64,000 nucleotides of DNA from Martelella sp. AD-3. Lineage in GTDB: Bacteria > Pseudomonadota > Alphaproteobacteria > Rhizobiales > Rhizobiaceae. The translations under genes and the position numbers were made by a program. Location of the stretch: NCBI RefSeq assembly GCF_001578105.1, contig NZ_CP014275.1, positions 1,860,001-1,924,000 of the forward strand. Reading direction: 5' to 3'. Under the pieces are notes generated by a model. That model searched no databases. It was not told where the DNA came from and worked only from the letters and a program-made list of their open reading frames with translations. This document shows positions 1 to 64,000 of this stretch, in pieces; within the stretch, counting starts at the first letter, position 1; each line of letters begins with the position of its first letter.

Positions 1-156
1 GCGAGGGCCTATGCGCGTCACAATCCCGAGATCTGTCGCTTCGACGCCTTCGGTTTTCGTCTGGAAAATGCGGCATTTCCCTTCGCCCGCTCTGTTGCCG
101 CGACTTTCGATACCTATCTGGAGGGCGGCCGGGGGCGTCACTCCTCGGCGGTCTGA
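1..156 (+). CDS. C-terminal end of an unrecognised protein (5' truncated by window edge)
   Basis: Frame 1 is open from the first base to a TGA at 154-156 and encodes the last 51 residues of a protein ending in GGRGRHSSAV. The short tail has ordinary alphaproteobacterial composition (many Ala, Arg and Phe). I do not recognise the family and see no motif. It lies on the same strand as the acpXL cluster and ends 102 bases before it. It could be a separate upstream gene or the first member of the transcription unit. An overlapping ATG-started frame at 11-223 exists in another register, but it runs past this stop and has no family resemblance. Confidence 0.5.
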   Translation, partial: ARAYARHNPEICRFDAFGFRLENAAFPFARSVAATFDTYLEGGRGRHSSAV

Positions 157-258
157 CCAAATGTCGAAAAATGAGCATCCGGTGCCCCGTGGCCATTGGC
201 TTTTCGCCAATCTTTGCCTATGAGAAGGGCTGAATTGATAGTTTGAAGAGGTACAGGC

Positions 259-540
259 GTGAGCGCTACATTCGATAAGGTTGCCGATATCATCGCTGAA
301 ACGAGCGAAATCGACCGCGACAAGATTACGCCGGAAAGCAACACGATTGACGATCTGGGCATCGACAGTCTTGATTTCCTGGATATCGTCTTTGCCATCG
401 ACAAGGAATTCGGTATCAAGATTCCGCTCGAAAAATGGACTCAGGAAGTCAATGAGGGCAAGGTCGACGCGGATGAGTATTTCATCCTGAAGAATCTCTG
501 TGCCAAGATCGACGAGCTGAGGGCGGCCAAACAGGCCTGA
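259..540 (+). CDS. acpXL: Acyl carrier protein AcpXL for very-long-chain fatty acid of lipid A
   Basis: This 93-residue acyl carrier protein starts at a GTG. It carries the phosphopantetheine attachment motif GIDSLDF, with the modified serine at about residue 37. AcpXL-type carriers are longer than housekeeping AcpP (about 78 residues); this one has the usual AcpXL length and a C-terminal extension rich in charged residues. In rhizobia and Brucella, AcpXL carries the growing 27-hydroxyoctacosanoyl-type chain and donates it to LpxXL for transfer to lipid A. The five genes downstream on the same strand match the known order of that cluster, which supports the assignment strongly. The product acts in the cytoplasm. 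Confidence 0.95.
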
Positions 541-639
541 TTTCGCCAGGCAGCGCTCTTCGGCGGACAAGCTTCGGGGCCTGCCGTGGCTTCCGTTTCC
601 TGACCGTGAACTTGCAGGCGGGAGAGGCTGAAGGCATTC

Positions 640-1128
640 ATGCTGCTCGAATATTTCCAGATGATCGATGAGGTCGTGTCCGTGGATATAGCCGCGGGCA
701 GGATCGTCGCGCGTTCGACGGTGCCGGAAGAGAGCCCGGTGTTCGAGGGGCATTTTCCCGGCATGCCGCTTGTGCCGGGCGTGCTCTTGATCGAGACCAT
801 GGCGCAGGCCTCCGGCATGCTGCTGCTGGGCGTCAACAATTGTTCGGCCATGCCCTTTCTGATGATGGTCGACAGCGCCAAGCTGCGCAGCTTCGTCGAG
901 CCGCATGCCGTGCTCGATATCGAGGCGGCGCTGGAGCACGAAGGCTCGGGCTTTGCCGTGACCAAGGCGAAGATCGCGTCTGCCGGCAAGCCGATCGCCA
1001 GCGCGCAGCTGAAATTCCGCACGCTTTCTTTTGAAGACAATGATCTGGCGCCGATCGTCCGGCGGCGAGCCGAGGAAGTCGGCCTGTTCGCCGCGATCGA
1101 GAACGGCCAGACCGTGGAAAGGTCCTGA
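640..1128 (+). CDS. fabZXL: FabZ-type 3-hydroxyacyl-ACP dehydratase of the AcpXL cluster
   Basis: This 162-residue single hot-dog-fold protein shows the FabZ active-site pattern: His38 in GHFPGMP and Glu52 in LLIETMAQ, with the 14-residue spacing expected of FabZ. It should dehydrate 3-hydroxyacyl-AcpXL intermediates during elongation of the very long lipid A acyl chain. The C-terminus is about 15-20 residues longer than housekeeping FabZ. It follows acpXL after 99 bases, and its stop at 1126-1128 is separated by a single base from the next start, so it is probably translated together with the downstream ketosynthase-like gene. Confidence 0.92.
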   Translation: MLLEYFQMIDEVVSVDIAAGRIVARSTVPEESPVFEGHFPGMPLVPGVLLIETMAQASGMLLLGVNNCSAMPFLMMVDSAKLRSFVEPHAVLDIEAALEHEGSGFAVTKAKIASAGKPIASAQLKFRTLSFEDNDLAPIVRRRAEEVGLFAAIENGQTVERS

Positions 1129-1129
1129 A

Positions 1130-2332
1130 ATGACGAAATCGGACAATGATGTCGTTGTCACCGGTATCGGGCTTGTGACCAGTTTCGGCGTCGGCCAGGC
1201 GCCGCATGTCGCGATGCTGACCGGCGGCGCGGCGCCCGATATGCGCGTCGATGACGAAATCTGCGCGCCCTATCCGGTGCATCCGCTGCCCGAGATCGAC
1301 TGGAAAGACCAGATCCCGAAGCGCGGCGACCAGCGCCAGATGGAGAACTGGCAGCGCCTCGGCGTCTATGCCGCCGGTCTGGCGCTCGATGACGCCGGCG
1401 TGAAGGGCAATGAAGACATCTGCTCGACCATGGACATGATCGTGGCTGCCGGCGGCGGCGAGCGCGACATCGCCGTCGACACGATGATCGTCAACGAGGC
1501 GCGCGAACGCTCCGACCGTGAAATCCTGCTGAATGAAAAGCTGACGACCGAACTGCGTCCGACGCTTTTTCTCGCGCAGCTTGCCAATCTGGTTGCCGGC
1601 AACATTTCGATCGTCCACAAGGTCACCGGTTCGTCGCGCACCTTCATGGGCGAGGAAGCCGCCGGCATTTCGGCTGTCGCAACCGCCTATGCCCGCATTC
1701 TCGCGGGCCAGTCGACGCATACGCTGGTCGGCGCGTCCTTCGTGGCTGAGCGGCGCGACATCCTGTTGATGTTCGAGGCCGTTCACGCGCTGTCGCGCGG
1801 CAAATGGGCGCCGCTCTGGGACAGGGCGGCCGAAGACGACGGCGGCATGGTCATGGGTTCGGCAGGCGCATTCCTCGTGCTCGAATCCCGCGCCTATGCC
1901 GAAGCGCGCGGCGCGCATATCTATGCCACGCTCTCCGGCGTTGAAGGCGATCGCGGCAAGCGCGAAGATGGAAAGTTCGAAGAACGCTTTGCCCGACTTC
2001 TTGCCGATGCCGGTTTTGAGGGCGGAACGAACGAAGCCGTCTTCTCCGGCGCCACCGGCCTCAGCGCACTGACGAAGCAGGAAGCCGATGTTCTGAAGTC
2101 CGGTTTCCCGGATACGCCGCTGCGCGGCTATACGGGCATGACCGGCCACGCCATGGAAGCCAACTTCCCCCTCGGCATCGCGCTGGCCGCGCTTTCGCTC
2201 GATGCCAAGGCGCCGGTGCCCATCTTCAATGACGGCGAGGCATCGATGTCGGCGCCGGCCGAGAAGATCGCCGTGACCACCGTCGGCCTGCAGCGCGGCG
2301 AAGGCGTTGCCGTGCTTGTCGGCGAGAAGTGA
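1130..2332 (+). CDS. fabF2XL: FabF2-like ketosynthase homologue of the AcpXL cluster, catalytic residues degenerate
   Basis: This 400-residue thiolase-fold protein starts at the ATG one base after the fabZXL stop; the frame stays open further upstream, but only inside fabZXL. It aligns with beta-ketoacyl-ACP synthase II from VVVTGIGLVTSFG to the C-terminus. The nucleophile segment reads KVTGSSRTFMG (about 165-174) where active enzymes have TACASG, so the catalytic Cys is missing. The first catalytic His motif HGTST is replaced by GATGLS (about 307-312). The second His is kept in MTGHAM (His340). By family knowledge it cannot condense acyl chains alone. I infer that it partners the intact FabF1 just downstream, as a chain-length factor partners a ketosynthase. 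The gene name follows the order in rhizobial clusters. Confidence 0.88.
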   Translation: MTKSDNDVVVTGIGLVTSFGVGQAPHVAMLTGGAAPDMRVDDEICAPYPVHPLPEIDWKDQIPKRGDQRQMENWQRLGVYAAGLALDDAGVKGNEDICSTMDMIVAAGGGERDIAVDTMIVNEARERSDREILLNEKLTTELRPTLFLAQLANLVAGNISIVHKVTGSSRTFMGEEAAGISAVATAYARILAGQSTHTLVGASFVAERRDILLMFEAVHALSRGKWAPLWDRAAEDDGGMVMGSAGAFLVLESRAYAEARGAHIYATLSGVEGDRGKREDGKFEERFARLLADAGFEGGTNEAVFSGATGLSALTKQEADVLKSGFPDTPLRGYTGMTGHAMEANFPLGIALAALSLDAKAPVPIFNDGEASMSAPAEKIAVTTVGLQRGEGVAVLVGEK

Positions 2333-2346
2333 GAGAGGATGGGCAG

Positions 2347-3627
2347 ATGAGCAAATTTACCGATCACCTTGGCCGTCCGCTGGTTGCCGTCACCGGCATG
2401 GGCGTCGTCACCTCGCTCGGGCGCGGTCTTGCGGACAACTGGGAGAAGCTGACCGGCGGCGTTTCCGGGATCCACGCGATTTCGCGCTTTCCGACCGACC
2501 ACCTGTCCACGCGCATTGCCGGCACGGTGGACTTCATCCCGTCGGAGGCAAACCCTGTCGCCCGTTCCTACGCCTTTGCCGAGGCGACGATCGAGGAAGC
2601 GCTGGAGATGGCCGGGCTTTCCGGTGACTTCGACGCGCCGCTGTTTCTCGCCGCCCCGCCGGTCGAGCCGGAATGGTCGATGCGCTTCGACCTTGCCGAC
2701 CGCGCGCCGCCGCCAAGCGAAGAGAACGACGCTTACATCCGTTTTCTCGCCGCCATGCGCGAAAAGGCAGATCCCGCCTTCCACGAGGCCGTGATGTTCG
2801 GTTCGATCTCGGAGCGGATCGCCGACCGATTCGGCACGCGAGGCCTGCCGGTGACGCTGTCGACAGCCTGTGCTTCCGGCGCCACCGCGATCCAGCTCGG
2901 CGTCGAGGCGATCCGCCAGGGCCGCACCGACAGGGCGATGACCGTTGCTACCGATGGTTCGGTGACGGCCGAGGCGCTGGTGCGCTTTTCGCTGCTGTCC
3001 GCGCTTTCCACCCAGAACGATCCGCCGGAAAAGGCCTCCAAGCCCTTCAGCAAGGATCGCGACGGCTTCGTCATCGCGGAAGGGGCGGCAACGCTCATTC
3101 TCGAATCGCTTGAAGCCGCCCATGCCCGCGGCGCGACCGTTTACGGCATCATGCGCGGCTGTGGCGAGAAGGCGGACCATTTCCACCGCACGCGGTCATC
3201 GCCCGACGGCGGACCGGCGATCGCGACCATCCGCGCGGCGCTTGAGGATGCCGGCCTCGGCATTGACAGGCTCGACTATATCAACGCCCACGGCACGTCG
3301 ACGCCGGAAAACGACAAGATGGAATATTCATCGCTCAAGGCCGTTTTCGGCGATGAGATGATGCCCTCCATCCCGCTGTCGTCAAACAAGTCGATGATCG
3401 GCCACACGCTGACGGCGGCCGGCGCGGTCGAGGCTGTTTTCTCGCTGCAGACCATGCTCACGGGCGTGCTGCCGCCGACGATCAACTATCATACCCCGGA
3501 TCCGACAATCGAGCTCGATGTCGTGCCGAATGTGAAGCGGGAGGCGAAGGTATCTTCGGTGCTTTCCAATTCGTTCGGTTTCGGCGGGCAGAATGCCTGC
3601 CTGGTGATGACGCGCGACCCCTCCTGA
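2347..3627 (+). CDS. fabF1XL: FabF1-like 3-oxoacyl-ACP synthase of the AcpXL cluster
   Basis: This 426-residue ketosynthase has an intact triad: Cys175 in STACASG, His315 in NAHGTST and His353 in MIGHTLTAAG. It should catalyse the condensation steps that lengthen AcpXL-bound acyl chains towards C26-C28. I chose the ATG at 2347 because a GAGAGGATGG Shine-Dalgarno-like stretch precedes it and because the residues from MSKFTDHLGRPLVAVTGMGV match family N-termini; a start at 2329 is possible. It lies 14 bases after the FabF2 stop. The two proteins differ at exactly the active-site positions, so this one is the probable catalytic subunit. Confidence 0.93.
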   Translation: MSKFTDHLGRPLVAVTGMGVVTSLGRGLADNWEKLTGGVSGIHAISRFPTDHLSTRIAGTVDFIPSEANPVARSYAFAEATIEEALEMAGLSGDFDAPLFLAAPPVEPEWSMRFDLADRAPPPSEENDAYIRFLAAMREKADPAFHEAVMFGSISERIADRFGTRGLPVTLSTACASGATAIQLGVEAIRQGRTDRAMTVATDGSVTAEALVRFSLLSALSTQNDPPEKASKPFSKDRDGFVIAEGAATLILESLEAAHARGATVYGIMRGCGEKADHFHRTRSSPDGGPAIATIRAALEDAGLGIDRLDYINAHGTSTPENDKMEYSSLKAVFGDEMMPSIPLSSNKSMIGHTLTAAGAVEAVFSLQTMLTGVLPPTINYHTPDPTIELDVVPNVKREAKVSSVLSNSFGFGGQNACLVMTRDPS

Positions 3628-3693
3628 CGAGCGGTCGCCGACGTATTTTGGCGGCTTCGAGCCGCCTTTCTAGAGACTGCGAAGGAATGACCC

Positions 3694-4725
3694 ATGCGCG
3701 CATTGCAGCTGACAGATGACCGCAAGATCGAGCTTATGGATGTCGCGGAGCCGGAAGCGCCCGGCCCGGGCGAGGTGACGCTGCGGCCGAAGGCGGTTGC
3801 GCTCAACCATATCGACGTCTGGGGCTGGCGCGGCATGGCCTTTGCCAAGCGCAAGCTGCCGCTCACCATCGGTGCGGAAGCCTCCGGCATTGTCGAGGCA
3901 ATCGGCCCGGGCGTTTCCAATGTTCTGCCGGGCGATCTCGTCTCGATCTATGGCGCGCGGGTCTGTGGCCGTTGCAAGGCCTGCCGCGAGGGCCGGGACA
4001 ATCTGTGCGAACATGTGGGCGGCGTCCATGGTTTCCACCTGGATGGCTTCGCCCAGGACAGGATCAACATTCCCGCCCGCCAGCTCGTTGTCGCGCCGCC
4101 CGGCGTCGACGCGATTGCCGCGGCGCTGGCGCCGGTCACCTTCGGCACGGTGGAGCACATGCTGTTCGACAATGCGAAGCTGCAGCCGGGCGAGACCATT
4201 CTGGTGCATGCCGGCGGTTCAGGTATCGGATCCGCCGCGATCCAGCTTGCAAAGAAAACGGGCTGCACGGTGATCACCACGGTCGGATCAGAAGACAAGA
4301 TGGAAAAGGCGCGCGCGCTTGGCGCCGATCATGTGATCAACTATCGCGAGGACCGTTTCGAGGGCGTCGTGCGCAAGCTGACGAAGAAGAAGGGCGTCGA
4401 CGTCGTCTTCGAACATGTCGGCGCGGATACCTGGGCCGGTTCCATGCTGTCGATGAAACGCGGCGGCCGGTTGGTGACCTGCGGTTCGACCTCGGGCGTT
4501 TCCACCAACGTCAATCTGATGATGCTGTTCCAGCAGCAGCTGAAATTCTTCGGCTCATTCGGCTGCCGGATGGAGAACATGGCGGACGCCATGCAGAAGA
4601 TGGCGCAGGGCGTCGTTCACCCGGTCATCGATACGCTTGTCGATTTCGACGGCATCGACAAGGCGCTGGAGCGGATGGAAAGCCGCCAGGTCTTCGGCAA
4701 GATCGTGCTCCGGATCGGTGACTGA
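3694..4725 (+). CDS. adh2XL: Zinc-binding alcohol dehydrogenase of the AcpXL cluster
   Basis: This 343-residue medium-chain dehydrogenase/reductase has the structural-zinc cysteines Cys91, Cys94, Cys97 and Cys105 in CGRCKACREGRDNLC. A Rossmann nucleotide-binding stretch follows (VHAGGSGIGSAAIQLAKK). It occupies the fifth position of the acpXL cluster, as adh2XL does in rhizobia. Its exact step is not established by sequence; an enoyl reductase or an oxidoreductase acting on the omega-1 hydroxyl of the long acyl chain are both plausible. It lies 66 bases after fabF1XL on the same strand. A mosaic repeat and a perfect hairpin separate it from lpxXL. Confidence 0.9.
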   Translation: MRALQLTDDRKIELMDVAEPEAPGPGEVTLRPKAVALNHIDVWGWRGMAFAKRKLPLTIGAEASGIVEAIGPGVSNVLPGDLVSIYGARVCGRCKACREGRDNLCEHVGGVHGFHLDGFAQDRINIPARQLVVAPPGVDAIAAALAPVTFGTVEHMLFDNAKLQPGETILVHAGGSGIGSAAIQLAKKTGCTVITTVGSEDKMEKARALGADHVINYREDRFEGVVRKLTKKKGVDVVFEHVGADTWAGSMLSMKRGGRLVTCGSTSGVSTNVNLMMLFQQQLKFFGSFGCRMENMADAMQKMAQGVVHPVIDTLVDFDGIDKALERMESRQVFGKIVLRIGD

Positions 4726-4782
4726 GCGCATCGTGCTTTGTGCATCCCAATGGACGCACAAGGGACGCTTCAGGCGTCCGGT
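4726..4782 (+). repeat. Partial copy of a mosaic palindromic repeat
   Basis: Directly after the adh2XL stop, the sequence contains GCATCGTGCTTTGTGC followed by a small hairpin (GTGCATCC, loop, GGACGCAC) and GGACGCTTCAGG. The same modules GGACGCACAA, GGACGCT and GCATCGTGCTTT recur at 55506-55606. It therefore belongs to the short palindromic intergenic repeats common in rhizobial genomes. Copy boundaries are approximate. Confidence 0.6.
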
Positions 4783-4821
4783 GTTGTTAAGCTTGGCGTA
4801 AACAAGAATCGTCGTTAAAAG

Positions 4822-4852
4822 GCGGGCAGCGCGGTTTACTCGCGCTGCCCGC
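4822..4852 (+). other. Perfect 12-bp stem-loop between adh2XL and lpxXL
   Basis: Bases 4822-4833 (GCGGGCAGCGCG) and 4841-4852 (CGCGCTGCCCGC) are perfect inverted repeats around a 7-base loop. No T-run follows on the plus strand, so this is not a standard intrinsic terminator. It could be an mRNA-processing or stabilising hairpin that lowers read-through into lpxXL. The lpxXL start is 23 bases downstream. Confidence 0.6.
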
Positions 4853-4875
4853 AGTCAATTCTGGGATCCTGATTC

Positions 4876-5802
4876 GTGAAATCCTCCATCACCCGCATCG
4901 TGCTCAAGGCCCGACAGTTCCAGCAATGGCTGATAGCCTATCTGGTATTCGGGCTTCTCTCCGTGATGAAGCTGTTTCCGGCGGATGGGTCGATCCGTTT
5001 TGCCGACTGGGCGATGCGCAGGATCGGCCCTTTCACCGGCCGGCACAGCCTGGTGCTGGAGAACCTGCACTGCGCCTTTCCCGAGAAGGACGAGGCGGAA
5101 ATCCGGCGTATTGCGCTAGCCAGCTGGGGCCATATCGGCCGGCTTGCGGCGGAATATGTGTTCCTTGACGAGCTTTTCGACTTCGACCCGCAAAAGCCGG
5201 ACGCCGGACGCATCGAGGTGGCGGGCGTGGAGCGCTTCATGGCCCTTCTGGCGCTCGACAGGCCCTTTATCGTGTTTACCGCCCATACGGCGAATTTCGA
5301 GCTGCTTCCGGTCGCCGCCGCGTCCTTCGGACTCGACGTCTCGGTTCTCTTCCGCCCTCCGAACAATCCCTATATCGCCGAAAAGGTCTTCCGCTTTCGC
5401 CGCAAGCGCATGGGCGAACTCGTGCCCTCCCATGCGGGCTCCGCCTTTGCGCTGGCAAGCGCGCTCGACGCGGGCAGGGGGGTTGGCGTCCTTGTCGACC
5501 AGAAGTTCAAGCGCGGTTCGCCGTCGTCCTATTTCGGCCAGGAGGTGCGCACCAATCCGCTTCTCGCCAAGCTTGCGCGCCAGTTCGACTGCAAGATATT
5601 TCCCGCGCGCTGCATCAGGCTGCCGGACAACCGCTTCCGCCTCGAACTCGAAGAGGAAATGCCGCTTCCCCGGACGGAAAAGGGCGCGGTGGACGTTGCC
5701 GCCACGGCCCAGGCGCTGAACGACAAGGTGGAAAGCTGGGTGCGCGAATACCCGGAGCAATGGCTCTGGTACCACGACCGCTGGGCGCGCCGCAAACGAT
5801 AG
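4876..5802 (+). CDS. lpxXL: Lipid A very-long-chain acyltransferase (LpxXL/HtrB family)
   Basis: This 308-residue member of the LpxL/HtrB lysophospholipid acyltransferase family starts at GTG 4876. A hydrophobic N-terminal membrane segment (about residues 18-34) is followed by the catalytic HX4E motif HTANFE (His137-Glu142). It should transfer the AcpXL-bound very-long-chain hydroxy fatty acid to lipid A at the inner face of the cytoplasmic membrane. Position as the last gene of the cluster matches lpxXL (also called msbB-like) in rhizobia. The start is 150 bases after adh2XL, beyond a mosaic repeat and a hairpin, so it may have partly separate expression. Confidence 0.92.
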   Translation: MKSSITRIVLKARQFQQWLIAYLVFGLLSVMKLFPADGSIRFADWAMRRIGPFTGRHSLVLENLHCAFPEKDEAEIRRIALASWGHIGRLAAEYVFLDELFDFDPQKPDAGRIEVAGVERFMALLALDRPFIVFTAHTANFELLPVAAASFGLDVSVLFRPPNNPYIAEKVFRFRRKRMGELVPSHAGSAFALASALDAGRGVGVLVDQKFKRGSPSSYFGQEVRTNPLLAKLARQFDCKIFPARCIRLPDNRFRLELEEEMPLPRTEKGAVDVAATAQALNDKVESWVREYPEQWLWYHDRWARRKR

Positions 5803-5821
5803 CGAAGCGGAGGACGCCCGA

Positions 5822-6307
5822 TTATCTCAGGCGTCCGGCAACGAGCTCCTGTTCGAAAGACAGGTGGCGCCTCAACGCGCCGAAAAGGCCGCGCAGCATG
5901 TAACCGACCGCTTCGGTATTGACCGTGCTGCCGTTGGCAAGCCGTCGCAGGACGTCGGTGACCTCCTCGGCAAAGCAAAGGTCTTCGAAGTGTTCATAGG
6001 TCAGGCGGTCGAGGGCCTCGGCGACGGCGCGTGCGCCGGCCGCGCGGCGGATCGCCGGAAAGACCTGCATTTCTTCCGTTTCCTGGGCCGTGCGCAGCGC
6101 CGGCACCAGTTCTTCGGCCAGTCGCCGACAGTCGCCGCGATTGACATTGGCGGGAAGCGAATCGGCAACGTCTTCCAGTGCTTCGCACAGACGCTGGATC
6201 GCGGCGTGGGCCTCGCCCATCGCCACGCTTGCCGGGTTGTTCGTTTCGGGTATCTGCTGGGTCAATTGCGTGTCCAGGCAATCAGTCGCGAGAGTTTCGG
6301 CCGTCAT
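5822..6307 (-). CDS. Hemerythrin HHE-domain protein
   Basis: The 161-residue all-helical protein shows spaced metal-ligand candidates typical of hemerythrin-like HHE domains: His34, Glu78/79, His106 in YEHFED and the HxxxE pair His148/Glu152 near the C-terminus. Such domains bind a di-iron centre and sense or carry O2, NO or iron. I chose ATG 6307 over ATG 6337 because a strong GGGAGGAA ribosome-binding site sits just upstream of it. A perfect FNR/FixK-type palindrome lies about 64 bases upstream, which suggests control by oxygen or nitric oxide. The gene converges on lpxXL with 19 bases between the stops. Confidence 0.8.
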   Translation of the reverse strand: MTAETLATDCLDTQLTQQIPETNNPASVAMGEAHAAIQRLCEALEDVADSLPANVNRGDCRRLAEELVPALRTAQETEEMQVFPAIRRAAGARAVAEALDRLTYEHFEDLCFAEEVTDVLRRLANGSTVNTEAVGYMLRGLFGALRRHLSFEQELVAGRLR

Positions 6308-6370
6308 GCGTTCCTCCCTGCTGACTCGACCGTTCATGCGCCATTTGCGGGCAAATGCGCTCCGCCTTCA

Positions 6371-6384
6371 TTGACTTAGGTCAA
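6371..6384. promoter_or_regulatory. FNR/FixK/NnrR-type binding site
   Basis: TTGACTTAGGTCAA is a perfect dyad TTGAC-N4-GTCAA that fits the TTGAT-N4-ATCAA consensus of the Crp-Fnr superfamily. Its centre is about 70 bases from the hemerythrin-like start codon and about 150 from the divergent MFS start. The hemerythrin-like gene is therefore the more likely target. Confidence 0.65.
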
Positions 6385-6527
6385 GAATGGGCCCTGTTAC
6401 CGCTTCCCCGCGTGTGAACGCTGTGCGTTGCTGACGCCGGGAAGCCGTGCAAATGTCATGAAACTCACAAGTGCGACGGATAAGACATTCCCGTAAAAGG
6501 TATATGAGCAGACCGAGAGGAAATGCC

Positions 6528-8000
6528 ATGAATGAGATGTCGACTGACCAGGGTCGCCTGGACCGGGCCAGAAGCGTTCAGTTCTATATCGACGAACGTC
6601 CGTACTGGGTTGACGGCACGGAGGCGCCGCCGCCGAAAATGACGGGAACCCAGTGGCGCATCTGGTGGCTCTCGGTCGCCGGCAAGTTTTTCGAAGGTCT
6701 GGTGGTGTTCATGACGGGCGTCGCCATGCCGCTGATCGCATCGGAATTCGGCCTGAACGCGACGCAGCACGGCATGGTCGGTTCGGCTTCGCTGTTCGGC
6801 ATTCTCATCGGCGCAAGCGCGCTTGGCGGGCTTGCGGACCGGTTCGGCCGCAAGCGCGTCTTCATCATGGAGCTTGGCCTCTTCATCGCCTTCCTTACGG
6901 CGATCATCTTCACCCAGAGCTTCGCCTGGCTGATCGTCTGCCTGTTCGGCATGGGGCTGGCGCTCGGATGCGACTATCCGACCGCGCATCTGGTGATTTC
7001 CGAAAGCACGCCGTCGAAGACGCGGGGCGGACTGGTGCTGTCGGCCTTCGGTTTTCAGGCCGTCGGCGCGATCTTCGGCACGCTGCTCGGCTATGTCATC
7101 CTGACCCTCGACCCCTCGATCGGGGCATGGCGCTGGATGTACGGCGTGGCGATCATTCCGGCGCTCGCAGTGTTCATCGGCCGGTTCTTCATCCCCGAAA
7201 GCCCGCATTGGCTTGCCGTCCACGGCCGCGGCAAGGAGGCCGAGTCGGAGCTGCAGAAGCTTCTGAAACGGGTGCCGGCCTATCCGACCAAGGTCAGCGT
7301 CTCCGAGCCGCCGCAACTCGCGCACAAGAAGAGGACCGGCTATCGCGCGCTGTTCCAGAGGCATAATCTGCGGCCGTTGATCCTGTCCTCCGTGCCGTGG
7401 TTCCTCCAGGATCTCGGTACCTATGGCATCGGCATCTTCACGCCCACCATCCTGGCCGCGACCGTCGGTCACAAGACGGAGCATGTCCGCAATGTCGCCG
7501 ATCTGGTCAATAATGACCTGATCGCAGCCAAGGGAACCGCCTTGCTCGATGTTCTGCTTCTCGTCGGCATCATCGGCGCCGTTCTGCTTGCCGATCGCCT
7601 CGGCCGCATCCGCCTGCAGGTCTTCGGCTTCATCGGCTGCGCCGTCGGCCTGTTCATCGCCGCGCAGGCCGGAAACTACTCGGGCCCGACCCAGACAGCG
7701 CTGATCTTCACCGGCTTCATGCTGTTCAACTTCATGACCAATCTCGGCCCGAACGCCCAGACATACCTGATCGCAGGCGAGGTGTTCCCGACCCATATCC
7801 GCGGCACGGGCGCGGGATTTGCCGCCTCCTTCGCCAAGATCGGCGCCTGCATGACCGCCTTCCTGTTCCCGGTCCTGCTGGCCGACATCGGCACGACGGC
7901 GCTGCTCTACGGCCTGGTCGTGACCTCACTGCTGGGCGCGGTGGTAACCTTCTTCTTCCGCATAGAGACGCGCGGCATCAGTCTTGACGGCCACCATTGA
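6528..8000 (+). CDS. MFS transporter (metabolite:H+ symporter type)
   Basis: This 490-residue major facilitator has about 12 hydrophobic segments and the conserved loop 2-3 signature GGLADRFGRKRVF. Charged repeats typical of the sugar/aromatic-acid:H+ symporter branch follow (RFFIPESPHWL after helix 6). A soluble N-terminal stretch of about 45 residues precedes the first helix. ATG 6528 is preceded by GAGAGG. The substrate cannot be told from the sequence. It is transcribed divergently from the hemerythrin-like gene and ends at a strong hairpin shared with the convergent betaine operon. Confidence 0.85.
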   Translation: MNEMSTDQGRLDRARSVQFYIDERPYWVDGTEAPPPKMTGTQWRIWWLSVAGKFFEGLVVFMTGVAMPLIASEFGLNATQHGMVGSASLFGILIGASALGGLADRFGRKRVFIMELGLFIAFLTAIIFTQSFAWLIVCLFGMGLALGCDYPTAHLVISESTPSKTRGGLVLSAFGFQAVGAIFGTLLGYVILTLDPSIGAWRWMYGVAIIPALAVFIGRFFIPESPHWLAVHGRGKEAESELQKLLKRVPAYPTKVSVSEPPQLAHKKRTGYRALFQRHNLRPLILSSVPWFLQDLGTYGIGIFTPTILAATVGHKTEHVRNVADLVNNDLIAAKGTALLDVLLLVGIIGAVLLADRLGRIRLQVFGFIGCAVGLFIAAQAGNYSGPTQTALIFTGFMLFNFMTNLGPNAQTYLIAGEVFPTHIRGTGAGFAASFAKIGACMTAFLFPVLLADIGTTALLYGLVVTSLLGAVVTFFFRIETRGISLDGHH

Positions 8001-8012
8001 GACCATAAGAAA

Positions 8013-8040
8013 AGCCCGGCCTCGTTGCCGAGACCGGGCT
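8013..8040. terminator. Bidirectional stem-loop terminator
   Basis: AGCCCGGCCTCG and CGAGACCGGGCT form a 12-bp stem with one mismatch around the loop TTGC. It lies between two convergent genes. The plus-strand side is followed by a pyrimidine-rich CTCTTC, and the minus-strand side by CTTTTCTTATGG. Confidence 0.75.
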
Positions 8041-8063
8041 CTCTTCATTGCCGCGAACCGCTA

Positions 8064-9071
8064 TCAGTTGGCAGCGGAGCGGGCGGCTTCAAGCCAGGTG
8101 TTGACCTGGTCCTGGTTGTTCTCGATCCACTTGGCGGCCTGGGCCTGAACATCGTCATCGCCGTTGTTCATGGCGGAGTTCTGCGCGAAGATGTCCGGCA
8201 GCGGAATCGACACTTCCTTCAGCAGCGCATCGACGGCCGGATTGTCGGCGAGGAACGCGTCATTGACGACCGGAACGATGTCGTTGGCGACAAAGCCCAT
8301 GTAGCAGGGATCGGCGACGCAGGTGTCGAGGCCCTTGGCCGGAGCCGGCAGTTCGACGCCTTCCTTCTGCGGCACTTCTATCCACATCACGTCCTTGCCG
8401 GGCGCGAGCTGGTCAACGGTCCAGTTCGGCGTCCAGGTGTAGAACAGGATGTGCTCGCCGTTCTGGTAGGCGGCGATCGCATCGGCCATGGAGGCGGAGT
8501 AGCCGGCCTTGATCGGGTTGATCGAGTCGCCGAGATCAAAGTCTTCCATATGCTGGGAAATCGTCAGCTCGCAGCCCCAGCCCGGCGGGCAGGCGACGAG
8601 ATCGGCCTTGCCGTCGCCATTGCGGTCGAAGGCTTCCTTGACTTCATCGCGCTTGAAATCGTCAAGCGTCTTGATGTCGAACTCTTCGATGGCCGCCTTG
8701 TCGACGAGGTAACCCTGAAGCGCGCCGCCCTTGGCAACCGCGCCGTCGACGCTGGCCTTGCCTTCGAAGGTCGATTCATAGGTCCTGTGCAGCGGGAACC
8801 AGCCGTTGACCCAGAGGTCGACGTCGCCCTGCGAGACTGCCTGATAGAAGGCCGAGGCGCCAAGCGTCATCGGGCCGGTCACGCTGTAGCCGAGGTCCTC
8901 GAACATCTGCTTGTAGATTTCGGCCTGGAACCAGCCGGTGTCCCAGTCGGCCTGGGCCATGCGGATGGTCTTGCCGTCGCCGGGCTCCTGCGCGAATGCG
9001 GCGGTGGCCGGCACAAGGCTGGCCGCGCCGATCATCAGGGCAGCGGTAAGCTTGCTGAGATTGTTGTTCAT
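8064..9071 (-). CDS. Glycine betaine/proline-type ABC transporter substrate-binding protein
   Basis: This 335-residue periplasmic binding protein of the OpuAC/ProX family has a cleaved signal peptide (about 27 residues ending ATAAFAQ). Trp-containing segments typical of quaternary-amine binding pockets are present (DWDTGWFQAE, LWVNGWFPLH, YTWTPNWTVD). It should bind glycine betaine, choline or a related osmolyte and deliver it to the permease encoded upstream. It is the third gene of a minus-strand operon (ATPase, permease, binding protein). A GC-rich hairpin in the 114-base gap before it may set its higher expression relative to the membrane parts. Confidence 0.88.
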   Translation of the reverse strand: MNNNLSKLTAALMIGAASLVPATAAFAQEPGDGKTIRMAQADWDTGWFQAEIYKQMFEDLGYSVTGPMTLGASAFYQAVSQGDVDLWVNGWFPLHRTYESTFEGKASVDGAVAKGGALQGYLVDKAAIEEFDIKTLDDFKRDEVKEAFDRNGDGKADLVACPPGWGCELTISQHMEDFDLGDSINPIKAGYSASMADAIAAYQNGEHILFYTWTPNWTVDQLAPGKDVMWIEVPQKEGVELPAPAKGLDTCVADPCYMGFVANDIVPVVNDAFLADNPAVDALLKEVSIPLPDIFAQNSAMNNGDDDVQAQAAKWIENNQDQVNTWLEAARSAAN

Positions 9072-9160
9072 GAGTGTTTCTCCGTTTCTACGTGTTGCGG
9101 CGTCGCGCCTGCGGGGAGGCGGGCGCTTCGCCTTGGCTACGGGATCGGAGATCCCTTGAA

Positions 9161-9178
9161 GGCGGCCCGCTGGCCGCC
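9161..9178 (-). other. Intra-operon hairpin upstream of the betaine-binding protein gene
   Basis: GGCGGCC and GGCCGCC pair perfectly around a 4-base loop, immediately after the permease stop (9186). No T-run follows. Such hairpins between permease and binding-protein genes often protect transcript ends or partly terminate; the role here is inferred. Confidence 0.4.
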
Positions 9179-9185
9179 CCCGTTC

Positions 9186-10097
9186 TTAATCGGCGGCCTT
9201 CTTCTGGCCGCTGAACAAAGTTCCCAACGCCTGACGAAAGGTCATCCGGTTGGGATCGGAAGGCTCGACGAGGCCCTGGGTGATGCGGTCGAGCACGATG
9301 GCCAGAACCACGATGCCGACCCCGCCGGCGGTCGCGCCGCCGACATCCAGCCGGCCGAGGCCGGTGTTGACGACCTGTCCGAGGCCGCCGGCGCCGATGA
9401 GCGCCGCGATGACAACCATCGACATGGCGAGCATCAGCGTCTGATTCAACCCCGCCATGATGGTGCGCATGGCAAGCGGCAGCTGAACCTCGATCAGCGT
9501 CTGGGTATAGTTCGCGCCGAAGGCCTCCGAGGCCTCGATCAGATCCGTGCGCACGTTGCGGATGCCGAGATTGGTCATGCGGATGATCGGCGGCAGGGCG
9601 AAGATGATGGTGGCGATGATGCCCGGGGCCATGCCGACGCCGAAGAGCATCACGATCGGCACAAGATAGACGAAGCTCGGCACGGTCTGCATCACGTCGA
9701 GGATCGGCCGGACGATGCGCCACAACATGTCGCTGCGGGCAACCAGAATGCCGACCGGGACGCCGATGATGGTGCAGAAGAATACCGAGGTGAGGATCAT
9801 GGCGAGCGTCGTCATGGTTTCCGGCCACAGACCGATCAGGTCGACGAAAAGAAACCCGAATATCGTCACCAGCGCCATGGTCCTGCCGACGATCCGCCAG
9901 GCGAGAAGCGCGAAGATCGCGGTCATCGCCAGCATCGGCACCCATGCGAGGAATGTGTCGAGCGCCATCAGCACCTGGTTGACGGGCACCTGCAACGCGC
10001 GGAAGAACGGCCGGAAATTGGGAACGAGGAAGCCCCGGACGAAGTCATTGACCCATGTGTCGAACGGGATCGTGAAATACTGCGATGGATCTAGCAA
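9186..10097 (-). CDS. Glycine betaine-type ABC transporter permease
   Basis: This 303-residue inner-membrane protein of the ProW/OpuAB family has about six or seven hydrophobic segments. The cytoplasmic coupling loop is conserved (EASEAFGANYTQTLIEVQLPLAMRTIMAGL, read in two parts), which contacts the ATPase. It lies 20 bases after the ATPase stop and upstream of the binding-protein gene on the minus strand. The periplasmic N-terminal extension is short compared with E. coli ProW. Confidence 0.88.
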   Translation of the reverse strand: MLDPSQYFTIPFDTWVNDFVRGFLVPNFRPFFRALQVPVNQVLMALDTFLAWVPMLAMTAIFALLAWRIVGRTMALVTIFGFLFVDLIGLWPETMTTLAMILTSVFFCTIIGVPVGILVARSDMLWRIVRPILDVMQTVPSFVYLVPIVMLFGVGMAPGIIATIIFALPPIIRMTNLGIRNVRTDLIEASEAFGANYTQTLIEVQLPLAMRTIMAGLNQTLMLAMSMVVIAALIGAGGLGQVVNTGLGRLDVGGATAGGVGIVVLAIVLDRITQGLVEPSDPNRMTFRQALGTLFSGQKKAAD

Positions 10098-10117
10098 ATC
10101 TCTGGTCTCCTGTCGGC

Positions 10118-11362
10118 TTATTCCGAAGCCGGCTGGCCTGCAGCCGGTTTGTTTTTCTCTGCCTCGGGTTCTTCGGTCTCCGTTTCAGGCTCCTCCGGAT
10201 CGGCGGCGAGTTGCTCGAAGATCTGGTCCTGCGAGACAACGCCGACGAGCTTGCCGTCATCGTCTGTCACGGCCATCGGCACACCGCCCTGGGCTGCCGA
10301 ATAGACCTCGTTGAGATAGGCTTGTTCCGAAACGGTCGGCGGTTCTGCGAACATGACTTCGCGGACCGGGGTTTCACGCGGACACTGTAATGCATCGGAT
10401 CGCATCAGCAGGCCCACCGGCACACCACGTTCAACCACATAGGCGAGGTCAGTCTTGGCCTTGTCCATGACGCGAAGTGCATCGCGCGCAGTGGCGTCGA
10501 CCTTGACCCAGGCGGCGTCGCTGGAAATATCGGAAACCTTGAAGACGCGGCTTCGGTCGATATCGGAAACGAAGGCGCGGACATAGTCGTCGGCCGGTTC
10601 GGAAACGATTTCCTGGGCGGTGCCCACCTGCACGAAGGCGCCATCCTTCATAATGGCGATGCGGTCGCCGAGGATCATCGCCTCGTTGAGGTCGTGGGTG
10701 ATGAAGACGATGGTCTTCTTCAATTCTTTTTGAAGAACGATCAACTCGTCCTGCATCTCGCGACGGATGAGCGGGTCGAGCGCGCCGAACGGTTCGTCCA
10801 TCAGCAGGATTTCCGGATCGTTCGCCAGACCGCGGGCAAGGCCGACGCGCTGCTGCATACCGCCTGAAAGCTGGCTGGGATAGCTGTTGGCATAGGCGTC
10901 GAGCCCGACCTTGGCGAGCGAGGCCAGCGCCTGTTTGTGGCGCTCTTCCTTGCTGACGCCTTTCAGCTTCAGGCCAAAGGCGACGTTATCAATAATCGTT
11001 TTGTGAGGAAAAAGAGCGAAGTGCTGGAAAACCATAGTGATTTTCTGCCTGCGAACGTCCCTCAGGGCTTCCTTGCTACAGTTGGCAACATCGACATCGT
11101 CGATGATGATCGAGCCGGATGTCGGCGGGATCAGGCCGTTCAGCGTGCGCACGATCGTGGATTTGCCCGAGCCCGACAGACCCATGATGACGAAGATCTC
11201 GCCTTCCTGGACATCAAAGCTCACATTGTCGATGCCAACGGTAACACCGGTGGCCTTGAAGATTTCTTCCTTGCTCTCGCCGGCTGCGAGGCGACGTGCC
11301 CCTTCGCCGCTGTCATCGTTGAAAAGCTTGGAAACGTTTTTAGCGGTCAGTTTGACAGTCAT
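10118..11362 (-). CDS. Glycine betaine-type ABC transporter ATP-binding protein with CBS domains
   Basis: This 414-residue ATPase of the ProV/OpuAA family shows Walker [10 protein letters not shown], signature [15 protein letters not shown] and Walker [12 protein letters not shown]. The C-terminal third contains a tandem CBS module (from about residue 275), which in OpuA-type transporters senses ionic strength or nucleotides to gate uptake. The extreme C-terminus is acidic and repetitive in Glu and Pro. It is the first gene of the three-gene operon, so the promoter should lie in the 455-base gap to its right. Confidence 0.9.
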
Positions 11363-11817
11363 ACCTCTTCCTTATTCGGCAACAGGGGATGAGGGTCCCT
11401 GAGGCGTCCGTTCGACGGTTGAGCCTGCGCATTGCCCGCGCGGGCAACGCAAGGGGCCGGGGATGCGACGTTCGCATCCATCCGGACATGTCTCTCGCAT
11501 CCGAGCGAAAGCGCAGGATCGGAAAAACCGGCCCGGCGAATGTCCGCGATACCCCGGAGCTCAAAAGAGCCCGACAAGGCCGCCTTGTCTATTGTCAGTT
11601 CAACGATTGAGCGGCCTCCGCTGTGTAGAATTATGGCGCTGGAATGTCAAATTTCCGGCGCCCAAGTGTCACGTATCTGGTCATGGAATGGAAATAGGGT
11701 GATTTTCACCGTTTCAAGGGGAAGGGCCGGGCAACAGGCGGGCTTTCGGCTTGAACCGCCGGCGCGGGCAGAGTAGTTCAGAGGGAATTTGATCGACACG
11801 GCGAGACGGGTAAAATC
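11363..11817. other. Intergenic region between betaine operon and J-protein gene
   Basis: This 455-base divergent gap must hold the promoter of the minus-strand transporter operon and that of the plus-strand J-domain gene. Several short frames are open, but none has a ribosome-binding site plus recognisable product. I see no RNA gene or repeat. Confidence 0.5.
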
Positions 11818-12447
11818 TTGATCGATCCCTATGAAGTGCTTGGCGTAGACCATGATTGCGACGAGAAGACCGTGCGGGCGGCCTATCGGCGGCTGGCCAA
11901 GGAAGCCCATCCCGACAGCGGCGGCGACGAGGAGCGTTTCGCCCGCCTCCAGGCGTCCTATGATCTTCTGAAGGATCCGGTGCGGCGCAAGGTTTTCGAT
12001 GATACCGGCTATGATCCCGAACTCGCCGATCCGAAGGATCTCAAGGGTCTGATGCTGCTGGAGCCGCTCGTTAACGAGATGATCCTGGACGATCGCGAGC
12101 CGGGCAGTTTCGATCCGGTCGCGGCGATGCGGCGCAAGCTTTCCGACGACATTCTGAAAAGCCGCTTTCACATCCTGGAGCTGGAGCGCCATCGCGCCCG
12201 GGTGCGCAAGCATATGGACCGGCTTGGACGGCGCAAGCGCGACAGTTCGACGACCGATGTGCTCGGATCCATGCTGCGGGCCAGAAGCGAGTCGATCGGC
12301 GAGGCGATCCGCAATGCCGAGGACCAGATCGAGGCGATCGAGCAGGCCTATACCATGCTCGAGGGTTATGCCTACGAGCTCGAGCACGACGACAGGGCGG
12401 ACGAACAGGCCGACGACGGCGACACCGACGGCAAGGCTGCCGAGTAG
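11818..12447 (+). CDS. J-domain (DnaJ-like) protein
   Basis: This 209-residue protein has an N-terminal J domain (residues 2-62) with the essential HPD tripeptide at 31-33 in EAHPDSGGD. The remaining 140 residues are helical and charged, without the Gly/Phe or zinc-finger regions of true DnaJ, so it is a class III J protein. It should stimulate the ATPase of a DnaK partner for specific clients. It starts at TTG 11818 because no in-frame ATG precedes the conserved IDPYEVLGV. The C-terminus is strongly acidic (repeated Asp). A dGTPase gene follows after 37 bases. Confidence 0.8.
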   Translation: MIDPYEVLGVDHDCDEKTVRAAYRRLAKEAHPDSGGDEERFARLQASYDLLKDPVRRKVFDDTGYDPELADPKDLKGLMLLEPLVNEMILDDREPGSFDPVAAMRRKLSDDILKSRFHILELERHRARVRKHMDRLGRRKRDSSTTDVLGSMLRARSESIGEAIRNAEDQIEAIEQAYTMLEGYAYELEHDDRADEQADDGDTDGKAAE

Positions 12448-12484
12448 CGCCGGGTGGCCCGGAACGTGAAGCAGGGGATATCTC

Positions 12485-13816
12485 ATGATGACGATGGAAT
12501 GGTCGAAACTGCTCGATCTCGAACGGCTGTTTCTGACGTCGTCTCAGGAGAGGCCGCGCCGTCCCGCCTATGATCAGGATGCCGACCGCATCACCTTCTC
12601 GGCGCCCTTCCGGCGGCTTGCCAACAAGACCCAGGTTCACCCTCTCTACGACAACGACCATATCCACCATCGCCTGATCCATTCCGTGGAGACGGCAAGC
12701 GTCGGCCGTTCGCTCGGGCTCGAGGTCGGCTGGTGGCTTGAACAGGAAGGCAAGATCGAAAAGGGCGGACAGGCGACGGTCGCCGGTCTCGTCCATGCGG
12801 CGTGCCTTGCCCATGATATCGGGAACCCGCCCTTCGGCCATTCCGGCGAGGCGGCGATCGGCGCCTGGTTTGCGGAGAAGTTCGAGCGGGGCGAGGGGCT
12901 TTTTGCCGACCGCCTGGCCTGCTTTGCCGAGGAATTCGAGGCGTTCGAAGGCAATGCCCAGGGCTTCCGCATCATTGCCGGACTGGAAATGCACCGTCGC
13001 GGCGGCATGCGCCTGACGCACGGCACGCTCGGCGCCTTCCTCAAATATCCTGTCACGGCGCGGACCCGAAAATCCGTCGCCGCGCGCGACGGCGGCCTGA
13101 AGAAGTTCGGCGTGTTCGAAACCGAGCGGGAGGCTCTCGAAGCCGTGGCAACCCGGACGGGGCTCATCGCCGGCGACATATCGGCAAGCTGGTGGCGGCG
13201 GCACCCGCTGGTCTATCTGGTCGAGGCGGCGGACGATATCTGCTACAACATCCTCGATCTCGAGGACGCCTTCACCGCAGGCGACCTGTCCTATCGCGAG
13301 GCGGCCGGGATGCTGTCCGCCGTCGCCGGAACGACCCCGCGCGACGACCGTGGCGATACGCCGTCCGAGAAGATGGCCTTTCTGCGCGCCGTCGCCATTC
13401 ACAAGGCGTTTGAAGATTGCAGCGCCGCTTTCAGCGCGCATTATGACGCGATCATGAGCGGGACTTTTGCCTCCGGCCTCGTCGAGGCATCGGCCCAGGC
13501 GGAACGATTTGCCGAGATCGGCCGGCTTGCCAGCGAACGCATCTTCACCTCGCCGCGCAAGACGGAGCTTGAGGTGATGGGCCGCAATCTCGTCCATCGC
13601 ATTCTGGACGGCGTTCTGCCGGTGCTGGAGGCGCTTGCCGAGGCGGATTTCGACGCGGAGCGGATCGAAGGCTATCCCCGTCAGCTGCAGCGCGCGCTCG
13701 GCATCGACCTGCGCCGGGCGCGCGACCCTTATTCCGCGCTGCATACGCTTGCGGACTACGTATCGGGGATGACGGATCGTTATGCCGTCAAGATTGACCG
13801 GATCATTTCCGGTTGA
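12485..13816 (+). CDS. dgt: Deoxyguanosinetriphosphate triphosphohydrolase (HD-domain dNTPase)
   Basis: This 443-residue HD-domain protein has the metal-site set of dGTPases: His66 in LIHSVETAS, the HD pair His110-Asp111 in LAHDIGNPPFGHSGE, and a distal Asp in EAADDICYN. It hydrolyses dGTP or other dNTPs to the nucleoside and triphosphate, adjusting the DNA precursor pool. It starts at ATG 12485 with a GCAGGGGATA upstream stretch. Length agrees with alphaproteobacterial Dgt. It probably shares transcription with the J-protein gene 37 bases upstream. Confidence 0.88.
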   Translation: MMTMEWSKLLDLERLFLTSSQERPRRPAYDQDADRITFSAPFRRLANKTQVHPLYDNDHIHHRLIHSVETASVGRSLGLEVGWWLEQEGKIEKGGQATVAGLVHAACLAHDIGNPPFGHSGEAAIGAWFAEKFERGEGLFADRLACFAEEFEAFEGNAQGFRIIAGLEMHRRGGMRLTHGTLGAFLKYPVTARTRKSVAARDGGLKKFGVFETEREALEAVATRTGLIAGDISASWWRRHPLVYLVEAADDICYNILDLEDAFTAGDLSYREAAGMLSAVAGTTPRDDRGDTPSEKMAFLRAVAIHKAFEDCSAAFSAHYDAIMSGTFASGLVEASAQAERFAEIGRLASERIFTSPRKTELEVMGRNLVHRILDGVLPVLEALAEADFDAERIEGYPRQLQRALGIDLRRARDPYSALHTLADYVSGMTDRYAVKIDRIISG

Positions 13817-14019
13817 CGAGCCAAGTAGCGCGCTTCGTAAATACTCAATAGATCGGCATGTATTTTGGCAACTCTGCATTGCATGTCATGCGTTTATTCG
13901 GTCTTTGCTTGCAAAACAACGCGATAAAACCTCAAGAAAAGCTCTGCACGTCATTCCGCCCATGCTGAAATTTCGGTAATCGTTGGATCTTGAGCGACGA
14001 TGCCCGCAGGGAGAGGTTT

Positions 14020-14061
14020 ATGGCTTGTGTCTTTCCGTTGAAATGTCTCCGGCATGGCTGA
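14020..14061 (+). CDS. Putative 13-codon leader peptide overlapping a c-di-GMP enzyme gene
   Basis: An ATG at 14020 preceded by AGGGAGAGG (14008-14016) opens a frame of 13 codons, MACVFPLKCLRHG, ending with TGA at 14059-14061. The ATG of the following GGDEF-EAL gene (14054) lies inside its last codons. That downstream ATG has no Shine-Dalgarno sequence of its own, and a stop at 14039-14041 closes its frame upstream. This layout suggests translational coupling. The peptide has no recognised homologue and contains two Cys residues; whether it does more than deliver ribosomes is unknown. Confidence 0.4.
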   Translation: MACVFPLKCLRHG

Positions 14062-15721
14062 CGGTTTTGCGCAGCACCAAGAAGGCTGGTTCGAACTCGC
14101 ATTGCGGGCGGGCCGCATGGTGGCCTGGGAGCAGGATCTCGTCACCGATCATGTCAGCCGGTCGGGCAGCGCGGTTGATCTCATCGGCATAGGATCTGGA
14201 CCTCTCTCCGGCATTCTCGAGCGGATCCATCCTGATGATCGGCATTTGCGCGCTGGCCTCGGTCGCTCCGGAAGGCAGGAGGAAGAAGTCGTCTTCCGGT
14301 TCATGACAGCCGAGGGAGGGCTGATATGGCTTGCCACACGGGCGCGCCGGGTTTCGCCCGAGCGGCTGATCGGCATCAGCTTCGACGTCACGGAGGCGAA
14401 GACTGCCCAGGATCGCATCCGCGAGATGGCCCTCCACGACGACCTCACAGGTCTTCCGAACCGGACCTGTTGCGCCGAGCATCTGGAACGCGCGATTGGC
14501 GGCGCCCATCCCGACGGCATCGCCATCATGGCGCTCGACTTTGATTATTTCAAGGAAATCAACGACAGTTTCGGGCATGAGGCCGGCGATTTCTTCCTGA
14601 AGACCATCGCCGGACGGCTCACGGCCCTGACCGGGGAGGGCGTGACCGCGGCCCGGCTCAGCGGCGACGAATTCCTGGTGATCGCGCCGGGGCTCGACCG
14701 GCAGGAGGCCATGGCGTTTGCCCGCAAGATCGCCCGCCGGGTGGGGCAGCCGGTCGAATATCGGTCGCAAACGCTGTGGGCGGGCGTGAGCATCGGCCTC
14801 TCGCGCTACCCCGACGACGCGGAGACGGCCGAAGGCCTGGTGAAAGCCGCCGATATCGCGCTTTACCGCGCCAAGAACAGCGGCCGCAGCCGGACGGTCG
14901 CGTTCAAGCCGGAGATGGGGCATGTGGTCGAGGAGCGACAGCGCCTGCTCTCCGAACTCCGGGGGGCGCTGCGCTACGGCCAGGTGCAGCCGTTCTACCA
15001 GCCGAAGATCGATCTGCGCACCGGCAGGATCACGGGTTTCGAGGCGCTGGCGCGCTGGTTTCACCCCGAGCGCGGCATCCTCACGCCGGTCTCGTTCCAG
15101 GCCGCCTTCGAGGATCCGCATCTCAGCCTTCGGATCACCACCTACCTCTTTCGCCGGGTGCTGGTGGGCCTGGTCAATCTCCGCCGGATCGGCCTGGATC
15201 CCGGGACCATTTCATTCAACCTGTCCAACGCCGCCTTCGGTCATCCCAAGATTGTCAGGCGCATCGTTGCGGCGCTCAAGACATTCGTTATACCCGCCGA
15301 GAGCTTCGAGATCGAAGTCACGGAAAATGTCCTGCTGAACCGCAACGAAGTCGTCGCGCGCCGGAAGATTAATCATCTGCGCCGCAACGGAATCCGGATT
15401 TCGCTGGACGACTTTGGAACCGGCAACGCGTCGCTTTCGCATCTCCAGACCTTCAAGGTAGATACCATCAAGATCGACAAGAGCTTTGTCGATGACATCT
15501 GCGATGACGCGAAGGGCCGCGCGATCGTCAGCGGGATCGTGACGATCGCGGGCGCTCTTGGCCTGACCGTGGTCGCCGAAGGCGTTGAAACCATCGGGCA
15601 GAAGGAATGTCTTCAGGCCGTCGGCTGCGATCAGGCGCAGGGCTACCTGTTCAGCAGGCCGATGTCGTATGATCGGGTGGTTGATCTGCTCAGAAAGGAG
15701 ATTGCCGACGAAGGTCGGTGA
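14054..15721 (+). CDS. PAS-GGDEF-EAL c-di-GMP signalling protein
   Basis: The 555-residue soluble protein has an N-terminal PAS-fold sensor (about residues 10-115). A GGDEF domain follows, with the variant active-site motif SGDEF (203-207) and DFDYFKEINDSFGH upstream. The EAL phosphodiesterase domain has EAL at 330-332, with metal-binding ENVLLN, DDFGTGNASL and KIDKSF motifs. The EAL side looks intact, so c-di-GMP hydrolysis is likely. The Ser-for-Gly GGDEF variant can still be active in some proteins, or can serve as a GTP sensor. No transmembrane segment is seen. It converges on the DedA gene. Confidence 0.88.
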   Translation: MADGFAQHQEGWFELALRAGRMVAWEQDLVTDHVSRSGSAVDLIGIGSGPLSGILERIHPDDRHLRAGLGRSGRQEEEVVFRFMTAEGGLIWLATRARRVSPERLIGISFDVTEAKTAQDRIREMALHDDLTGLPNRTCCAEHLERAIGGAHPDGIAIMALDFDYFKEINDSFGHEAGDFFLKTIAGRLTALTGEGVTAARLSGDEFLVIAPGLDRQEAMAFARKIARRVGQPVEYRSQTLWAGVSIGLSRYPDDAETAEGLVKAADIALYRAKNSGRSRTVAFKPEMGHVVEERQRLLSELRGALRYGQVQPFYQPKIDLRTGRITGFEALARWFHPERGILTPVSFQAAFEDPHLSLRITTYLFRRVLVGLVNLRRIGLDPGTISFNLSNAAFGHPKIVRRIVAALKTFVIPAESFEIEVTENVLLNRNEVVARRKINHLRRNGIRISLDDFGTGNASLSHLQTFKVDTIKIDKSFVDDICDDAKGRAIVSGIVTIAGALGLTVVAEGVETIGQKECLQAVGCDQAQGYLFSRPMSYDRVVDLLRKEIADEGR

Positions 15722-15723
15722 CC

Positions 15724-15739
15724 GGCGCGGGCCCGCGCC
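15724..15739. other. GC palindrome between convergent genes
   Basis: GGCGCGGGCCCGCGCC is a perfect 16-base palindrome in the 29-base gap between the convergent GGDEF-EAL and DedA stops. It could act as a bidirectional terminator element, but there is no T-run. Confidence 0.35.
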
Positions 15740-15750
15740 CGAATTGCGGC

Positions 15751-16290
15751 CTACCTGTGCAGCGATGCGTCGTGAAAGTGTTCGGCGAAGAAATCGCCGA
15801 AGACGAAGGGCGCCGCGGTCCAGACGCTTGTCCACAAGAGCGCGCCGACCATATTTGCCAGCAGGAACGGCCGCCAGCCCATTGCCATCATGCCGGCGAC
15901 GATGCCATTCAGCTGCCTGAGGATGACCACGAAGCGCGCGCCGACGACGACGGCCGTGCCGCGCCTGGCATAGAGCCCCTCGATCCACTCCCGCCTCTGG
16001 TCGTTGAGGCCGATGTAGCGGCCATAGCGTTCGATGACGGTCCGCCCGCCATAACGACCGATCGCATAGCCCGTATTGTCGCCGAGCACGGCGCCGATGA
16101 ACACCGCCAGGAACACGCCCTCGATCGGCAGCTGGCCGCCGGAGGCGAGCAGCGATGCGCCGATGACCGCGCTTTCGCCCGGCAGCGGCGCGCCGAGCGA
16201 TTCCAGATAGACGATGACGAACAGCGCCGCGACGCCGTAGTGGCGCAGATAGGGTTCGATCAGCGCGATCGATTCGTGGATGAGATGCAT
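15751..16290 (-). CDS. DedA-family membrane protein
   Basis: This 179-residue polytopic inner-membrane protein of the DedA/SNARE-associated (VTT) family contains the conserved segment LESLGAPLPGESAVIGAS followed by GDNTGYAIGRYGG. An Arg-containing amphipathic stretch lies further on (GARFVVILRQLNGIVAG). DedA proteins act in lipid transport and membrane homeostasis; some are undecaprenyl-phosphate or phosphatidylethanolamine flippases. It is slightly shorter than the usual 190-220 residues but holds all core motifs. It sits alone on the minus strand, 181 bases from the first tRNA-Glu gene. Confidence 0.85.
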   Translation of the reverse strand: MHLIHESIALIEPYLRHYGVAALFVIVYLESLGAPLPGESAVIGASLLASGGQLPIEGVFLAVFIGAVLGDNTGYAIGRYGGRTVIERYGRYIGLNDQRREWIEGLYARRGTAVVVGARFVVILRQLNGIVAGMMAMGWRPFLLANMVGALLWTSVWTAAPFVFGDFFAEHFHDASLHR

Positions 16291-16471
16291 GTCCGCTCCT
16301 CGTGCCGCTGTGCTTCGGTCTGGTTCCGCCGGTTTTCGATGCCTGCGAAAGCAGACGGCATCATATTTTATCGTGTTAATAAAGGGCGGGCGAAGCGGGC
16401 GGTCAAGGAGGCCGCATCGAGCGATCGCGGCAGGGCCGCGGGACCGCGGCGGCCGGAGACCTGTGGATAAG

Positions 16472-16546
16472 TGGTACGCCCTAGGGGAATCGAACCCCTC
16501 TTTCCAGAATGAGAATCTGGCGTCCTAACCGATAGACGAAGGGCGC
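16472..16546 (-). tRNA. tRNA-Glu (anticodon CTC)
   Basis: The minus strand folds into a 75-base cloverleaf with encoded CCA. The anticodon loop TTCTCAT sits between CCAGA and TCTGG, the T loop is GGTTCGATTCC, and the acceptor stem GCGCCCT/AGGGCGT has a G-U closing pair. Anticodon CTC reads GAG. It differs from its two neighbours at the anticodon and at the base before CCA (A instead of G). Confidence 0.95.
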
Positions 16547-16626
16547 ATGCGTTGGCCGCAGGCAGCATATATTGGCGGTCGCCATCTCTGTATAACAGGG
16601 GTGGTTGCCGTCAGGCAGACAATGAG

Positions 16627-16701
16627 TGGCACGCCCTAGGGGAATCGAACCCCTCTTTCCAGAATGAAAATCTGGCGTCCTAACCGATAGACGAAGGGCG
16701 C
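16627..16701 (-). tRNA. tRNA-Glu (anticodon TTC), copy 1
   Basis: This 75-base cloverleaf on the minus strand has encoded CCA and anticodon loop TTTTCAT, giving TTC for GAA. The body is identical by eye to the copy at 16812-16886. It lies 80 bases from the CTC isoacceptor. Confidence 0.95.
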
Positions 16702-16811
16702 GCATCTCATGTTTGACGGAATTGCCCGAGGCTCTCCCGCCGGTCAGCGAAAACACGTGATCCGAGGCTCGCCCCGGACCCACAGCGACGCGGCTTTCAA
16801 CCGCGCGCGAA

Positions 16812-16886
16812 TGGCACGCCCTAGGGGAATCGAACCCCTCTTTCCAGAATGAAAATCTGGCGTCCTAACCGATAGACGAAGGGCGC
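16812..16886 (-). tRNA. tRNA-Glu (anticodon TTC), copy 2
   Basis: This second TTC tRNA-Glu gene is 75 bases long with encoded CCA and the same body as the copy at 16627-16701. As the most upstream of the three minus-strand genes it probably lies nearest the shared promoter. Confidence 0.95.
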
Positions 16887-17052
16887 GTGCGTTCGCTGGG
16901 CGCCCTTATAATCAGGCAACAGAATTGCTGCAAGCGTAAAACAGCGATTTCTTCAAAAAAACGACATGTTGAAACAGATCGTTCGGGCTTGGGTGTAACC
17001 GCTTGATTTTAATGGCAAGATACCGCGCGGTCCGGCGCGGCATAAAGGCCCG

Positions 17053-17493
17053 TCACCAACTGCCCGTGTTCGGCATCGACGCCCAGGGCTCTTTCGGCTC
17101 CAGCGGATCGCCTTCCTGCAGGATCTCGATCGAGATGCCGTCGGGCGAGCGGACGAAGGCCATGTTGCCGTCGCGCGGCGGCCGGTTGATGACCACGCCC
17201 GCATCCGACAGCTTCTGGCAGAAATCGTAGATGTTTTCGACGCGATAGGCGAGGTGACCGAAATTGCGACCGCCGTCATATTCTTCCGGATCCCAGTTGT
17301 AGGTCAGCTCCAGCTTCGGCACGTGTTCGCCGTCGCCGTTTTCGAGGTCCTTCGGGGCGGCGAGGAAGATCAGCGTGAAGCGACCCTTGTCGTTGTCGAT
17401 CCGGCGCACTTCCTTGAGGCCCATCAGGTCGCGGTAGAAGCGCAGCGAGGCATCGATATCCGTAATCCGGACCATGGTGTGGAGGTAATGCAT
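17053..17493 (-). CDS. gloA: Lactoylglutathione lyase (glyoxalase I)
   Basis: This 146-residue vicinal-oxygen-chelate protein matches GloA across its length. The metal-ligand positions are present: His5 in HTMVRI, Glu in LELTYNWD, His in GHLAYRV and Glu in ISIEILQ. It converts the methylglyoxal-glutathione hemithioacetal to S-lactoylglutathione in the cytoplasm. It starts at ATG 17493 and is divergent from the cold-shock gene, with 164 bases between them. The length is typical of bacterial Ni-type GloA. Confidence 0.9.
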   Translation of the reverse strand: MHYLHTMVRITDIDASLRFYRDLMGLKEVRRIDNDKGRFTLIFLAAPKDLENGDGEHVPKLELTYNWDPEEYDGGRNFGHLAYRVENIYDFCQKLSDAGVVINRPPRDGNMAFVRSPDGISIEILQEGDPLEPKEPWASMPNTGSW

Positions 17494-17657
17494 ATTCTCT
17501 TCCCTGTCGTTTGTTGGGCGGTGGGCTTTTGCACGAGAGCGGGACCCGCTCGGCGGGGTTTTGCGTTTAGAACTTGCGGGAACCCTCAGTATGAATGTTA
17601 TTCTTATGACAAGAATCAGTTAATTCGCAGCCGGGTTTTTTCAAGGAGCGGGGCGGT

Positions 17658-18236
17658 ATGGCCGGAAGGTCTGAGGCAGAACGATACTCGGCCGGAGAAG
17701 AGGCGGGCACGGAAACGGGCGAACTGCTGGAGGTTACCGGGTTCGTGAAATGGTTCGACGTCGGCAAGGGCTTCGGCTTTGTCGTGCCCGACAACGGCAT
17801 GGAGGATATTCTCCTGCACGTGACCTGCCTGAGGCGGGACGGCTACCAGACAATCCTTGAAGGCACCCGCGTCGTGGCGCTGGTGCAGAAGCGCGAACGC
17901 GGCCTGCAGGCATTCCGCATCCTGTCCATGGACCAGTCGACCGCGGTTCACCCCTCGCAGCTGCCGCCGGTCAAGACCCATGTTCAGGTCGAGCCGTCGA
18001 GCGGGCTCGAGCGGGTCCTGGTCAAGTGGTTCAATCGCGAGAAGGGGTTTGGTTTCCTGACCCGCGGCGAGGGGACGCAGGATATTTTCGTGCATATGGA
18101 AACGCTGAGGCGCTACGGCATTACCGAGCTTGTGCCTGGCCAGAGCGTGCTGGTGCGCTTCGGCGAGGGGCCGAAGGGCCTGATGGCGGCCGAAGTCCAC
18201 CCCGACATGCCGACGGCCAACCGGCGCACGCATTGA
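17658..18236 (+). CDS. Two-domain cold-shock protein
   Basis: This 192-residue protein has two cold-shock domains. The first (about 26-93) starts VTGFVKWFDVGKGFGFV, and the second (about 122-187) starts RVLVKWFNREKGFGFL. Each keeps the RNP1-like KGFGF segment and an RNP2-like segment (DILLHV, DIFVHM). It should bind single-stranded nucleic acids and act as an RNA chaperone or antiterminator. Tandem-domain forms of this length are characteristic of Alphaproteobacteria. A DUF192 gene follows after 154 bases on the same strand. Confidence 0.9.
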   Translation: MAGRSEAERYSAGEEAGTETGELLEVTGFVKWFDVGKGFGFVVPDNGMEDILLHVTCLRRDGYQTILEGTRVVALVQKRERGLQAFRILSMDQSTAVHPSQLPPVKTHVQVEPSSGLERVLVKWFNREKGFGFLTRGEGTQDIFVHMETLRRYGITELVPGQSVLVRFGEGPKGLMAAEVHPDMPTANRRTH

Positions 18237-18390
18237 GGCCGCGCCGGCCGCTCTCGGCGCCGGCTGCCGGCGGCATTGAAACGAACGCCTCGCAATCCGG
18301 TCTTCCGCCCGTGCCGATATTGCCCTCGCGGAAGGACAGCGCGGGTCCTCGAACCTGGCGGTATCGACGCTCTATCGGAAAGGATATGGG

Positions 18391-18870
18391 ATGAAACGCG
18401 GTCTCGGCAACAGGGCGCTCGCCGCCCTGATCGGGCTTGTCGCAATGCTGGCGGCGGGCATGGCGTCGGCAGAGGACGACGTCGTCCTGTTTCCTGTCTC
18501 GCAGTTGACGCTCCACACGGAAACCGGGGATTTTCCGCTTGTCGTCGAGGTCGCCAGCGACCCGCGGCAGCGGCAGCGCGGGCTGATGTATCGCACCGAA
18601 CTTGGCGCGGATCGCGGCATGATCTTCGATTTCGGCCAGACGCGTCCGGCCTCGATGTGGATGGCCAACACGCTGATCCCGCTCGATATGGTCTTCATCC
18701 GGGCCGACGGCACGGTCTCGGGCTTTCACGAGAACGCCGTACCAGGGTCGAAGGCGGTCATCAGCTCATCGGAGCCCGTGCGCTACGTACTGGAGATCGG
18801 CGGCGGCAAAGCGGAAAGCTACGGCCTCAAGCCGGGCGACCGCGTCAGCGGCCCTGCGCTTTCCTATTAG
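18391..18870 (+). CDS. DUF192 secreted protein
   Basis: This 159-residue protein has an N-terminal signal peptide (about 27 residues, cleaved near ASAEDD) and a DUF192 domain with the conserved segments RQRGLMYR, GMIFDF and MWMANTLIPLDMVFI. The family is usually periplasmic or membrane-anchored, and its biochemical role is unknown. The family length is 150-170 residues, so the gene looks complete. It follows a cold-shock gene, an arrangement I recall in other rhizobia, and ends just before a mosaic repeat. Confidence 0.85.
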   Translation: MKRGLGNRALAALIGLVAMLAAGMASAEDDVVLFPVSQLTLHTETGDFPLVVEVASDPRQRQRGLMYRTELGADRGMIFDFGQTRPASMWMANTLIPLDMVFIRADGTVSGFHENAVPGSKAVISSSEPVRYVLEIGGGKAESYGLKPGDRVSGPALSY

Positions 18871-18917
18871 AGCATCGGGCGAAAAGTGGAATCCGGTTTT
18901 CGACAGCCCGACGCGAC
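18871..18917 (+). repeat. Mosaic palindromic repeat copy
   Basis: Immediately after the DUF192 stop, AGCATCGGGCGAAAAGTGG with ATCCGGTTTTCG forms an imperfect palindrome. The reverse complement of 55558-55606 has the same layout (GCATCGG, CGAAAA, GGAATC, TTTTCGG), so both are copies of one rhizobial intergenic repeat type. Confidence 0.6.
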
Positions 18918-19038
18918 ATAGGGAAGAGACAAGCGGATCCTGCGCTTCACGTAAGGCGCAGGGCGATCCCGGCGGAGCGTTGGCAAAAGCCATTTTCCTG
19001 TTGCGGCGATGGTGCCTTCGGTGTATCCGGGCCGCAGT

Positions 19039-19115
<77 letters not shown>

Positions 19116-19136
19116 TTCAACCAATTAAAATCATTG

Positions 19137-20206
19137 TTATTTTTCTGGTCCCGCGATGACGCGGAGCTTACCTTGTGAGTGCATTGTGGGTGCTGACAGT
19201 CTCTTGTGGGTGTGATTCTGCAGTTTCTGGAGGATCATTTCGGTGGCGCGCATCGGCTCTTCGAGATAGTCGGGATCGAATTTTTCATACCAGTCTGTCG
19301 TTCCGGAGCCTTCTGCAACGACGTGACCGAGCCATTTGGACCGTTGCTCGCGTGAGACCTCGATGCCAGCGCGGCGCATATTGGTCGCGATGAAGTGGCG
19401 CAGCGTGTAGCAGATCATTGCCGGCATGTTGAGAGGGGCAAGCTGGCGTCCGTCCGGGTCTTTCGGCGCGGGGTCCTTGCCCATCGCGTTCAGTCGCTTC
19501 TCGACCGTATCCTGATACTGGCGAATGGGTCTGTCGTCTGCCCAGTGATCCGGCCATGCCGCGAGGCCGGTCGTCAGCCGGATGATCGGGCGGCGTTTTT
19601 TGTCTGGCGACGGCCGGGCGGGTTGAGATCTATGGTGCCGCTGTTGAAGTCTACCTGACCCTCCACGCGCAGATCGAAGATCGCCTCGTTTCTTGCTGCC
19701 GTATTGAGCGCAATCACCACATAGCGGAAATCATCCTCATGCGCGATTCGGTCGATCCATCGACCGAGCTCTTCAAATGTTGGGATATAGTCGCGCGGTC
19801 GCGACATCTCGCCTCCGACGTGATCGGCGATTTCGGATTGATTGCAGAAGATCGGGGTCGCTGATGTCAGCGGCTGCACTTCCTGCTTTTCATCACCGAC
19901 CGCTACGATCTGTGGCACGGCGGCGAAATTGACGGCAGCGCGCACCGAAATCATGTATGTGGTGATCGCCTTCGGGCTCAGTCCGTGCTCAGTCCTCATC
20001 CACGTCCACATGCGCTGCTGATTGAGCCGTGTCAGATGGCCGACCATCGGGTGCGGACTGAAGGTTTCGGCGGCTTCGAGTGCCAGTTCCGCCGCACGTC
20101 TTGCGGCGCTGGCCGCGCGTGGCCCCTTTGGCTCGGCCCTATGGAACTGACGAGAGCGGGTTACCTCGGTGACCCGCTCTTTGTCGTTGGGGCAGGGGGC
20201 AGGCAA
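19137..20206 (-). pseudogene. Frameshifted tyrosine recombinase (integrase) at tRNA-Pro
   Basis: Two minus-strand frames encode one integrase. The upstream piece (20206 down to about 19595) ends in GRRQTKNAARSSG and includes the first catalytic Arg in NTAARNEAIFDL. The downstream piece reads KRRPIIRLTTG and carries LRHFIATNMRRAG, KWLGH and the Tyr in TDWYEKF. They join perfectly if one A is added to the six-A run near 19596-19601. The frameshift therefore looks recent, or is a homopolymer sequencing error. The N-terminus before about residue 20 is uncertain and may be truncated. Integrases next to tRNA 3' ends mark integrated islands, but no clear cargo or second attachment copy was seen. Confidence 0.75.
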
Positions 20207-20764
20207 ACGGCGGGTCCTTCCTACAGTCCCTTGCCCTGCGGGTATTTGGCACCGCGCGGGTTGCCCAGTCTGAGGCTAAATTCGAAGCCTAAAGTCGGAG
20301 CTAAACTAAAGAATGGGTGTTTTTGGCTCAACATTGGAGGAAATTGGCGTTAGCGGGCATTGTCCGGGGGGCGAGGAACGTAGATGTCAAAGGCCTATTT
20401 TGTTCATTCTGTGCCGGGCGCGGATCATTCTGGCTGGCAGGCGCTCGGGGATCATCCTTTCGCCATTGCATCGCTGGCGGACGAAATGGGTCGTCCGCTG
20501 GGGATAGGGCGGGCCTGTTTCGCGGCGGGTCTGTTCATGATGCGGGATATTCCATGAAGTCTTGCAGGCACAGGCTATCGAACTCTGCGTTCCTTCCGGC
20601 CGGAGCCGCAAAGTCCTATTTCCTTGCGATAAACTGACTGCCTCAAAAAGCTGTGCTGGCGCGAATACCGTTTGTTCGCTCCCATCGGAGCGAGCTTCGT
20701 AAAGTTCGTCATCTGAGGATGATATATCGCATTGTCATAGTCTTTTCGACGGCTAGGATAGGAC
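20207..20764. other. Intergenic region after the integrase remnant
   Basis: No gene is supported in these 558 bases. A small perfect hairpin (CGCTCC, loop CATC, GGAGCG) lies near 20678-20693, upstream of the HlyD gene. The stretch may contain decayed island sequence plus the efflux operon promoter. Confidence 0.45.
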
Positions 20765-21877
20765 GTGTGCCACGTGAAGCGTCACGCCGAAATGGGGGAT
20801 GGCAGAGTGCGGACAGGTTTGGGTAAATGGGTTGCGATCGTCGTCCTGGCAGCCGTTGCGGCCGGCGGTTATGCCGCATGGCGCAATCTCAATGGCGACG
20901 CTCTTCCTGAAGGCATTGCCAGCGGGAACGGCCGTATCGAGGCGACGGAAATCGATATCTCCGCCAAGACCGCCGGGCGGATCAGCGAGATTTTCGTCAA
21001 TGAGGGCGATTTCATCCAGGCCGGCGAGAAACTGGTGCAGATGGACACCAGGCAGCTGGAGGCGCAAAAACGCGAGGCCGAGGCCAAGCTGCGCAGCGCC
21101 CGCACCGGCGTGGACGCCGCCAATGCGACGATAGAACAGGCGAAGGCGGAAAAACGCGCCGCCGAAGCCGTCGTCGAGCAGCGCAAGGCCGTGCTCAATT
21201 CCGCCGAGGCCACGTTCGCGCGCTTCAAGAAGCTGGCGCAGACAAACGTCACCTCCCGGCAGGCGCTCGAGGACGCCGAGGCGAAGGCGCTGCAGGCGAA
21301 GGCCACCGTTGCCGCCGGCGAGGCCTCTTCCGCCGCAGCAAGCGCGGCCATCAGCACCGCCGAAGCGCAGCTTACCAAGGCGGAAGCGGCGATCGATGCC
21401 GCCGAGGCGAGCATAGACTATATCCAGTCGATCATTGACGACAGTACCCTGACCGCGCCACGCCCCGGACGGGTGCAGTATCTTGTCGCCCAACCGGGCG
21501 AGGTTGTCGCAGCCGGCGGTCGCATTCTCAACATTGTCGACCTGACCGATGTCTATATGAACTTCTTCCTGCCGACGGAGCAGGCGGGCCGGACGGCAAT
21601 CGGCGCGGAGACCCGGCTGGTGCTGGATGCCGCGCCGCAATTCACCATCCCCGCCAGCATCTCCTATGTTTCCGACGTCGCACAGTTCACGCCGAAGACC
21701 GTCGAGACGGAAGAGGAGCGCCAGAAGCTGATGTTCCGGGTCAAGGCCCGCATCGACCCGGATTTGCTGCGCGAGCATATCGATCTCGTCAAGACCGGCC
21801 TGCCCGGCGTTGCCTATGTGCGCTATGACCACAATGCCGCCTGGCCCGAGGCGCTTGACGGAAATCTCGCCCAATGA
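20765..21877 (+). CDS. HlyD/YbhG-type membrane fusion protein
   Basis: This 370-residue periplasmic adaptor has an N-terminal membrane anchor (about residues 18-40). A biotinyl-lipoyl half-motif follows ([18 protein letters not shown]), then a long Ala/Glu/Lys-rich coiled-coil hairpin (about 85-215) and the second lipoyl half and beta barrel ([18 protein letters not shown]). It should link an inner-membrane ABC exporter to an outer-membrane channel. Start GTG 20765 has AGGATAGGA upstream; ATG 20792 is an alternative. The stop overlaps the next start by 4 bases, showing tight coupling. This corresponds to yhiI in the E. coli yhiI-rbbA-yhhJ arrangement. Confidence 0.88.
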
Positions 21878-24645
21878 ATGCCGTGGACGGGCAGGGTGGC
21901 GTCGGCGCAGTCGCCCGCCTTGAGGGCGTCAGCCTGCTTTATCGCAAGACGACGGCGCTGAATGACATATCGCTTGATATTCCCGCCGGCTGCATGGCGG
22001 GCCTCATCGGCCCGGACGGCGTCGGCAAGTCAAGCCTGCTGTCGCTGATTGCCGGCGCGCGCAAGGTGCAGACCGGCGCTGTCAGCGTGCTTGGCGGCGA
22101 TATCTCCGATGACGGGCACCGCCGCGCCGTCTGCCCGCGCATCGCCTATATGCCGCAGGGGCTCGGCCGCAATCTCTACGCCACGCTGTCGGGCTACGAG
22201 AATATCGATTTCTTCGGCCGTCTTTTCGGCCATGCCCGTGCGGAGCGCCGGCGGCGCATCGAAAACCTGATGAAAAGTACGGGGCTGCTGCCCTTTGCCG
22301 ACAGGCCGGCCGGCAAGCTCTCGGGCGGCATGAAACAGAAGCTCGGGCTTTGTTGCGCGCTGATCCACGACCCCGATCTTCTGGTTCTCGACGAACCGAC
22401 GACCGGCGTCGATCCACTGTCCAGACGGCAGTTCTGGAGCCTGATCGACGATATCCGCGCCGCGCGCCCCGGCATGAGCGTTATCGTTGCCACCGCCTAT
22501 ATGGAAGAGGCCGCGCGCTTCGACTGGCTGGCGGCGATGAATGACGGCAATGTTCTTGCCACGGGAAGCCCCGCCGAACTTTTGAGCGCGACCGCCACCG
22601 ACAATCTCGACGACGCTTTCGTGGCGCTGCTGCCGGAAGCGACCCGCGGCGACCGGAAGGCGCTGGATATTACCCCGCGCGCGGAGGGTGATGCCGGCGA
22701 TTTTGCCATCGAGGCCGAGCATCTGAGCAAGCGTTTCGGCGATTTCACCGCCGTCGACAATGTCAGCTTCCGCATTCGCCGGGGCGAGATTTTCGGCTTT
22801 CTCGGCTCGAATGGCTGCGGCAAGACCACGACCATGAAAATGCTGACCGGGCTTCTGGATGTGAGCGACGGCACGGCAAAGCTGTTCGGCCAGCCGGTCG
22901 ATCCCGGCAATCTCGATGTGCGCCGGCGGGTCGGCTATATGTCCCAGGCCTTCTCGCTCTATACCGAGCTGACCGTGCGGCAGAACCTGTCGTTGCACGC
23001 GCGGCTTTACCGGCTGCCGACGGAGACGATCGAACCGCGCGTTGCCGAAATGATCGCGCGCTTCGATCTGGCCGACGTTGCCGACAGCCTGCCGGAGGCG
23101 CTGCCGCTCGGCATCCGCCAGCGCCTTTCGCTGGCGGTCGCGATGATCCACGGTCCGGATATCCTGATCCTGGACGAACCGACCTCCGGCGTTGACCCGC
23201 TGGCCCGCGATGATTTCTGGCGCATGCTGATCGCGCTTTCGCGCAACGACAATGTCACGATTTTCGTCTCCACCCATTTCATGAACGAGGCGGCGCGCTG
23301 CGACCGGATTTCGCTGATGCATGCCGGCCGGGTGCTGGCGAGCGACCGCCCGGCCGCCATCATCGAGGCAAGCGGAAAGGCAACGCTCGAAGAGGCCTTC
23401 ATCAGCCATCTGGAAGCGGTCACGGACGAGGCGCAGGAGGCTGAAGAACCAACGATCGCCGAAGATGCCGAAAAAGACGACGCCGACGGGCGCGCTGCCG
23501 AAAGGGCGCTGAAACACCGTTTCGACTTTCGCCGGATGATGGCCTATTCCTGGCGCGAGGCGCTGGAACTGCGCCGCGACCCGATCCGCGCCACCATGGC
23601 GATCATCGGCAGCGTCATTCTGCTGCTGGTGATCGGCTATGGCATCAATCTCGACATCGAAAACCTGAGCTATGCCACGCTCGACCGCGATCAGACCGTG
23701 ACAAGCCGGGACCTGACGCTCGATATCTCCGGATCGCGCTATTTCGATGAGAAAGCCCCGCTCGTCGATTATGCCGATATGGACAGACGCATGCGTGACG
23801 GGGAAATCAGTTTCGCCATTGAAATCCCGCCGCATTTCGCCGCCGATCTGGCGCGCGGGCGCGATGTCGAAGTCGGCGTCTGGCTGGACGGTTCGATGCC
23901 GCAGCGCGCATCGTCGGCCAGAGGCTATATTCAGGGCGTCTATGCCACATGGCTTACCCGCAAGATCGAGGAGGTCTATGGGGCGGGGGCGGCTGATCCG
24001 GCCTATTCGGTCGCCGCGCGCTATCGCTACAACCCCGATATCCGCAGCCTCGTCGCCATGGCGCCGGCGGTCATTCCGCTGCTGCTGTTGCTCATTCCCG
24101 CCATTCTCACCACGCTTTCCGTGGTGCGGGAAAAGGAGCTGGGCTCGATCGTCAATTTCTATGTCACGCCGACGACGAGGCTGGAATTCCTGATTGGCAA
24201 ACAGCTGCCCTATATCGTGCTTGCCATGTTCAATTTCGCCCTGCTGCTGGCAACCTCGCTGATGGTGTTTCAGGTGCCCTTTACCGGCAGCATGCTTGCC
24301 TTTTCGCTGGCGGCCCTGCTTTTCGTCACCATTTCAACCGGCATGGGCCTGCTGGTGTCGACCTTTACCAGCAGTCAGATCGCAGCCCTTTTCGCCACCG
24401 CTCTTCTGACCCTCATTCCGGCAATCCAGTATTCCGGCCTCATCGATCCGGTCAGCGCGCTTCAGGGTTTTGGCGCCATGATCGGCGAGGTCTATCCGGC
24501 CACCTATTTCGTGACGATGTCGCGCGGAACCTTCACCAAGGCGCTCGGCCTTGCCGATCTTCATTCTGCCTTCGTGCCTCTTCTCATTGCCATTCCGGTT
24601 CTGACGATCGCCAGCACGCTTCTGCTCGGCAAGCAGGCGAGGTAG
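21874..24645 (+). CDS. rbbA: RbbA-like ABC transporter: two ATPase domains fused to an ABC-2 permease
   Basis: The 923-residue protein has ATPase domain 1 (Walker [10 protein letters not shown] near residue 46, signature [12 protein letters not shown] near 149, Walker [15 protein letters not shown]). ATPase domain 2 follows (Walker [10 protein letters not shown] near 311, degenerate signature [12 protein letters not shown] near 410), and then an ABC-2 membrane domain with about six segments from residue 570. This is the architecture of E. coli RbbA/YhiH, including the altered second signature. RbbA has been linked to ribosomes, but operons with HlyD and a second permease point to export. The gene overlaps the HlyD stop by 4 bases and is followed after 3 bases by the permease. 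Confidence 0.88.
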
Positions 24646-24648
24646 GTC

Positions 24649-25761
24649 ATGCGGTTCTCCAACATCCTCCAGCTCGGCATCAAGGAATTACGGGGGCTTG
24701 GCCGCGACACGCTGATGATCATCCTGATCGTCTACGCCTTTTCGCTGTCCATCTACATGGAATCCTCGGCGATGCCGGAAACGCTCAACCGCGCGGCGAT
24801 CGCGGTTGTCGATGAGGATCGCTCGGCGCTGTCGCAACGTATTGTCGATGCCTTCTATCCACCCTATTTCATCGAGCCTGAAATCATTACCACCGCCGAG
24901 ATGGACGCCCGGCTGGATAGCGGAACATCGACCTTTGTGCTCGATATCCCGACGAATTTCGAACGGGATGTGCTTGCCGGTCGAAAGCCGGAGCTGCAGC
25001 TCAATATCGACGCCACGCGCATGACGCAGGCCTTTACCGGCAACACCTACATCCAGCAGATCATCGACAATACCGTCAGCGAATATCTTAACCGTGCTCC
25101 AGGCGGCAGCGAAATTCCGGTCTCTCTCGATATCCGCGCCCGCTACAATCCGCAGCTCAGCCAGATGTGGTTCGGCTCGATCATCAACATCATCACCAGC
25201 ATCACCATGCTGTCGATGATCCTTTCCGGCGCGGCGCTGATCCGCGAGCGCGAGCATGGCACGATCGAGCACCTTCTGGTCATGCCGGTCACCGCGCTTG
25301 AAATCGTGCTCAGCAAGATCTGGTCGATCGGCCTCGTTGTCCTCGTGGCCGCGACGCTTTCCCTCGTGATCGTGGTTGAAGGCATTCTCGGCGTGCCCGT
25401 CAACGGCTCCATGCCGCTGTTCATGGCCGGCAGCGCATTGATGCTGTTCGCGATGTGCTCGCTCGGCATTTTCCTGGCGACGGTGGCGGGCTCGATGCCG
25501 CAGTTCGGTCTGTTGCTGATGCTGGTGCTGCTGCCGCTGCAGGTGCTGTCCGGCGGACTGACGCCGCGCGAAAGCATGCCGCAATTCATCCAGGACATCA
25601 TGCTGCTGGCGCCCAATACCCATTATGTGACGATGTCGCAGGCCATCCTGTTTCGCGGCGCGGGGTTTGATGTCGTCTGGCCGCAATTCGTCTGGCTGGC
25701 CGTCCTCGGGCTGGCGCTCTTTTCCATCGCGCTGCGCCGTTTCCGCGGGTTTCTGCAGTAA
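24649..25761 (+). CDS. yhhJ: ABC-2 type permease (YhhJ-like)
   Basis: This 370-residue membrane protein has one N-terminal helix (LMIILIVYAFSLSIYM), a large extracytoplasmic domain of about 130 residues, and five C-terminal helices. The ABC-2 signature stretch reads LIREREHGTIEHLLVMPV. It should form the second membrane half of the exporter with the RbbA-like protein. It starts 3 bases after that gene. The operon HlyD, RbbA-like, YhhJ-like is complete; no outer-membrane factor gene lies next to it. Confidence 0.88.
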   Translation: MRFSNILQLGIKELRGLGRDTLMIILIVYAFSLSIYMESSAMPETLNRAAIAVVDEDRSALSQRIVDAFYPPYFIEPEIITTAEMDARLDSGTSTFVLDIPTNFERDVLAGRKPELQLNIDATRMTQAFTGNTYIQQIIDNTVSEYLNRAPGGSEIPVSLDIRARYNPQLSQMWFGSIINIITSITMLSMILSGAALIREREHGTIEHLLVMPVTALEIVLSKIWSIGLVVLVAATLSLVIVVEGILGVPVNGSMPLFMAGSALMLFAMCSLGIFLATVAGSMPQFGLLLMLVLLPLQVLSGGLTPRESMPQFIQDIMLLAPNTHYVTMSQAILFRGAGFDVVWPQFVWLAVLGLALFSIALRRFRGFLQ

Positions 25762-26587
25762 TAAGTGCGTATCCGCTGCTATCGAAGCGCTGATAACTAA
25801 ACTGCTGTTGGAGCGGCTTTACGTATAATTGAACCATTTTGGTGCGAGCGGTTGACGAAATGGTTCTGAGAGAAGAGGGGCCTGCCGCCCTGTTGAGGTT
25901 GCTTGGCTAATCGGCTTCGCCAACCTAAGTGTCGACGGCTCGGTTCTCTCGCCGACCGGGTTGGCTGCTAGATTTCGTGGCATGCTATCCGTCGGACTGC
26001 CTAGCCGTATCACGATGCTTCATTGACGACGGAGTTGATGCTCAGTTCTACCACCGTGTCCCGAACAGGGAGGATGGAATGACGTTCGCGTTCGACGCGG
26101 TCGCGATCTATGGAGATCGAAGCGACATCGAAAGGCTTCGAGGCCGAAGCCGGGTTCATCGTTTCGCGCGCCACGCGTTGGCGGCGCTTAAGCGTTTGGA
26201 AGGCAGTGTTGCAGAATAAAGGAGAGCAGCGCGCCCGTTTATAGCTCAAACTTACGGTCTCAAGTGTCTGCTTATCGGTGAAGACGCAGTTTGCATGAAC
26301 GACCGACTACGAGGCGCTCTCCGGAGCGGCAGAAGCGGGACCGCTTTCGGACCGTCGGGTCCCGGAGGTTGAGGATGAAATACCTGCCATGGGCGCGGGC
26401 GGTCTCCATGACCGCTTCCGACACCGTTTTGGTCATTGACCGCGTTTCGGCAGCGGCTTAGAAGTGGGCGGACAGCAGAAGGAGATTTATGCGCAGAGGC
26501 TTGTGATTCCGACCGCAAATAGCGGCTTCACCTGGCACCAAGACTTGGCTGCCGGAACCTTTTGCATATATCTTCTTCGGAGTTTTC
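25762..26587. other. Long gene-free stretch at the left edge of the accessory region
   Basis: No convincing gene lies in these 826 bases. Short frames at 25929-26219 (plus) and 26010-26249 (minus) overlap each other and resemble no family I know. The stretch contains the first copy of a dispersed repeat (26318-26423). It looks like decayed mobile or duplicated sequence. Confidence 0.5.
26318..26423. repeat. Dispersed accessory repeat, long direct copy A
   Basis: This 106-base stretch recurs in the same orientation at 28789-28894. The last 70 bases (26354-26423) are identical by eye and the first 36 carry a few mismatches. The left part contains the core CTCTCCGGAGCGGCAGAAGC, which is related to shorter copies near 32432, 34954 and 47790. 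Confidence 0.8.
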
Positions 26588-27040
26588 ATGAAGAATCATG
26601 ACGTCGTAATCCGGCCCTATGCGCCGGAAGGCGATTTGAAAAAGCTGTCACGCATCTGGCTCGATGCATCTCTATTGGCTCATCCTTTCATCGGCGAACG
26701 GCGCTTGCTTGCGCAACGAGCGCTGATCGAAGATCAATATCTGCCTAGTGCTGAGACGTGGGTGGCATGCGTGGGTGGTCACCCGTGCGGCTTCATCGGC
26801 CTGCTCGACACCTTCATTGGCGGAATTTTTGTTGCTCCCGATCGGCAAGGGCTTGGCATCGGACGCCAGCTTGTCGCTCACGCTCTGAGCCTCAAAGGTA
26901 AGCTGGAGCTTGAGGTATACACCGCCAACCGGCAGGCAGTAGCTTTCTACATCGGGCTTGGGTTTCGAGAGCTGTCACGCCGTCCTCTTGATGATGATGG
27001 CTACGCTTTCGAAAACGCGCGCCTTCGCTTGATCGGCTAG
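26588..27040 (+). CDS. GNAT-family acetyltransferase (YjaB-like)
   Basis: The 150-residue GNAT protein has an acetyl-CoA-binding motif GGIFVAPDRQGLGIGRQLVAHA (RQGLGIG at about residues 95-101), followed by the C-terminal pattern NRQAVAFYIGLGFRE. Size and motif order match E. coli YjaB, an acetyltransferase with lysine and possibly other substrates. It starts at ATG 26588. G+C is lower than in the left part of the window. It lies between two direct repeat copies together with a phosphatase and an AraC-type gene, each oriented or regulated independently. Confidence 0.8.
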   Translation: MKNHDVVIRPYAPEGDLKKLSRIWLDASLLAHPFIGERRLLAQRALIEDQYLPSAETWVACVGGHPCGFIGLLDTFIGGIFVAPDRQGLGIGRQLVAHALSLKGKLELEVYTANRQAVAFYIGLGFRELSRRPLDDDGYAFENARLRLIG

Positions 27041-27120
27041 CAGTTGGTCGGGCGGTGTGAATCGCCGCCCGACTGACTTTGTTGGTCGCTCAACCGCATA
27101 TGGACCTCACATCGCAACGG

Positions 27121-27756
27121 TCAAAATCCGGAAAAATGGGCCACGTCCCCTATGGAGATTACAGCTCGGTTTTGGAAGAAATCGTCTTGTCTGAGCTGGG
27201 TTATGCTTCCCGGTTTGACAGGGAAAGCAACGAAACCTGCCGCGTCGATAGGGATTCTCATCCACGCCGCGACGACCATGCTTAGCGTAAAGCCGTGCGT
27301 CACGATGATCTGTGTCTGACAGGGACGTCCCACAACTTCATCGACGAAAGGAAACACTCGGTTTGCAACGTCGCGCCGCGTCTCAGCGCCTTCAATGCCG
27401 CAATCGTGATCCAGCCTGTTATCATCTGGTGCCGGGGTGTAACGTGCATCCAGCCATTCTTGGGGTTTGCCACCCGCGACCCCGTAGTTGATTTCACGTA
27501 AGGCTGAGGTCTCCTGCGTTGTCTGACCCATACGGTTGGCGATTGCAGCCGCCGTCTGAGCCGCACGTCTCAGGTCGGAACTGTAAATCTCGACTTCGCC
27601 TGTGCCGATCAGGACTGCAAGGTGCTCTGCGACGGCCTCTGCCTCTTGCAAGCCGCGATGAGTTAAGTCGCTGTCGTGCCAACCCCCAACCTTATTCTCC
27701 AGGTGATGGGTCGCCTCAGTGTGTGTCACCACGAAGATCTCTTTCACGTTAGCCAA
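27121..27756 (-). CDS. Histidine phosphatase superfamily protein with variant catalytic motif
   Basis: This 211-residue phosphoglycerate-mutase-fold protein keeps the second catalytic His (IIVTHGFTLSMV) and the Arg in SSDLRRAAQTA. The canonical RHG motif is replaced by VVTHTEATHH: the nucleophilic His stays, but Arg and Gly are Thr. GGWHDSDLTHRGLQEA follows as in phosphatases. This variant defines a recognisable subgroup, so it may be active with altered phosphate binding. The substrate is unknown. It converges on the acetyltransferase gene with 80 bases between them and ends in AHFSGF. Confidence 0.75.
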   Translation of the reverse strand: MANVKEIFVVTHTEATHHLENKVGGWHDSDLTHRGLQEAEAVAEHLAVLIGTGEVEIYSSDLRRAAQTAAAIANRMGQTTQETSALREINYGVAGGKPQEWLDARYTPAPDDNRLDHDCGIEGAETRRDVANRVFPFVDEVVGRPCQTQIIVTHGFTLSMVVAAWMRIPIDAAGFVAFPVKPGSITQLRQDDFFQNRAVISIGDVAHFSGF

Positions 27757-27859
27757 ACCTTTAAGCCTTTTCGTTCGTACATTTTCGGCCCGTCATAGAT
27801 CGAAGCTGTGGCCCCCCGCAACTTGTCGGCAAGCTGCAAGTTCTTACCCGAAGCCGTCG

Positions 27860-28594
27860 CTACTTGCACATATGATCAGAAAAAGGCGGCATGCTTTTCG
27901 CGCCTTCGCGCGCATCCCGCGATGGCGGCATGCCAACAAAGCGGGTGAAGGCAACACTGAACGCACTGGCCGAACCATAGCCCACCCGTTCAGCTATCTC
28001 CTTGATCCCGCCTTCTTTCCGGCAAAGAAGGTTCTTCGCCAGGGCCATGCGCCAGGACAGCAGATACTCCATCGGCGATAGGCCCACTTCCTTGCGGAAC
28101 CTGTCGAAAAACACCGAACGGGACAGGGCAGCTTCGTTGGCCAGCTGCTCCACCGTCCAATCTTTGTTGGTGTCTTCATGCATGTGGCGGATTGCGGCTG
28201 CCAGCCGTCTGTCCGCAAGGCCGCGCAGCAAACCCGGTGCCGCCAAATTGTCAGATGCTGAACGCAAGGCCTCGATCAGCAGAACCTGAAGCAATCGTTC
28301 CAGAACCATGGCGCGTGCAGGTTTGTCGTCCAACGCCTCGCTTCGGATCAGTTCGACGATTCTGGCCAGTCGCTTCTGGCCGCGCACGTGAATAAGCCCG
28401 GGCAACAGGGCGACCAGCAAAGCCGCATCCGGCGATCCGAAGGCCAGCCGGCCGATCAGAGCGCGCATATTGGGCGGACCATCCGGATCGCCATGGCGCG
28501 CATACAGGGTGAAGGGGGTTTCCCCGAGGCTTATGCCGGTTTTGCTCAGGGTGTCGTTGCCCAAATGCAGCATCCGGATGCCCCCAGGACGCAA
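27860..28594 (-). CDS. AraC-family regulator, sensor domain probably truncated
   Basis: The 245-codon frame from TTG 28594 encodes an AraC-type protein. It has the tail of a cupin-like sensor (SLGETPFTLYARHGDPDGPPN then HVRGQKRLARIVELI) and a C-terminal double helix-turn-helix (about 143-235: WTVEQLANEAALSRSVFFDRF and IKEIAERVGYGSASAFSVAF). Relatives with this sensor are usually about 300 residues. Here a TGA lies immediately before the TTG, and a repeat copy begins 195 bases further upstream. The first 60 or so sensor residues are therefore missing or frameshifted. It may regulate a neighbour or be decaying. Confidence 0.65.
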   Translation of the reverse strand: MRPGGIRMLHLGNDTLSKTGISLGETPFTLYARHGDPDGPPNMRALIGRLAFGSPDAALLVALLPGLIHVRGQKRLARIVELIRSEALDDKPARAMVLERLLQVLLIEALRSASDNLAAPGLLRGLADRRLAAAIRHMHEDTNKDWTVEQLANEAALSRSVFFDRFRKEVGLSPMEYLLSWRMALAKNLLCRKEGGIKEIAERVGYGSASAFSVAFTRFVGMPPSRDAREGAKSMPPFSDHMCK

Positions 28595-28939
28595 TCATCC
28601 GATGTCGCGGAGGCCGTGTGGCGGGCAGCGACCGATCCGTCATGCCCAATGCGTCTTGCCGCAGGCGCCGACGCTGTCGCGCTGGCCGGCTGAGCGAACC
28701 CTACGCCCGCACCGCTGCCACGATCCGAGCCGTCGCCAGTTTGAGGCGGCGGCTCCCCGAGTTCCATTCGATGGCTGTTTTGGCGGCGCCTTCCGGACCG
28801 GCTGAAACGGGGCCGCTTTCGGATCGTCGGGTCCCGGAGGTTGAGGATGAAATACCTGCCATGGGCGCGGGCGGTCTCCATGACCGCTTCCGACCCCATC
28901 AATGTCGTCCCGCGCTTCCCGACATCTGCCCGGAAGCGG
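28595..28939. other. Gap holding disrupted AraC upstream sequence and a repeat copy
   Basis: These 345 bases contain possible remnants of the AraC sensor region in shifted frames (for example SDDCVLGASG on the minus strand) and the second long repeat copy at 28789-28894. No intact gene is supported. Confidence 0.5.
28789..28894. repeat. Dispersed accessory repeat, long direct copy B
   Basis: This is the same-orientation partner of 26318-26423 and carries the core CCGGCTGAAACGGGGCCGCT. Together the copies flank 2.4 kb with the acetyltransferase, phosphatase and AraC genes, which could be lost or duplicated by recombination between them. Confidence 0.8.
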
Positions 28940-29548
28940 TCATTGGCTGCCTGGTGATATTTCGAGCCTGATGCCAGTGCATCGATCCCCGTTCGTTGGG
29001 TGGTAGTCGACGGAACAGGCAGTGACGACAAGGAGGAGATCCTTGTCCGCATGCAAGAGTACGTTCCCGCCTGGCGGGTTGTCCGAGGCAAGCACCTCCA
29101 GCCGTCCGTCCGCCTGAGGCTCGGATCGCTGGAACAAGTTCACCGGATCAGGGAAGATCGGCACGTCGATTCTGGCGCTCCGAAGCTCTGTCAGCAGATT
29201 GTCCCGGCAATTCGGATGGTTCGGATAGCCCGCCCGATCGTAGAGGCGATGGTTGCAGGCCGGGAACAGCATGTCGTGTGGACAGGGCGAGTTGTCCTCC
29301 ACGAGGGTCAAAAGCACCACGGCCTGTTCGCTGTAGAAGCTCTCGCCCACCGTTGGGAACAGACGCTCGGTGATGTCGCGGGTCTGTGAGACACTGAGCC
29401 AGTCAACGATCCCACCGTCCACGGCGAACGCCCACAGGTCCGCCACCTGTTGGCCTTCCAGATCGATGACACGGACGGTCTCGCCCGTGAATAGGCGAAC
29501 GCTACCACCCGACTGTGGTGCGATATCGACATGGCGACGCGCTGGCAT
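28940..29548 (-). CDS. DUF1989 (urea carboxylase-associated family) protein
   Basis: This 202-residue protein matches the DUF1989 domain. It opens GGSVRLFTGETVRVIDLEGQQVADLWAF, then has the Cys/His-rich HDMLFPACNHRLYD and ends with VTACSVDYHPTNGDRCTGIRLEI. In other bacteria such proteins lie beside urea carboxylase or aminomethyltransferase-like genes; their activity is not established. No such partner is present here, so it is an orphan. It starts at ATG 29548. It could be a metal-dependent enzyme, given the conserved Cys and His positions. Confidence 0.75.
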   Translation of the reverse strand: MPARRHVDIAPQSGGSVRLFTGETVRVIDLEGQQVADLWAFAVDGGIVDWLSVSQTRDITERLFPTVGESFYSEQAVVLLTLVEDNSPCPHDMLFPACNHRLYDRAGYPNHPNCRDNLLTELRSARIDVPIFPDPVNLFQRSEPQADGRLEVLASDNPPGGNVLLHADKDLLLVVTACSVDYHPTNGDRCTGIRLEISPGSQ

Positions 29549-29975
29549 GGAGCTTTCCTATCTCAAAGGCCCCCTTCTAACGTAGACCCCGACCAAAAAC
29601 GACCCCCATCTGGTTGTTCAGCTTGGCTTGCCCGCAGTCCGAAACCCGTTCTTCGAAAGGCATCCGGATATCGGCTTGAACGGGGCCTGCAGCGGACTGG
29701 CGGCTGTAGGCGTATTCGTGCCGAGATGAACCCGACCGCCGTCGGAGGGCCGGAGCCTTGACCCATACAGCCGGAAAGCACTCGCTCCTCCCATGCTGAC
29801 CTGCTGTCCGTTTGATAATTAGGAAGATAGCTGACTAATTTGTGCGACCATAGGCAATGTCGGCTTACGGGAAACAAAAGTGTCAATCGACCGTCCGGAA
29901 TGGGGGCGCGTTGCTGTCTGCCATTTCCCAGGCCGTCAGCAGCGATGCGTCCGTGGCATCACGCCTTGGCACGGG
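29549..29975. other. Gene-free gap
   Basis: No coding frame with family resemblance was found in these 427 bases. It should include the promoter of the DUF1989 gene (minus strand). Short frames on both strands overlap each other. Confidence 0.45.
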
Positions 29976-30278
29976 TCAGTCGTCAGCAAGGTCTCGTTCA
30001 TTCGAGGCGTCGTACTTTCGAATGTCGCCTTGTGATCGTCCGCTCCAACGCGCGATGAATTCCGTCGTATCTTCAGCCGCAAGATGAGCCATGAGCGCGG
30101 CCTGGTCAGCCCAACGTTCTGCGATCAGCAATCGGCCGGCGCGAGGATCATCCACCGCCGCATCATAGGAGATGTTGCCCACTCGCTGACGCGTGGCAAT
30201 TGCCAGTGCGTTCAGATCAGCGACGAAATCCGCGAGATCAGCGGCATCGACATGCATGTATCCGGTTACAATCAGCAT
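29976..30278 (-). CDS. Antibiotic biosynthesis monooxygenase-like (ABM) domain protein
   Basis: This 100-residue dimeric ferredoxin-like ABM-domain protein begins MLIVTGYMHVDAADLADFV and contains the segment RLLIAERWADQAALMAHLA. ABM proteins include quinol and polyketide monooxygenases as well as detoxification proteins. I chose the ATG at 30278 because it begins the domain; an upstream extension to 30413 would be unrelated sequence overlapping the preceding gene. It lies 58 bases after the oxidoreductase gene on the same strand, and the pair probably forms one LysR-controlled unit for redox stress or quinone metabolism. Confidence 0.8.
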   Translation of the reverse strand: MLIVTGYMHVDAADLADFVADLNALAIATRQRVGNISYDAAVDDPRAGRLLIAERWADQAALMAHLAAEDTTEFIARWSGRSQGDIRKYDASNERDLADD

Positions 30279-30336
30279 TTCGGTCTTCCTCTGGAAAAAG
30301 ATCCCCTGAACTGTCATGGTCCAGGGGAGGCATGAG

Positions 30337-31353
30337 TTAGTTGGCCAAAAGAACGATCTTGCCCTGGATGCTTCCCCTTGAGGCTCGCTCATGCGCGGCC
30401 GCAGCCTCGGCAAGCGGAAATTGGCTGTCGATCACGATACGGACCGTTCCCTCGTCAAGAAGACGGCCAGCTTCTGCCAATTGAGCACCATTGGAGCGAA
30501 CCTGCGTGGAGGACACTTTGACGCCGAGCCTTTCCGCTTCTTCCTGTCCGGTAAAGCCGAGAGGGTTCACCAGATAGAGGGCACCTCCCTTCCTGAGGAC
30601 CTTGAGGAATCGCTCCATGTCGGGGCCTCCAACCGCGTCGATCACCAGATCCACATCCTGCGCGGCTGTCTCAGCGTCCTGTTTCGTGTAGTCGATCACG
30701 ACATCGGCGCCGAGATCGCGCAGCAAATTCATGTGCTTGCCGGAGGCAACCGCAATGACGTGAGCGCCCTTCCACTTTGCCACCTGCACCGCCAGGTGGC
30801 CTACCCCTCCTCCGGCACCATTGACCAGCACCGTCTTGCCTTCGAGCGCCACCGGCGCATGAGCCAAGTCCTGGAAGGGGTTTGGGGCATCGTGGCCAAG
30901 CTCGACGAGGAACTGCCAGGCCGTCAGAAGCGACATCGGCGCGCCGGCCGCATGGGCATGATTGATGCCGGCCGGCTTCAGCGCCAGATCCGAGGCCGGG
31001 ACATTGACAAAGTCGGCATATGCGCCGCTGCCGGTCATCAAATCATGCGGGAACCGCACCATCGCGTAGACTTCGTCACCGACTTGGAAATCCGATACGC
31101 CTTCGCCAACTGCATCGACCACACCGGAAATGTCTGTCCCAAGAATGAGCGGGAAGTCCGGGCTGGGGTGCCATTCGGGAGGAAGCGCCCGGTAGCCGTC
31201 TCTCAGATAGAGATCCGGCGGATTGAGACTTGCCGCATGCACGCGGACAATCAGTTCACCCGCCCCGGCCACTGGTTTCGGCGCCTCCTCGTAGCGCAGT
31301 ACCTCGGGGGCTCCAAATTCATGCAGTCGGACTGCGTTCATGATCTCGGTCAT
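30337..31353 (-). CDS. NADP-dependent quinone-oxidoreductase-type MDR protein
   Basis: This 338-residue zinc-independent medium-chain dehydrogenase/reductase begins MNAVRLHEFGAPEVLRYEE. Its NADPH-binding motif is VLVNGAGGGVGHLAVQVAKWKG (about residues 172-193). The zinc-site cysteines are absent, as in quinone oxidoreductases. It should reduce quinones or enones using NADPH. It starts at 31353; an ATG five codons later (MNAVRL) is also usable. A LysR gene is divergent 91 bases away and is the likely regulator. Confidence 0.88.
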   Translation of the reverse strand: MTEIMNAVRLHEFGAPEVLRYEEAPKPVAGAGELIVRVHAASLNPPDLYLRDGYRALPPEWHPSPDFPLILGTDISGVVDAVGEGVSDFQVGDEVYAMVRFPHDLMTGSGAYADFVNVPASDLALKPAGINHAHAAGAPMSLLTAWQFLVELGHDAPNPFQDLAHAPVALEGKTVLVNGAGGGVGHLAVQVAKWKGAHVIAVASGKHMNLLRDLGADVVIDYTKQDAETAAQDVDLVIDAVGGPDMERFLKVLRKGGALYLVNPLGFTGQEEAERLGVKVSSTQVRSNGAQLAEAGRLLDEGTVRIVIDSQFPLAEAAAAHERASRGSIQGKIVLLAN

Positions 31354-31444
31354 CGAAACCTTCCTTTGTTATTGTTGCCGTTGACCGAATGTAAGTGTGT
31401 GCCATGAGATTGATAATGATGCTCAAAGTCGCTTTAATAGTGCC
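31354..31444. promoter_or_regulatory. Divergent promoter region between oxidoreductase and LysR genes
   Basis: These 91 bases separate divergent starts and are A+T-richer than their flanks (ATTGATAATGATGCTCAAAG). In LysR systems the regulator binds such a region at T-N11-A sites. No exact operator can be fixed by eye. Confidence 0.5.
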
Positions 31445-32347
31445 ATGAAGGAACAAACTGGACTTGAACGACTGACCGGCCTTATCGCCTTTGCCCGTGC
31501 TGGTTCTCTGGGAAGTTATACCGCTGCCTCGCGGTCGCTCGGGATCTCGCCTTCGGCGGTCAGCAAGAGCGTGCAGCGTCTGGAGCGGCAGCTGGGTGTC
31601 TCGCTCTTTACCCGAACCACCCGTTCCCTCACTCTCACCGATGAGGGCCGCGACCTGTACGAGCGCGCACTGAAACTGTTGCGCGATGCCGAGGAGATCG
31701 AACAGGCGGCAAAGGCAGCGCGGTCGGACCCTGCCGGCACATTGCGACTTGCCACTTCCCTTCCGATCGGACTGCATGTGATCGCGCCGGTGCTGCCACG
31801 TTTTCGCGCGCTGCATCCAAAGGTGTCCATCGACCTCAGGCTGAGCGATCACCGGATCGACCTGATTGAAGAAGGGATCGACCTCGCAGTGCGGATCGGA
31901 GACCTTCCCGATTCGGGCCTCCTCTCACGGAAACTGTCGGCGCATCGCCTTTGCTGCTATGCCGCGCCGGATTATCTGGCCCAAGCAGGCGTGCCATCGC
32001 ATCCCGATGACCTTCACGATCATCAGACGGTCAATCTGCGCTATCAAAACAGCGGGCAACTGTTCCGCTGGCCTTTTCGCGTCGGCGAGCGGGAAATTGA
32101 GGTCGTGCCGTCGTCTCCGATCGTGGTCGATGCGAGCGAAGCCGTCCTCGCGACCGTCTCAGCCGGAGCCGGCATCGGCATGGCGACCAGCTTCATGGCC
32201 ACGCCTTGGGTCAAGCGCGGTGAGTTGGTTCCCGTCTTGTCCGACTACTCGGTCGAGCGTCACAACATCACGGCGGTCTGGCCGGAGAGCCGGCGATCCA
32301 ATCCTGCAGTCCGCGCATTTCTGAATACCCTATTGGAAGGCCAATAG
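31445..32347 (+). CDS. LysR-family transcriptional regulator
   Basis: This 300-residue LysR protein has an N-terminal winged helix (about 10-65: [24 protein letters not shown]) and a periplasmic-binding-like effector domain. It resembles regulators that control quinone reductase or oxidoreductase genes. I chose ATG 31445 because the helix-turn-helix then sits at the usual distance from the N-terminus; an in-frame start at 31397 would add 16 residues. It is divergent from the MDR oxidoreductase. Confidence 0.9.
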
Positions 32348-32431
32348 GCTCTGCGTTGACGCATAGAGGTCCAATGTCCGCTTTCAGGACTTGGCACCTG
32401 AAGCCCCGAACGTCTGATTTGGGGGCTCCTT

Positions 32432-32455
32432 GCGGACCGGCAGAAAAGGGGCCGG
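32432..32455. repeat. Dispersed accessory repeat, short copy
   Basis: The core GGACCGGCAGAAAAGGGGCC lies in the gap between the LysR gene and the convergent GGDEF-EAL gene. It matches the cores at 34954-35089 and 47790-47925 with one or two changes. Boundaries are approximate. Confidence 0.55.
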
Positions 32456-32564
32456 CCTGTCTGGTTTTGGAGAATGATAAGCGGCAAGCTGGCATTTTTC
32501 CGCAGCTATCCTAAGCGCATCGGCGGTTTAATGCCCGCACAGAAACTGAAAATGGTGCGGGAGT

Positions 32565-34517
32565 CTACAGAGAAGAACCCTTAAAAACGGGAGGATTACC
32601 GGATAGGAAGCCTTCAAGGTCTTGTTCTGACATCGGAGGTGAGAATAGAAAGCCTTGGATGATTGTGCCGCCGAGCTTCTCCAGTGCCGCCAACTCTTCC
32701 TTGGTCTCAACACCTTCAATAATGCAATCCAGTTCCATATCGTGGCCGAGCGCCAGAAGCGATTTGACGATCTTGTAGCTCGCGGGTTTCTTGTGAAGAT
32801 CAGTTACGAAGCTCCGGTCAATTTTGATTTTGGTAAGCGGCAAGGAATGCAGTCGCGAAAGGCTGGAATAACCGGTACCAAAGTCGTCAAGCGAGATGCC
32901 GCAGCCCAGTAGGTTGAGCGTCTCAATCGATTGTTTCATCTGCTCGAAGTCGTGCATAAAGGCCGTTTCTGTGATTTCCAGATCCAGGCGGCGCGCATCG
33001 AAGCCGCTGCCCTTGATGATGCCCACCAATGCAAGGACGCCATCATGGGAGTTCAAATCATGCACGGATAGATTGAAGGAAAGACGGATATCGTTGTGCC
33101 ATTTTTTTGCGACTACCAGTGCATGTCGCAGCAAATGCTCTGTTAGGAAGCCGCTGAGGCCAGCGCGTTCTGCAATAGGAAAGAACAGAGCTGGAGAGAT
33201 CTGACCCAGTATTGGATTGTTCCAGCGAGCCAATGCTTCAAACCCCAAGACGCGTTGCGTTCGGATATTAATGATAGGCTGGAAGACCACAGAGAGTTCA
33301 TCTGCAAGATTTGCCAGCTTGAGCGCTTGTTCGATGCGCGAGTCATCATTGATCCGACTTTCATGCTCTGCACTGAACAGGACAGCTGCGCCTCGCCTAT
33401 TCCGTTTTGCATGGTAAAGCGCGTAATCTGCGCGGTCGAACAGTTGTTCCTTGGTCGAAGCGATGTCAGGATAAACGGCGATACCCATGGACGCCGATAT
33501 CCTTACCGTCGCTTCGGGCAAAATGAACGGAACAAGCAGTCGTTCCAGCAGCTTGTTGGAATTGACAACAAGGAGGTCGTCTTCGGCTGCTTCCATCACA
33601 ATAATGGCAAACTCATCTCCGCCAAGACGGTATAAACGGTAGTTGGGTGGTAGTGTCGATAATCTCGCCGCCACTTCGATCAGCAGATTGTCACCAACTG
33701 AATGGCCGTAGATATCGTTGACAGGCTTGAATCCATCCAGATCCATCACACCAAGTGCCAATCGTGTTCCGTTTTCTTTCGCGGCCTCGATGCTGGTGGG
33801 CAAATGAGCAAAAAACGCACGGCGGTTGGCAAGATTGGTAAGACTGTCAAGATTTGCCAGACGCAGGTTCTCTTTGCTGAGGGCTTGCGTTTGTTGTTGC
33901 CCTATTATCATTTTCTCAAAGTTTCGGTAATTTGTCATGAGAATGACCAGCATTACGACGCAAACAAGGGCGACGTTGATAGATATAGCGATAAAGACGG
34001 GCTGCCCAACCGACGAAAAGAAGGCCACAAATGTCCCATTCACAATGCCCGTCACTAAGAGTGCGGCGGACCGCAGATGGGTCAGGCAGAAGATGCAGGA
34101 GATGACCGTGATCGCCATATAAAAGGCGACATGTGACTGGGCATAGGGATCGCCATAGGGGAACAGCGAGAGAGCCCAAGCGGAGAACGTGATAGCCAGA
34201 ATGGCGGCGATGCGGTTGGTTTGTTTCAGAGCGGCTTGCGCGGCTTCAAGACTTGGATATGTGTTCCTCACTTTCCACCAGAACACAATACGGGTGCCAG
34301 CAGTCACGGTGAACGCTGTTGGTATCAGCATCGTCAGCCAAATTGGTGCTTCAGCCATATGTGTGATAGCAAGCGCCCAGGTGTTGGCAATGAGTATCAG
34401 GTACATCATGGGCATTTGGCGGGCGAACGATTGGTATTGAGCTTGGAGAAGCTCAGGATTATCGGATCGAACCGCCATAAACCGGCTGGCCTTATCCCAG
34501 TATTTTTTTATCGTCAT
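32565..34517 (-). CDS. Membrane-bound GGDEF-EAL c-di-GMP protein
   Basis: This protein of about 650 residues has some six N-terminal hydrophobic segments (about residues 35-195) forming a membrane sensor, then a short linker. A GGDEF domain follows, with an intact GGDEF (about 299-303) and MDLDGFKPVNDIYGH. The EAL domain has EAL at about 427-429 with DDFGTGYSSL and KIDRSF. Both activities look possible. I prefer ATG 34517, preceded by AGGCGG, to the GTG at 34547. G+C is visibly lower than in the core genes, which suggests horizontal acquisition. No partner gene is adjacent. Confidence 0.87.
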   Translation of the reverse strand: MTIKKYWDKASRFMAVRSDNPELLQAQYQSFARQMPMMYLILIANTWALAITHMAEAPIWLTMLIPTAFTVTAGTRIVFWWKVRNTYPSLEAAQAALKQTNRIAAILAITFSAWALSLFPYGDPYAQSHVAFYMAITVISCIFCLTHLRSAALLVTGIVNGTFVAFFSSVGQPVFIAISINVALVCVVMLVILMTNYRNFEKMIIGQQQTQALSKENLRLANLDSLTNLANRRAFFAHLPTSIEAAKENGTRLALGVMDLDGFKPVNDIYGHSVGDNLLIEVAARLSTLPPNYRLYRLGGDEFAIIVMEAAEDDLLVVNSNKLLERLLVPFILPEATVRISASMGIAVYPDIASTKEQLFDRADYALYHAKRNRRGAAVLFSAEHESRINDDSRIEQALKLANLADELSVVFQPIINIRTQRVLGFEALARWNNPILGQISPALFFPIAERAGLSGFLTEHLLRHALVVAKKWHNDIRLSFNLSVHDLNSHDGVLALVGIIKGSGFDARRLDLEITETAFMHDFEQMKQSIETLNLLGCGISLDDFGTGYSSLSRLHSLPLTKIKIDRSFVTDLHKKPASYKIVKSLLALGHDMELDCIIEGVETKEELAALEKLGGTIIQGFLFSPPMSEQDLEGFLSGNPPVFKGSSL

Positions 34518-35201
34518 TGCAGTGTTCCGCCTGATCGAGCTCCACACAATTGTCCAGTCGTTTCATGAGTTATGGTGCTCGACTTCAAAAATATAATACG
34601 CCCGTCTTAGAACGTATCTGCAAAACGCATTTGTCAAAGTTATGCGGCGTCATTCCGGCGCCTTATACTAAATATACATTTTAAATAATTCTACAACTGA
34701 CCGGCTCCCCCGAAACGCACCGGGCGACCGCCTACAGTCCAAGGACATTCTTGTGCTGAACCCCAGCGAAGTGATCAGGGTGCGAATTGAAGAGTTCTGC
34801 TAGAAATGGGCTGGTTTGAAGGTGCATCTGCACATAGCAGTATAGCATCGCTACGATCCGACCTTGGTCGGCTCGGACCTCCCGTTCGCCTGCTGCTCAT
34901 CTTTGCTGTGCAGCGTCCCCAAACCGCCCTCAACGGTCATTCGCACATCGTGCAATGAACGGCAGCTTTGCGTGTCGGGTCAGCAATCTCTGAACGACCG
35001 AAATGGGCGTGCACTGCCGACCGGCAGAAACGGGGCCGCTGCCTGATCGTCCGGTTATGGAAGATCCAGTGGCAAAAATGCCGTTCATTAGTCGTCACCC
35101 GCGCAACAAAACTGAGCCGCGGTGGGAGAGCCTTATGAAATGCGTTTCTTTGCTTCATCAATATCTTGGTTTCGCTACGGGTGCGGAAGCCTTTCAGATA
35201 C
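34518..35201. other. Gene-free gap with a repeat element
   Basis: No gene is supported in these 684 bases. The left half is A+T-rich and should hold the promoter of the minus-strand GGDEF-EAL gene. The right half holds an inverted-repeat-bounded copy of the dispersed repeat (34954-35089). Confidence 0.5.
34954..35089. repeat. Dispersed accessory repeat bounded by 11-bp inverted repeats
   Basis: AATGAACGGCA at 34954-34964 and TGCCGTTCATT at 35079-35089 are perfect inverted repeats enclosing 114 bases. Inside lies the core CCGACCGGCAGAAACGGGGC. This is the best-defined copy of the family and suggests a small mobile-like or palindromic unit. Confidence 0.6.
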
Positions 35202-36362
35202 TCAGGAGGTCGGATAGGGATCCTTGAAGACGTGCTGGATGGCGACTGCGGCGGCACCTGCCGTCCAGTAGAAGCTGGTATCGTCCGGCACGATGCGCGG
35301 GCCCTGTTCGCGGTAGTAGAAATGATCGAGCGCGGCCTGCATCGGCACGAGAAAGGCCTCGCCGAATGCCGTGCTTTCGCCGCCAAGAACGATTAGCTCG
35401 GGATCGACGACGGTAACCCAGTTGGCAAGATATTGACCGATGACGGCGCCGGCCTCTGCAACGAGCGCCTGCGCTTCCTGATCGGCATTCTGCAACGCCT
35501 CGCAAAGCGAGGACTTGCCGCCCTCTTTGCTCCAGCGCTCCTCGAGTGCCGTTGCGGCGTAGAAGGTCTGGAGGCAGCCGCGCCGGCCGCATTCGCAGAA
35601 CGGCCCGCCGTCTTGATGAAAAACATGCCCCACCTTGCCCGCGTTTCCCAGGTTGCCACGCCAGACCTGACCATCGATGATCGAGGCGCAGCCAATTCCC
35701 TCGCCAACGGCCAGTGCGCAGAAAGATCCCAGGTTCTGTCCGATCCCGAACAGTGCGTGCGCGAGGCCGTAGGCCAGGGTGTCGTCTTCGATGAACACCG
35801 GAAGGTTGAGCGCTTCACGCATCATCGGACCAATCGGAACATCGTTCCAGCCGAGGCGATGCGAGCGGATACAGATACCCTTGTCTGGATCGACTCTTGC
35901 GGGGAGGCTGAGACCGACGCCGAGGATCGGACGTTTCGGTCCATTCTGGCGGCTGACGACTTCATCGACAATCTGTCGCGCGTGGGCGACAACCGTGGCC
36001 GGGTTCCCGTCAGGAAGATCAATGGAGAGCCTGTCCAGCGATCCCATGGCAATATCGGTCAGAAGACAGTCGAGACGCCGACTGCTGATCTTGAGTCCGA
36101 TCGCCAGATGCCCGTTCTCATTCAGCCTGAGCGGGACCGGGCGACGGCCCGACCGGCTATCACGGGGTTTTTCTTCGACAAGATAACCTTCGTCGAGAAG
36201 TTCGCGGATCACAAAGCCGACGACTGCGGCCGAAAGGCCCGTCTGCGCCGCGATGTCCGCGCGGCTGAGGCCATCGGACCGGCGTATGATGTTCAAAATC
36301 ATCTGCCTGTTGATTGCCCGCCCGGTTTTCTGGTCGATTTTCTGCGTCTCGCGGCGGTTCAT
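35202..36362 (-). CDS. ROK-family transcriptional regulator
   Basis: This 386-residue ROK protein has an N-terminal winged helix (about 20-70: LSRADIAAQTGLSAAVVGFV) and a sugar-kinase-like domain. The zinc motif is CECGRRGC (in GPFCECGRRGCLQTF). ROK regulators are usually repressors of sugar uptake and degradation genes that respond to the sugar or its phosphate. It lies 107 bases downstream of the GH42 gene and on the same strand as the sugar ABC operon, so it probably controls that operon. Confidence 0.88.
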   Translation of the reverse strand: MNRRETQKIDQKTGRAINRQMILNIIRRSDGLSRADIAAQTGLSAAVVGFVIRELLDEGYLVEEKPRDSRSGRRPVPLRLNENGHLAIGLKISSRRLDCLLTDIAMGSLDRLSIDLPDGNPATVVAHARQIVDEVVSRQNGPKRPILGVGLSLPARVDPDKGICIRSHRLGWNDVPIGPMMREALNLPVFIEDDTLAYGLAHALFGIGQNLGSFCALAVGEGIGCASIIDGQVWRGNLGNAGKVGHVFHQDGGPFCECGRRGCLQTFYAATALEERWSKEGGKSSLCEALQNADQEAQALVAEAGAVIGQYLANWVTVVDPELIVLGGESTAFGEAFLVPMQAALDHFYYREQGPRIVPDDTSFYWTAGAAAVAIQHVFKDPYPTS

Positions 36363-36469
36363 CTCTCAATGGCATCCATTTCAACAAGGGCGGCCGCAGC
36401 GAAGGGCTGCGACCGCAAATCGGACCGTGCCGCAGTCGCGCGGCGCGGTATTGATCGCTATAGCCTATT

Positions 36470-38611
36470 TCACGGCTGCAGAACAGAAACCCCATAGGCC
36501 CCAAGTTCGAGTGTGCCGGAATGGCTGGTGCCGGTCAGAAGATCTGTCGCCGGCGCGGCAAGCGTAACGTTCGCCGGCTCGTCGGTCGTGTTCAGGATGA
36601 ACAACAGCCGCTCTCCGTTGGCGCCGATGCGTTCGGTTACTTCAACGGTTTCGGGCGCGTCCGGCAGAAGCGACAGGACACCATCGTCGCGCAACAGATC
36701 CGCCAACCTTTCGGTCAGTTCGTCGGTCAGATAGGTTCCGGCATAGATGGCCTTGCCCTTGCCGATCCGACGCATCGTAACGGCGGGCTCGCCATCGAGG
36801 AAGCGATTGCCCCAGGACATCAGGGCTTCCACGTCGTCTTCTACGATCAGCTTCTCGTAGAGGTGACTTGCCGGAAAAGTTGTGTTGCCATGGCGCAGAA
36901 GATAGCGCCGGCCGGCCGAGCAGGCGGGCAGGCGTTTAACGCCCGAAGCCCTGAAGCCGGCGTCGGCCCCCGGCGGCTCGAACAGACCGTCGCTTTCAGG
37001 TGCAGCGATCCGGCCGAATTCCTCGACCCGAACGCCGAGCAGGTCGGCAAGGCCGTTTGCGGGCGCGAGTTCGCGATGGATATGGTTGTCGCGGGTGCGC
37101 GTTCCCGTCATCGCCGAAACGATCAGGGTTCCGCCATTTTCGACGAAACGCCGGACGTTCTCGGTCCAGGCGTCATCCCACATCAGGAAATGCGGAACGT
37201 AGAGCGCTTTCAGGCGGGAGAGATCATCGGATGGGTGAATGAAACCGGTGGCCACGTTTCGACGGTAGAGGTTCTGATGCAGGAGGAGGCCGTCTTCCAG
37301 CGGCGACGGCAGGCCCATCGGATAGGTGCGGTAGGCTTCCTGATTGTCGAAATCGGCGCCGGCGATGCCGACATCCATGCGGACGCTCGAGCCGATCAAA
37401 TGCTTTTCGATGGCGGCGATATCGCCCGCAAACTGCTTTGCCTCCTCGTAGCGGCGGCGCGGGACATCGTCGTGATCGATGATGCCCATCCAGTAAATTT
37501 CCGCGCCGAAATGGGCGGGGCGCCAGCGGAAGAACATCAGGCTGTCGGCCCCGCGCGCGACCGAACTCATGGCCATGCGCCGCATCTCGCCGGGCTCCGG
37601 CGTCATGGTTGAAAATGTCGGCTGGCTGCCGAAACCGGAAGCCTGCTCGGGCACGATGAAATTGCCGCTATAGGCCCGGCAGATATCGAGCTGCAGCGCC
37701 TGGGTATAGGCATGGCCGCCCGTGCGTCGCATTTCGTCATAGAGCATCGGGTAGATGTCGAAGCCGATGAAGTCGAGATCCTCGCCGAACTGACCACGGA
37801 AATCGATGTCTTCCAGCTGCCCAAGATTGTGAAACACGAACCAGTCCGGATTGGCGGCGCGCAGGATCTCGACCTGATCGTGCTGGAAGGCGGCCGTCGC
37901 ATCGGCGAGGAAGCGGTGATAGTCCTGACGGTGGCCGGGCGACACATGGCCGGGCGCCATCGGCAGCGGCAATACGACCTGATCGAAATTATCGTAATGG
38001 GTGGCCCAGAAATCGCCGCCCCAAGCGGCATTTAGCGCATCGATCGTCTTGTAGCGCAGGTGACACCATTTGCGGAATTCGGCAGCACAGCTTTCCGAAA
38101 AGCTCAGCGAGGTCGTGGTGTTGAGCTCGTTGTCGGTCTGCCAGCCGATGACATCCGGATTGTCCCTGTAATGCTCTGCCATCGCGCGGGTGATCCGGCG
38201 GGAATGGTCTCTCAGCACCGGGCTGGTGGTGTCGGCGTGCTGGCGCGAGCCGTGGCTTGCCTGCCGTCCGTTTTCGTCGACGCGCAGCATTTCTGGGTGC
38301 GCTGTTGTCAGCCAGCGCGGCGGCGTTGCCGTCGGCGTGCAGAGGATGGTCTTGATGCCGTGGCGGGCAAGCACCGCGATGGAGCGGTCGAACAGATCGA
38401 AATCGAAATGGCCCTGATAGGGTTCCCAGATATGCCAGGCGAACTCGCCCATGCGCACGGCGTTGAAGCCGGCTGCCGCCATGCGTTCGGCATCTCGCTC
38501 CCAATAGCTCTCGTCCACATGTTCGGGATAATGCGGGACACCGATGATGAAGCGGTCGATATTGATCGGACGCCACACCGATAGCGGCGCGGGATTGTTC
38601 TTCTTCTTCAT
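36470..38611 (-). CDS. GH42 beta-galactosidase
   Basis: This 713-residue glycoside hydrolase family 42 enzyme has a TIM barrel (about 20-395), a trimerisation domain and a small C-terminal beta domain. The acid/base Glu lies in WQTDNELNTT and the nucleophile Glu in FIVPEQASG. It cleaves terminal beta-galactosyl residues. No signal peptide is visible, so it is cytoplasmic and acts on imported galactosides. It sits 40 bases downstream of the transporter ATPase gene in the same direction, which ties hydrolysis to uptake. Confidence 0.92.
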   Translation of the reverse strand: MKKKNNPAPLSVWRPINIDRFIIGVPHYPEHVDESYWERDAERMAAAGFNAVRMGEFAWHIWEPYQGHFDFDLFDRSIAVLARHGIKTILCTPTATPPRWLTTAHPEMLRVDENGRQASHGSRQHADTTSPVLRDHSRRITRAMAEHYRDNPDVIGWQTDNELNTTTSLSFSESCAAEFRKWCHLRYKTIDALNAAWGGDFWATHYDNFDQVVLPLPMAPGHVSPGHRQDYHRFLADATAAFQHDQVEILRAANPDWFVFHNLGQLEDIDFRGQFGEDLDFIGFDIYPMLYDEMRRTGGHAYTQALQLDICRAYSGNFIVPEQASGFGSQPTFSTMTPEPGEMRRMAMSSVARGADSLMFFRWRPAHFGAEIYWMGIIDHDDVPRRRYEEAKQFAGDIAAIEKHLIGSSVRMDVGIAGADFDNQEAYRTYPMGLPSPLEDGLLLHQNLYRRNVATGFIHPSDDLSRLKALYVPHFLMWDDAWTENVRRFVENGGTLIVSAMTGTRTRDNHIHRELAPANGLADLLGVRVEEFGRIAAPESDGLFEPPGADAGFRASGVKRLPACSAGRRYLLRHGNTTFPASHLYEKLIVEDDVEALMSWGNRFLDGEPAVTMRRIGKGKAIYAGTYLTDELTERLADLLRDDGVLSLLPDAPETVEVTERIGANGERLLFILNTTDEPANVTLAAPATDLLTGTSHSGTLELGAYGVSVLQP

Positions 38612-38651
38612 GACGAAACCTTCAGAATAGTCTCAATGCGGGGAGGCGCCA

Positions 38652-39788
<1,137 letters not shown>

Positions 39789-39808
39789 CTTCAAAATTCC
39801 TTTCGGCC

Positions 39809-40660
39809 TCAACCTTTGACCGCGCCCATAGTCAGGCCGGAGACGAAATGCTTCTGCATCAGGAAGAACATCAGCACGGGGGGGATGGCGACAAACAGTG
39901 TTGCGGCGGAAATCACGTTCCAGGCGGAAATCCATTCGCCGCGCAGGTTGGCGAGACCGGCGGTCACGGGTTTGACAGCGTCGGTCTGGGTCAGAACGAT
40001 CGCCCAGAAATAGTCATTCCAGATGAAGGTGAAGAGCAGGATTGCCAGCGCCGCCAGCGCGGGCCGGACAAGTGGCACGACGATGATCCTCAGTATCTGC
40101 ATCGGGGAGGCACCCTCCGCGCGGGCTGCCTGGAAAAGCTCTCCCGGCAGTGCCGCGATGAAATTGCGCATGAACAGCGTGGCAAAGCCGAGCTGGAAAG
40201 AGACGTGAAACAGGATCAACGCGCCGTAAGTGTCGTAGAGGCCGAGCGAGACCATCAGGTCGCGCACGGGGATCATGAATACCTGATAGGGCATGAAATT
40301 GCCGGCGATGAAAGCCGCGAACAGCAGCGTCGAGCCTGCGAACTTGTGACGGGACAGGACAAACCCGGTCATCGTCGAAAGCGCGAGCACGAGGACCACC
40401 GACGGGATGGTGATGATCAGGCTGTTGCGGAAATAGACCAGCATGTCGGTCTGCTGGAAGATCGCCGCATAGTTTTCGAGGATGTTGAACTTGGTCGGCC
40501 AGCCCCAGTAATTGCCGGCCATGATGTCGTCGAAGGTCCGGAAGGACGTCATGATGATCGCCGCGACAGGCAAAAGCCAGATGGCGAGCACGGCCCAGAC
40601 GCCGGTCATATAGAGAATACGGCTCTTGCGGTGCGACGGAGGAATAGGTTTCGGATACAT
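39809..40660 (-). CDS. Carbohydrate ABC transporter permease (MalG/LacG type)
   Basis: This 283-residue inner-membrane protein has six hydrophobic segments and the EAA loop EGASPMQILRIIVVPLVRPAL, read in two parts, which couples to the ATPase. It pairs with the MalF-type permease encoded 3 bases upstream. Length is normal for this class. Confidence 0.9.
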   Translation of the reverse strand: MYPKPIPPSHRKSRILYMTGVWAVLAIWLLPVAAIIMTSFRTFDDIMAGNYWGWPTKFNILENYAAIFQQTDMLVYFRNSLIITIPSVVLVLALSTMTGFVLSRHKFAGSTLLFAAFIAGNFMPYQVFMIPVRDLMVSLGLYDTYGALILFHVSFQLGFATLFMRNFIAALPGELFQAARAEGASPMQILRIIVVPLVRPALAALAILLFTFIWNDYFWAIVLTQTDAVKPVTAGLANLRGEWISAWNVISAATLFVAIPPVLMFFLMQKHFVSGLTMGAVKG

Positions 40661-40663
40661 CGC

Positions 40664-41545
40664 TCAAGCCCCGTTTTCGTTTTTCAGAAGGTTTGCGAGA
40701 TACCAGACGATAAAGATCAGCATGATCGCGAACAGCACCGTGGCGATGGCCGCGCCGTATCCGTAGCGATAGGAAAACAGCGATTCCTCATACATCTGAT
40801 AGGCCAGCACGCTGGAGGAACCGAACGGGCCGCCCGAGGTCATCACCGATATGATGTCGAAGGAGCGAAGCGCGCCGATCATCGAGATCGCGATGGCGAT
40901 GAAACTGACCTGTTTGAGCTGCGGCAACACGACATGACGCAACATCTGCCAGCCGCGGGCATTGTCGACGCGCCCGGCGCCGATAATCTCGGAATCGAGA
41001 TTGTTGAGGCCCGCCAGGAACAGCACCAGACAAAACGCAACTTGCGGCCAGAGCCCGGCAAAGACGACGGCGAAGGTCACGTATCGCTCGCTCGAAAGAA
41101 GGGCGGGCGCTTCGGCGCCGAAGAGACCGAAAATCTTTGCCAAAATGCCGAACGTCGGGTCATAGAACCAGCTGAAGATGACACCCACCGTCACCAGCGA
41201 GAGCACCAGCGGCATGAAGAACAGCGATTTGGCGAACCGCATGCCGGCGATTTTCTGGTTCACCAGAAGAGCGATTGCGAGGCCGAGTGGCGGTGCGAGC
41301 AGGAACACGACCAGCCAGATGGCATTGTTCTTGAGCGACATCCAGAACTGCGGGTCCGTCCACAATTCCCGGTAATTCGCCAGTCCGACATAGACGGCGG
41401 TACCGAAACCGTCCCACTCGTGCAGCGAAATCCAGAAGGTCCTGAACGCTGAAAAAACGATGACGCCAAAGAACAGGATCAGCCCGGGCGCGAGAAGAAG
41501 AGCGGGCGTCCACCGCTCAAGCATTTTCTGACGAGGCGTTGTCAA
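40664..41545 (-). CDS. Carbohydrate ABC transporter permease (MalF/LacF type)
   Basis: This 293-residue inner-membrane protein has six hydrophobic segments and the coupling loop GAGRVDNARGWQMLRHVVLPQL. It is the partner of the MalG-type permease, whose start lies 3 bases after this stop. It follows the binding-protein gene after 76 bases. Confidence 0.9.
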   Translation of the reverse strand: MTTPRQKMLERWTPALLLAPGLILFFGVIVFSAFRTFWISLHEWDGFGTAVYVGLANYRELWTDPQFWMSLKNNAIWLVVFLLAPPLGLAIALLVNQKIAGMRFAKSLFFMPLVLSLVTVGVIFSWFYDPTFGILAKIFGLFGAEAPALLSSERYVTFAVVFAGLWPQVAFCLVLFLAGLNNLDSEIIGAGRVDNARGWQMLRHVVLPQLKQVSFIAIAISMIGALRSFDIISVMTSGGPFGSSSVLAYQMYEESLFSYRYGYGAAIATVLFAIMLIFIVWYLANLLKNENGA

Positions 41546-41621
41546 GAAAGCCTCCCTTTTTCCATGAAGAATGCAGCCGGAGGCGGCGGCCGGGAGAGAA
41601 GGTGGCCGCCGCCTCCGGTTT

Positions 41622-42869
41622 TCAGAGTGCGCCGTATGCGCGTTCGCGGGCGCGCTCGATTTGCGGGAGGATACGGTCGACTCTGTCCGGATGGACCATG
41701 AATTCCTGAAAACCCTTCAGACCCGCCTGAGCGACATCCGGGCTGGTGTCGCGGTCGTAATATTGCGCTGTACCCTCGACCTTCTTCAGCGCGTTGGTCG
41801 CCATGGCGACAATTGGATCGCTGGTGAGATCGACGTCCGTGCGGGCCGGCACATTGCCTTCCGGCTCCACATAGGCCTTCAGGTTTTCCGGCTGATAGAA
41901 ATAGGCGAGGAATTCGCGCGCGACTTCAGGATGCGGCGCGCCGGAAGGAATATGGATAGAATCGACCGAAAAATCCTCGAAACGGCCGACCGAAGGATCG
42001 ACGGTCGGGAAAAGCTGGAAGCGGACCTGGTCGAGCTCGTCTTCCGGGAAGGCCTGCTTGATGAAGAGACCGAGATCCATCATGCCCGCGCGCTTTTGAA
42101 CCAGAGCGGTGGCGGCCTGTTCCCAAGCGTAGGAGGTTGCGTTCTGGGTGAACAGCCCCGCGTTCACAGCTTCCGCCCATGTGTCCATGACTTTGACGAC
42201 GCGGGCGTCAGTATAGGAGACCTTGCCCTCCATCAGGGCCTGGTGGAATTCGAGACCGTTGATGCGCAGGTTGAAATGGTCGAACAGGCCGGCGGCCGGC
42301 CACATGTTCTTGGTTCCGATCGTGATCGGCGTCAGTCCTTCCGCTTTGGATTTCTCGCCGAAAGCCAGCAGGTCCTGGAAGGTTTCCGGCGGAGTCAGCC
42401 CATGTTCGTCGAACGTATCCTGGCGGTAAAAAAGCCCCCAGAGGATGCCGGATGTCGGCAGGCCGTATTGTTTGCCGCCAACCGTAACCGCGCTCATGGA
42501 CGGCACGACGGACTTCCAACCTTCCCGATCCACCAGATCGGAAATGTCGTCGAACAGGCCGCGTTCGACGAAGCCACGCATACGCTCACCGGAAAACCAG
42601 AAGCAGATGTCCGGCGGGCTTGCCACAAGGTAGTTGCGGATCGCGGTCTTGTGGGCCTCGTGATCCATATTGTTGACCGAGACCTTGACGCCGGCGGCCT
42701 TGCCGAAATCGGCGGCGATCTTTTCGAGCGCTGCGCGCTGCCTCGGATTTCCCCGGTTCGAAATCATCACCAGTTCGCGCGACTGCGCAATCGCCGGCAT
42801 CGATAACGACACCGAGGCAGCTGCCGTCGTGGCAAGAAATGAACGTCGTGTGAGTGTGAAATGCGCCAT
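41622..42869 (-). CDS. Sugar ABC transporter substrate-binding protein
   Basis: This 415-residue family 1 solute-binding protein has a signal sequence that begins TRRSFLATTAAA, which resembles a Tat-type signal, and a cleavage site near MPAIAQS. It should capture the galactoside-like sugar in the periplasm. It is the first gene of the minus-strand operon (binding protein, permease, permease, ATPase, GH42, possibly ROK), so the promoter lies in the gap to its right. Confidence 0.88.
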   Translation of the reverse strand: MAHFTLTRRSFLATTAAASVSLSMPAIAQSRELVMISNRGNPRQRAALEKIAADFGKAAGVKVSVNNMDHEAHKTAIRNYLVASPPDICFWFSGERMRGFVERGLFDDISDLVDREGWKSVVPSMSAVTVGGKQYGLPTSGILWGLFYRQDTFDEHGLTPPETFQDLLAFGEKSKAEGLTPITIGTKNMWPAAGLFDHFNLRINGLEFHQALMEGKVSYTDARVVKVMDTWAEAVNAGLFTQNATSYAWEQAATALVQKRAGMMDLGLFIKQAFPEDELDQVRFQLFPTVDPSVGRFEDFSVDSIHIPSGAPHPEVAREFLAYFYQPENLKAYVEPEGNVPARTDVDLTSDPIVAMATNALKKVEGTAQYYDRDTSPDVAQAGLKGFQEFMVHPDRVDRILPQIERARERAYGAL

Positions 42870-43511
42870 ATCTGAACCTCCCTTTGGCTGAACTGATCAT
42901 GCACATCACAAAACCCCTCGTCAAATTAATTTATTAAATAAATGAAATTGAAGATTTCGCGATTGATGCCTGAGCCGAGCTTTTGTTCGACCGTCTCTGG
43001 CTGTTCGCACGGGTTCCTATTCATTGTGATCAGCATTATTCTCTGTCTTGTTGGAGAAAACTGTCCTGAGGGTCTCTGCTTCTGCGGGCAGAAGAAAGAA
43101 AGCCTCAGCCTCCGAAGCGGAGACGTGCAGCTGACTGACCGGAAAGGGGCCGGAATGAGATGAATGGCGGCTTTCGGAAACGAGCCCGGCGAAGCGGTCA
43201 CTCGCGCTTTTTGGGCGGGTAGTCGATTTCGGCCCACAGCCGACGTTCGCCACCGGTTCAGGATGCTGCAACGCGGCCATTCGAAGCCGCCTTTCGCTGT
43301 GGGTGCAAGCCTCGGCGCGGGTCGAAGCTCCCCACTGCATTGCAAAGCCACCTTGGATCCCGAAAGCAAAGTGCATCCAGCGGAGGGAAGGCAACCACTT
43401 TGCGTCCTGGAATCCTTTTGGCAAAAGTGCGGAGCCAAAGCTTGCCATGGCGCTGGAGTTTGACCGGACCCGTTCCGGCCTTCTTTCCGAGAGCGATCAG
43501 TTGGCGTGGTG
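42870..43511. other. Gene-free gap upstream of sugar operon
   Basis: These 642 bases hold the promoter of the sugar operon at the left (A+T-rich TTAATTTATTAAATAAATG near 42925). A weak repeat-like segment GACCGGAAAGGGGCCGG lies near 43138. No frame on either strand has a recognisable family. A minus-strand frame running out of the SDR gene region is probably spurious. Confidence 0.45.
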
Positions 43512-44282
43512 TCATAAAGTCTCGACCACTCCGCCGTCGACCCTCAGGCTTGCGCCTGTGGTTGCCGACGCCTGAGGAGCGCAGGCATAGACGATCATAT
43601 GGGCGACCTCCTCGACACTCGCGGCGCGACGGATGATCGAACCGGGGCGGGCCTCCATGACAAACTCGGTGGCGACTTCCTCGATGGTGCGGCCCGATTG
43701 CGCCACGCGGCCGGCCAGCATATCGCGCAAACCGTCGCTCAGCGTCGGGCCGGGTAGGACCGAATTCACCGTCACGCCCGTCCCTGCGAGCCGCTTGGCC
43801 AGTCCCCGCGCCAGCGCCACATCCGCAGCCTTGCTCACACCGTAGTGGATCATCTCGGACGGGATGTTGAAGGACGACTCCGAGCCGAGCATGACGATGC
43901 GTCCCCAGCCCTTCGCGATCATTGCTGGGGCCAGCGCGCGACTGAGACGCATCGCACTCATGACGTTCACCTGCCAGTGGCGCTCCCATTCCGCGTCGTT
44001 TGTCTCGAAGTAGTCGCCGGGGGCAAATATCCCGGCGTTGTTGACGAGGATATCGACCTCTCCGGCACCATCGGCCAGACGGGAGCAGCCGTCTGCCGTC
44101 CCGAGGTCGGCCGCAGCGCCGTGCATGCCGAGCGCACCGGCCAGCTCGGTGACCTCTTCCGGATTCCGACCGTGAAGTATGACACTGGCGCCTGCCGCGG
44201 CCAGTCCCTTTGCCGTGGCGAGGCCAATCCCCTTGGTCGAGCCGGTAACAAGTGCGGTCTTGCCGTGAAGATCTATGTTCAT
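43512..44282 (-). CDS. Short-chain dehydrogenase/reductase (SDR)
   Basis: This 256-residue classical SDR has the nucleotide motif TGSTKGIG (about 13-20), NNAG, and the catalytic Ser-Tyr-Lys set ending in YGVSK. It oxidises or reduces a small alcohol or carbonyl substrate with NAD(P)H. Its start overlaps the stop of the SGNH gene by 4 bases (ATGA), so it is the third gene of an MFS-SGNH-SDR operon. The substrate is unknown. Confidence 0.9.
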   Translation of the reverse strand: MNIDLHGKTALVTGSTKGIGLATAKGLAAAGASVILHGRNPEEVTELAGALGMHGAAADLGTADGCSRLADGAGEVDILVNNAGIFAPGDYFETNDAEWERHWQVNVMSAMRLSRALAPAMIAKGWGRIVMLGSESSFNIPSEMIHYGVSKAADVALARGLAKRLAGTGVTVNSVLPGPTLSDGLRDMLAGRVAQSGRTIEEVATEFVMEARPGSIIRRAASVEEVAHMIVYACAPQASATTGASLRVDGGVVETL

Positions 44283-45496
44283 CGGTCTTGTCCTTTCAGA
44301 AGAGTTGCGGAGACGGCGTCGGCCATGGCGCGGTTGCCTTGCGCGCCGGGGTGAAGGCGATCGCCGCTGTCGTGGTCCGGGTTCAGGCGCGCGTCATCCT
44401 CCGGGGCGCTCAGCACCCGGTCGAAATCCACGAGCCCATCGTGGAAATCCGCTTCGCGCAGCCAGTCGTTCAGCGCCCGGCGCAGGGCGTCCTTTTCGGG
44501 AGACCAGTAGGTCGCCTCCATCGGCGTGCCCGGCAGCGCGCCCTCAAAGGGCGGAACAGTTCCGAGGATCAGTTGCATACCTTGCGCGTGCACACGGGCC
44601 GCGATCTGCAGGAACCCGGCCTGAAGGCGCTCAAGACGCATCGGCGCCTCGTCCGGGGAAAACGGCGTACCCGGCCAGGCGATATCATTGGTCCCGATGA
44701 GCAGCACCAACGTATCCGCCGACGGCAGCGCGAGCACATCCTGTCCGAGGCGTGCCAGGACGCTGCAGCCCATGCCGTCACTCAGCAGTCGTCCGCCAGA
44801 GATGCCTGCGTTCACCACCGCGATGCCCTTCAACGAAAGGGTGCTGGCCAGGAAGTCGGGCCAGCGCGCCATGGCATCCATCGGGGCGCCATTGCCGTCG
44901 GTGATTGAATCTCCCATGGCGACAACCACCTGCCGCGCGGGGCGATCTGACAGCACCGCGCTGAGGGTCAGCCGCGCCGGGATCTCGGACAGCACCTTCG
45001 GGGCCTGCTCGTCCGCGTCGATCACGTAGCTCGTCTCGCGGGCGTCCCAGTGGAAATCCTGCGCAACAGCGTCCGGCCCGAAGGTCAGCGTGACGGCAAC
45101 GCGATCCCCGGCCTCGGCCGCAAAAGGCACCGGGTCCGACACGAGAACTGCCCCCGGCGCAATGACGGCATCGTGCCTGCCGCCGAAGAGCACCTGTTGC
45201 GGGGCCTCGACACCTGCTGCGCCGCGACTGCGCGCCAGAGTTGCCGCATCGACCGGAAGGGGCTGGTTGCCGTGAATATTGGACAGTACCAGCCTTATCC
45301 TCCCGGCCGGAAAGCCAAGCGTCAGGGGTTGGCGGATCGTCGCACCGGCGATGCTATCTGGAAGGCCAGTCTCGAAAACAGAGGTGTCAGCCCAGACCGC
45401 TTGCGGGCTGGCCATCCAGGCTGGCGTCCAGCTTTCGGCCAATGCAGGGGCGGCGAGACTCAGTGTCAGAATTGTTGCCGGGAAAAGAGAGCGCAT
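44279..45496 (-). CDS. SGNH/GDSL-type secreted hydrolase
   Basis: This 405-residue esterase has a signal peptide (about 20 residues ending ALAES). Its SGNH blocks are block I GDSITDGNG with the nucleophile Ser, the glycine of block II (NAGISGGRLL), block III GTND and block V DRLHPGAQG with the catalytic His. An N-terminal beta domain of about 190 residues precedes the SGNH domain, as in some carbohydrate or acyl esterases. It is probably periplasmic. It is coupled to the SDR gene by a 4-base overlap and to the MFS gene by a 1-base gap. Confidence 0.88.
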   Translation of the reverse strand: MRSLFPATILTLSLAAPALAESWTPAWMASPQAVWADTSVFETGLPDSIAGATIRQPLTLGFPAGRIRLVLSNIHGNQPLPVDAATLARSRGAAGVEAPQQVLFGGRHDAVIAPGAVLVSDPVPFAAEAGDRVAVTLTFGPDAVAQDFHWDARETSYVIDADEQAPKVLSEIPARLTLSAVLSDRPARQVVVAMGDSITDGNGAPMDAMARWPDFLASTLSLKGIAVVNAGISGGRLLSDGMGCSVLARLGQDVLALPSADTLVLLIGTNDIAWPGTPFSPDEAPMRLERLQAGFLQIAARVHAQGMQLILGTVPPFEGALPGTPMEATYWSPEKDALRRALNDWLREADFHDGLVDFDRVLSAPEDDARLNPDHDSGDRLHPGAQGNRAMADAVSATLLKGQDR

Positions 45497-45497
45497 G

Positions 45498-46673
45498 TCA
45501 GGTCCTTTCGGGAATGAAGGCCAGGGCCAGGGCGGTCAGTGGCAGGAGGGCCGCAAGAAGCGGGAGGGAGGGCAGACCAAGACTCGCAGCGAGGGCCAAG
45601 CCTCCAAGCCATGCGCCGATGGCATTGCCGAGGTTGAAGGCGGAGATGTTGAGGGTGGCCCCGAGCGTATCGGCGCCATCGGGGCTGCGCGCCATCATGT
45701 GGGATTGCAGTGGGGCGAGCGTGGCAAATGCCAGCAGTCCGAGCAGCACCATCGCGAGGGCCGCAAGCGACGGCAGGGACAAGGCCAGACGCAGCGCCAG
45801 AAGTACCGCGGCGAGACCTGCCAGAACCACCCGAACCGACGCACCTGGCCAGCGATCCGCCAGCCATCCGCCCGCGAGATTGCCACCGAAGACCCCCAAT
45901 CCGAAGAGCAGCAGGTACAGCGCCACGCGCTCATCAGGCACGCCGGCCACATCGGTCAGCAGCGGGGTGATATAGGTGAAGACCATGAAGACGCCCGCGT
46001 AGCCCAGGGCCGTCATCGTGAGCGCCCGCCGCGGCGCCGGCCGCAGGAACAGCGCAAGCTGCCGCAGCTTCAGCGGTGTGCCAGCGTCGGTCTGCGGCAC
46101 GAAGGCGGCGATTGCGGCCAAGGCCAGCGCCCCGATGCCCGCCACGGCCCAGAAGGTGGCGCGCCAGCCGAAAATCTGGCCCAGCCATGTGCCGAAGGGT
46201 AGGCCCAGCACCGTGGCAAGCGTCAGCCCGGTAAAGACAGTGGCGATGGCCGAGGCCTTGCGATGGGGCGGCACAATCGCCTGCGCAACGACAGACCCTG
46301 TCCCGAAAAAGGTGCCATGGGCGAAACCGGTGATCACCCGCGCCGTCAGGGCAAGTCCGAAGCCAGGAGCGAGGGCGCAGAGCAGGTTCCCGGCAGTGAA
46401 TATGGTCATGACCAGCATCAGCACGGCCCGGTGCGGCAGGCGGCTCGCCGCGACTGCCAGCAGCGGGCCGCCTAAGGTGACGCCAAGCGCATAGCCGGTG
46501 ATCAGCTGCCCTGCGGAGGGCAGGCTGACGCCGAAATCCTGCGCCACCTGCGGGAGCAGCCCCATGATGATGAACTCCGTGAGGCCGATGCCGAAGGCTC
46601 CGATCCCGAGAGCAATGAGAGGGGGCGTTCGCGCGGATGTCCCCGCCTTGTCCGCTTGTAGTGAAAGGTCCAC
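45498..46673 (-). CDS. MFS transporter (arabinose-efflux/Bcr type)
   Basis: This 391-residue major facilitator has about 12 hydrophobic segments and starts at ATG 46673. The pattern GIGAFGIGLTEFIIMGLLPQVAQDF is typical of the AraJ/YdhP-type sugar or drug efflux branch. It is the first gene of the operon with a secreted esterase and an SDR and is divergent from a LysR gene. It probably exports or imports a compound processed by these enzymes; direction is not determinable. Confidence 0.87.
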   Translation of the reverse strand: MDLSLQADKAGTSARTPPLIALGIGAFGIGLTEFIIMGLLPQVAQDFGVSLPSAGQLITGYALGVTLGGPLLAVAASRLPHRAVLMLVMTIFTAGNLLCALAPGFGLALTARVITGFAHGTFFGTGSVVAQAIVPPHRKASAIATVFTGLTLATVLGLPFGTWLGQIFGWRATFWAVAGIGALALAAIAAFVPQTDAGTPLKLRQLALFLRPAPRRALTMTALGYAGVFMVFTYITPLLTDVAGVPDERVALYLLLFGLGVFGGNLAGGWLADRWPGASVRVVLAGLAAVLLALRLALSLPSLAALAMVLLGLLAFATLAPLQSHMMARSPDGADTLGATLNISAFNLGNAIGAWLGGLALAASLGLPSLPLLAALLPLTALALAFIPERT

Positions 46674-46789
46674 CTGGCTGTCTCTTTATGATGCGTGGTG
46701 CGGCTGGGGAGAGACTGACAGGTCAGAACTTGTGATATAACTAGCTAAATGATAACAACTCTTATTCCTTCAATTCACGGGTTGTGCCG
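46674..46789. promoter_or_regulatory. Divergent promoter region, MFS operon and LysR gene
   Basis: This 116-base A+T-rich gap contains ATATAACTAGCTAAATGATA, with partial dyads of the T-N11-A kind expected for LysR sites. It should hold both divergent promoters. Confidence 0.5.
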
Positions 46790-47611
46790 ATGCGGGAAAT
46801 CAATCGCCTACAGGAAATGGAAGTGTTCCTGGCCGTCGTCGACGAGGGCAGCTTTTCCGCCGCCGCGCTGGTCCGCAGCATGACACCTTCTGCCGTGTCC
46901 AAGACGATGTCACGTCTCGAGCAGCGGCTGGGGGCCATGCTGGTGCGTCGCACCACGCGCAGCATCGCAATCACCGAAGAAGGCGAGGCCTTCGCGCGCT
47001 CGGCCCGCAGTATCCTTGCCGCTCTCGATCAGGCCGAGCGGGAAGTCGGCTGCGGTCCGGTGGCTGGGACGGTGCGCATCGCGACCAGCGCCGCCTATGC
47101 AAACCACATTCTTGCACCGATCCTGCCTGTGCTCCTGCGTGAGCACCCGGAGCTCGAAGTGGAGCTGCTGATCGGGGATGGCCTGATCGACATGGGCGGG
47201 CGGCCGGTCGACCTTGGCATCAGGGCCGGACCGCTGCCGGACTCCGCGATGCGGGCCCGGTCGCTCGGGGTCAGCGAGATTGTCGCCGTCCGGGCTCCGG
47301 ACGCGCCCGCCGGCACCTTGGGGTTCGCCTATGCCCGCCGCGATCCGATCTGGCGCGACACCAGCGCGCGCCTGCGTGCGACAGACGGTAATACGCTGGC
47401 CGCCCTGGCACAGCATGGCAATGGTGCCGCACGCGTGGGCCGGTTCCTCGTCCGGGACGACCTTGCCTCAGGCCGCTTGCAGCTTGTCCCGGAGGCGCAA
47501 GTCGCCCGCGAAGAATTCCACATCGTCTACCTCGGGAAATCGGCCGCGCTGCCCCCCCGCGTCTCCACTGTCATCGACTACCTCGTCCGCAAAGGCCGGG
47601 TTGATAGCTAG
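46790..47611 (+). CDS. LysR-family transcriptional regulator
   Basis: This 273-residue LysR protein has a winged helix (about 10-65: SFSAAALVRSMTPSAVSKTM) and an effector domain shorter than the usual 300 residues overall. I chose the ATG at 46790 (MREINRLQEMEVF) rather than 46784, which adds two residues. It is divergent from the MFS-SGNH-SDR operon and is the likely regulator of it. Confidence 0.9.
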   Translation: MREINRLQEMEVFLAVVDEGSFSAAALVRSMTPSAVSKTMSRLEQRLGAMLVRRTTRSIAITEEGEAFARSARSILAALDQAEREVGCGPVAGTVRIATSAAYANHILAPILPVLLREHPELEVELLIGDGLIDMGGRPVDLGIRAGPLPDSAMRARSLGVSEIVAVRAPDAPAGTLGFAYARRDPIWRDTSARLRATDGNTLAALAQHGNGAARVGRFLVRDDLASGRLQLVPEAQVAREEFHIVYLGKSAALPPRVSTVIDYLVRKGRVDS

Positions 47612-47996
47612 CGCTACGGCCACCGCTATTGGCAATAAAGGATTCGGAGCCGTTATGCGGCGATGCAGAACACTCCTCGATTGTGGACTGCTCTAGATGA
47701 CGGCTTCCATCTTGGTTGAGTGTTCGGATTGTCGCCGCAGCGAAGGTCGGCTCCCCGCCGTCGATAGGCCTCCGAACATTGCGCGACGAATGGCAGCTTT
47801 ACAGATAGCGCCGGGTTTCTTCGAATGACCGAAATGGAAGCGCTCTCCGGACCGGCAGAAACGGGGCCGTAACCTGTCAGGCAGGTTTCCGAATGGCCAG
47901 ACGGCAAAGCGGACATTGACCTACATTGCGTAAGGCGGCACTCTCGATCCTGATCTGTCGTTCGCCAAGGCTGGCTCTGATCAACGAGTCCTGAGC
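47612..47996. other. Gene-free gap with repeat, ending at an insertion sequence
   Basis: No gene is supported. The gap holds a repeat copy at about 47790-47925 and ends at the TA target of the IS630 element. Confidence 0.5.
47790..47925. repeat. Dispersed accessory repeat copy
   Basis: AATGGCAGCTTT, GAATGACCGAAATGGAAGCG and CCGGACCGGCAGAAACGGGG follow one another in the same order as in the copy at 34954-35089. The copy ends near GGCAAAGCGGACATT. Boundaries are approximate. Confidence 0.55.
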
Positions 47997-49094
47997 CTAG
48001 TCACGTGAATCTGAAGTTCGGTTCATTGTCTTCTGGCAGAAACGCTTGACGGCTGCGAGGATCTGGTCTGCGGATTTGACCCATTTGTATGGGGTTGGGT
48101 TTTCGTTGTGGCTTTCAATGAATGCGTTGATGTCGGCTTCCAGTTCTGCGGTAGAACGGTGGACGCCACGCTGCAATTGCTTTCGCGTCAGCTCTGCAAA
48201 CCACCGCTCCACCTGATTGATCCAGGACGCCGACGTCGGCGTGAAGTGAACATGCCAGTGCGGGCGGCGCGCAAGCCAGGCCTTGATCTTCGGCGTCTTG
48301 TGGGTTGCATAGTTGTCCATCACCAGATGCACGTCCGGCCCATCAGGCATTTCGGCATCGATCCGTTTCAGAAAGTCAAGAAACTCGGTGGCCCGATGCC
48401 GCTTGTAGCAATGACCGATGACCGCGCCGGTGGCAATGTCGAGCGCGGCAAACAGAGACGTCGTGCCGTTGCGGACATAAGTATGCGTCCGCCGTTCCAC
48501 AACGCCCGGCGCCATTGGCAGAACCGGCTGCTCGCGGTCCAATGCCTGGATTTGCGATTTCTCATCCACGCAGAGCACGATCGCCCGATCCGGCGGCGCC
48601 ATATAAAGGCCGACGATATCCTGCACCTTGTCAACGAAGAGCGGATCGGAGGAAAGCTTGAATGTCTCGGCACGATGCGGTTGCAGGCCGAATGCTGTCC
48701 AGATCCGCCGGATGGTGGTGTGCGAAAGCCCGCTGTCGGCCGCCATTGAACGGATGGACCAGTGCGTGGCGTCCCTGGGCGTCGTGTTCAACGTGCGTTC
48801 GACAACCTCAGCAACCTTGGCATCGGAGACAGTGCGTGGCCGACCTGCCCGGTATTCGTCTGTCAGCCCCTCAATGCCATCCTGTACGAACCGGCGACGC
48901 CATTTCCCAACCGTGTGCTCGTGAACACCCAAACGTTCGGCAACATCCTTGCTTTGAAGGCCTTGCGCGCAAAGCAAAACCATCCGGCATCGATCCGACA
49001 ACGAGCGTGGCGCTTTATGCCGGCGCACCTGAGATTCGAGGAAATTTCTATCAGCCTCGCTCAGAACGACGAGGGCAGCCTGTCTGCCAACCAT
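47997..49094 (-). CDS. IS630-family transposase
   Basis: This 365-residue transposase has an N-terminal helix-turn-helix pair (about 30-130) and a DDE catalytic domain with Asp177 (LCVDEKSQ), Asp260 ([10 protein letters not shown]) and Glu296 (QVERWFAEL), a DD35E spacing typical of IS630. The frame is intact, so the element may be active. The stop codon TAG is made of the TA target duplication plus one flanking base, so the gene is completed only by insertion. Confidence 0.93.
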
Positions 49095-49161
49095 AAACCA
49101 AACTCCTGCTCTTGTGACAGAAGGTCAACAAAATGTGACTTACTTTTGTTCCAGGTGACTA
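47998..49161 (-). mobile_element. IS630-family insertion sequence
   Basis: The element lies between TA at 47998-47999 and TA at 49160-49161, the duplicated target of IS630/Tc1-mariner elements. The ends are imperfect inverted repeats beginning GTCACGTGAATCTGAA (left) and, on the minus strand, GTCACCTGGAACAAAA (right). It encodes a single full-length transposase. The right end is 16 bases from the stop of the lipoprotein gene. Confidence 0.85.
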
Positions 49162-49177
49162 GGTGTGCCAATCGAAA

Positions 49178-49657
49178 TCAGTCTCGAACCATCACAAAGC
49201 GGATGTCGTCCTTGGTGCTGCCGTAGACGCGGTCGCGGTAGGAATCGATGGGTAGGTCGAACGAGCCGATATTGGGCGTCGCGATGGCGGACAGGATGAT
49301 CGTGCGGCCCTTGCGTTCCCAGCCATTGATGCGGCTGACGCCGTTGATACTGCCGAGACCCTCGACCAGGTTGCAGGCAAACGTGCTGACGCGGCCCTTG
49401 TGCGGGTCGAAGGCGCTCGCCTTGAATTCGATCGAGCAGTTGCGTTTCGTCGGACCGATTGCCGGGTACATTTTCCATTTCCCCACAACCGAGTCCTCCA
49501 TTTCCTTTTTCGCGGCGGCGGTCGTCTGGTAGCCGGGCGCGGTCGAGACCGATGGCACGGAGCCGTCTGATACGTCGCAGCCGGTCAGGCCGGCAATGAT
49601 CAGAAGACCTGCCCCGACCAGGACTGACGATGTGACGTGAGAATGGGCGCGTTTCAT
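49178..49657 (-). CDS. Lipoprotein resembling Inh-type metalloprotease inhibitors (Omp19-like)
   Basis: This 159-residue lipoprotein has a signal peptide and lipobox LTGC (Cys27). An all-beta domain of about 110 residues follows (VVGKWKMYP, CSIEFKAS, INGWERKGRTIILS) that resembles the AprI/Inh inhibitor fold found in Brucella Omp19. Two Cys residues in the domain (CSIEF and FACNL) could form the family disulfide. It lies 38 bases downstream of a subtilisin-type autotransporter gene on the same strand, which makes a protease-inhibitor role plausible. The IS630 element lies just after its stop. Confidence 0.75.
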   Translation of the reverse strand: MKRAHSHVTSSVLVGAGLLIIAGLTGCDVSDGSVPSVSTAPGYQTTAAAKKEMEDSVVGKWKMYPAIGPTKRNCSIEFKASAFDPHKGRVSTFACNLVEGLGSINGVSRINGWERKGRTIILSAIATPNIGSFDLPIDSYRDRVYGSTKDDIRFVMVRD

Positions 49658-49695
49658 GACATTGTCTCCCCTGTTTTGAGCTTGAACATGGTTCT

Positions 49696-52600
49696 CTAGA
49701 ATTTGAGACTGGCATTGGCGGAAAAGATCTGGCTGGTCAGATTGTCCCTAAGCTCGGCCTCGTAGCTTGCGCCGAAGGTAAAACGGTCCGACGCGATGGC
49801 ATTGACGGAAACGCGGCCGATAAGGGCGTTGCGCCCGATATCCGCCCCGAATATGTCAAAGCCGCTGCCGAAGATCGCGAGGCTTGAGGACCGGCCCTGA
49901 TCGCCGAAGTCATGGCGCCAGCCAGCGCTCAACACCGGCTCCAGCTTCAGCCCGTTGTCGAACGCAAAGCGATGCGAGGCGGACAGGGTCAGCGTGGTCT
50001 GCGTTTCGGAAAAGGTTTCATCCGGCAATGACAGCGCGAAAAGGCTGCCCGTCTCGGCCATGGCATCGCGGTGGAAGCCGCGATAGCCGAGCGTGGCGGA
50101 TGGCGTCAGCGTCAGCGCCTCCATTTCGAACTCCTGAAAGGCAGTGACCTCGGCAAAGCCGCCCATGCCGTGGCCCGAGGCGTTGGCCATAGCGGCATAA
50201 TTGCCCAGCGTGGTCAGCCGGCTGGTTGAAAGGTCGGCATAGGAAAGCCCGCCGTGCACAGCCACGGTCGGGCCGGCGGTTTCAAACGTGGCATAGGCCG
50301 CGGCCTGGTAGGTGCCGATATTGCCGTCGCCGTTCGCATTTGCCGAGACGTCGGCATATTCATAGGAGCCCGCGACGCCGGCAATGGTCTGCCCGAACTG
50401 CCAGTCGATACCGAACGCGCCATTGTTCGCGTTCACGTCATAGCCGGAGATTGCGCCGGATGAGCCCACGTCCGTACGGGCGTGATTGCCGCTGACCCAG
50501 ACCTTGCCGGTGCCATAGGGCGTTCCCGTCTCGGCAAGCCAACCGGTGGCAAGGCCCATCTGGCGCTCGCCGATGCGGTCGGCGAAGCGGCCAATGGCGC
50601 GGACGGCGCTGGTGCCCATCTCGACATGGACCTGGCCCGTCAGCGACGAAAGCCCGCCGGCAAGCGCGTCGATGTCGGAGGCATAAAGCCTGTTGAAACT
50701 GTCATTATAGGCGGGATCGGGACGCACGCCCGCCGCAGGCCGGCTTTCGTCGATCGCACCGCCCAACGCCTTTTCGTTTTGCGTGGCGGAGATGCCGAAG
50801 TCGGAAAGATCGGCATAGCGCTCCGGCGTGGCGGCCAGGGAAAGCGCATCCGCTGCGTAGAGCACATCGAAACGCGTGCCCGGAGCAAGGCCCGCATCCG
50901 GCTGGTCGAGGCCAGAGAAACTGCCCGTGACGCTGCCGTCTGCAACCTGAACAAAGGTGAAAAGTTCGCCGGGCATTGGCGTGAAGGCATTGGTGGCGGC
51001 GCCGGAGATGCCGCGCAACCTTGGCTGAAGGGTGCCGTTGGCGGCGAAATCATTGCCGGCCCCGGTCACGAGAAGACGGTCGTAATTGCCGGCCCCGTTC
51101 TCTGTCCCCGTGCCATCGACATCGATTTCCATGGTTGCCGTCGGCGCAAGGCTCACATTGCCGGCAATGGTCATCGTTCCGGGCGACTGGCCGGGCGCAA
51201 GCATGCCCTCGACAGCCACATCGGCTACAACGCGTCCGGTACCGCCAAGCGTGCCGTTTCTGCCGACATGCAGTTCCGGCGTCGTCAGGGCGCCATCAAC
51301 CGCCAGCAATCCGCCCTCGACGCCCGCGCCTTGTCTGAACGTTGCGGCGTTGAGGATGGAAAGCGTGCCGCCGCCCTGCTTTTCAAGGCTTCCATCGCTC
51401 GTAAACGAAACGATCCAGGTCGTGTCGGAACCGTCCGCGCCGACCGCGTAAACGCCTTCGCCGGTCATGCCGACCGGGCCGACCGAAAGCGCGCGGTCAA
51501 GCCGCACCAGCCCCCAACCATAGACCGCGTCAATCCCCGCAGCGCCGAGATCCTCGGCGGTCATGAACAGGATTTCGACGATTTCCGCCGGGGTGAAGCT
51601 CGGATAGGCCTCGGTCAGGACGGCAACAGCGCCGGACACATTCGGCGCGGCCATTGAGGTGCCTGAGTAGGAATCATAGCCACTGGGAACCAGATCTTCA
51701 GGGACGGTCGAATAAATACCGCTGTCCGCTCCTGATGGCTGATCACCGCCCGGCGCGGCAATACACCACTCTTTTGCAACACCGCATCTGTTGGAATAGC
51801 TGGAGATCTGACTATAGGCATCGAGCGCGACGACGACGACAATTCGACCGCGGGCAATGCCATCCTGTTCTTCCGCAGCCGCCAGCGCTTCGGCGGAAGT
51901 AAAGCTCAGGTCAAGCCCGGTGCCATGATCGTTGTAGACCAGACTGCCTGACGAGTTCGTAGCCGCTTCATTTTTAGGCTGAATGAAGGGGAAAAGGCCA
52001 CTGCTAAAAGGATTTTCCGCAAGTACTGGAGCCTCAAGAAATTCGTTGCCTGCAGACATGACGATCACCTGACCGGCATCAAGGCTTTGCCTCATGGCTT
52101 CGGCGTCAGCCATGAACTGAGCTTGTTGCCCAACAGGTATGTCCCAGGTTTTCTGATCCGGTTCAGCATTGGAACCGAAGCTGCCATTGATCACCTTCAC
52201 ATCCGAAAACTGCGACAGATATTCAAACCCTACAGTATCGGGAACGCGTGAACCGGTGATGGGCTCGCAGGTTCCATTCAATAGGGATGGCCCGCAATAC
52301 TGCAAATCATCGATATCAAAATCCTCGCCGTCGACGAAGACTTCGCCATCACCTCCCGGTATCGCTCCAACGGAGAGAATCGTGGCCTGAGAGGCAACGC
52401 CCTCCATGCCGAAGCCGTTGCGACCTGCACCAATAATCCCGGAGACATGGGTTCCGTGGCCATCGATATCATAGGGATCATCCGGGCCTTGTTCGAAAGC
52501 GGCCTCAAACTGTTCCTGGGTCAGGTGTTCGTCCTCGACACTGGTGTCAAACCAGTAGAGGTAGCTTTTTGAACGAGGATCGACGCGGCCTTCGAATTCA

Positions 52601-53214
52601 GGGTGAACAGTTCCGTTGGGGCTAATGGCAATGCCTGTGTCAATAACGCCGACGACCACACCCTTTCCGGTAAAACCTTTCTCAAGCGCAGCATCGACAT
52701 GCATGGCATCGAGCGAATAGTTGCGTTGATATTCACTGAGCGTATCTTTCGGAATGTTGGGATTGCCCCCGGGGTAAGGCGTGGCGCGCGCGGCCGGGGA
52801 GGATGCCAGAGGTTGCGTCCGGACCGTTCCGGATACCGAAGCCTCGGGAAACAGGCTTGCGAGGTGGCGGCCCGCGGCGGCCGCCTTGGAGATCGACGCG
52901 GCCAGATCGGGCCGAAGCCTTCGCGCCTCCGTTTCAATTAGATCGGCGCGTTCTGGCGTCAGCCGCGCGTTTTCGACGATACTGGCAAGAAGCGATTTGC
53001 GACCGAAGGCGGTTGCCTCCTGCAGCGCGGCCCTTACCGCTTCCGACGATCGATCGGCAAGGGCCTCGCTCTCTTCGACAGGTCGCATCGGAAGATCGTC
53101 CGCGCGCGCGAATGCGCCGGTCGTCAGCAAAGTCGAGGTCAGCATCGCCGAGACGGCGATCGTTCCGAACCGGCCGGCGAGACAGAGGCGAGGAAAGGCA
53201 GAAGCTATGGGCAT
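49696..53214 (-). CDS. Subtilisin-type (S8) autotransporter serine protease
   Basis: This 1172-residue autotransporter has a signal peptide (about 36 residues), a propeptide-like stretch, and a subtilisin domain with the triad Asp192 (VVGVIDTGIA), His253 (DGHGTHVSGI) and Ser520 (SGTSMAAPN), with oxyanion Asn390. A beta-helical passenger follows, with one autotransporter-type repeat (GRNGTLGGTGRV). A 12-strand beta-barrel forms the last 280 residues, ending in a terminal Phe (ASLKF). It should be exported by the Sec route and insert in the outer membrane. I chose ATG 53214 over TTG 53226. Confidence 0.92.
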   Translation of the reverse strand: MPIASAFPRLCLAGRFGTIAVSAMLTSTLLTTGAFARADDLPMRPVEESEALADRSSEAVRAALQEATAFGRKSLLASIVENARLTPERADLIETEARRLRPDLAASISKAAAAGRHLASLFPEASVSGTVRTQPLASSPAARATPYPGGNPNIPKDTLSEYQRNYSLDAMHVDAALEKGFTGKGVVVGVIDTGIAISPNGTVHPEFEGRVDPRSKSYLYWFDTSVEDEHLTQEQFEAAFEQGPDDPYDIDGHGTHVSGIIGAGRNGFGMEGVASQATILSVGAIPGGDGEVFVDGEDFDIDDLQYCGPSLLNGTCEPITGSRVPDTVGFEYLSQFSDVKVINGSFGSNAEPDQKTWDIPVGQQAQFMADAEAMRQSLDAGQVIVMSAGNEFLEAPVLAENPFSSGLFPFIQPKNEAATNSSGSLVYNDHGTGLDLSFTSAEALAAAEEQDGIARGRIVVVVALDAYSQISSYSNRCGVAKEWCIAAPGGDQPSGADSGIYSTVPEDLVPSGYDSYSGTSMAAPNVSGAVAVLTEAYPSFTPAEIVEILFMTAEDLGAAGIDAVYGWGLVRLDRALSVGPVGMTGEGVYAVGADGSDTTWIVSFTSDGSLEKQGGGTLSILNAATFRQGAGVEGGLLAVDGALTTPELHVGRNGTLGGTGRVVADVAVEGMLAPGQSPGTMTIAGNVSLAPTATMEIDVDGTGTENGAGNYDRLLVTGAGNDFAANGTLQPRLRGISGAATNAFTPMPGELFTFVQVADGSVTGSFSGLDQPDAGLAPGTRFDVLYAADALSLAATPERYADLSDFGISATQNEKALGGAIDESRPAAGVRPDPAYNDSFNRLYASDIDALAGGLSSLTGQVHVEMGTSAVRAIGRFADRIGERQMGLATGWLAETGTPYGTGKVWVSGNHARTDVGSSGAISGYDVNANNGAFGIDWQFGQTIAGVAGSYEYADVSANANGDGNIGTYQAAAYATFETAGPTVAVHGGLSYADLSTSRLTTLGNYAAMANASGHGMGGFAEVTAFQEFEMEALTLTPSATLGYRGFHRDAMAETGSLFALSLPDETFSETQTTLTLSASHRFAFDNGLKLEPVLSAGWRHDFGDQGRSSSLAIFGSGFDIFGADIGRNALIGRVSVNAIASDRFTFGASYEAELRDNLTSQIFSANASLKF

Positions 53215-53478
53215 ATGCACGTCCAATCATAACCGGTCACAAACGCGTTTCGACGCATCAAGGCGAAGACGATGCTGACCAGGTTGAAAAACCGTCCCGT
53301 GTCCCCTCCGTCCCTCCTGCGCGAAACAGAACGGTCCGGTCATGTCACAACAATGTTTGCTCAGTATTTGAAACAGCGATTTTCTTGACTTTTCGCAAGT
53401 TGCTGCCGACGGTGTCATGGACGCTTCCGTCGCCCTGTCCCGCAGAAAACGCGGCGGACTATCGCCGCCACGCCGGGC

Positions 53479-55014
53479 TCAGGCCTGATCGGATACGCCG
53501 GATCTGATGCTCTCGCTGACCACCTCGTCGCCAAAGGCGGCTGAAAACGCCGCGATCGGCGCGTTCATGATATTCCGGCGATGCTCGAGTTTCTTGAAGC
53601 GGCGGCCGAAGACATTGTAGAGCAGCTGAAGCATGTGCGTCGCGACTGCCGATGTCAGCGCGGCGCCCGCAACCGTCCGGTTCATATGGCCTTCGTTCAG
53701 TTCGGGCGCGAGCAGCAGACCCAGGCGGGCATGCGCGAGCGGCGCTGTTATGCGCAGACGCTCGGCGAGCGCCTGCAACGCATCCAGCCTGTTTCCGGCG
53801 CGTAGCGCGCCAGCCTTCAGCAGCATCAGATAGATGAAGAACTCCGTGCCCGGTTCGGCGAGTTCAAGCGCCTCGTCATAGAGTTGGCACGCTGCGTCGA
53901 TGTCACCCTCGATCGCCGCGATCTCCCCCCGCAGGGCCGCCGCGGTGGCAAAGGCAGAACCATGTCGGAGAGCCTGATCCACCAGACTTTCGGCGAGCGC
54001 CGTATGTTCATTGTTGACGAACAGAAGCAGCTTGGCGACGGCCAGTCCCATTTCGGGCATCTGTGGCAGCTCGCCCAGAACGGACAGGCTTGTCTCTTCA
54101 ATTTCCCGCTCGATCGCCTGCCATTCATGCTGGGAAAGCCATTGATCCGGTTCACTCATGCTTTGCAGCAGGCGGGCATAGAGATTGAGCGCCCACATCA
54201 CGCTCAGCCGCTGATCATGCGGGCTTTCTGCCATGGCGCGCTCAAGCATGCGCGCATTATCCCGCCAGCTGACCTTGTCGGGGTTGCCGCTGAGCGTGAG
54301 CGCCGCGTCGTGCTGGCGGATCCATGGCGGCAGGTCATCGGGCAGCTCGCCGATCGGCGGCGGCAGGGCGAGATGCGACCAGATGGCCTGCATGATGCCC
54401 TCTGTGCCGACCGCATTGCTGCCTGCGTGATGATCGACCCGTTTCATGCCGATAAACTGACCGGCATGTCTTAGAAGAAGCGCGGCGTGAAGAACGTCAT
54501 CATGACGATGAAAAATCACCTCAACGCTGAAATGCGCTGTTGCAACCCGCCCGTCCTCTTCGATGATCACCGCCCGGTCCGAACCGACCCCCGCCTGAAG
54601 TTCGAGATGGAGCTGTTCGATGTAGCTTCGCGCCTCGGCGCCGCCGCGCTTGAGGCCGCGAACGGGACCGATAATCACAAAAGCCTTGGAATTTTCTCTA
54701 TCCGCTGGCGAGCGTGGTGCGACCCAGACATAACCTTCGCCATATTGGGTGCGAATGAAGCGCGGTGCGCGCGGCCTGTCCCGAAGCTTGCGGCGTATCT
54801 GGTTGATCAGGAAATCTACGTGCCGGTCGCTGATACTGTCATTCTGGCCGCCGAGGACAGCGAGAAGATCATTGCGGCTCAAGAGCCTGCCGCCGTTCGC
54901 CGTGAAGTGCTGCAGCAGGGTTCGCTCCTGCCGTGTGAAGGTCAGGCTTTCTCTATCTCCAACGCGGTCGGCTGTCAGAAAGTCCGTTGAAAACACAATA
55001 TCAAGATACCGCAT
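53479..55014 (-). CDS. OmpR-type winged-helix regulator with C-terminal helical-repeat domain
   Basis: This 511-residue protein begins with an OmpR/PhoB-type winged-helix DNA-binding domain (about 15-100: RHVDFLINQIRRKLRD then TQYGEGYVWV), without a receiver domain. The remaining 400 residues include helical repeats of TPR type, as in HilA-like regulators. No transmembrane segment is obvious. It lies 264 bases upstream of the autotransporter gene, in the same direction, and is the most likely regulator of it. Confidence 0.78.
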   Translation of the reverse strand: MRYLDIVFSTDFLTADRVGDRESLTFTRQERTLLQHFTANGGRLLSRNDLLAVLGGQNDSISDRHVDFLINQIRRKLRDRPRAPRFIRTQYGEGYVWVAPRSPADRENSKAFVIIGPVRGLKRGGAEARSYIEQLHLELQAGVGSDRAVIIEEDGRVATAHFSVEVIFHRHDDVLHAALLLRHAGQFIGMKRVDHHAGSNAVGTEGIMQAIWSHLALPPPIGELPDDLPPWIRQHDAALTLSGNPDKVSWRDNARMLERAMAESPHDQRLSVMWALNLYARLLQSMSEPDQWLSQHEWQAIEREIEETSLSVLGELPQMPEMGLAVAKLLLFVNNEHTALAESLVDQALRHGSAFATAAALRGEIAAIEGDIDAACQLYDEALELAEPGTEFFIYLMLLKAGALRAGNRLDALQALAERLRITAPLAHARLGLLLAPELNEGHMNRTVAGAALTSAVATHMLQLLYNVFGRRFKKLEHRRNIMNAPIAAFSAAFGDEVVSESIRSGVSDQA

Positions 55015-55313
55015 ATACCGACCCTAGGGGCTGTACGGCATATGGTAAAGCACGCGGAGCGCGAAGCACCTTCTTGTGTTTGCTTTTCTTTCGAGAGCAG
55101 TTTCTCGAGGCCGAGCTACCGGCGTTCGGTGTCGGGCCAGCCAGTTGCGGGCGTGCGCCGAACTGCGGCTTCGCGAGCCTTGCCGGAATTGCGCCTCAGG
55201 CCGTCTATAGTGCTCATATGAGCCATTGTGTGTTCGTTGACCTTACAAGTCGCCCATAAGCGGGCACGAAACATGTCCGGGAACGCGTCGCTTCGCTCTG
55301 GATGATGCCGGGA
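55015..55313. other. Intergenic region between regulator and tRNA-Ser
   Basis: No gene is supported in these 299 bases. The left end should hold the promoter of the minus-strand regulator gene. Short plus-strand frames have no recognisable product. Confidence 0.45.
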
Positions 55314-55403
55314 TGGCGGAGGAGGTGGGATTCGAACCCACGGTACGCTTTCACGCACGCCGGTTTTCAAGACCGGTGCCTTAAACCGCTCGGCCACTCC
55401 TCC
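55314..55403 (-). tRNA. tRNA-Ser (anticodon TGA)
   Basis: This 90-base class II tRNA on the minus strand has acceptor stem GGAGGAG, anticodon loop CTTGAAA (TGA, reads UCA), a long variable arm (GCGTGCGTGAAAGCGTACC) and encoded CCA. Confidence 0.95.
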
Positions 55404-55808
55404 GTGAGGGCTGCGCTGCCGGTCGGCGGTTTTTGCGACCGTCATCCCTGCAGCGTTCCGCGCTTTATCACCGCTTTCTTGCGGCGGTCAATGCCGTATT
55501 GGAGCGCCGTGCGTTCCTTCGGACGCACAAAGGACGCTCCAACCTATCGAACCTCCGCATCGTGCTTTCCGAAAATCGATTCCGATTTTCGGGCCGATGC
55601 GCTAGCCCGCCTGTGCCGATATGCTCCTCTCACGCCTGTGGTTGCGGTGCTTCCGGCAATTGCGGGTTGAACACGGCTCTCGAATTTGCTACGCGCCTTA
55701 AAGCGGCCACGAAGTCTCCGCATAGGGGACGATATCCAAATTTCAAGATGGCGGTTTCAGGCGAGGTTTTCCCGCCGGCCGGTCAAGACAAATGGAAGAA
55801 TTGCTGGC
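55404..55808. other. Intergenic region upstream of rlpA
   Basis: The 405 bases contain a full mosaic repeat (55506-55606) and the rlpA promoter region. A frame from 55686 is in register with rlpA but its first 41 codons do not look like a signal peptide. Confidence 0.5.
55506..55606 (+). repeat. Mosaic palindromic repeat, longest copy in window
   Basis: A small hairpin (GTGCGTTCC, loop, GGACGCAC) is followed by AAAGGACGCTCC and a longer palindrome (GCATCGTGCTTTCCGAAAAT, then TCCGATTTTCGGGCCGATGC). Modules recur at 4726-4782 and, inverted, at 18871-18917. Confidence 0.65.
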
Positions 55809-56699
55809 ATGAGAGAGTTCCGGTTATCCGCTTCGGTCGCAATCTTGGCCGTGACAGCCATGCTGAGTGCTTGCACGACCACCGGAGATACATCCGAAAA
55901 GGCCGGGGATGAGGCCAAGGATGCCACGGAAACTGCTGGAGAACAGACGGCAACTGCCACGAGTCTCGGTTACCAGAAGGTCGGCAAGCCCTATCAGGTG
56001 AGGGGCAAGTGGTATACGCCCAAACATGTCGAGACATATTCCAAGGAGGGGCTCGCCTCCTGGTACGGGCCGAACTTCAACGGCGGGCGCACCGCCAAAG
56101 GCGAGACCTACGACATGAACCATCTTTCGGCGGCCCACAAGACGCTGCCGCTGCCGAGCTATGTCCGCGTCACCAACAAGAAGAACGACAGCTCCGTCAT
56201 CGTGCGCGTCAACGACCGGGGTCCCTTCGTTTCCGGCCGGATCATCGATCTTTCGAAAAAGGCGGCCGAGATGCTCGACATGACCCATGAGGGCGTTGCC
56301 GATGTGCGCGTCGACTATATCGGTCCCGCGCCGCAGTCGCCCGATGACATGGATTATCTTCTCGCCTCCTTCGAGAAGAAGGCCGTGCCGGAAGGCGTGG
56401 ACCCCGCCCGCTTCGGCGAAGCAGGCGTTCAGCTTGCGCAGGCTGAGACGAAACCGGCGACCGAGCGCTCCAACACGCTGATGGCCCTCGTCGAGAACAA
56501 GGCCGAGAAGAAACCGGCGGCGGCGGCCGCCAACATGAAGGTCGCGGCAGTCGCCTCCGCAAAGGCGCCGCAGGAGGCGCTGGCGCTCGTCGACAACGCG
56601 CCCGAAGCGCCGACAAGCGCAGCCGGAAAGGCGGCGGAGTCCATCCTGACCGACGATGCGAGCCTGCCCGTCGTCGCGCCCATTCCGTTTAAAAAATAG
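55809..56699 (+). CDS. rlpA: RlpA-family septal-ring lytic transglycosylase lipoprotein
   Basis: This 296-residue lipoprotein has a signal peptide with lipobox ending LSAC. A double-psi beta-barrel domain (about 75-160) follows, with [16 protein letters not shown], the catalytic His in LSAAHKTLP and Asp in VRVNDRGPF. It cleaves denuded peptidoglycan strands at division sites. The C-terminal 100 residues are Ala/Lys/Glu-rich, and no SPOR domain is visible. I chose ATG 55809 because it starts the signal peptide. Confidence 0.88.
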
Positions 56700-56779
56700 G
56701 GCCCCGCGCCCCCGGGGCTTTTTCCCGCCGCCGAAATCCTCTAAACCGGCGTCTGTCGGGACAAAAGGCGACGGACGAC

Positions 56780-57457
56780 ATGGCTGAGCAGGGCATTTTC
56801 ATCAGTTTCGAGGGCGGGGAAGGCGTCGGCAAATCGACGCAGATCCGGCTTCTCGCCGAACGCCTCGGCATGCTGGGACACAAGGTTCGCGTTACCCGCG
56901 AGCCCGGCGGTTCGGCCGGCGCGGAGGCCGTGCGCCATGTTCTGCTCTCCGGCGCTGCCGAACCCTTCGGCGTCGGCATGGAGGTGCTGCTGTTCGCCGC
57001 CGCGCGCAACGATCATGTCGAGGAGATCATCCGGCCCGCGCTCGCGGCGGGACAAATCGTGCTCTGCGACCGGTTCATGGATTCCTCAAGGGCCTACCAG
57101 GGGGCGACCGGCGCGCTGGCGCCGGAATTCGTCGCCACGGTGGAGCGGGTCGCCGTCAACGGCGTTCGCCCGGACCTGACGCTGATCTTCGATCTCGATG
57201 CACTGGAAGGATTGAAGCGGGTGCGCGGGCGGCTGCCGGAAACCGCGCTTGCCGGCGCGCCCGACCGTTTCGAGAAGGACGACATCGCCATTCACGCGGC
57301 GCGGCGGCAGGCATTTTTAAGCATTGCCGAGGCCGAGCCCGAGCGTTGTCGGGTCATCGATGCCGCGGCCGCGCCCGAAACGGTTGCCGGGGCGGTCTGG
57401 CAGGTCGTGTCGGAAGTCCTTGCCTCCCGCAATCTCGGGAGTGGCGCCGATGGCTGA
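56780..57457 (+). CDS. tmk: Thymidylate kinase
   Basis: This 225-residue P-loop kinase has GGEGVGKST (about 13-21), the dTMP-binding REPGGS and the DR motif in [14 protein letters not shown]. It phosphorylates dTMP to dTDP. It follows rlpA after 80 bases, and its end overlaps the next gene by 8 bases. In many rhizobia a D-alanyl-D-alanine carboxypeptidase gene lies between rlpA and tmk; it is absent here. Confidence 0.95.
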
Positions 57458-58496
57458 CGAACTGCTCCTGGAGGGCGCTGTCGAGCCTTCGCGCAACCGC
57501 CATCTCTTTGGTCACGGCGAGGCCGAAGCCTATCTCGCCCAGTCCTATCGCGGCGGCAAGGGACATCATGCGCTGCTTCTGGAAGGGGCGGCCGGCATCG
57601 GCAAGGCGACGCTCGCCTTTCGCTTTGCCAACCACGTGCTGCATTTTCCCCATCCCGCCGATGCGCCGGATCACCTGATCGAGCCGGACCAGACATCGCC
57701 GCTGACGCGCCAGATCATCGCCGGCGCATCGCATGACCTTTTGCATCTGAAGCGCCCGGTTGATGCGAAGAGCGGCAAGCTGAAGACCGCGATCACCGTG
57801 GAGGAAGTGCGCCGGGCTGGCCACTTCCTGTCCCAGACCTCGGGAACCGGCAATTGGCGCATCGTGATCGTGGATGCGGCCGACGACCTTAATCGCAATG
57901 CCGCCAACGCAATTCTGAAAATCCTCGAGGAGCCGCCAAAAAACGCTATGTTCCTGTTGATTTCGCATGCGCCGGGAAGGCTCCTGCCGACGATCCGCTC
58001 GCGCTGCCTGCCGCTGCGCCTGCGCCCGCTGGCCGCGCAGGACCTGGCTGCGGCGCTCGGCGCGCTCGGCCTTTCTGCGGGGGGGCAGGACGAAGAGCGC
58101 ATGGCGGCGCTCGCAAACGGCAGCGTCGCCGAAGCCCTGAAGCTGGTCAACTATGGCGGGCTGGAGATCATCGATGCCTATGACGCCGTGCTGGAGGGAA
58201 CGGTCGCCGAGGCGCGTCTCGTCATGCACAAGCTTGCGGATACGGTTGCAAAGCGCGAGAACGAGACCATTTTCGATTTTCTGCTCGGCCATATCGACGG
58301 GGACATCAAGACGCGGGCGCGCGAGGCGGCATTTTCCGGCGATCTCCCGCTTGCCGAAAGGCTGGCCGGTCTGTCCTCCAGGATCGCGGCCGACGTGGCG
58401 GAAGCCGATGCCTACAATCTCGACCGCAGGCAGCTGGCGCTCGATCTGCTGTCGCGGCTGCGAACCACGCTTGAGCCCCCGGGCGCCGACGCCTGA
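57450..58496 (+). CDS. holB: DNA polymerase III delta-prime subunit
   Basis: This 348-residue clamp-loader subunit starts at ATG 57450 ([21 protein letters not shown]), overlapping the tmk end by 8 bases. The P-loop-like GAAGIGKAT and the SRC sensor motif in [10 protein letters not shown] identify the delta-prime family. It is part of the replicative clamp loader. Confidence 0.9.
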
Positions 58497-58650
58497 AGCA
58501 GGTTTGACTTGATGCGCTGATTGAGGGGCGGTAAGACCGGTCAGATTTCAGCACCGGTTCCGGATTTCAGCGGACGCCGGCTTGCCCGCAATATCAGAAA
58601 CGTCCCCGGAGCGAACCGGCTCCCAGACAGCCATGCACACGGACAGCGGA

Positions 58651-60195
58651 ATGAGCGACAACAACAGGTATTTCATCACAACGCCGATCTTCTATCCCAA
58701 CGGCGCGCCGCATATCGGTCATGCCTACACCATGATCGCCACCGACGCGCTTGCGCGTTTCCGCAGGCTGGACGGCATGGATGTGCGCTTCCTCTCCGGC
58801 ACGGACGAGCACGGGCAGAAGATGCAGCAGACCGCCGAAAGGGAAGGCGTCGCCCCGATCGAGCTGGCGGATCGCAACTCGGCGGTCTTCCGCGGGCTTC
58901 TCGCCACGCTCAACTGTTCCAATGACGATTTCATCCGCACCACCGAGGAGCGTCATCGCAAGGCCGTGCAGGCGCTGTGGAAGCGTATGCAGGAGAATGG
59001 CGACATCTATCTCGGCAAGTATGGCGGCTGGTATTCGGTGCGCCAGGAGGCCTATTTCGACGAGGGCGAGACCACGCTCGGCGAAGACGGCGTGCGTCGT
59101 GAGCCGCTCGGCTCCCCGGTCGAATGGGTCGAGGAGGAGAGTTATTTCTTCAAACTGTCGGCCTATGGCGAGCGCCTGCTCGAATATTATGACGACCACC
59201 CCGATTTCATCGGCCCGGCGGAGCGGCGCAACGAGGTGATCTCCTTCGTCAAGTCGGGCCTGAAGGATCTGTCGATCTCGCGCACGACCTTCGACTGGGG
59301 CGTGCCGGTGCCCGGCGATCCGGACCATGTCATGTATGTCTGGGTCGATGCGCTGACCAACTATATCACAGCGCTCGGCTTTCCGGACGAAAACGGGCCG
59401 ATGTGGTCCTACTGGCCCGGCATTCACATCATCGGCAAGGACATCATCCGCTTTCACGCGGTCTACTGGCCGGCCTTCCTGATGTCGGCGGGCGTGGCAC
59501 TTCCGGAGCGGGTCTATGCCCACGGCTTTCTTCTCAACAAGGGCGAGAAGATGTCGAAATCGGTCGGCAATGTCATCGATCCCTTCAATCTCGTCGACCA
59601 TTTCGGGCTCGACCAGATCCGCTATTTCATGCTGCGCGAGGTCTCCTTCGGCCAGGACGGCAGCTACAGCGACGAGGCGATCGGCACGCGCATCAATTCC
59701 GATCTCGCCAATGGCATCGGCAACCTCGCCAGCCGCTCGCTGTCGATGATCGCCAAGAACTGCGACGGCAAGGTCCCGGAATGCGGTCCGTTGACGGCGG
59801 AGGACGAGGCGATGCTGTCTTCTGCCGACGGCGTCATCGAGACGGTGCGCGAGGCGATGGAAAAGTTCGCCATCCATCGGGCGATGGCGGCAATCATCGG
59901 CCTCGTTTCTGAGGCCGACCGCTATTTCGCCGGGCAGGAGCCCTGGGCGCTGCGCAAGACCGATCCGGAGCGCATGGCAACCGTTCTTTACGTGACGGCG
60001 GAGGTGGTGCGCCAGGTTGCGATCCTGCTGCAGCCGGCCATGCCGGCCTCGGCGGCGAAATTGCTCGACCTCGTGTCGATCCCGGAAACAGAACGCGATT
60101 TCGCGCATTTGGGAAAGACGGGTCGTTTGAAATCGGGCATGCCGCTTGAAAAACCGTCGCCGGTCTTCCCGCGTTACGTTGCGCCCGAGGAATAG
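58651..60195 (+). CDS. metG: Methionyl-tRNA synthetase
   Basis: This 514-residue class I aminoacyl-tRNA synthetase has the HIGH motif (PHIGHAYT) and the KMSKS motif ([10 protein letters not shown]). The short connective insert without zinc-binding Cys pairs is typical of the MetG2 form. The start is uncertain: ATG 58651 ([18 protein letters not shown]) gives the usual N-terminus, and ATG 58633 would add six residues. Confidence 0.93.
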
Positions 60196-60201
60196 GAATT
60201 C

Positions 60202-60981
60202 ATGCTGATCGATAGCCATTGCCATCTCGATTTTCCCGACTTTGACGCCGAACGCGACGACCTCGTTGCGCGCGCGAAGGAGGCGGGTGTCGCGCAGATG
60301 GTGACGATCTCAACGCGGGTAAAGAAATTCAATCAGGTCGTTGAAATCGCTGAAAAATACGAGAATGTATTCTGCTCTGTGGGAACCCATCCTGCCAATG
60401 CCGATGAGGAACTCGACATCGGCACGGACGAACTCGTCCGTCTGAGTGGCCATCCGAAAGTGGTGGCGATCGGCGAGGCGGGGCTCGATTACCACTACCA
60501 GCCGGAAAAGGCCGAGGTGCAGAAGACCGGGTTGCGGCGGCACATCGCCGCCGCGCGGAAAACCGGCCTGCCGCTCGTGATTCACAGCCGCGATGCCGAT
60601 GACGACATGGATGCGATCCTGCGGCGGGAGACCGGCGAGGGCGCGTTCCCTTTCATCCTCCACTGCTTTTCTTCCGGGGCGGCGCTGGCCCGTACGGGGG
60701 TTGAGCTTGGCGGCTACGTGTCCTTCTCCGGCATCCTGACCTTCAAGAAATCCGATGATCTGCGTGCCATCGCCGCCGATGTGCCCATGGAGCGCCTTCT
60801 GGTGGAAACCGACGCGCCCTATCTGGCGCCGACGCCCTTTCGCGGCAAGCGCAATGAGCCCTCCTATGTGGTCAACACAGCGCGGGTTCTGGCCGAGGTC
60901 AAGGGCGTGAGCGAGGCGGCGATGGCCGATATCACCACGGAGAATGCCTTTCGCTGCTTCTCGAAGATGACGCGGGTCTGA
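60202..60981 (+). CDS. tatD: TatD-family metal-dependent DNase
   Basis: This 259-residue TIM-barrel hydrolase has the metal-binding HCH near the N-terminus (DSHCHLDF), the bridging Glu in AIGEAGLDYHY, His residues in VIHSRDAD and LHCFSSG, and an Asp in ETDAPYLAP. It lies 6 bases after metG and 2 bases before the MBL gene, so all three are co-transcribed. Confidence 0.92.
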   Translation: MLIDSHCHLDFPDFDAERDDLVARAKEAGVAQMVTISTRVKKFNQVVEIAEKYENVFCSVGTHPANADEELDIGTDELVRLSGHPKVVAIGEAGLDYHYQPEKAEVQKTGLRRHIAAARKTGLPLVIHSRDADDDMDAILRRETGEGAFPFILHCFSSGAALARTGVELGGYVSFSGILTFKKSDDLRAIAADVPMERLLVETDAPYLAPTPFRGKRNEPSYVVNTARVLAEVKGVSEAAMADITTENAFRCFSKMTRV

Positions 60982-60983
60982 CC

Positions 60984-61811
60984 TTGGTCTACCGCCGCCG
61001 CTTCACCATTCTGGGCTGTTCTTCCTCGCCGGGCGTGCCGCGCATTACCGGCGACTGGGGTGCGTGCGATCCGGCAAACCCGAAGAACCGGCGCACGCGC
61101 ACGGCCTTTCTCGTCGAGCAGTTCGCCCCCGATGGCGGGGTGACGACGGTGGTGATCGACACCGGACCGGATTTCCGCGAGCAGATGATCCGGGCAGGGG
61201 TAAGGCGCATCGATGCCGTGCTGTTTACCCATGCCCATGCCGATCACATCCACGGGATCGACGACATTCGCGGTTATTTTCATGCCCAGCGCCAGCGCAT
61301 CCCCGTCTATGCCGACGAGGCGACGATGGCGCGCATTCTGGAAGGCTTTGCCTATTGCCTTGAGACCCCGAAAGGCAGCGCTTATCCGCCGATCGCCCGG
61401 GCCAATATCATCACGGATATCGGCAGCCCGGTCGAAGTCGACGGCCCGGGTGGCGTGATGCGGTTCATGCCGCACCGCCAGCAGCATGGCGACATCATCT
61501 CGCTCGGATACCGACTGGGCGGCGTTGCCTACTGTACGGATGTCAGCGATTTTCCGGCCGAATCCGTTGCGAAACTGCGCGATCTCGACCTTCTGGTGAT
61601 TGACGCGCTGCAATATCATCCGCATCCGAGCCATCTCTCGCTCGGGCAAGCGCTTTCCTGGGTGGAGCGCCTCGGCGCGAAGCGCGCGATACTGACGCAT
61701 ATGCACATTCCGCTCGACTACGACATCGTGGCGTCCGAAACCCCCGCCCATGTCGAACCCGCCTTTGACGGGTTGAGCGTCGAGTTCTCGGTCGCGGACG
61801 AAACGGTCTGA
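60984..61811 (+). CDS. MBL-fold metal-dependent hydrolase (PhnP-like)
   Basis: This 275-residue metallo-beta-lactamase-fold protein starts at TTG 60984. The metal motif HAHADH lies in FTHAHADHIHGIDDIRGY, with a His in MPHRQQHGD and an Asp in DALQYHPHPSH. PhnP-like members hydrolyse cyclic phosphodiesters. This gene often follows tatD in Alphaproteobacteria. Confidence 0.85.
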   Translation: MVYRRRFTILGCSSSPGVPRITGDWGACDPANPKNRRTRTAFLVEQFAPDGGVTTVVIDTGPDFREQMIRAGVRRIDAVLFTHAHADHIHGIDDIRGYFHAQRQRIPVYADEATMARILEGFAYCLETPKGSAYPPIARANIITDIGSPVEVDGPGGVMRFMPHRQQHGDIISLGYRLGGVAYCTDVSDFPAESVAKLRDLDLLVIDALQYHPHPSHLSLGQALSWVERLGAKRAILTHMHIPLDYDIVASETPAHVEPAFDGLSVEFSVADETV

Positions 61812-62108
61812 ATTAAAATTTTACCCCTCAGTTCAGTTTGCGTATTGCGATTGCGCGACATCTCCGCGCTAGCGTATTTCGGCGCTAAATGCGTGATCTC
61901 TCAGGTTAAACTGACTACGACGAAAGTCTGTCAACCCCAGAAAACAGCAAATCCCTGTTGAAATCGGGACCGATTTCTGCCCATTCTTTGTCCGTTCTGG
62001 AAATTTGAGGTTGATTTAGGCAGCGCGAATTGCAGTATGAAGCCGGATTGCTTGAGAAGGCCCGTACAAGAATTGGGCCCGCGAGGTCCACAATGACAAG
62101 GGGACAAA
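61812..62108. other. Intergenic region upstream of polyamine-type transporter
   Basis: These 297 A+T-richer bases should hold the promoter of the transporter operon. An 8-codon ATG frame at 62093-62116 overlaps the ATPase start, but that start has its own AAGGGGA ribosome-binding site. I see no RNA gene. Confidence 0.45.
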
Positions 62109-63203
62109 ATGGCTGAAAACCGGGGTGCTTCGGTTAAGTACGATAGTGTTCAAAAGAGTTATGACGGCGAAAGCCTCGTTGTTAAGAAATTAAATCTGGA
62201 TATTCCGCCGGGCGAGTTTTTGACCATGCTCGGTCCCTCCGGCTCGGGCAAGACGACCTGTCTGATGATGCTGGCCGGTTTCGAGCCCGCCACCTACGGC
62301 GAGATCTATCTCAACGAGAAGCCCATCAATAACGTGCCGCCGCACAAGCGCGGCATCGGCATGGTGTTCCAGAACTACGCTCTGTTTCCGCACATGTCGG
62401 TTGCCGAAAACCTCGCCTTTCCGCTGCAGCTTCGCAACATGGGCAAGGCCGAGCAGGAGGAAAAGGTCAAGCGCGCGCTCGACATGGTGCAGCTTGGCAA
62501 TTTCGGCGGACGCCGCCCGGCGCAGCTTTCCGGCGGCCAGCAGCAGCGCGTGGCCGTCGCGCGCGCCCTGGTCTTCGATCCCGAACTGGTGCTGATGGAC
62601 GAGCCGCTCGGCGCGCTCGACAAGCAGTTGCGTGAGCAGATGCAGTACGAGATCAAGCATATTCACGACAATCTCGGCGTGACCGTCGTCTATGTGACGC
62701 ATGACCAGACCGAGGCGCTGACCATGTCGGACCGCGTGGCGGTCTTCAATGACGGCGTGGTGCAGCAACTGTCCGAGCCGTCGATGCTCTACGAAAACCC
62801 GCAGAATTCGTTCGTCGCCCAGTTTATCGGCGAGAACAACAAGCTGAGCGGGACGGTGACCGAGATCCGCGGCGGCGAATGCACGGTGAAGCTCGATGAC
62901 GGCACGGTGATCATTGCCGACAAGGTGAATGTCGACAAGGTCGGCGACCGCACGACCATTTCGCTCCGGCCGGAGCGCGTTGAAATCGTTCCCACCGATG
63001 ATCATGCCAATACCATTACCGGCACGATCGAGGAACTGATCTATCTTGGCGACCATATCCGCGTGCGCATGAATGTGTGCGGAAACGACGAGTTCGTCGT
63101 CAAGGTTAGAAATCGCGGCGAGCGCTGGGATTTGCACAAGGGCAAGCAGCAGGCCATCGGCTTTGCTGCGGCCGACTGCAAGGCGCTTGATCCCGTCGCG
63201 TAA
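62109..63203 (+). CDS. Spermidine/putrescine-type ABC transporter ATP-binding protein
   Basis: This 364-residue ATPase of the PotA family has Walker A GPSGSGKTT, signature LSGGQQQRVAVAR, Walker B LVLMDEPLGALD and a C-terminal TOBE domain. It drives uptake of a polyamine or similar compound. It lies 88 bases upstream of the binding-protein gene; permease genes should follow outside the window. Confidence 0.88.
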   Translation: MAENRGASVKYDSVQKSYDGESLVVKKLNLDIPPGEFLTMLGPSGSGKTTCLMMLAGFEPATYGEIYLNEKPINNVPPHKRGIGMVFQNYALFPHMSVAENLAFPLQLRNMGKAEQEEKVKRALDMVQLGNFGGRRPAQLSGGQQQRVAVARALVFDPELVLMDEPLGALDKQLREQMQYEIKHIHDNLGVTVVYVTHDQTEALTMSDRVAVFNDGVVQQLSEPSMLYENPQNSFVAQFIGENNKLSGTVTEIRGGECTVKLDDGTVIIADKVNVDKVGDRTTISLRPERVEIVPTDDHANTITGTIEELIYLGDHIRVRMNVCGNDEFVVKVRNRGERWDLHKGKQQAIGFAAADCKALDPVA

Positions 63204-63291
63204 CAGCAACTGCCGATCTCGCTTATCGGCGGTTCTAAGGATGCGGACCCACTGGTTCGTGCAATCATCTCGAAGAAGGGGAAGAAAGACT

Positions 63292-64000
63292 ATGAAAACC
63301 AAGTCTATTATTCTGGCACTGGCGGCATCGCTCGCCACATCATCAGCAGCTTACGCCGAACAGATGACCATCGTATCGTGGGGCGGCGCTTACCAGGCTT
63401 CGCAGAAGAATGCTTACACCGATCCCTACATGGAAATGAATCCGGACATTGAAGTCGTCTGGGACGAATCCTCGAATGAGGCCGTTGCCAAGCTGCGTGC
63501 CATGAACGAGGCCGGCAATGTGACCTGGGATCTGGTGGACGTCGTTGCCGCCGACGCCATGCGTCTTTGCGACGAGGGCCTTGCCATGGAGTATGACCCG
63601 GACGAGCTCCTGGCCGATGCGCCCGACGGCACGCCGGCTTCGGAAGATTTCGGCGATCTGATCGTCTCCGATTGCTTCATTCCGCAGATCGTCTACTCCA
63701 CCACCGCCGCCTACCGTCCGGATCTGCTGCCGGAAGGCGCCCCGGAACCGGAATCGATCTGCGCCATGTTCGATACCGAGACCTATCCCGGCAAGCGTTC
63801 GCTCGAAAAGCGGCCGATCAATAACATGGAATGGGCGCTGATCTGCGACGGCGTTGCCAAGGAAGACGTCTATGACGTGCTCGAAACCGAGGAAGGCCAG
63901 GATCGCGCCTTCGCCAAGCTCGACACCATCAAGGACGACGTGATCTGGTGGTCGGCCGCCGCCGAGCCGCCGCAGCTGCTCGCCGACGGCGAAATCGTCA
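63292..64000 (+). CDS. Spermidine/putrescine-type ABC transporter substrate-binding protein (3' truncated)
   Basis: The first 236 residues of a PotD/PotF-type solute-binding protein are present; the window ends before the stop. A signal peptide (about 22 residues, cleaved near AAYAEQ) precedes MTIVSWGGAYQASQKNAY, the usual start of this family. It should bind a polyamine or related amine in the periplasm. It starts at ATG 63292 after a GGGGAAGAAAG ribosome-binding site. Confidence 0.88.
   Translation, partial: MKTKSIILALAASLATSSAAYAEQMTIVSWGGAYQASQKNAYTDPYMEMNPDIEVVWDESSNEAVAKLRAMNEAGNVTWDLVDVVAADAMRLCDEGLAMEYDPDELLADAPDGTPASEDFGDLIVSDCFIPQIVYSTTAAYRPDLLPEGAPEPESICAMFDTETYPGKRSLEKRPINNMEWALICDGVAKEDVYDVLETEEGQDRAFAKLDTIKDDVIWWSAAAEPPQLLADGEIV

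Follow-up and report, generated by a model that had tools for sequence, protein, structure and literature searches.

What does a ketosynthase homologue contribute to a lipid A pathway if it is catalytically dead and yet is kept beside an active partner? The question arises within the first 5.8 kb of the window (the whole 64,000-nucleotide stretch of Martelella sp. AD-3 DNA analyzed here), where acpXL, fabZXL, fabF2XL, fabF1XL, adh2XL and lpxXL lie in this order and in one direction (Table 1). As excerpted, the published description of the A. fabrum acpXL-lpxXL cluster for the lipid A VLCFA has the same gene content and order. The start and end of fabF2XL and fabF1XL, and the 14 bases between the fabF2XL stop codon and the fabF1XL ATG, are as the first-pass annotation had placed them. 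The fabZXL product scores under the cut-offs of FabZ models, and among the matches listed for adh2XL no NCBIfam model exceeds its cut-off.

Table 1. Genes of the cluster and the codons discussed in the text (window positions)
Feature	Position	Strand	Product or role	Basis
acpXL	259..540	+	Dedicated acyl carrier protein	NCBIfam NF005079, 182.6 bits vs cut-off 83
fabZXL	640..1128	+	3-hydroxyacyl-ACP dehydratase-like	Pfam FabA, 66 bits vs cut-off 23
fabF2XL	1130..2332	+	400 aa, catalytically dead ketosynthase-fold subunit	NCBIfam NF005084, 583.3 bits vs cut-off 320
fabF2XL Lys64, Arg65, Arg69 codons	1319..1336	+	Basic patch at or beside FabF ACP-docking K65, R68, K69	
fabF2XL Leu142-Arg143-Pro144-Thr145 codons	1553..1564	+	Equivalents of FabF I129-F132, hydrophobic ACP-docking patch	
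fabF2XL Glu175-Glu176 codons	1652..1657	+	Glu176 (1655-1657) at nucleophile Cys position	Alignment
fabF2XL Gly307 codon	2048..2050	+	Replaces first catalytic His	
fabF2XL His340 codon	2147..2149	+	Second His, retained	
fabF1XL	2347..3627	+	426 aa, catalytically complete ketosynthase	NCBIfam NF005076, 734.8 bits vs cut-off 629
fabF1XL Cys175 codon	2869..2871	+	Nucleophile of FabF1XL	
adh2XL	3694..4725	+	Zinc-type dehydrogenase/reductase-like	Named from place in published clusters
lpxXL	4876..5802	+	Acyltransferase to lipid A	NCBIfam NF005120, 462.5 bits vs cut-off 273

Published genetics bear directly on function. In A. fabrum, an insertion in fabF2XL leaves lipid A devoid of VLCFA, and supplying fabF2XL on its own brings part of it back (PMC11901934, in excerpt); because the mutant lacks the fatty acid and the single gene partly rescues it, fabF2XL is needed for VLCFA. 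The insertion may also reduce fabF1XL expression. In Bradyrhizobium ORS278, fabF1XL and fabF2XL mutants were not obtainable, and Tn-seq essentiality in Rhodopseudomonas is cited in the same source (PMC5613085, in excerpt). FabF2XL is described as a ketosynthase in papers and databases. The excerpted texts term both proteins 3-oxoacyl-ACP synthases (PMC11901934) or fatty acid elongation proteins (PMC5613085). In the literature searched, neither a FabF1XL-FabF2XL heterodimer nor a chain-length factor (CLF) for the VLCFA pathway is mentioned; an earlier mention is possible.

Loss of catalytic residues in FabF2XL

Judged from its sequence and model, FabF2XL is an intact ketosynthase-fold protein without the catalytic nucleophile. 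The AF2 model has the full ketosynthase fold (mean pLDDT 81.7) and is weak at residues 107-115 and 140-174; the latter is the part expected at the partner face, and no inference was drawn from it. PF00109 is the single Pfam match, with PF02801 absent at E <= 0.001. The residue losses reported by the first-pass annotation are real, with one correction of place. It had taken SSRTF as the nucleophile site, but SSRTF (residues 168-172) is the strand that precedes it; Cys175 of FabF1XL and the Cys of housekeeping FabF align with Glu176, in GEEAAG. Gly307 replaces the first His, in the GATGLS that was correctly matched to HGTST, and the second His is kept, as that annotation had also said. The alignment reveals two further losses, of the GFGG gate and of the active-site Lys (Thr335 aligns with FabF1XL Lys348). 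FabF2XL thus lacks the complete Cys-His-His triad plus Lys that defines KAS I/II; its residues at these places are Glu176, Gly307, His340 and Thr335. It has the fold of FabF (KAS II) and part of its ACP-docking residues, but the GFGG gate of FabF is missing from it, as are the nucleophile Cys, the first His and the active-site Lys. Although it belongs, above the curated cut-off, to NF005084 / PRK06519 'beta-ketoacyl-ACP synthase', that name implies an activity impossible by the usual mechanism for the members examined.

FabF1XL has the three catalytic residues ascribed to it earlier (Cys175, His315 and His353), together with Lys348 and the GFGG gate. Along the FabF1XL chain, residues 60-80 (2524-2586) and 110-150 (2674-2796) are highly variable and the rest is strongly conserved; by comparison with FabF, these stretches sit where ACP binds and near the dimer face.

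Constancy of the loss among relatives

FabF2XL loci were collected from order, class and phylum genome samples and from the best 80 of at least 587 confirmed stretches. L001-L007 and L178-L183 were dropped because they do not represent FabF2XL from another genome. Matches below 130 bits, frames below 150 residues and copies identical in the last 200 residues were removed as well, which left 299 distinct sequences. The nucleophile position is Glu in 298 and Asp in one, never Cys, and Glu175 is kept in 297. His is found in 0/299 at the first-His position (3 gaps). At the second-His position 297 sequences have letters, and 249 of them read His and the other 48 do not. In these relatives, then, loss of Cys and the first His is universal. 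A homologue carrying the Cys, one of the observations that the first-pass annotation had named as refuting its reading, did not turn up among the 299. On the FabF1XL side, Cys is present in 294 of 295 relatives, the remaining one reading X, and the first His and Lys are present in 294/294 with letters.

Four pairwise comparisons gave dN/dS of 0.08-0.29 for FabF2XL (dS near or above 1) and 0.06-0.27 for FabF1XL (dS high). FabF2XL is under purifying selection. Since 298 Glu and one Asp occupy the position in 299 sequences, and dN/dS is 0.08-0.29, the nucleophile change is not the product of chance or decay. That a catalytically dead protein has been kept alongside an active partner suggests a helper subunit rather than an enzyme.

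The family is sharply delimited. In the order sample of 249 genomes, no match above the cut-off falls below 332 bits, and the one that follows reaches 73.5 bits. FabF2XL was found in 15 of 289 genomes of the class sample, 13 of these outside the order, and in 29 of 299 genomes of the phylum sample, all 29 within the class, with the kinship of 250 matchless genomes not listed.

Pairing of fabF2XL with fabF1XL

FabF1XL lies downstream on the same strand, counted when its stop is at most 2.5 kb away, in 295 of the 299 FabF2XL loci. The intervening gap has a median of 12 bases, is 50 or fewer in 243/295 and exceeds 200 in 4/295. Two of the four remaining loci are contig ends; the other two are L059 (G043) and L284 (G796). 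Both families occur in the identical 66 of 249 order-sample genomes (lists compared by eye). That fabF2XL and fabF1XL are an obligate pair is well supported. A plasmid (L338) and two genomes with second copies (L339, L340) have the pair but none of acpXL, fabZ and lpxXL within the 14-16 kb that were read.

Several individual loci deserve description. In the draft genomes carrying L059 and L284, unrelated frames adjoin FabF2XL and a full FabF1XL is located elsewhere in both; the unlinking could reflect rearrangement or misassembly. L338:6204-9507 is a cassette on a predicted-conjugative Bradyrhizobium plasmid, comprising an annotated SAM-dependent methyltransferase, then FabF2XL and FabF1XL, and L339:6073-9349 (G854) resembles it, as judged by eye, with no acpXL or fabZ. 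Four genomes of one genus (L043, L044, L049, L048+L075) have two diverged FabF2XL-FabF1XL pairs, one inside an acpXL-fabZ cluster and the other outside; in L075 the contig stops within the second FabF1XL. A search for FabF2XL fusion proteins yielded nothing of sufficient size, the largest frame among the matches listed being 696 residues.

Comparison with chain-length factors

The first-pass annotation had likened the two genes to the KS-alpha/CLF pairs of type II polyketide synthases. We compared them with nine CLFs and eight KS partners found through similarity to the actinorhodin CLF or to FabF2XL, a set that does not span all CLFs. Several features are shared. In the actinorhodin KS-CLF (1tqy), as here, an active KS stands beside a full-length, nucleophile-less paralogue; FabF2XL is such a homologue, and its gene adjoins that of an active ketosynthase. 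The Cys and first His lost from FabF2XL are also lost from the CLFs, and an acidic residue stands just before the nucleophile site, Glu or Asp in all seven CLFs listed. The actinorhodin CLF reads AEQAGG and one other CLF GEQAAG, against GEEAAG in FabF2XL.

Other features differ. Gln occupies the nucleophile position in eight of nine CLFs and Gly in the ninth, whereas Glu does so in 19/19 FabF2XL rows, so the Gln by which a CLF is recognized is missing. The first His is Asp in CLFs and Gly, Ala or Ser in FabF2XL; the active-site Lys is kept in all nine CLFs and lost in 19/19 FabF2XL rows; the second His is Arg in CLFs and mostly His in FabF2XL. Gene order is reversed as well, with KS before CLF in eight CLF loci and the inactive fabF2XL before fabF1XL here. 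Unlike the actinorhodin system, the FabF2XL pathway is reducing fatty acid synthesis for lipid A, and the protein forms a separate deep branch. KS-CLFs acting in a reducing, fatty-acid-like cycle are known from ishigamide (6kxd) and the aryl polyene ApeO-ApeC, but ApeC has about half the length and one thiolase domain (PMC8358021, in excerpt), whereas FabF2XL keeps both.

In a quick tree of 60 rows, FabF2XL, FabF1XL, CLF and KS-alpha each fall on one side of a branch, and KAS does not. A grouping of FabF2XL with CLFs has SH-aLRT 74, and one of FabF2XL with FabF1XL is not rejected (p-AU 0.73); given these figures, the losses in FabF2XL and CLFs may well be convergent. A Foldseek search with the FabF2XL model returned 6kxd_A first (a chain named Ketosynthase), but the matches to FabF structures are equal or superior to it, and structural matching does not separate CLF from FabF. 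With tblastn of FabF2XL against plasmids, CLFs made up 6 of the 8 non-family rows among the 15 of 126 records listed, a count not used as evidence, and the best non-family E-value among the matches listed belonged to an archaeal ketosynthase. FabF2XL would work like a polyketide CLF but is not classed as one, because it has Glu instead of Gln and the tree is compatible with either grouping. Of the KS-alpha/CLF analogy, the obligate pairing stands, as does the catalytic loss, universal in the relatives examined; CLF status in the strict sense does not, given the Glu, the reversed gene order and a tree in which a clade shared with CLFs has SH-aLRT 74.

Opposite conservation of the docking surface and the active site

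In crosslinked E. coli AcpP-FabF, most ACP contacts come from the monomer that is not bound to ACP (PMC7138838, in excerpt). If FabF1XL is partnered with FabF2XL, the docking surface is therefore expected on FabF2XL. The excerpted text of PMC7138838 names 12 FabF positions, and we measured entropy at all of them except T270. In FabF2XL these 11 average 0.87 bits, where random sets average 1.64 and 0.8% of them are as low, in a test that was partly after the fact since the invariant columns of FabF2XL were already known. In FabF1XL the mean is 2.41 bits against 1.22, with 0.01% as high, and it ranges from 1.80 to 2.48 over 81 register shifts. When the docking pattern was slid along the protein, the figures became 11% for FabF2XL and 0.7% for FabF1XL, which makes the docking loss in FabF1XL the firmer half of the result. 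An earlier set of 13 positions, consisting of the 11 published ones plus FabF 63 and 64, added after basic residues were noticed in FabF2XL, gave 0.5% for FabF2XL and 0% for FabF1XL, and 0.3% and 0% with the 30 most diverse rows. Conservation of the active site is the reverse of that of the docking patch; in FabF1XL, six positions of the active site do not vary at all.

As a control we used 31 housekeeping FabF, namely 30 loci from 59 genomes with a match plus the window's own, which we take to act as homodimers. In these, a single chain combines an invariant active site with uniformly basic residues at K65, R68, K69, R127 and K128; the whole patch is weakly more conserved than chance (10% with 11 positions, 27% with 13). 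The basic residues conserved in FabF2XL are partly different ones. Against docking on this protein, it has no basic residue where FabF has R127, K128 and R206; K64, R65, R69 and R143 are conserved instead. Weighted K/R frequency across the family is 0.99, 0.97 and 0.99 at Lys64, Arg65 and Arg69, and the weighted frequencies of Leu142, Arg143, Pro144 and Thr145 are 0.97, 0.99, 1.00 and 1.00.

The opposite conservation of the two proteins fits a heterodimer in which chemistry would take place on FabF1XL and AcpXL would be received by FabF2XL. Chain-length control and AcpXL docking are both plausible roles for FabF2XL, and docking has some positive evidence here: the conservation pattern points to it at least as much as to a chain-length role.

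A candidate heterodimer and its alternatives

The best overall explanation, and one that we consider probable, is that FabF1XL and FabF2XL would form a heterodimer, a single ketosynthase that serves AcpXL exclusively and elongates the lipid A acyl chain to C26-C30. Its sole active site would lie on FabF1XL. FabF2XL would be a pseudoenzyme, with Glu176 occupying the nucleophile position. Its surface would offer AcpXL a docking platform in trans that adjoins, across the dimer axis, the active site of FabF1XL, and its interface side would probably form part of the acyl tunnel. Confidence differs among these elements. A physical FabF1XL-FabF2XL complex is likely; docking of AcpXL in trans on FabF2XL is a proposal towards which we lean slightly; and a direct part for FabF2XL in setting chain length, suggested by analogy, is something we would entertain rather than expect. 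A fuller version, in which the lipid A pathway of Alphaproteobacteria would use an independently evolved KS/pseudo-KS heterodimer, with FabF1XL confined to chemistry and deprived of its own ACP-docking surface, FabF2XL providing docking and part of the tunnel, and the pair spreading as a self-contained unit independently of the other cluster genes, seems to us slightly less likely than not.

Coevolution and structure prediction gave no support for the heterodimer. Reduced-alphabet mean-field DCA was run on 293 paired rows (effective 104 at 80% identity; rows with more than 12% gaps dropped). The top inter-protein pair, F2 209-F1 131, failed phylogeny-corrected co-substitution counting; F2 275-F1 156 ranks high by either method, with 13 co-changes where 3.7 were expected, but we do not regard it as significant among approximately 88,000 pairs. 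The AF2 model of FabF1XL was poor (mean pLDDT 51.5) and was left unused.

An absence of complex formation is the starting point of a different account, in which FabF2XL is an independent scaffold or AcpXL handler, working as a homodimer or with FabZXL or LpxXL, and FabF1XL is itself a homodimer. Coevolution lends a complex no support, FabF2XL bears a conserved surface of its own, and the genes are unlinked in two draft genomes. We nevertheless think this account unlikely, given the identical genome distribution in the sample, the pairs found without other cluster genes, and the hypervariable docking patch of FabF1XL, which means that a homodimer using that patch is hardly to be expected. A strict chain-length factor, which would mainly measure the chain through interface residues that close or open the FabF1XL tunnel, is a tentative alternative with points in its favor beyond the shared loss of Cys and first His. 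The stretch between the equivalents of FabF Ser106 and Pro131, where CLFs have the positions that determine chain length, is 36-38 residues long in FabF2XL but 26 in both FabF and CLF, and Gly stands at FabF Ile108 in 17/19 rows. No residue was linked here to chain length, however, and the loss phenotype is an absent fatty acid, not a shorter one (PMC11901934, in excerpt).

Two remaining explanations were rejected. KSQ decarboxylases have Gln in place of Cys and keep both His, and decarboxylation by ketosynthases requires both His. A FabF2XL that primes the pathway by decarboxylating malonyl-AcpXL would be in keeping with its near-invariant carboxylate at the Cys position, which resembles these Cys-to-Gln enzymes, but the residue is Glu instead of Gln, the first His is found in 0/299 (3 gaps), the second is missing from 48/297 and the active-site Lys is found in 0/19. 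In Proteobacteria, decarboxylation of malonyl-ACP has been reported to promote fatty acid synthesis (PMC8666670, in excerpt), a point in favor; with neither Gln at the Cys position nor both His, FabF2XL is a highly improbable member of this class. The chance that FabF2XL is a decaying, functionless duplicate is close to nil. Of all branches of this kind in the tree its stem is the longest, measuring 2.05 changes per column from the midpoint root, but many columns are invariant in 67 relatives, key positions are kept in 299, dN/dS is low, and the excerpted mutant data refute decay, with fabF2XL required for VLCFA in A. fabrum and Bradyrhizobium mutants not obtained.

Should FabF2XL be the non-catalytic subunit of a heterodimer, a fatty acid that matters for symbiosis and for the strength of the envelope would need its biochemistry redrawn. 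Neither protein would then be expected to show activity when assayed by itself, and KS-CLF logic would enter membrane lipid synthesis. The docking reading also makes a clear prediction of where AcpXL binds.

Further features of the cluster

In L016 and L020-L025, fabF2XL follows acpXL with no fabZXL match between them, in agreement with the published absence of fabZXL from M. loti. Two long open frames run antisense to fabZXL, fabF2XL and fabF1XL in the window, at 833-2149 (-) (438 aa) and 2128-3186 (-) (352 aa), and are probably shadow frames of G+C-rich codons.
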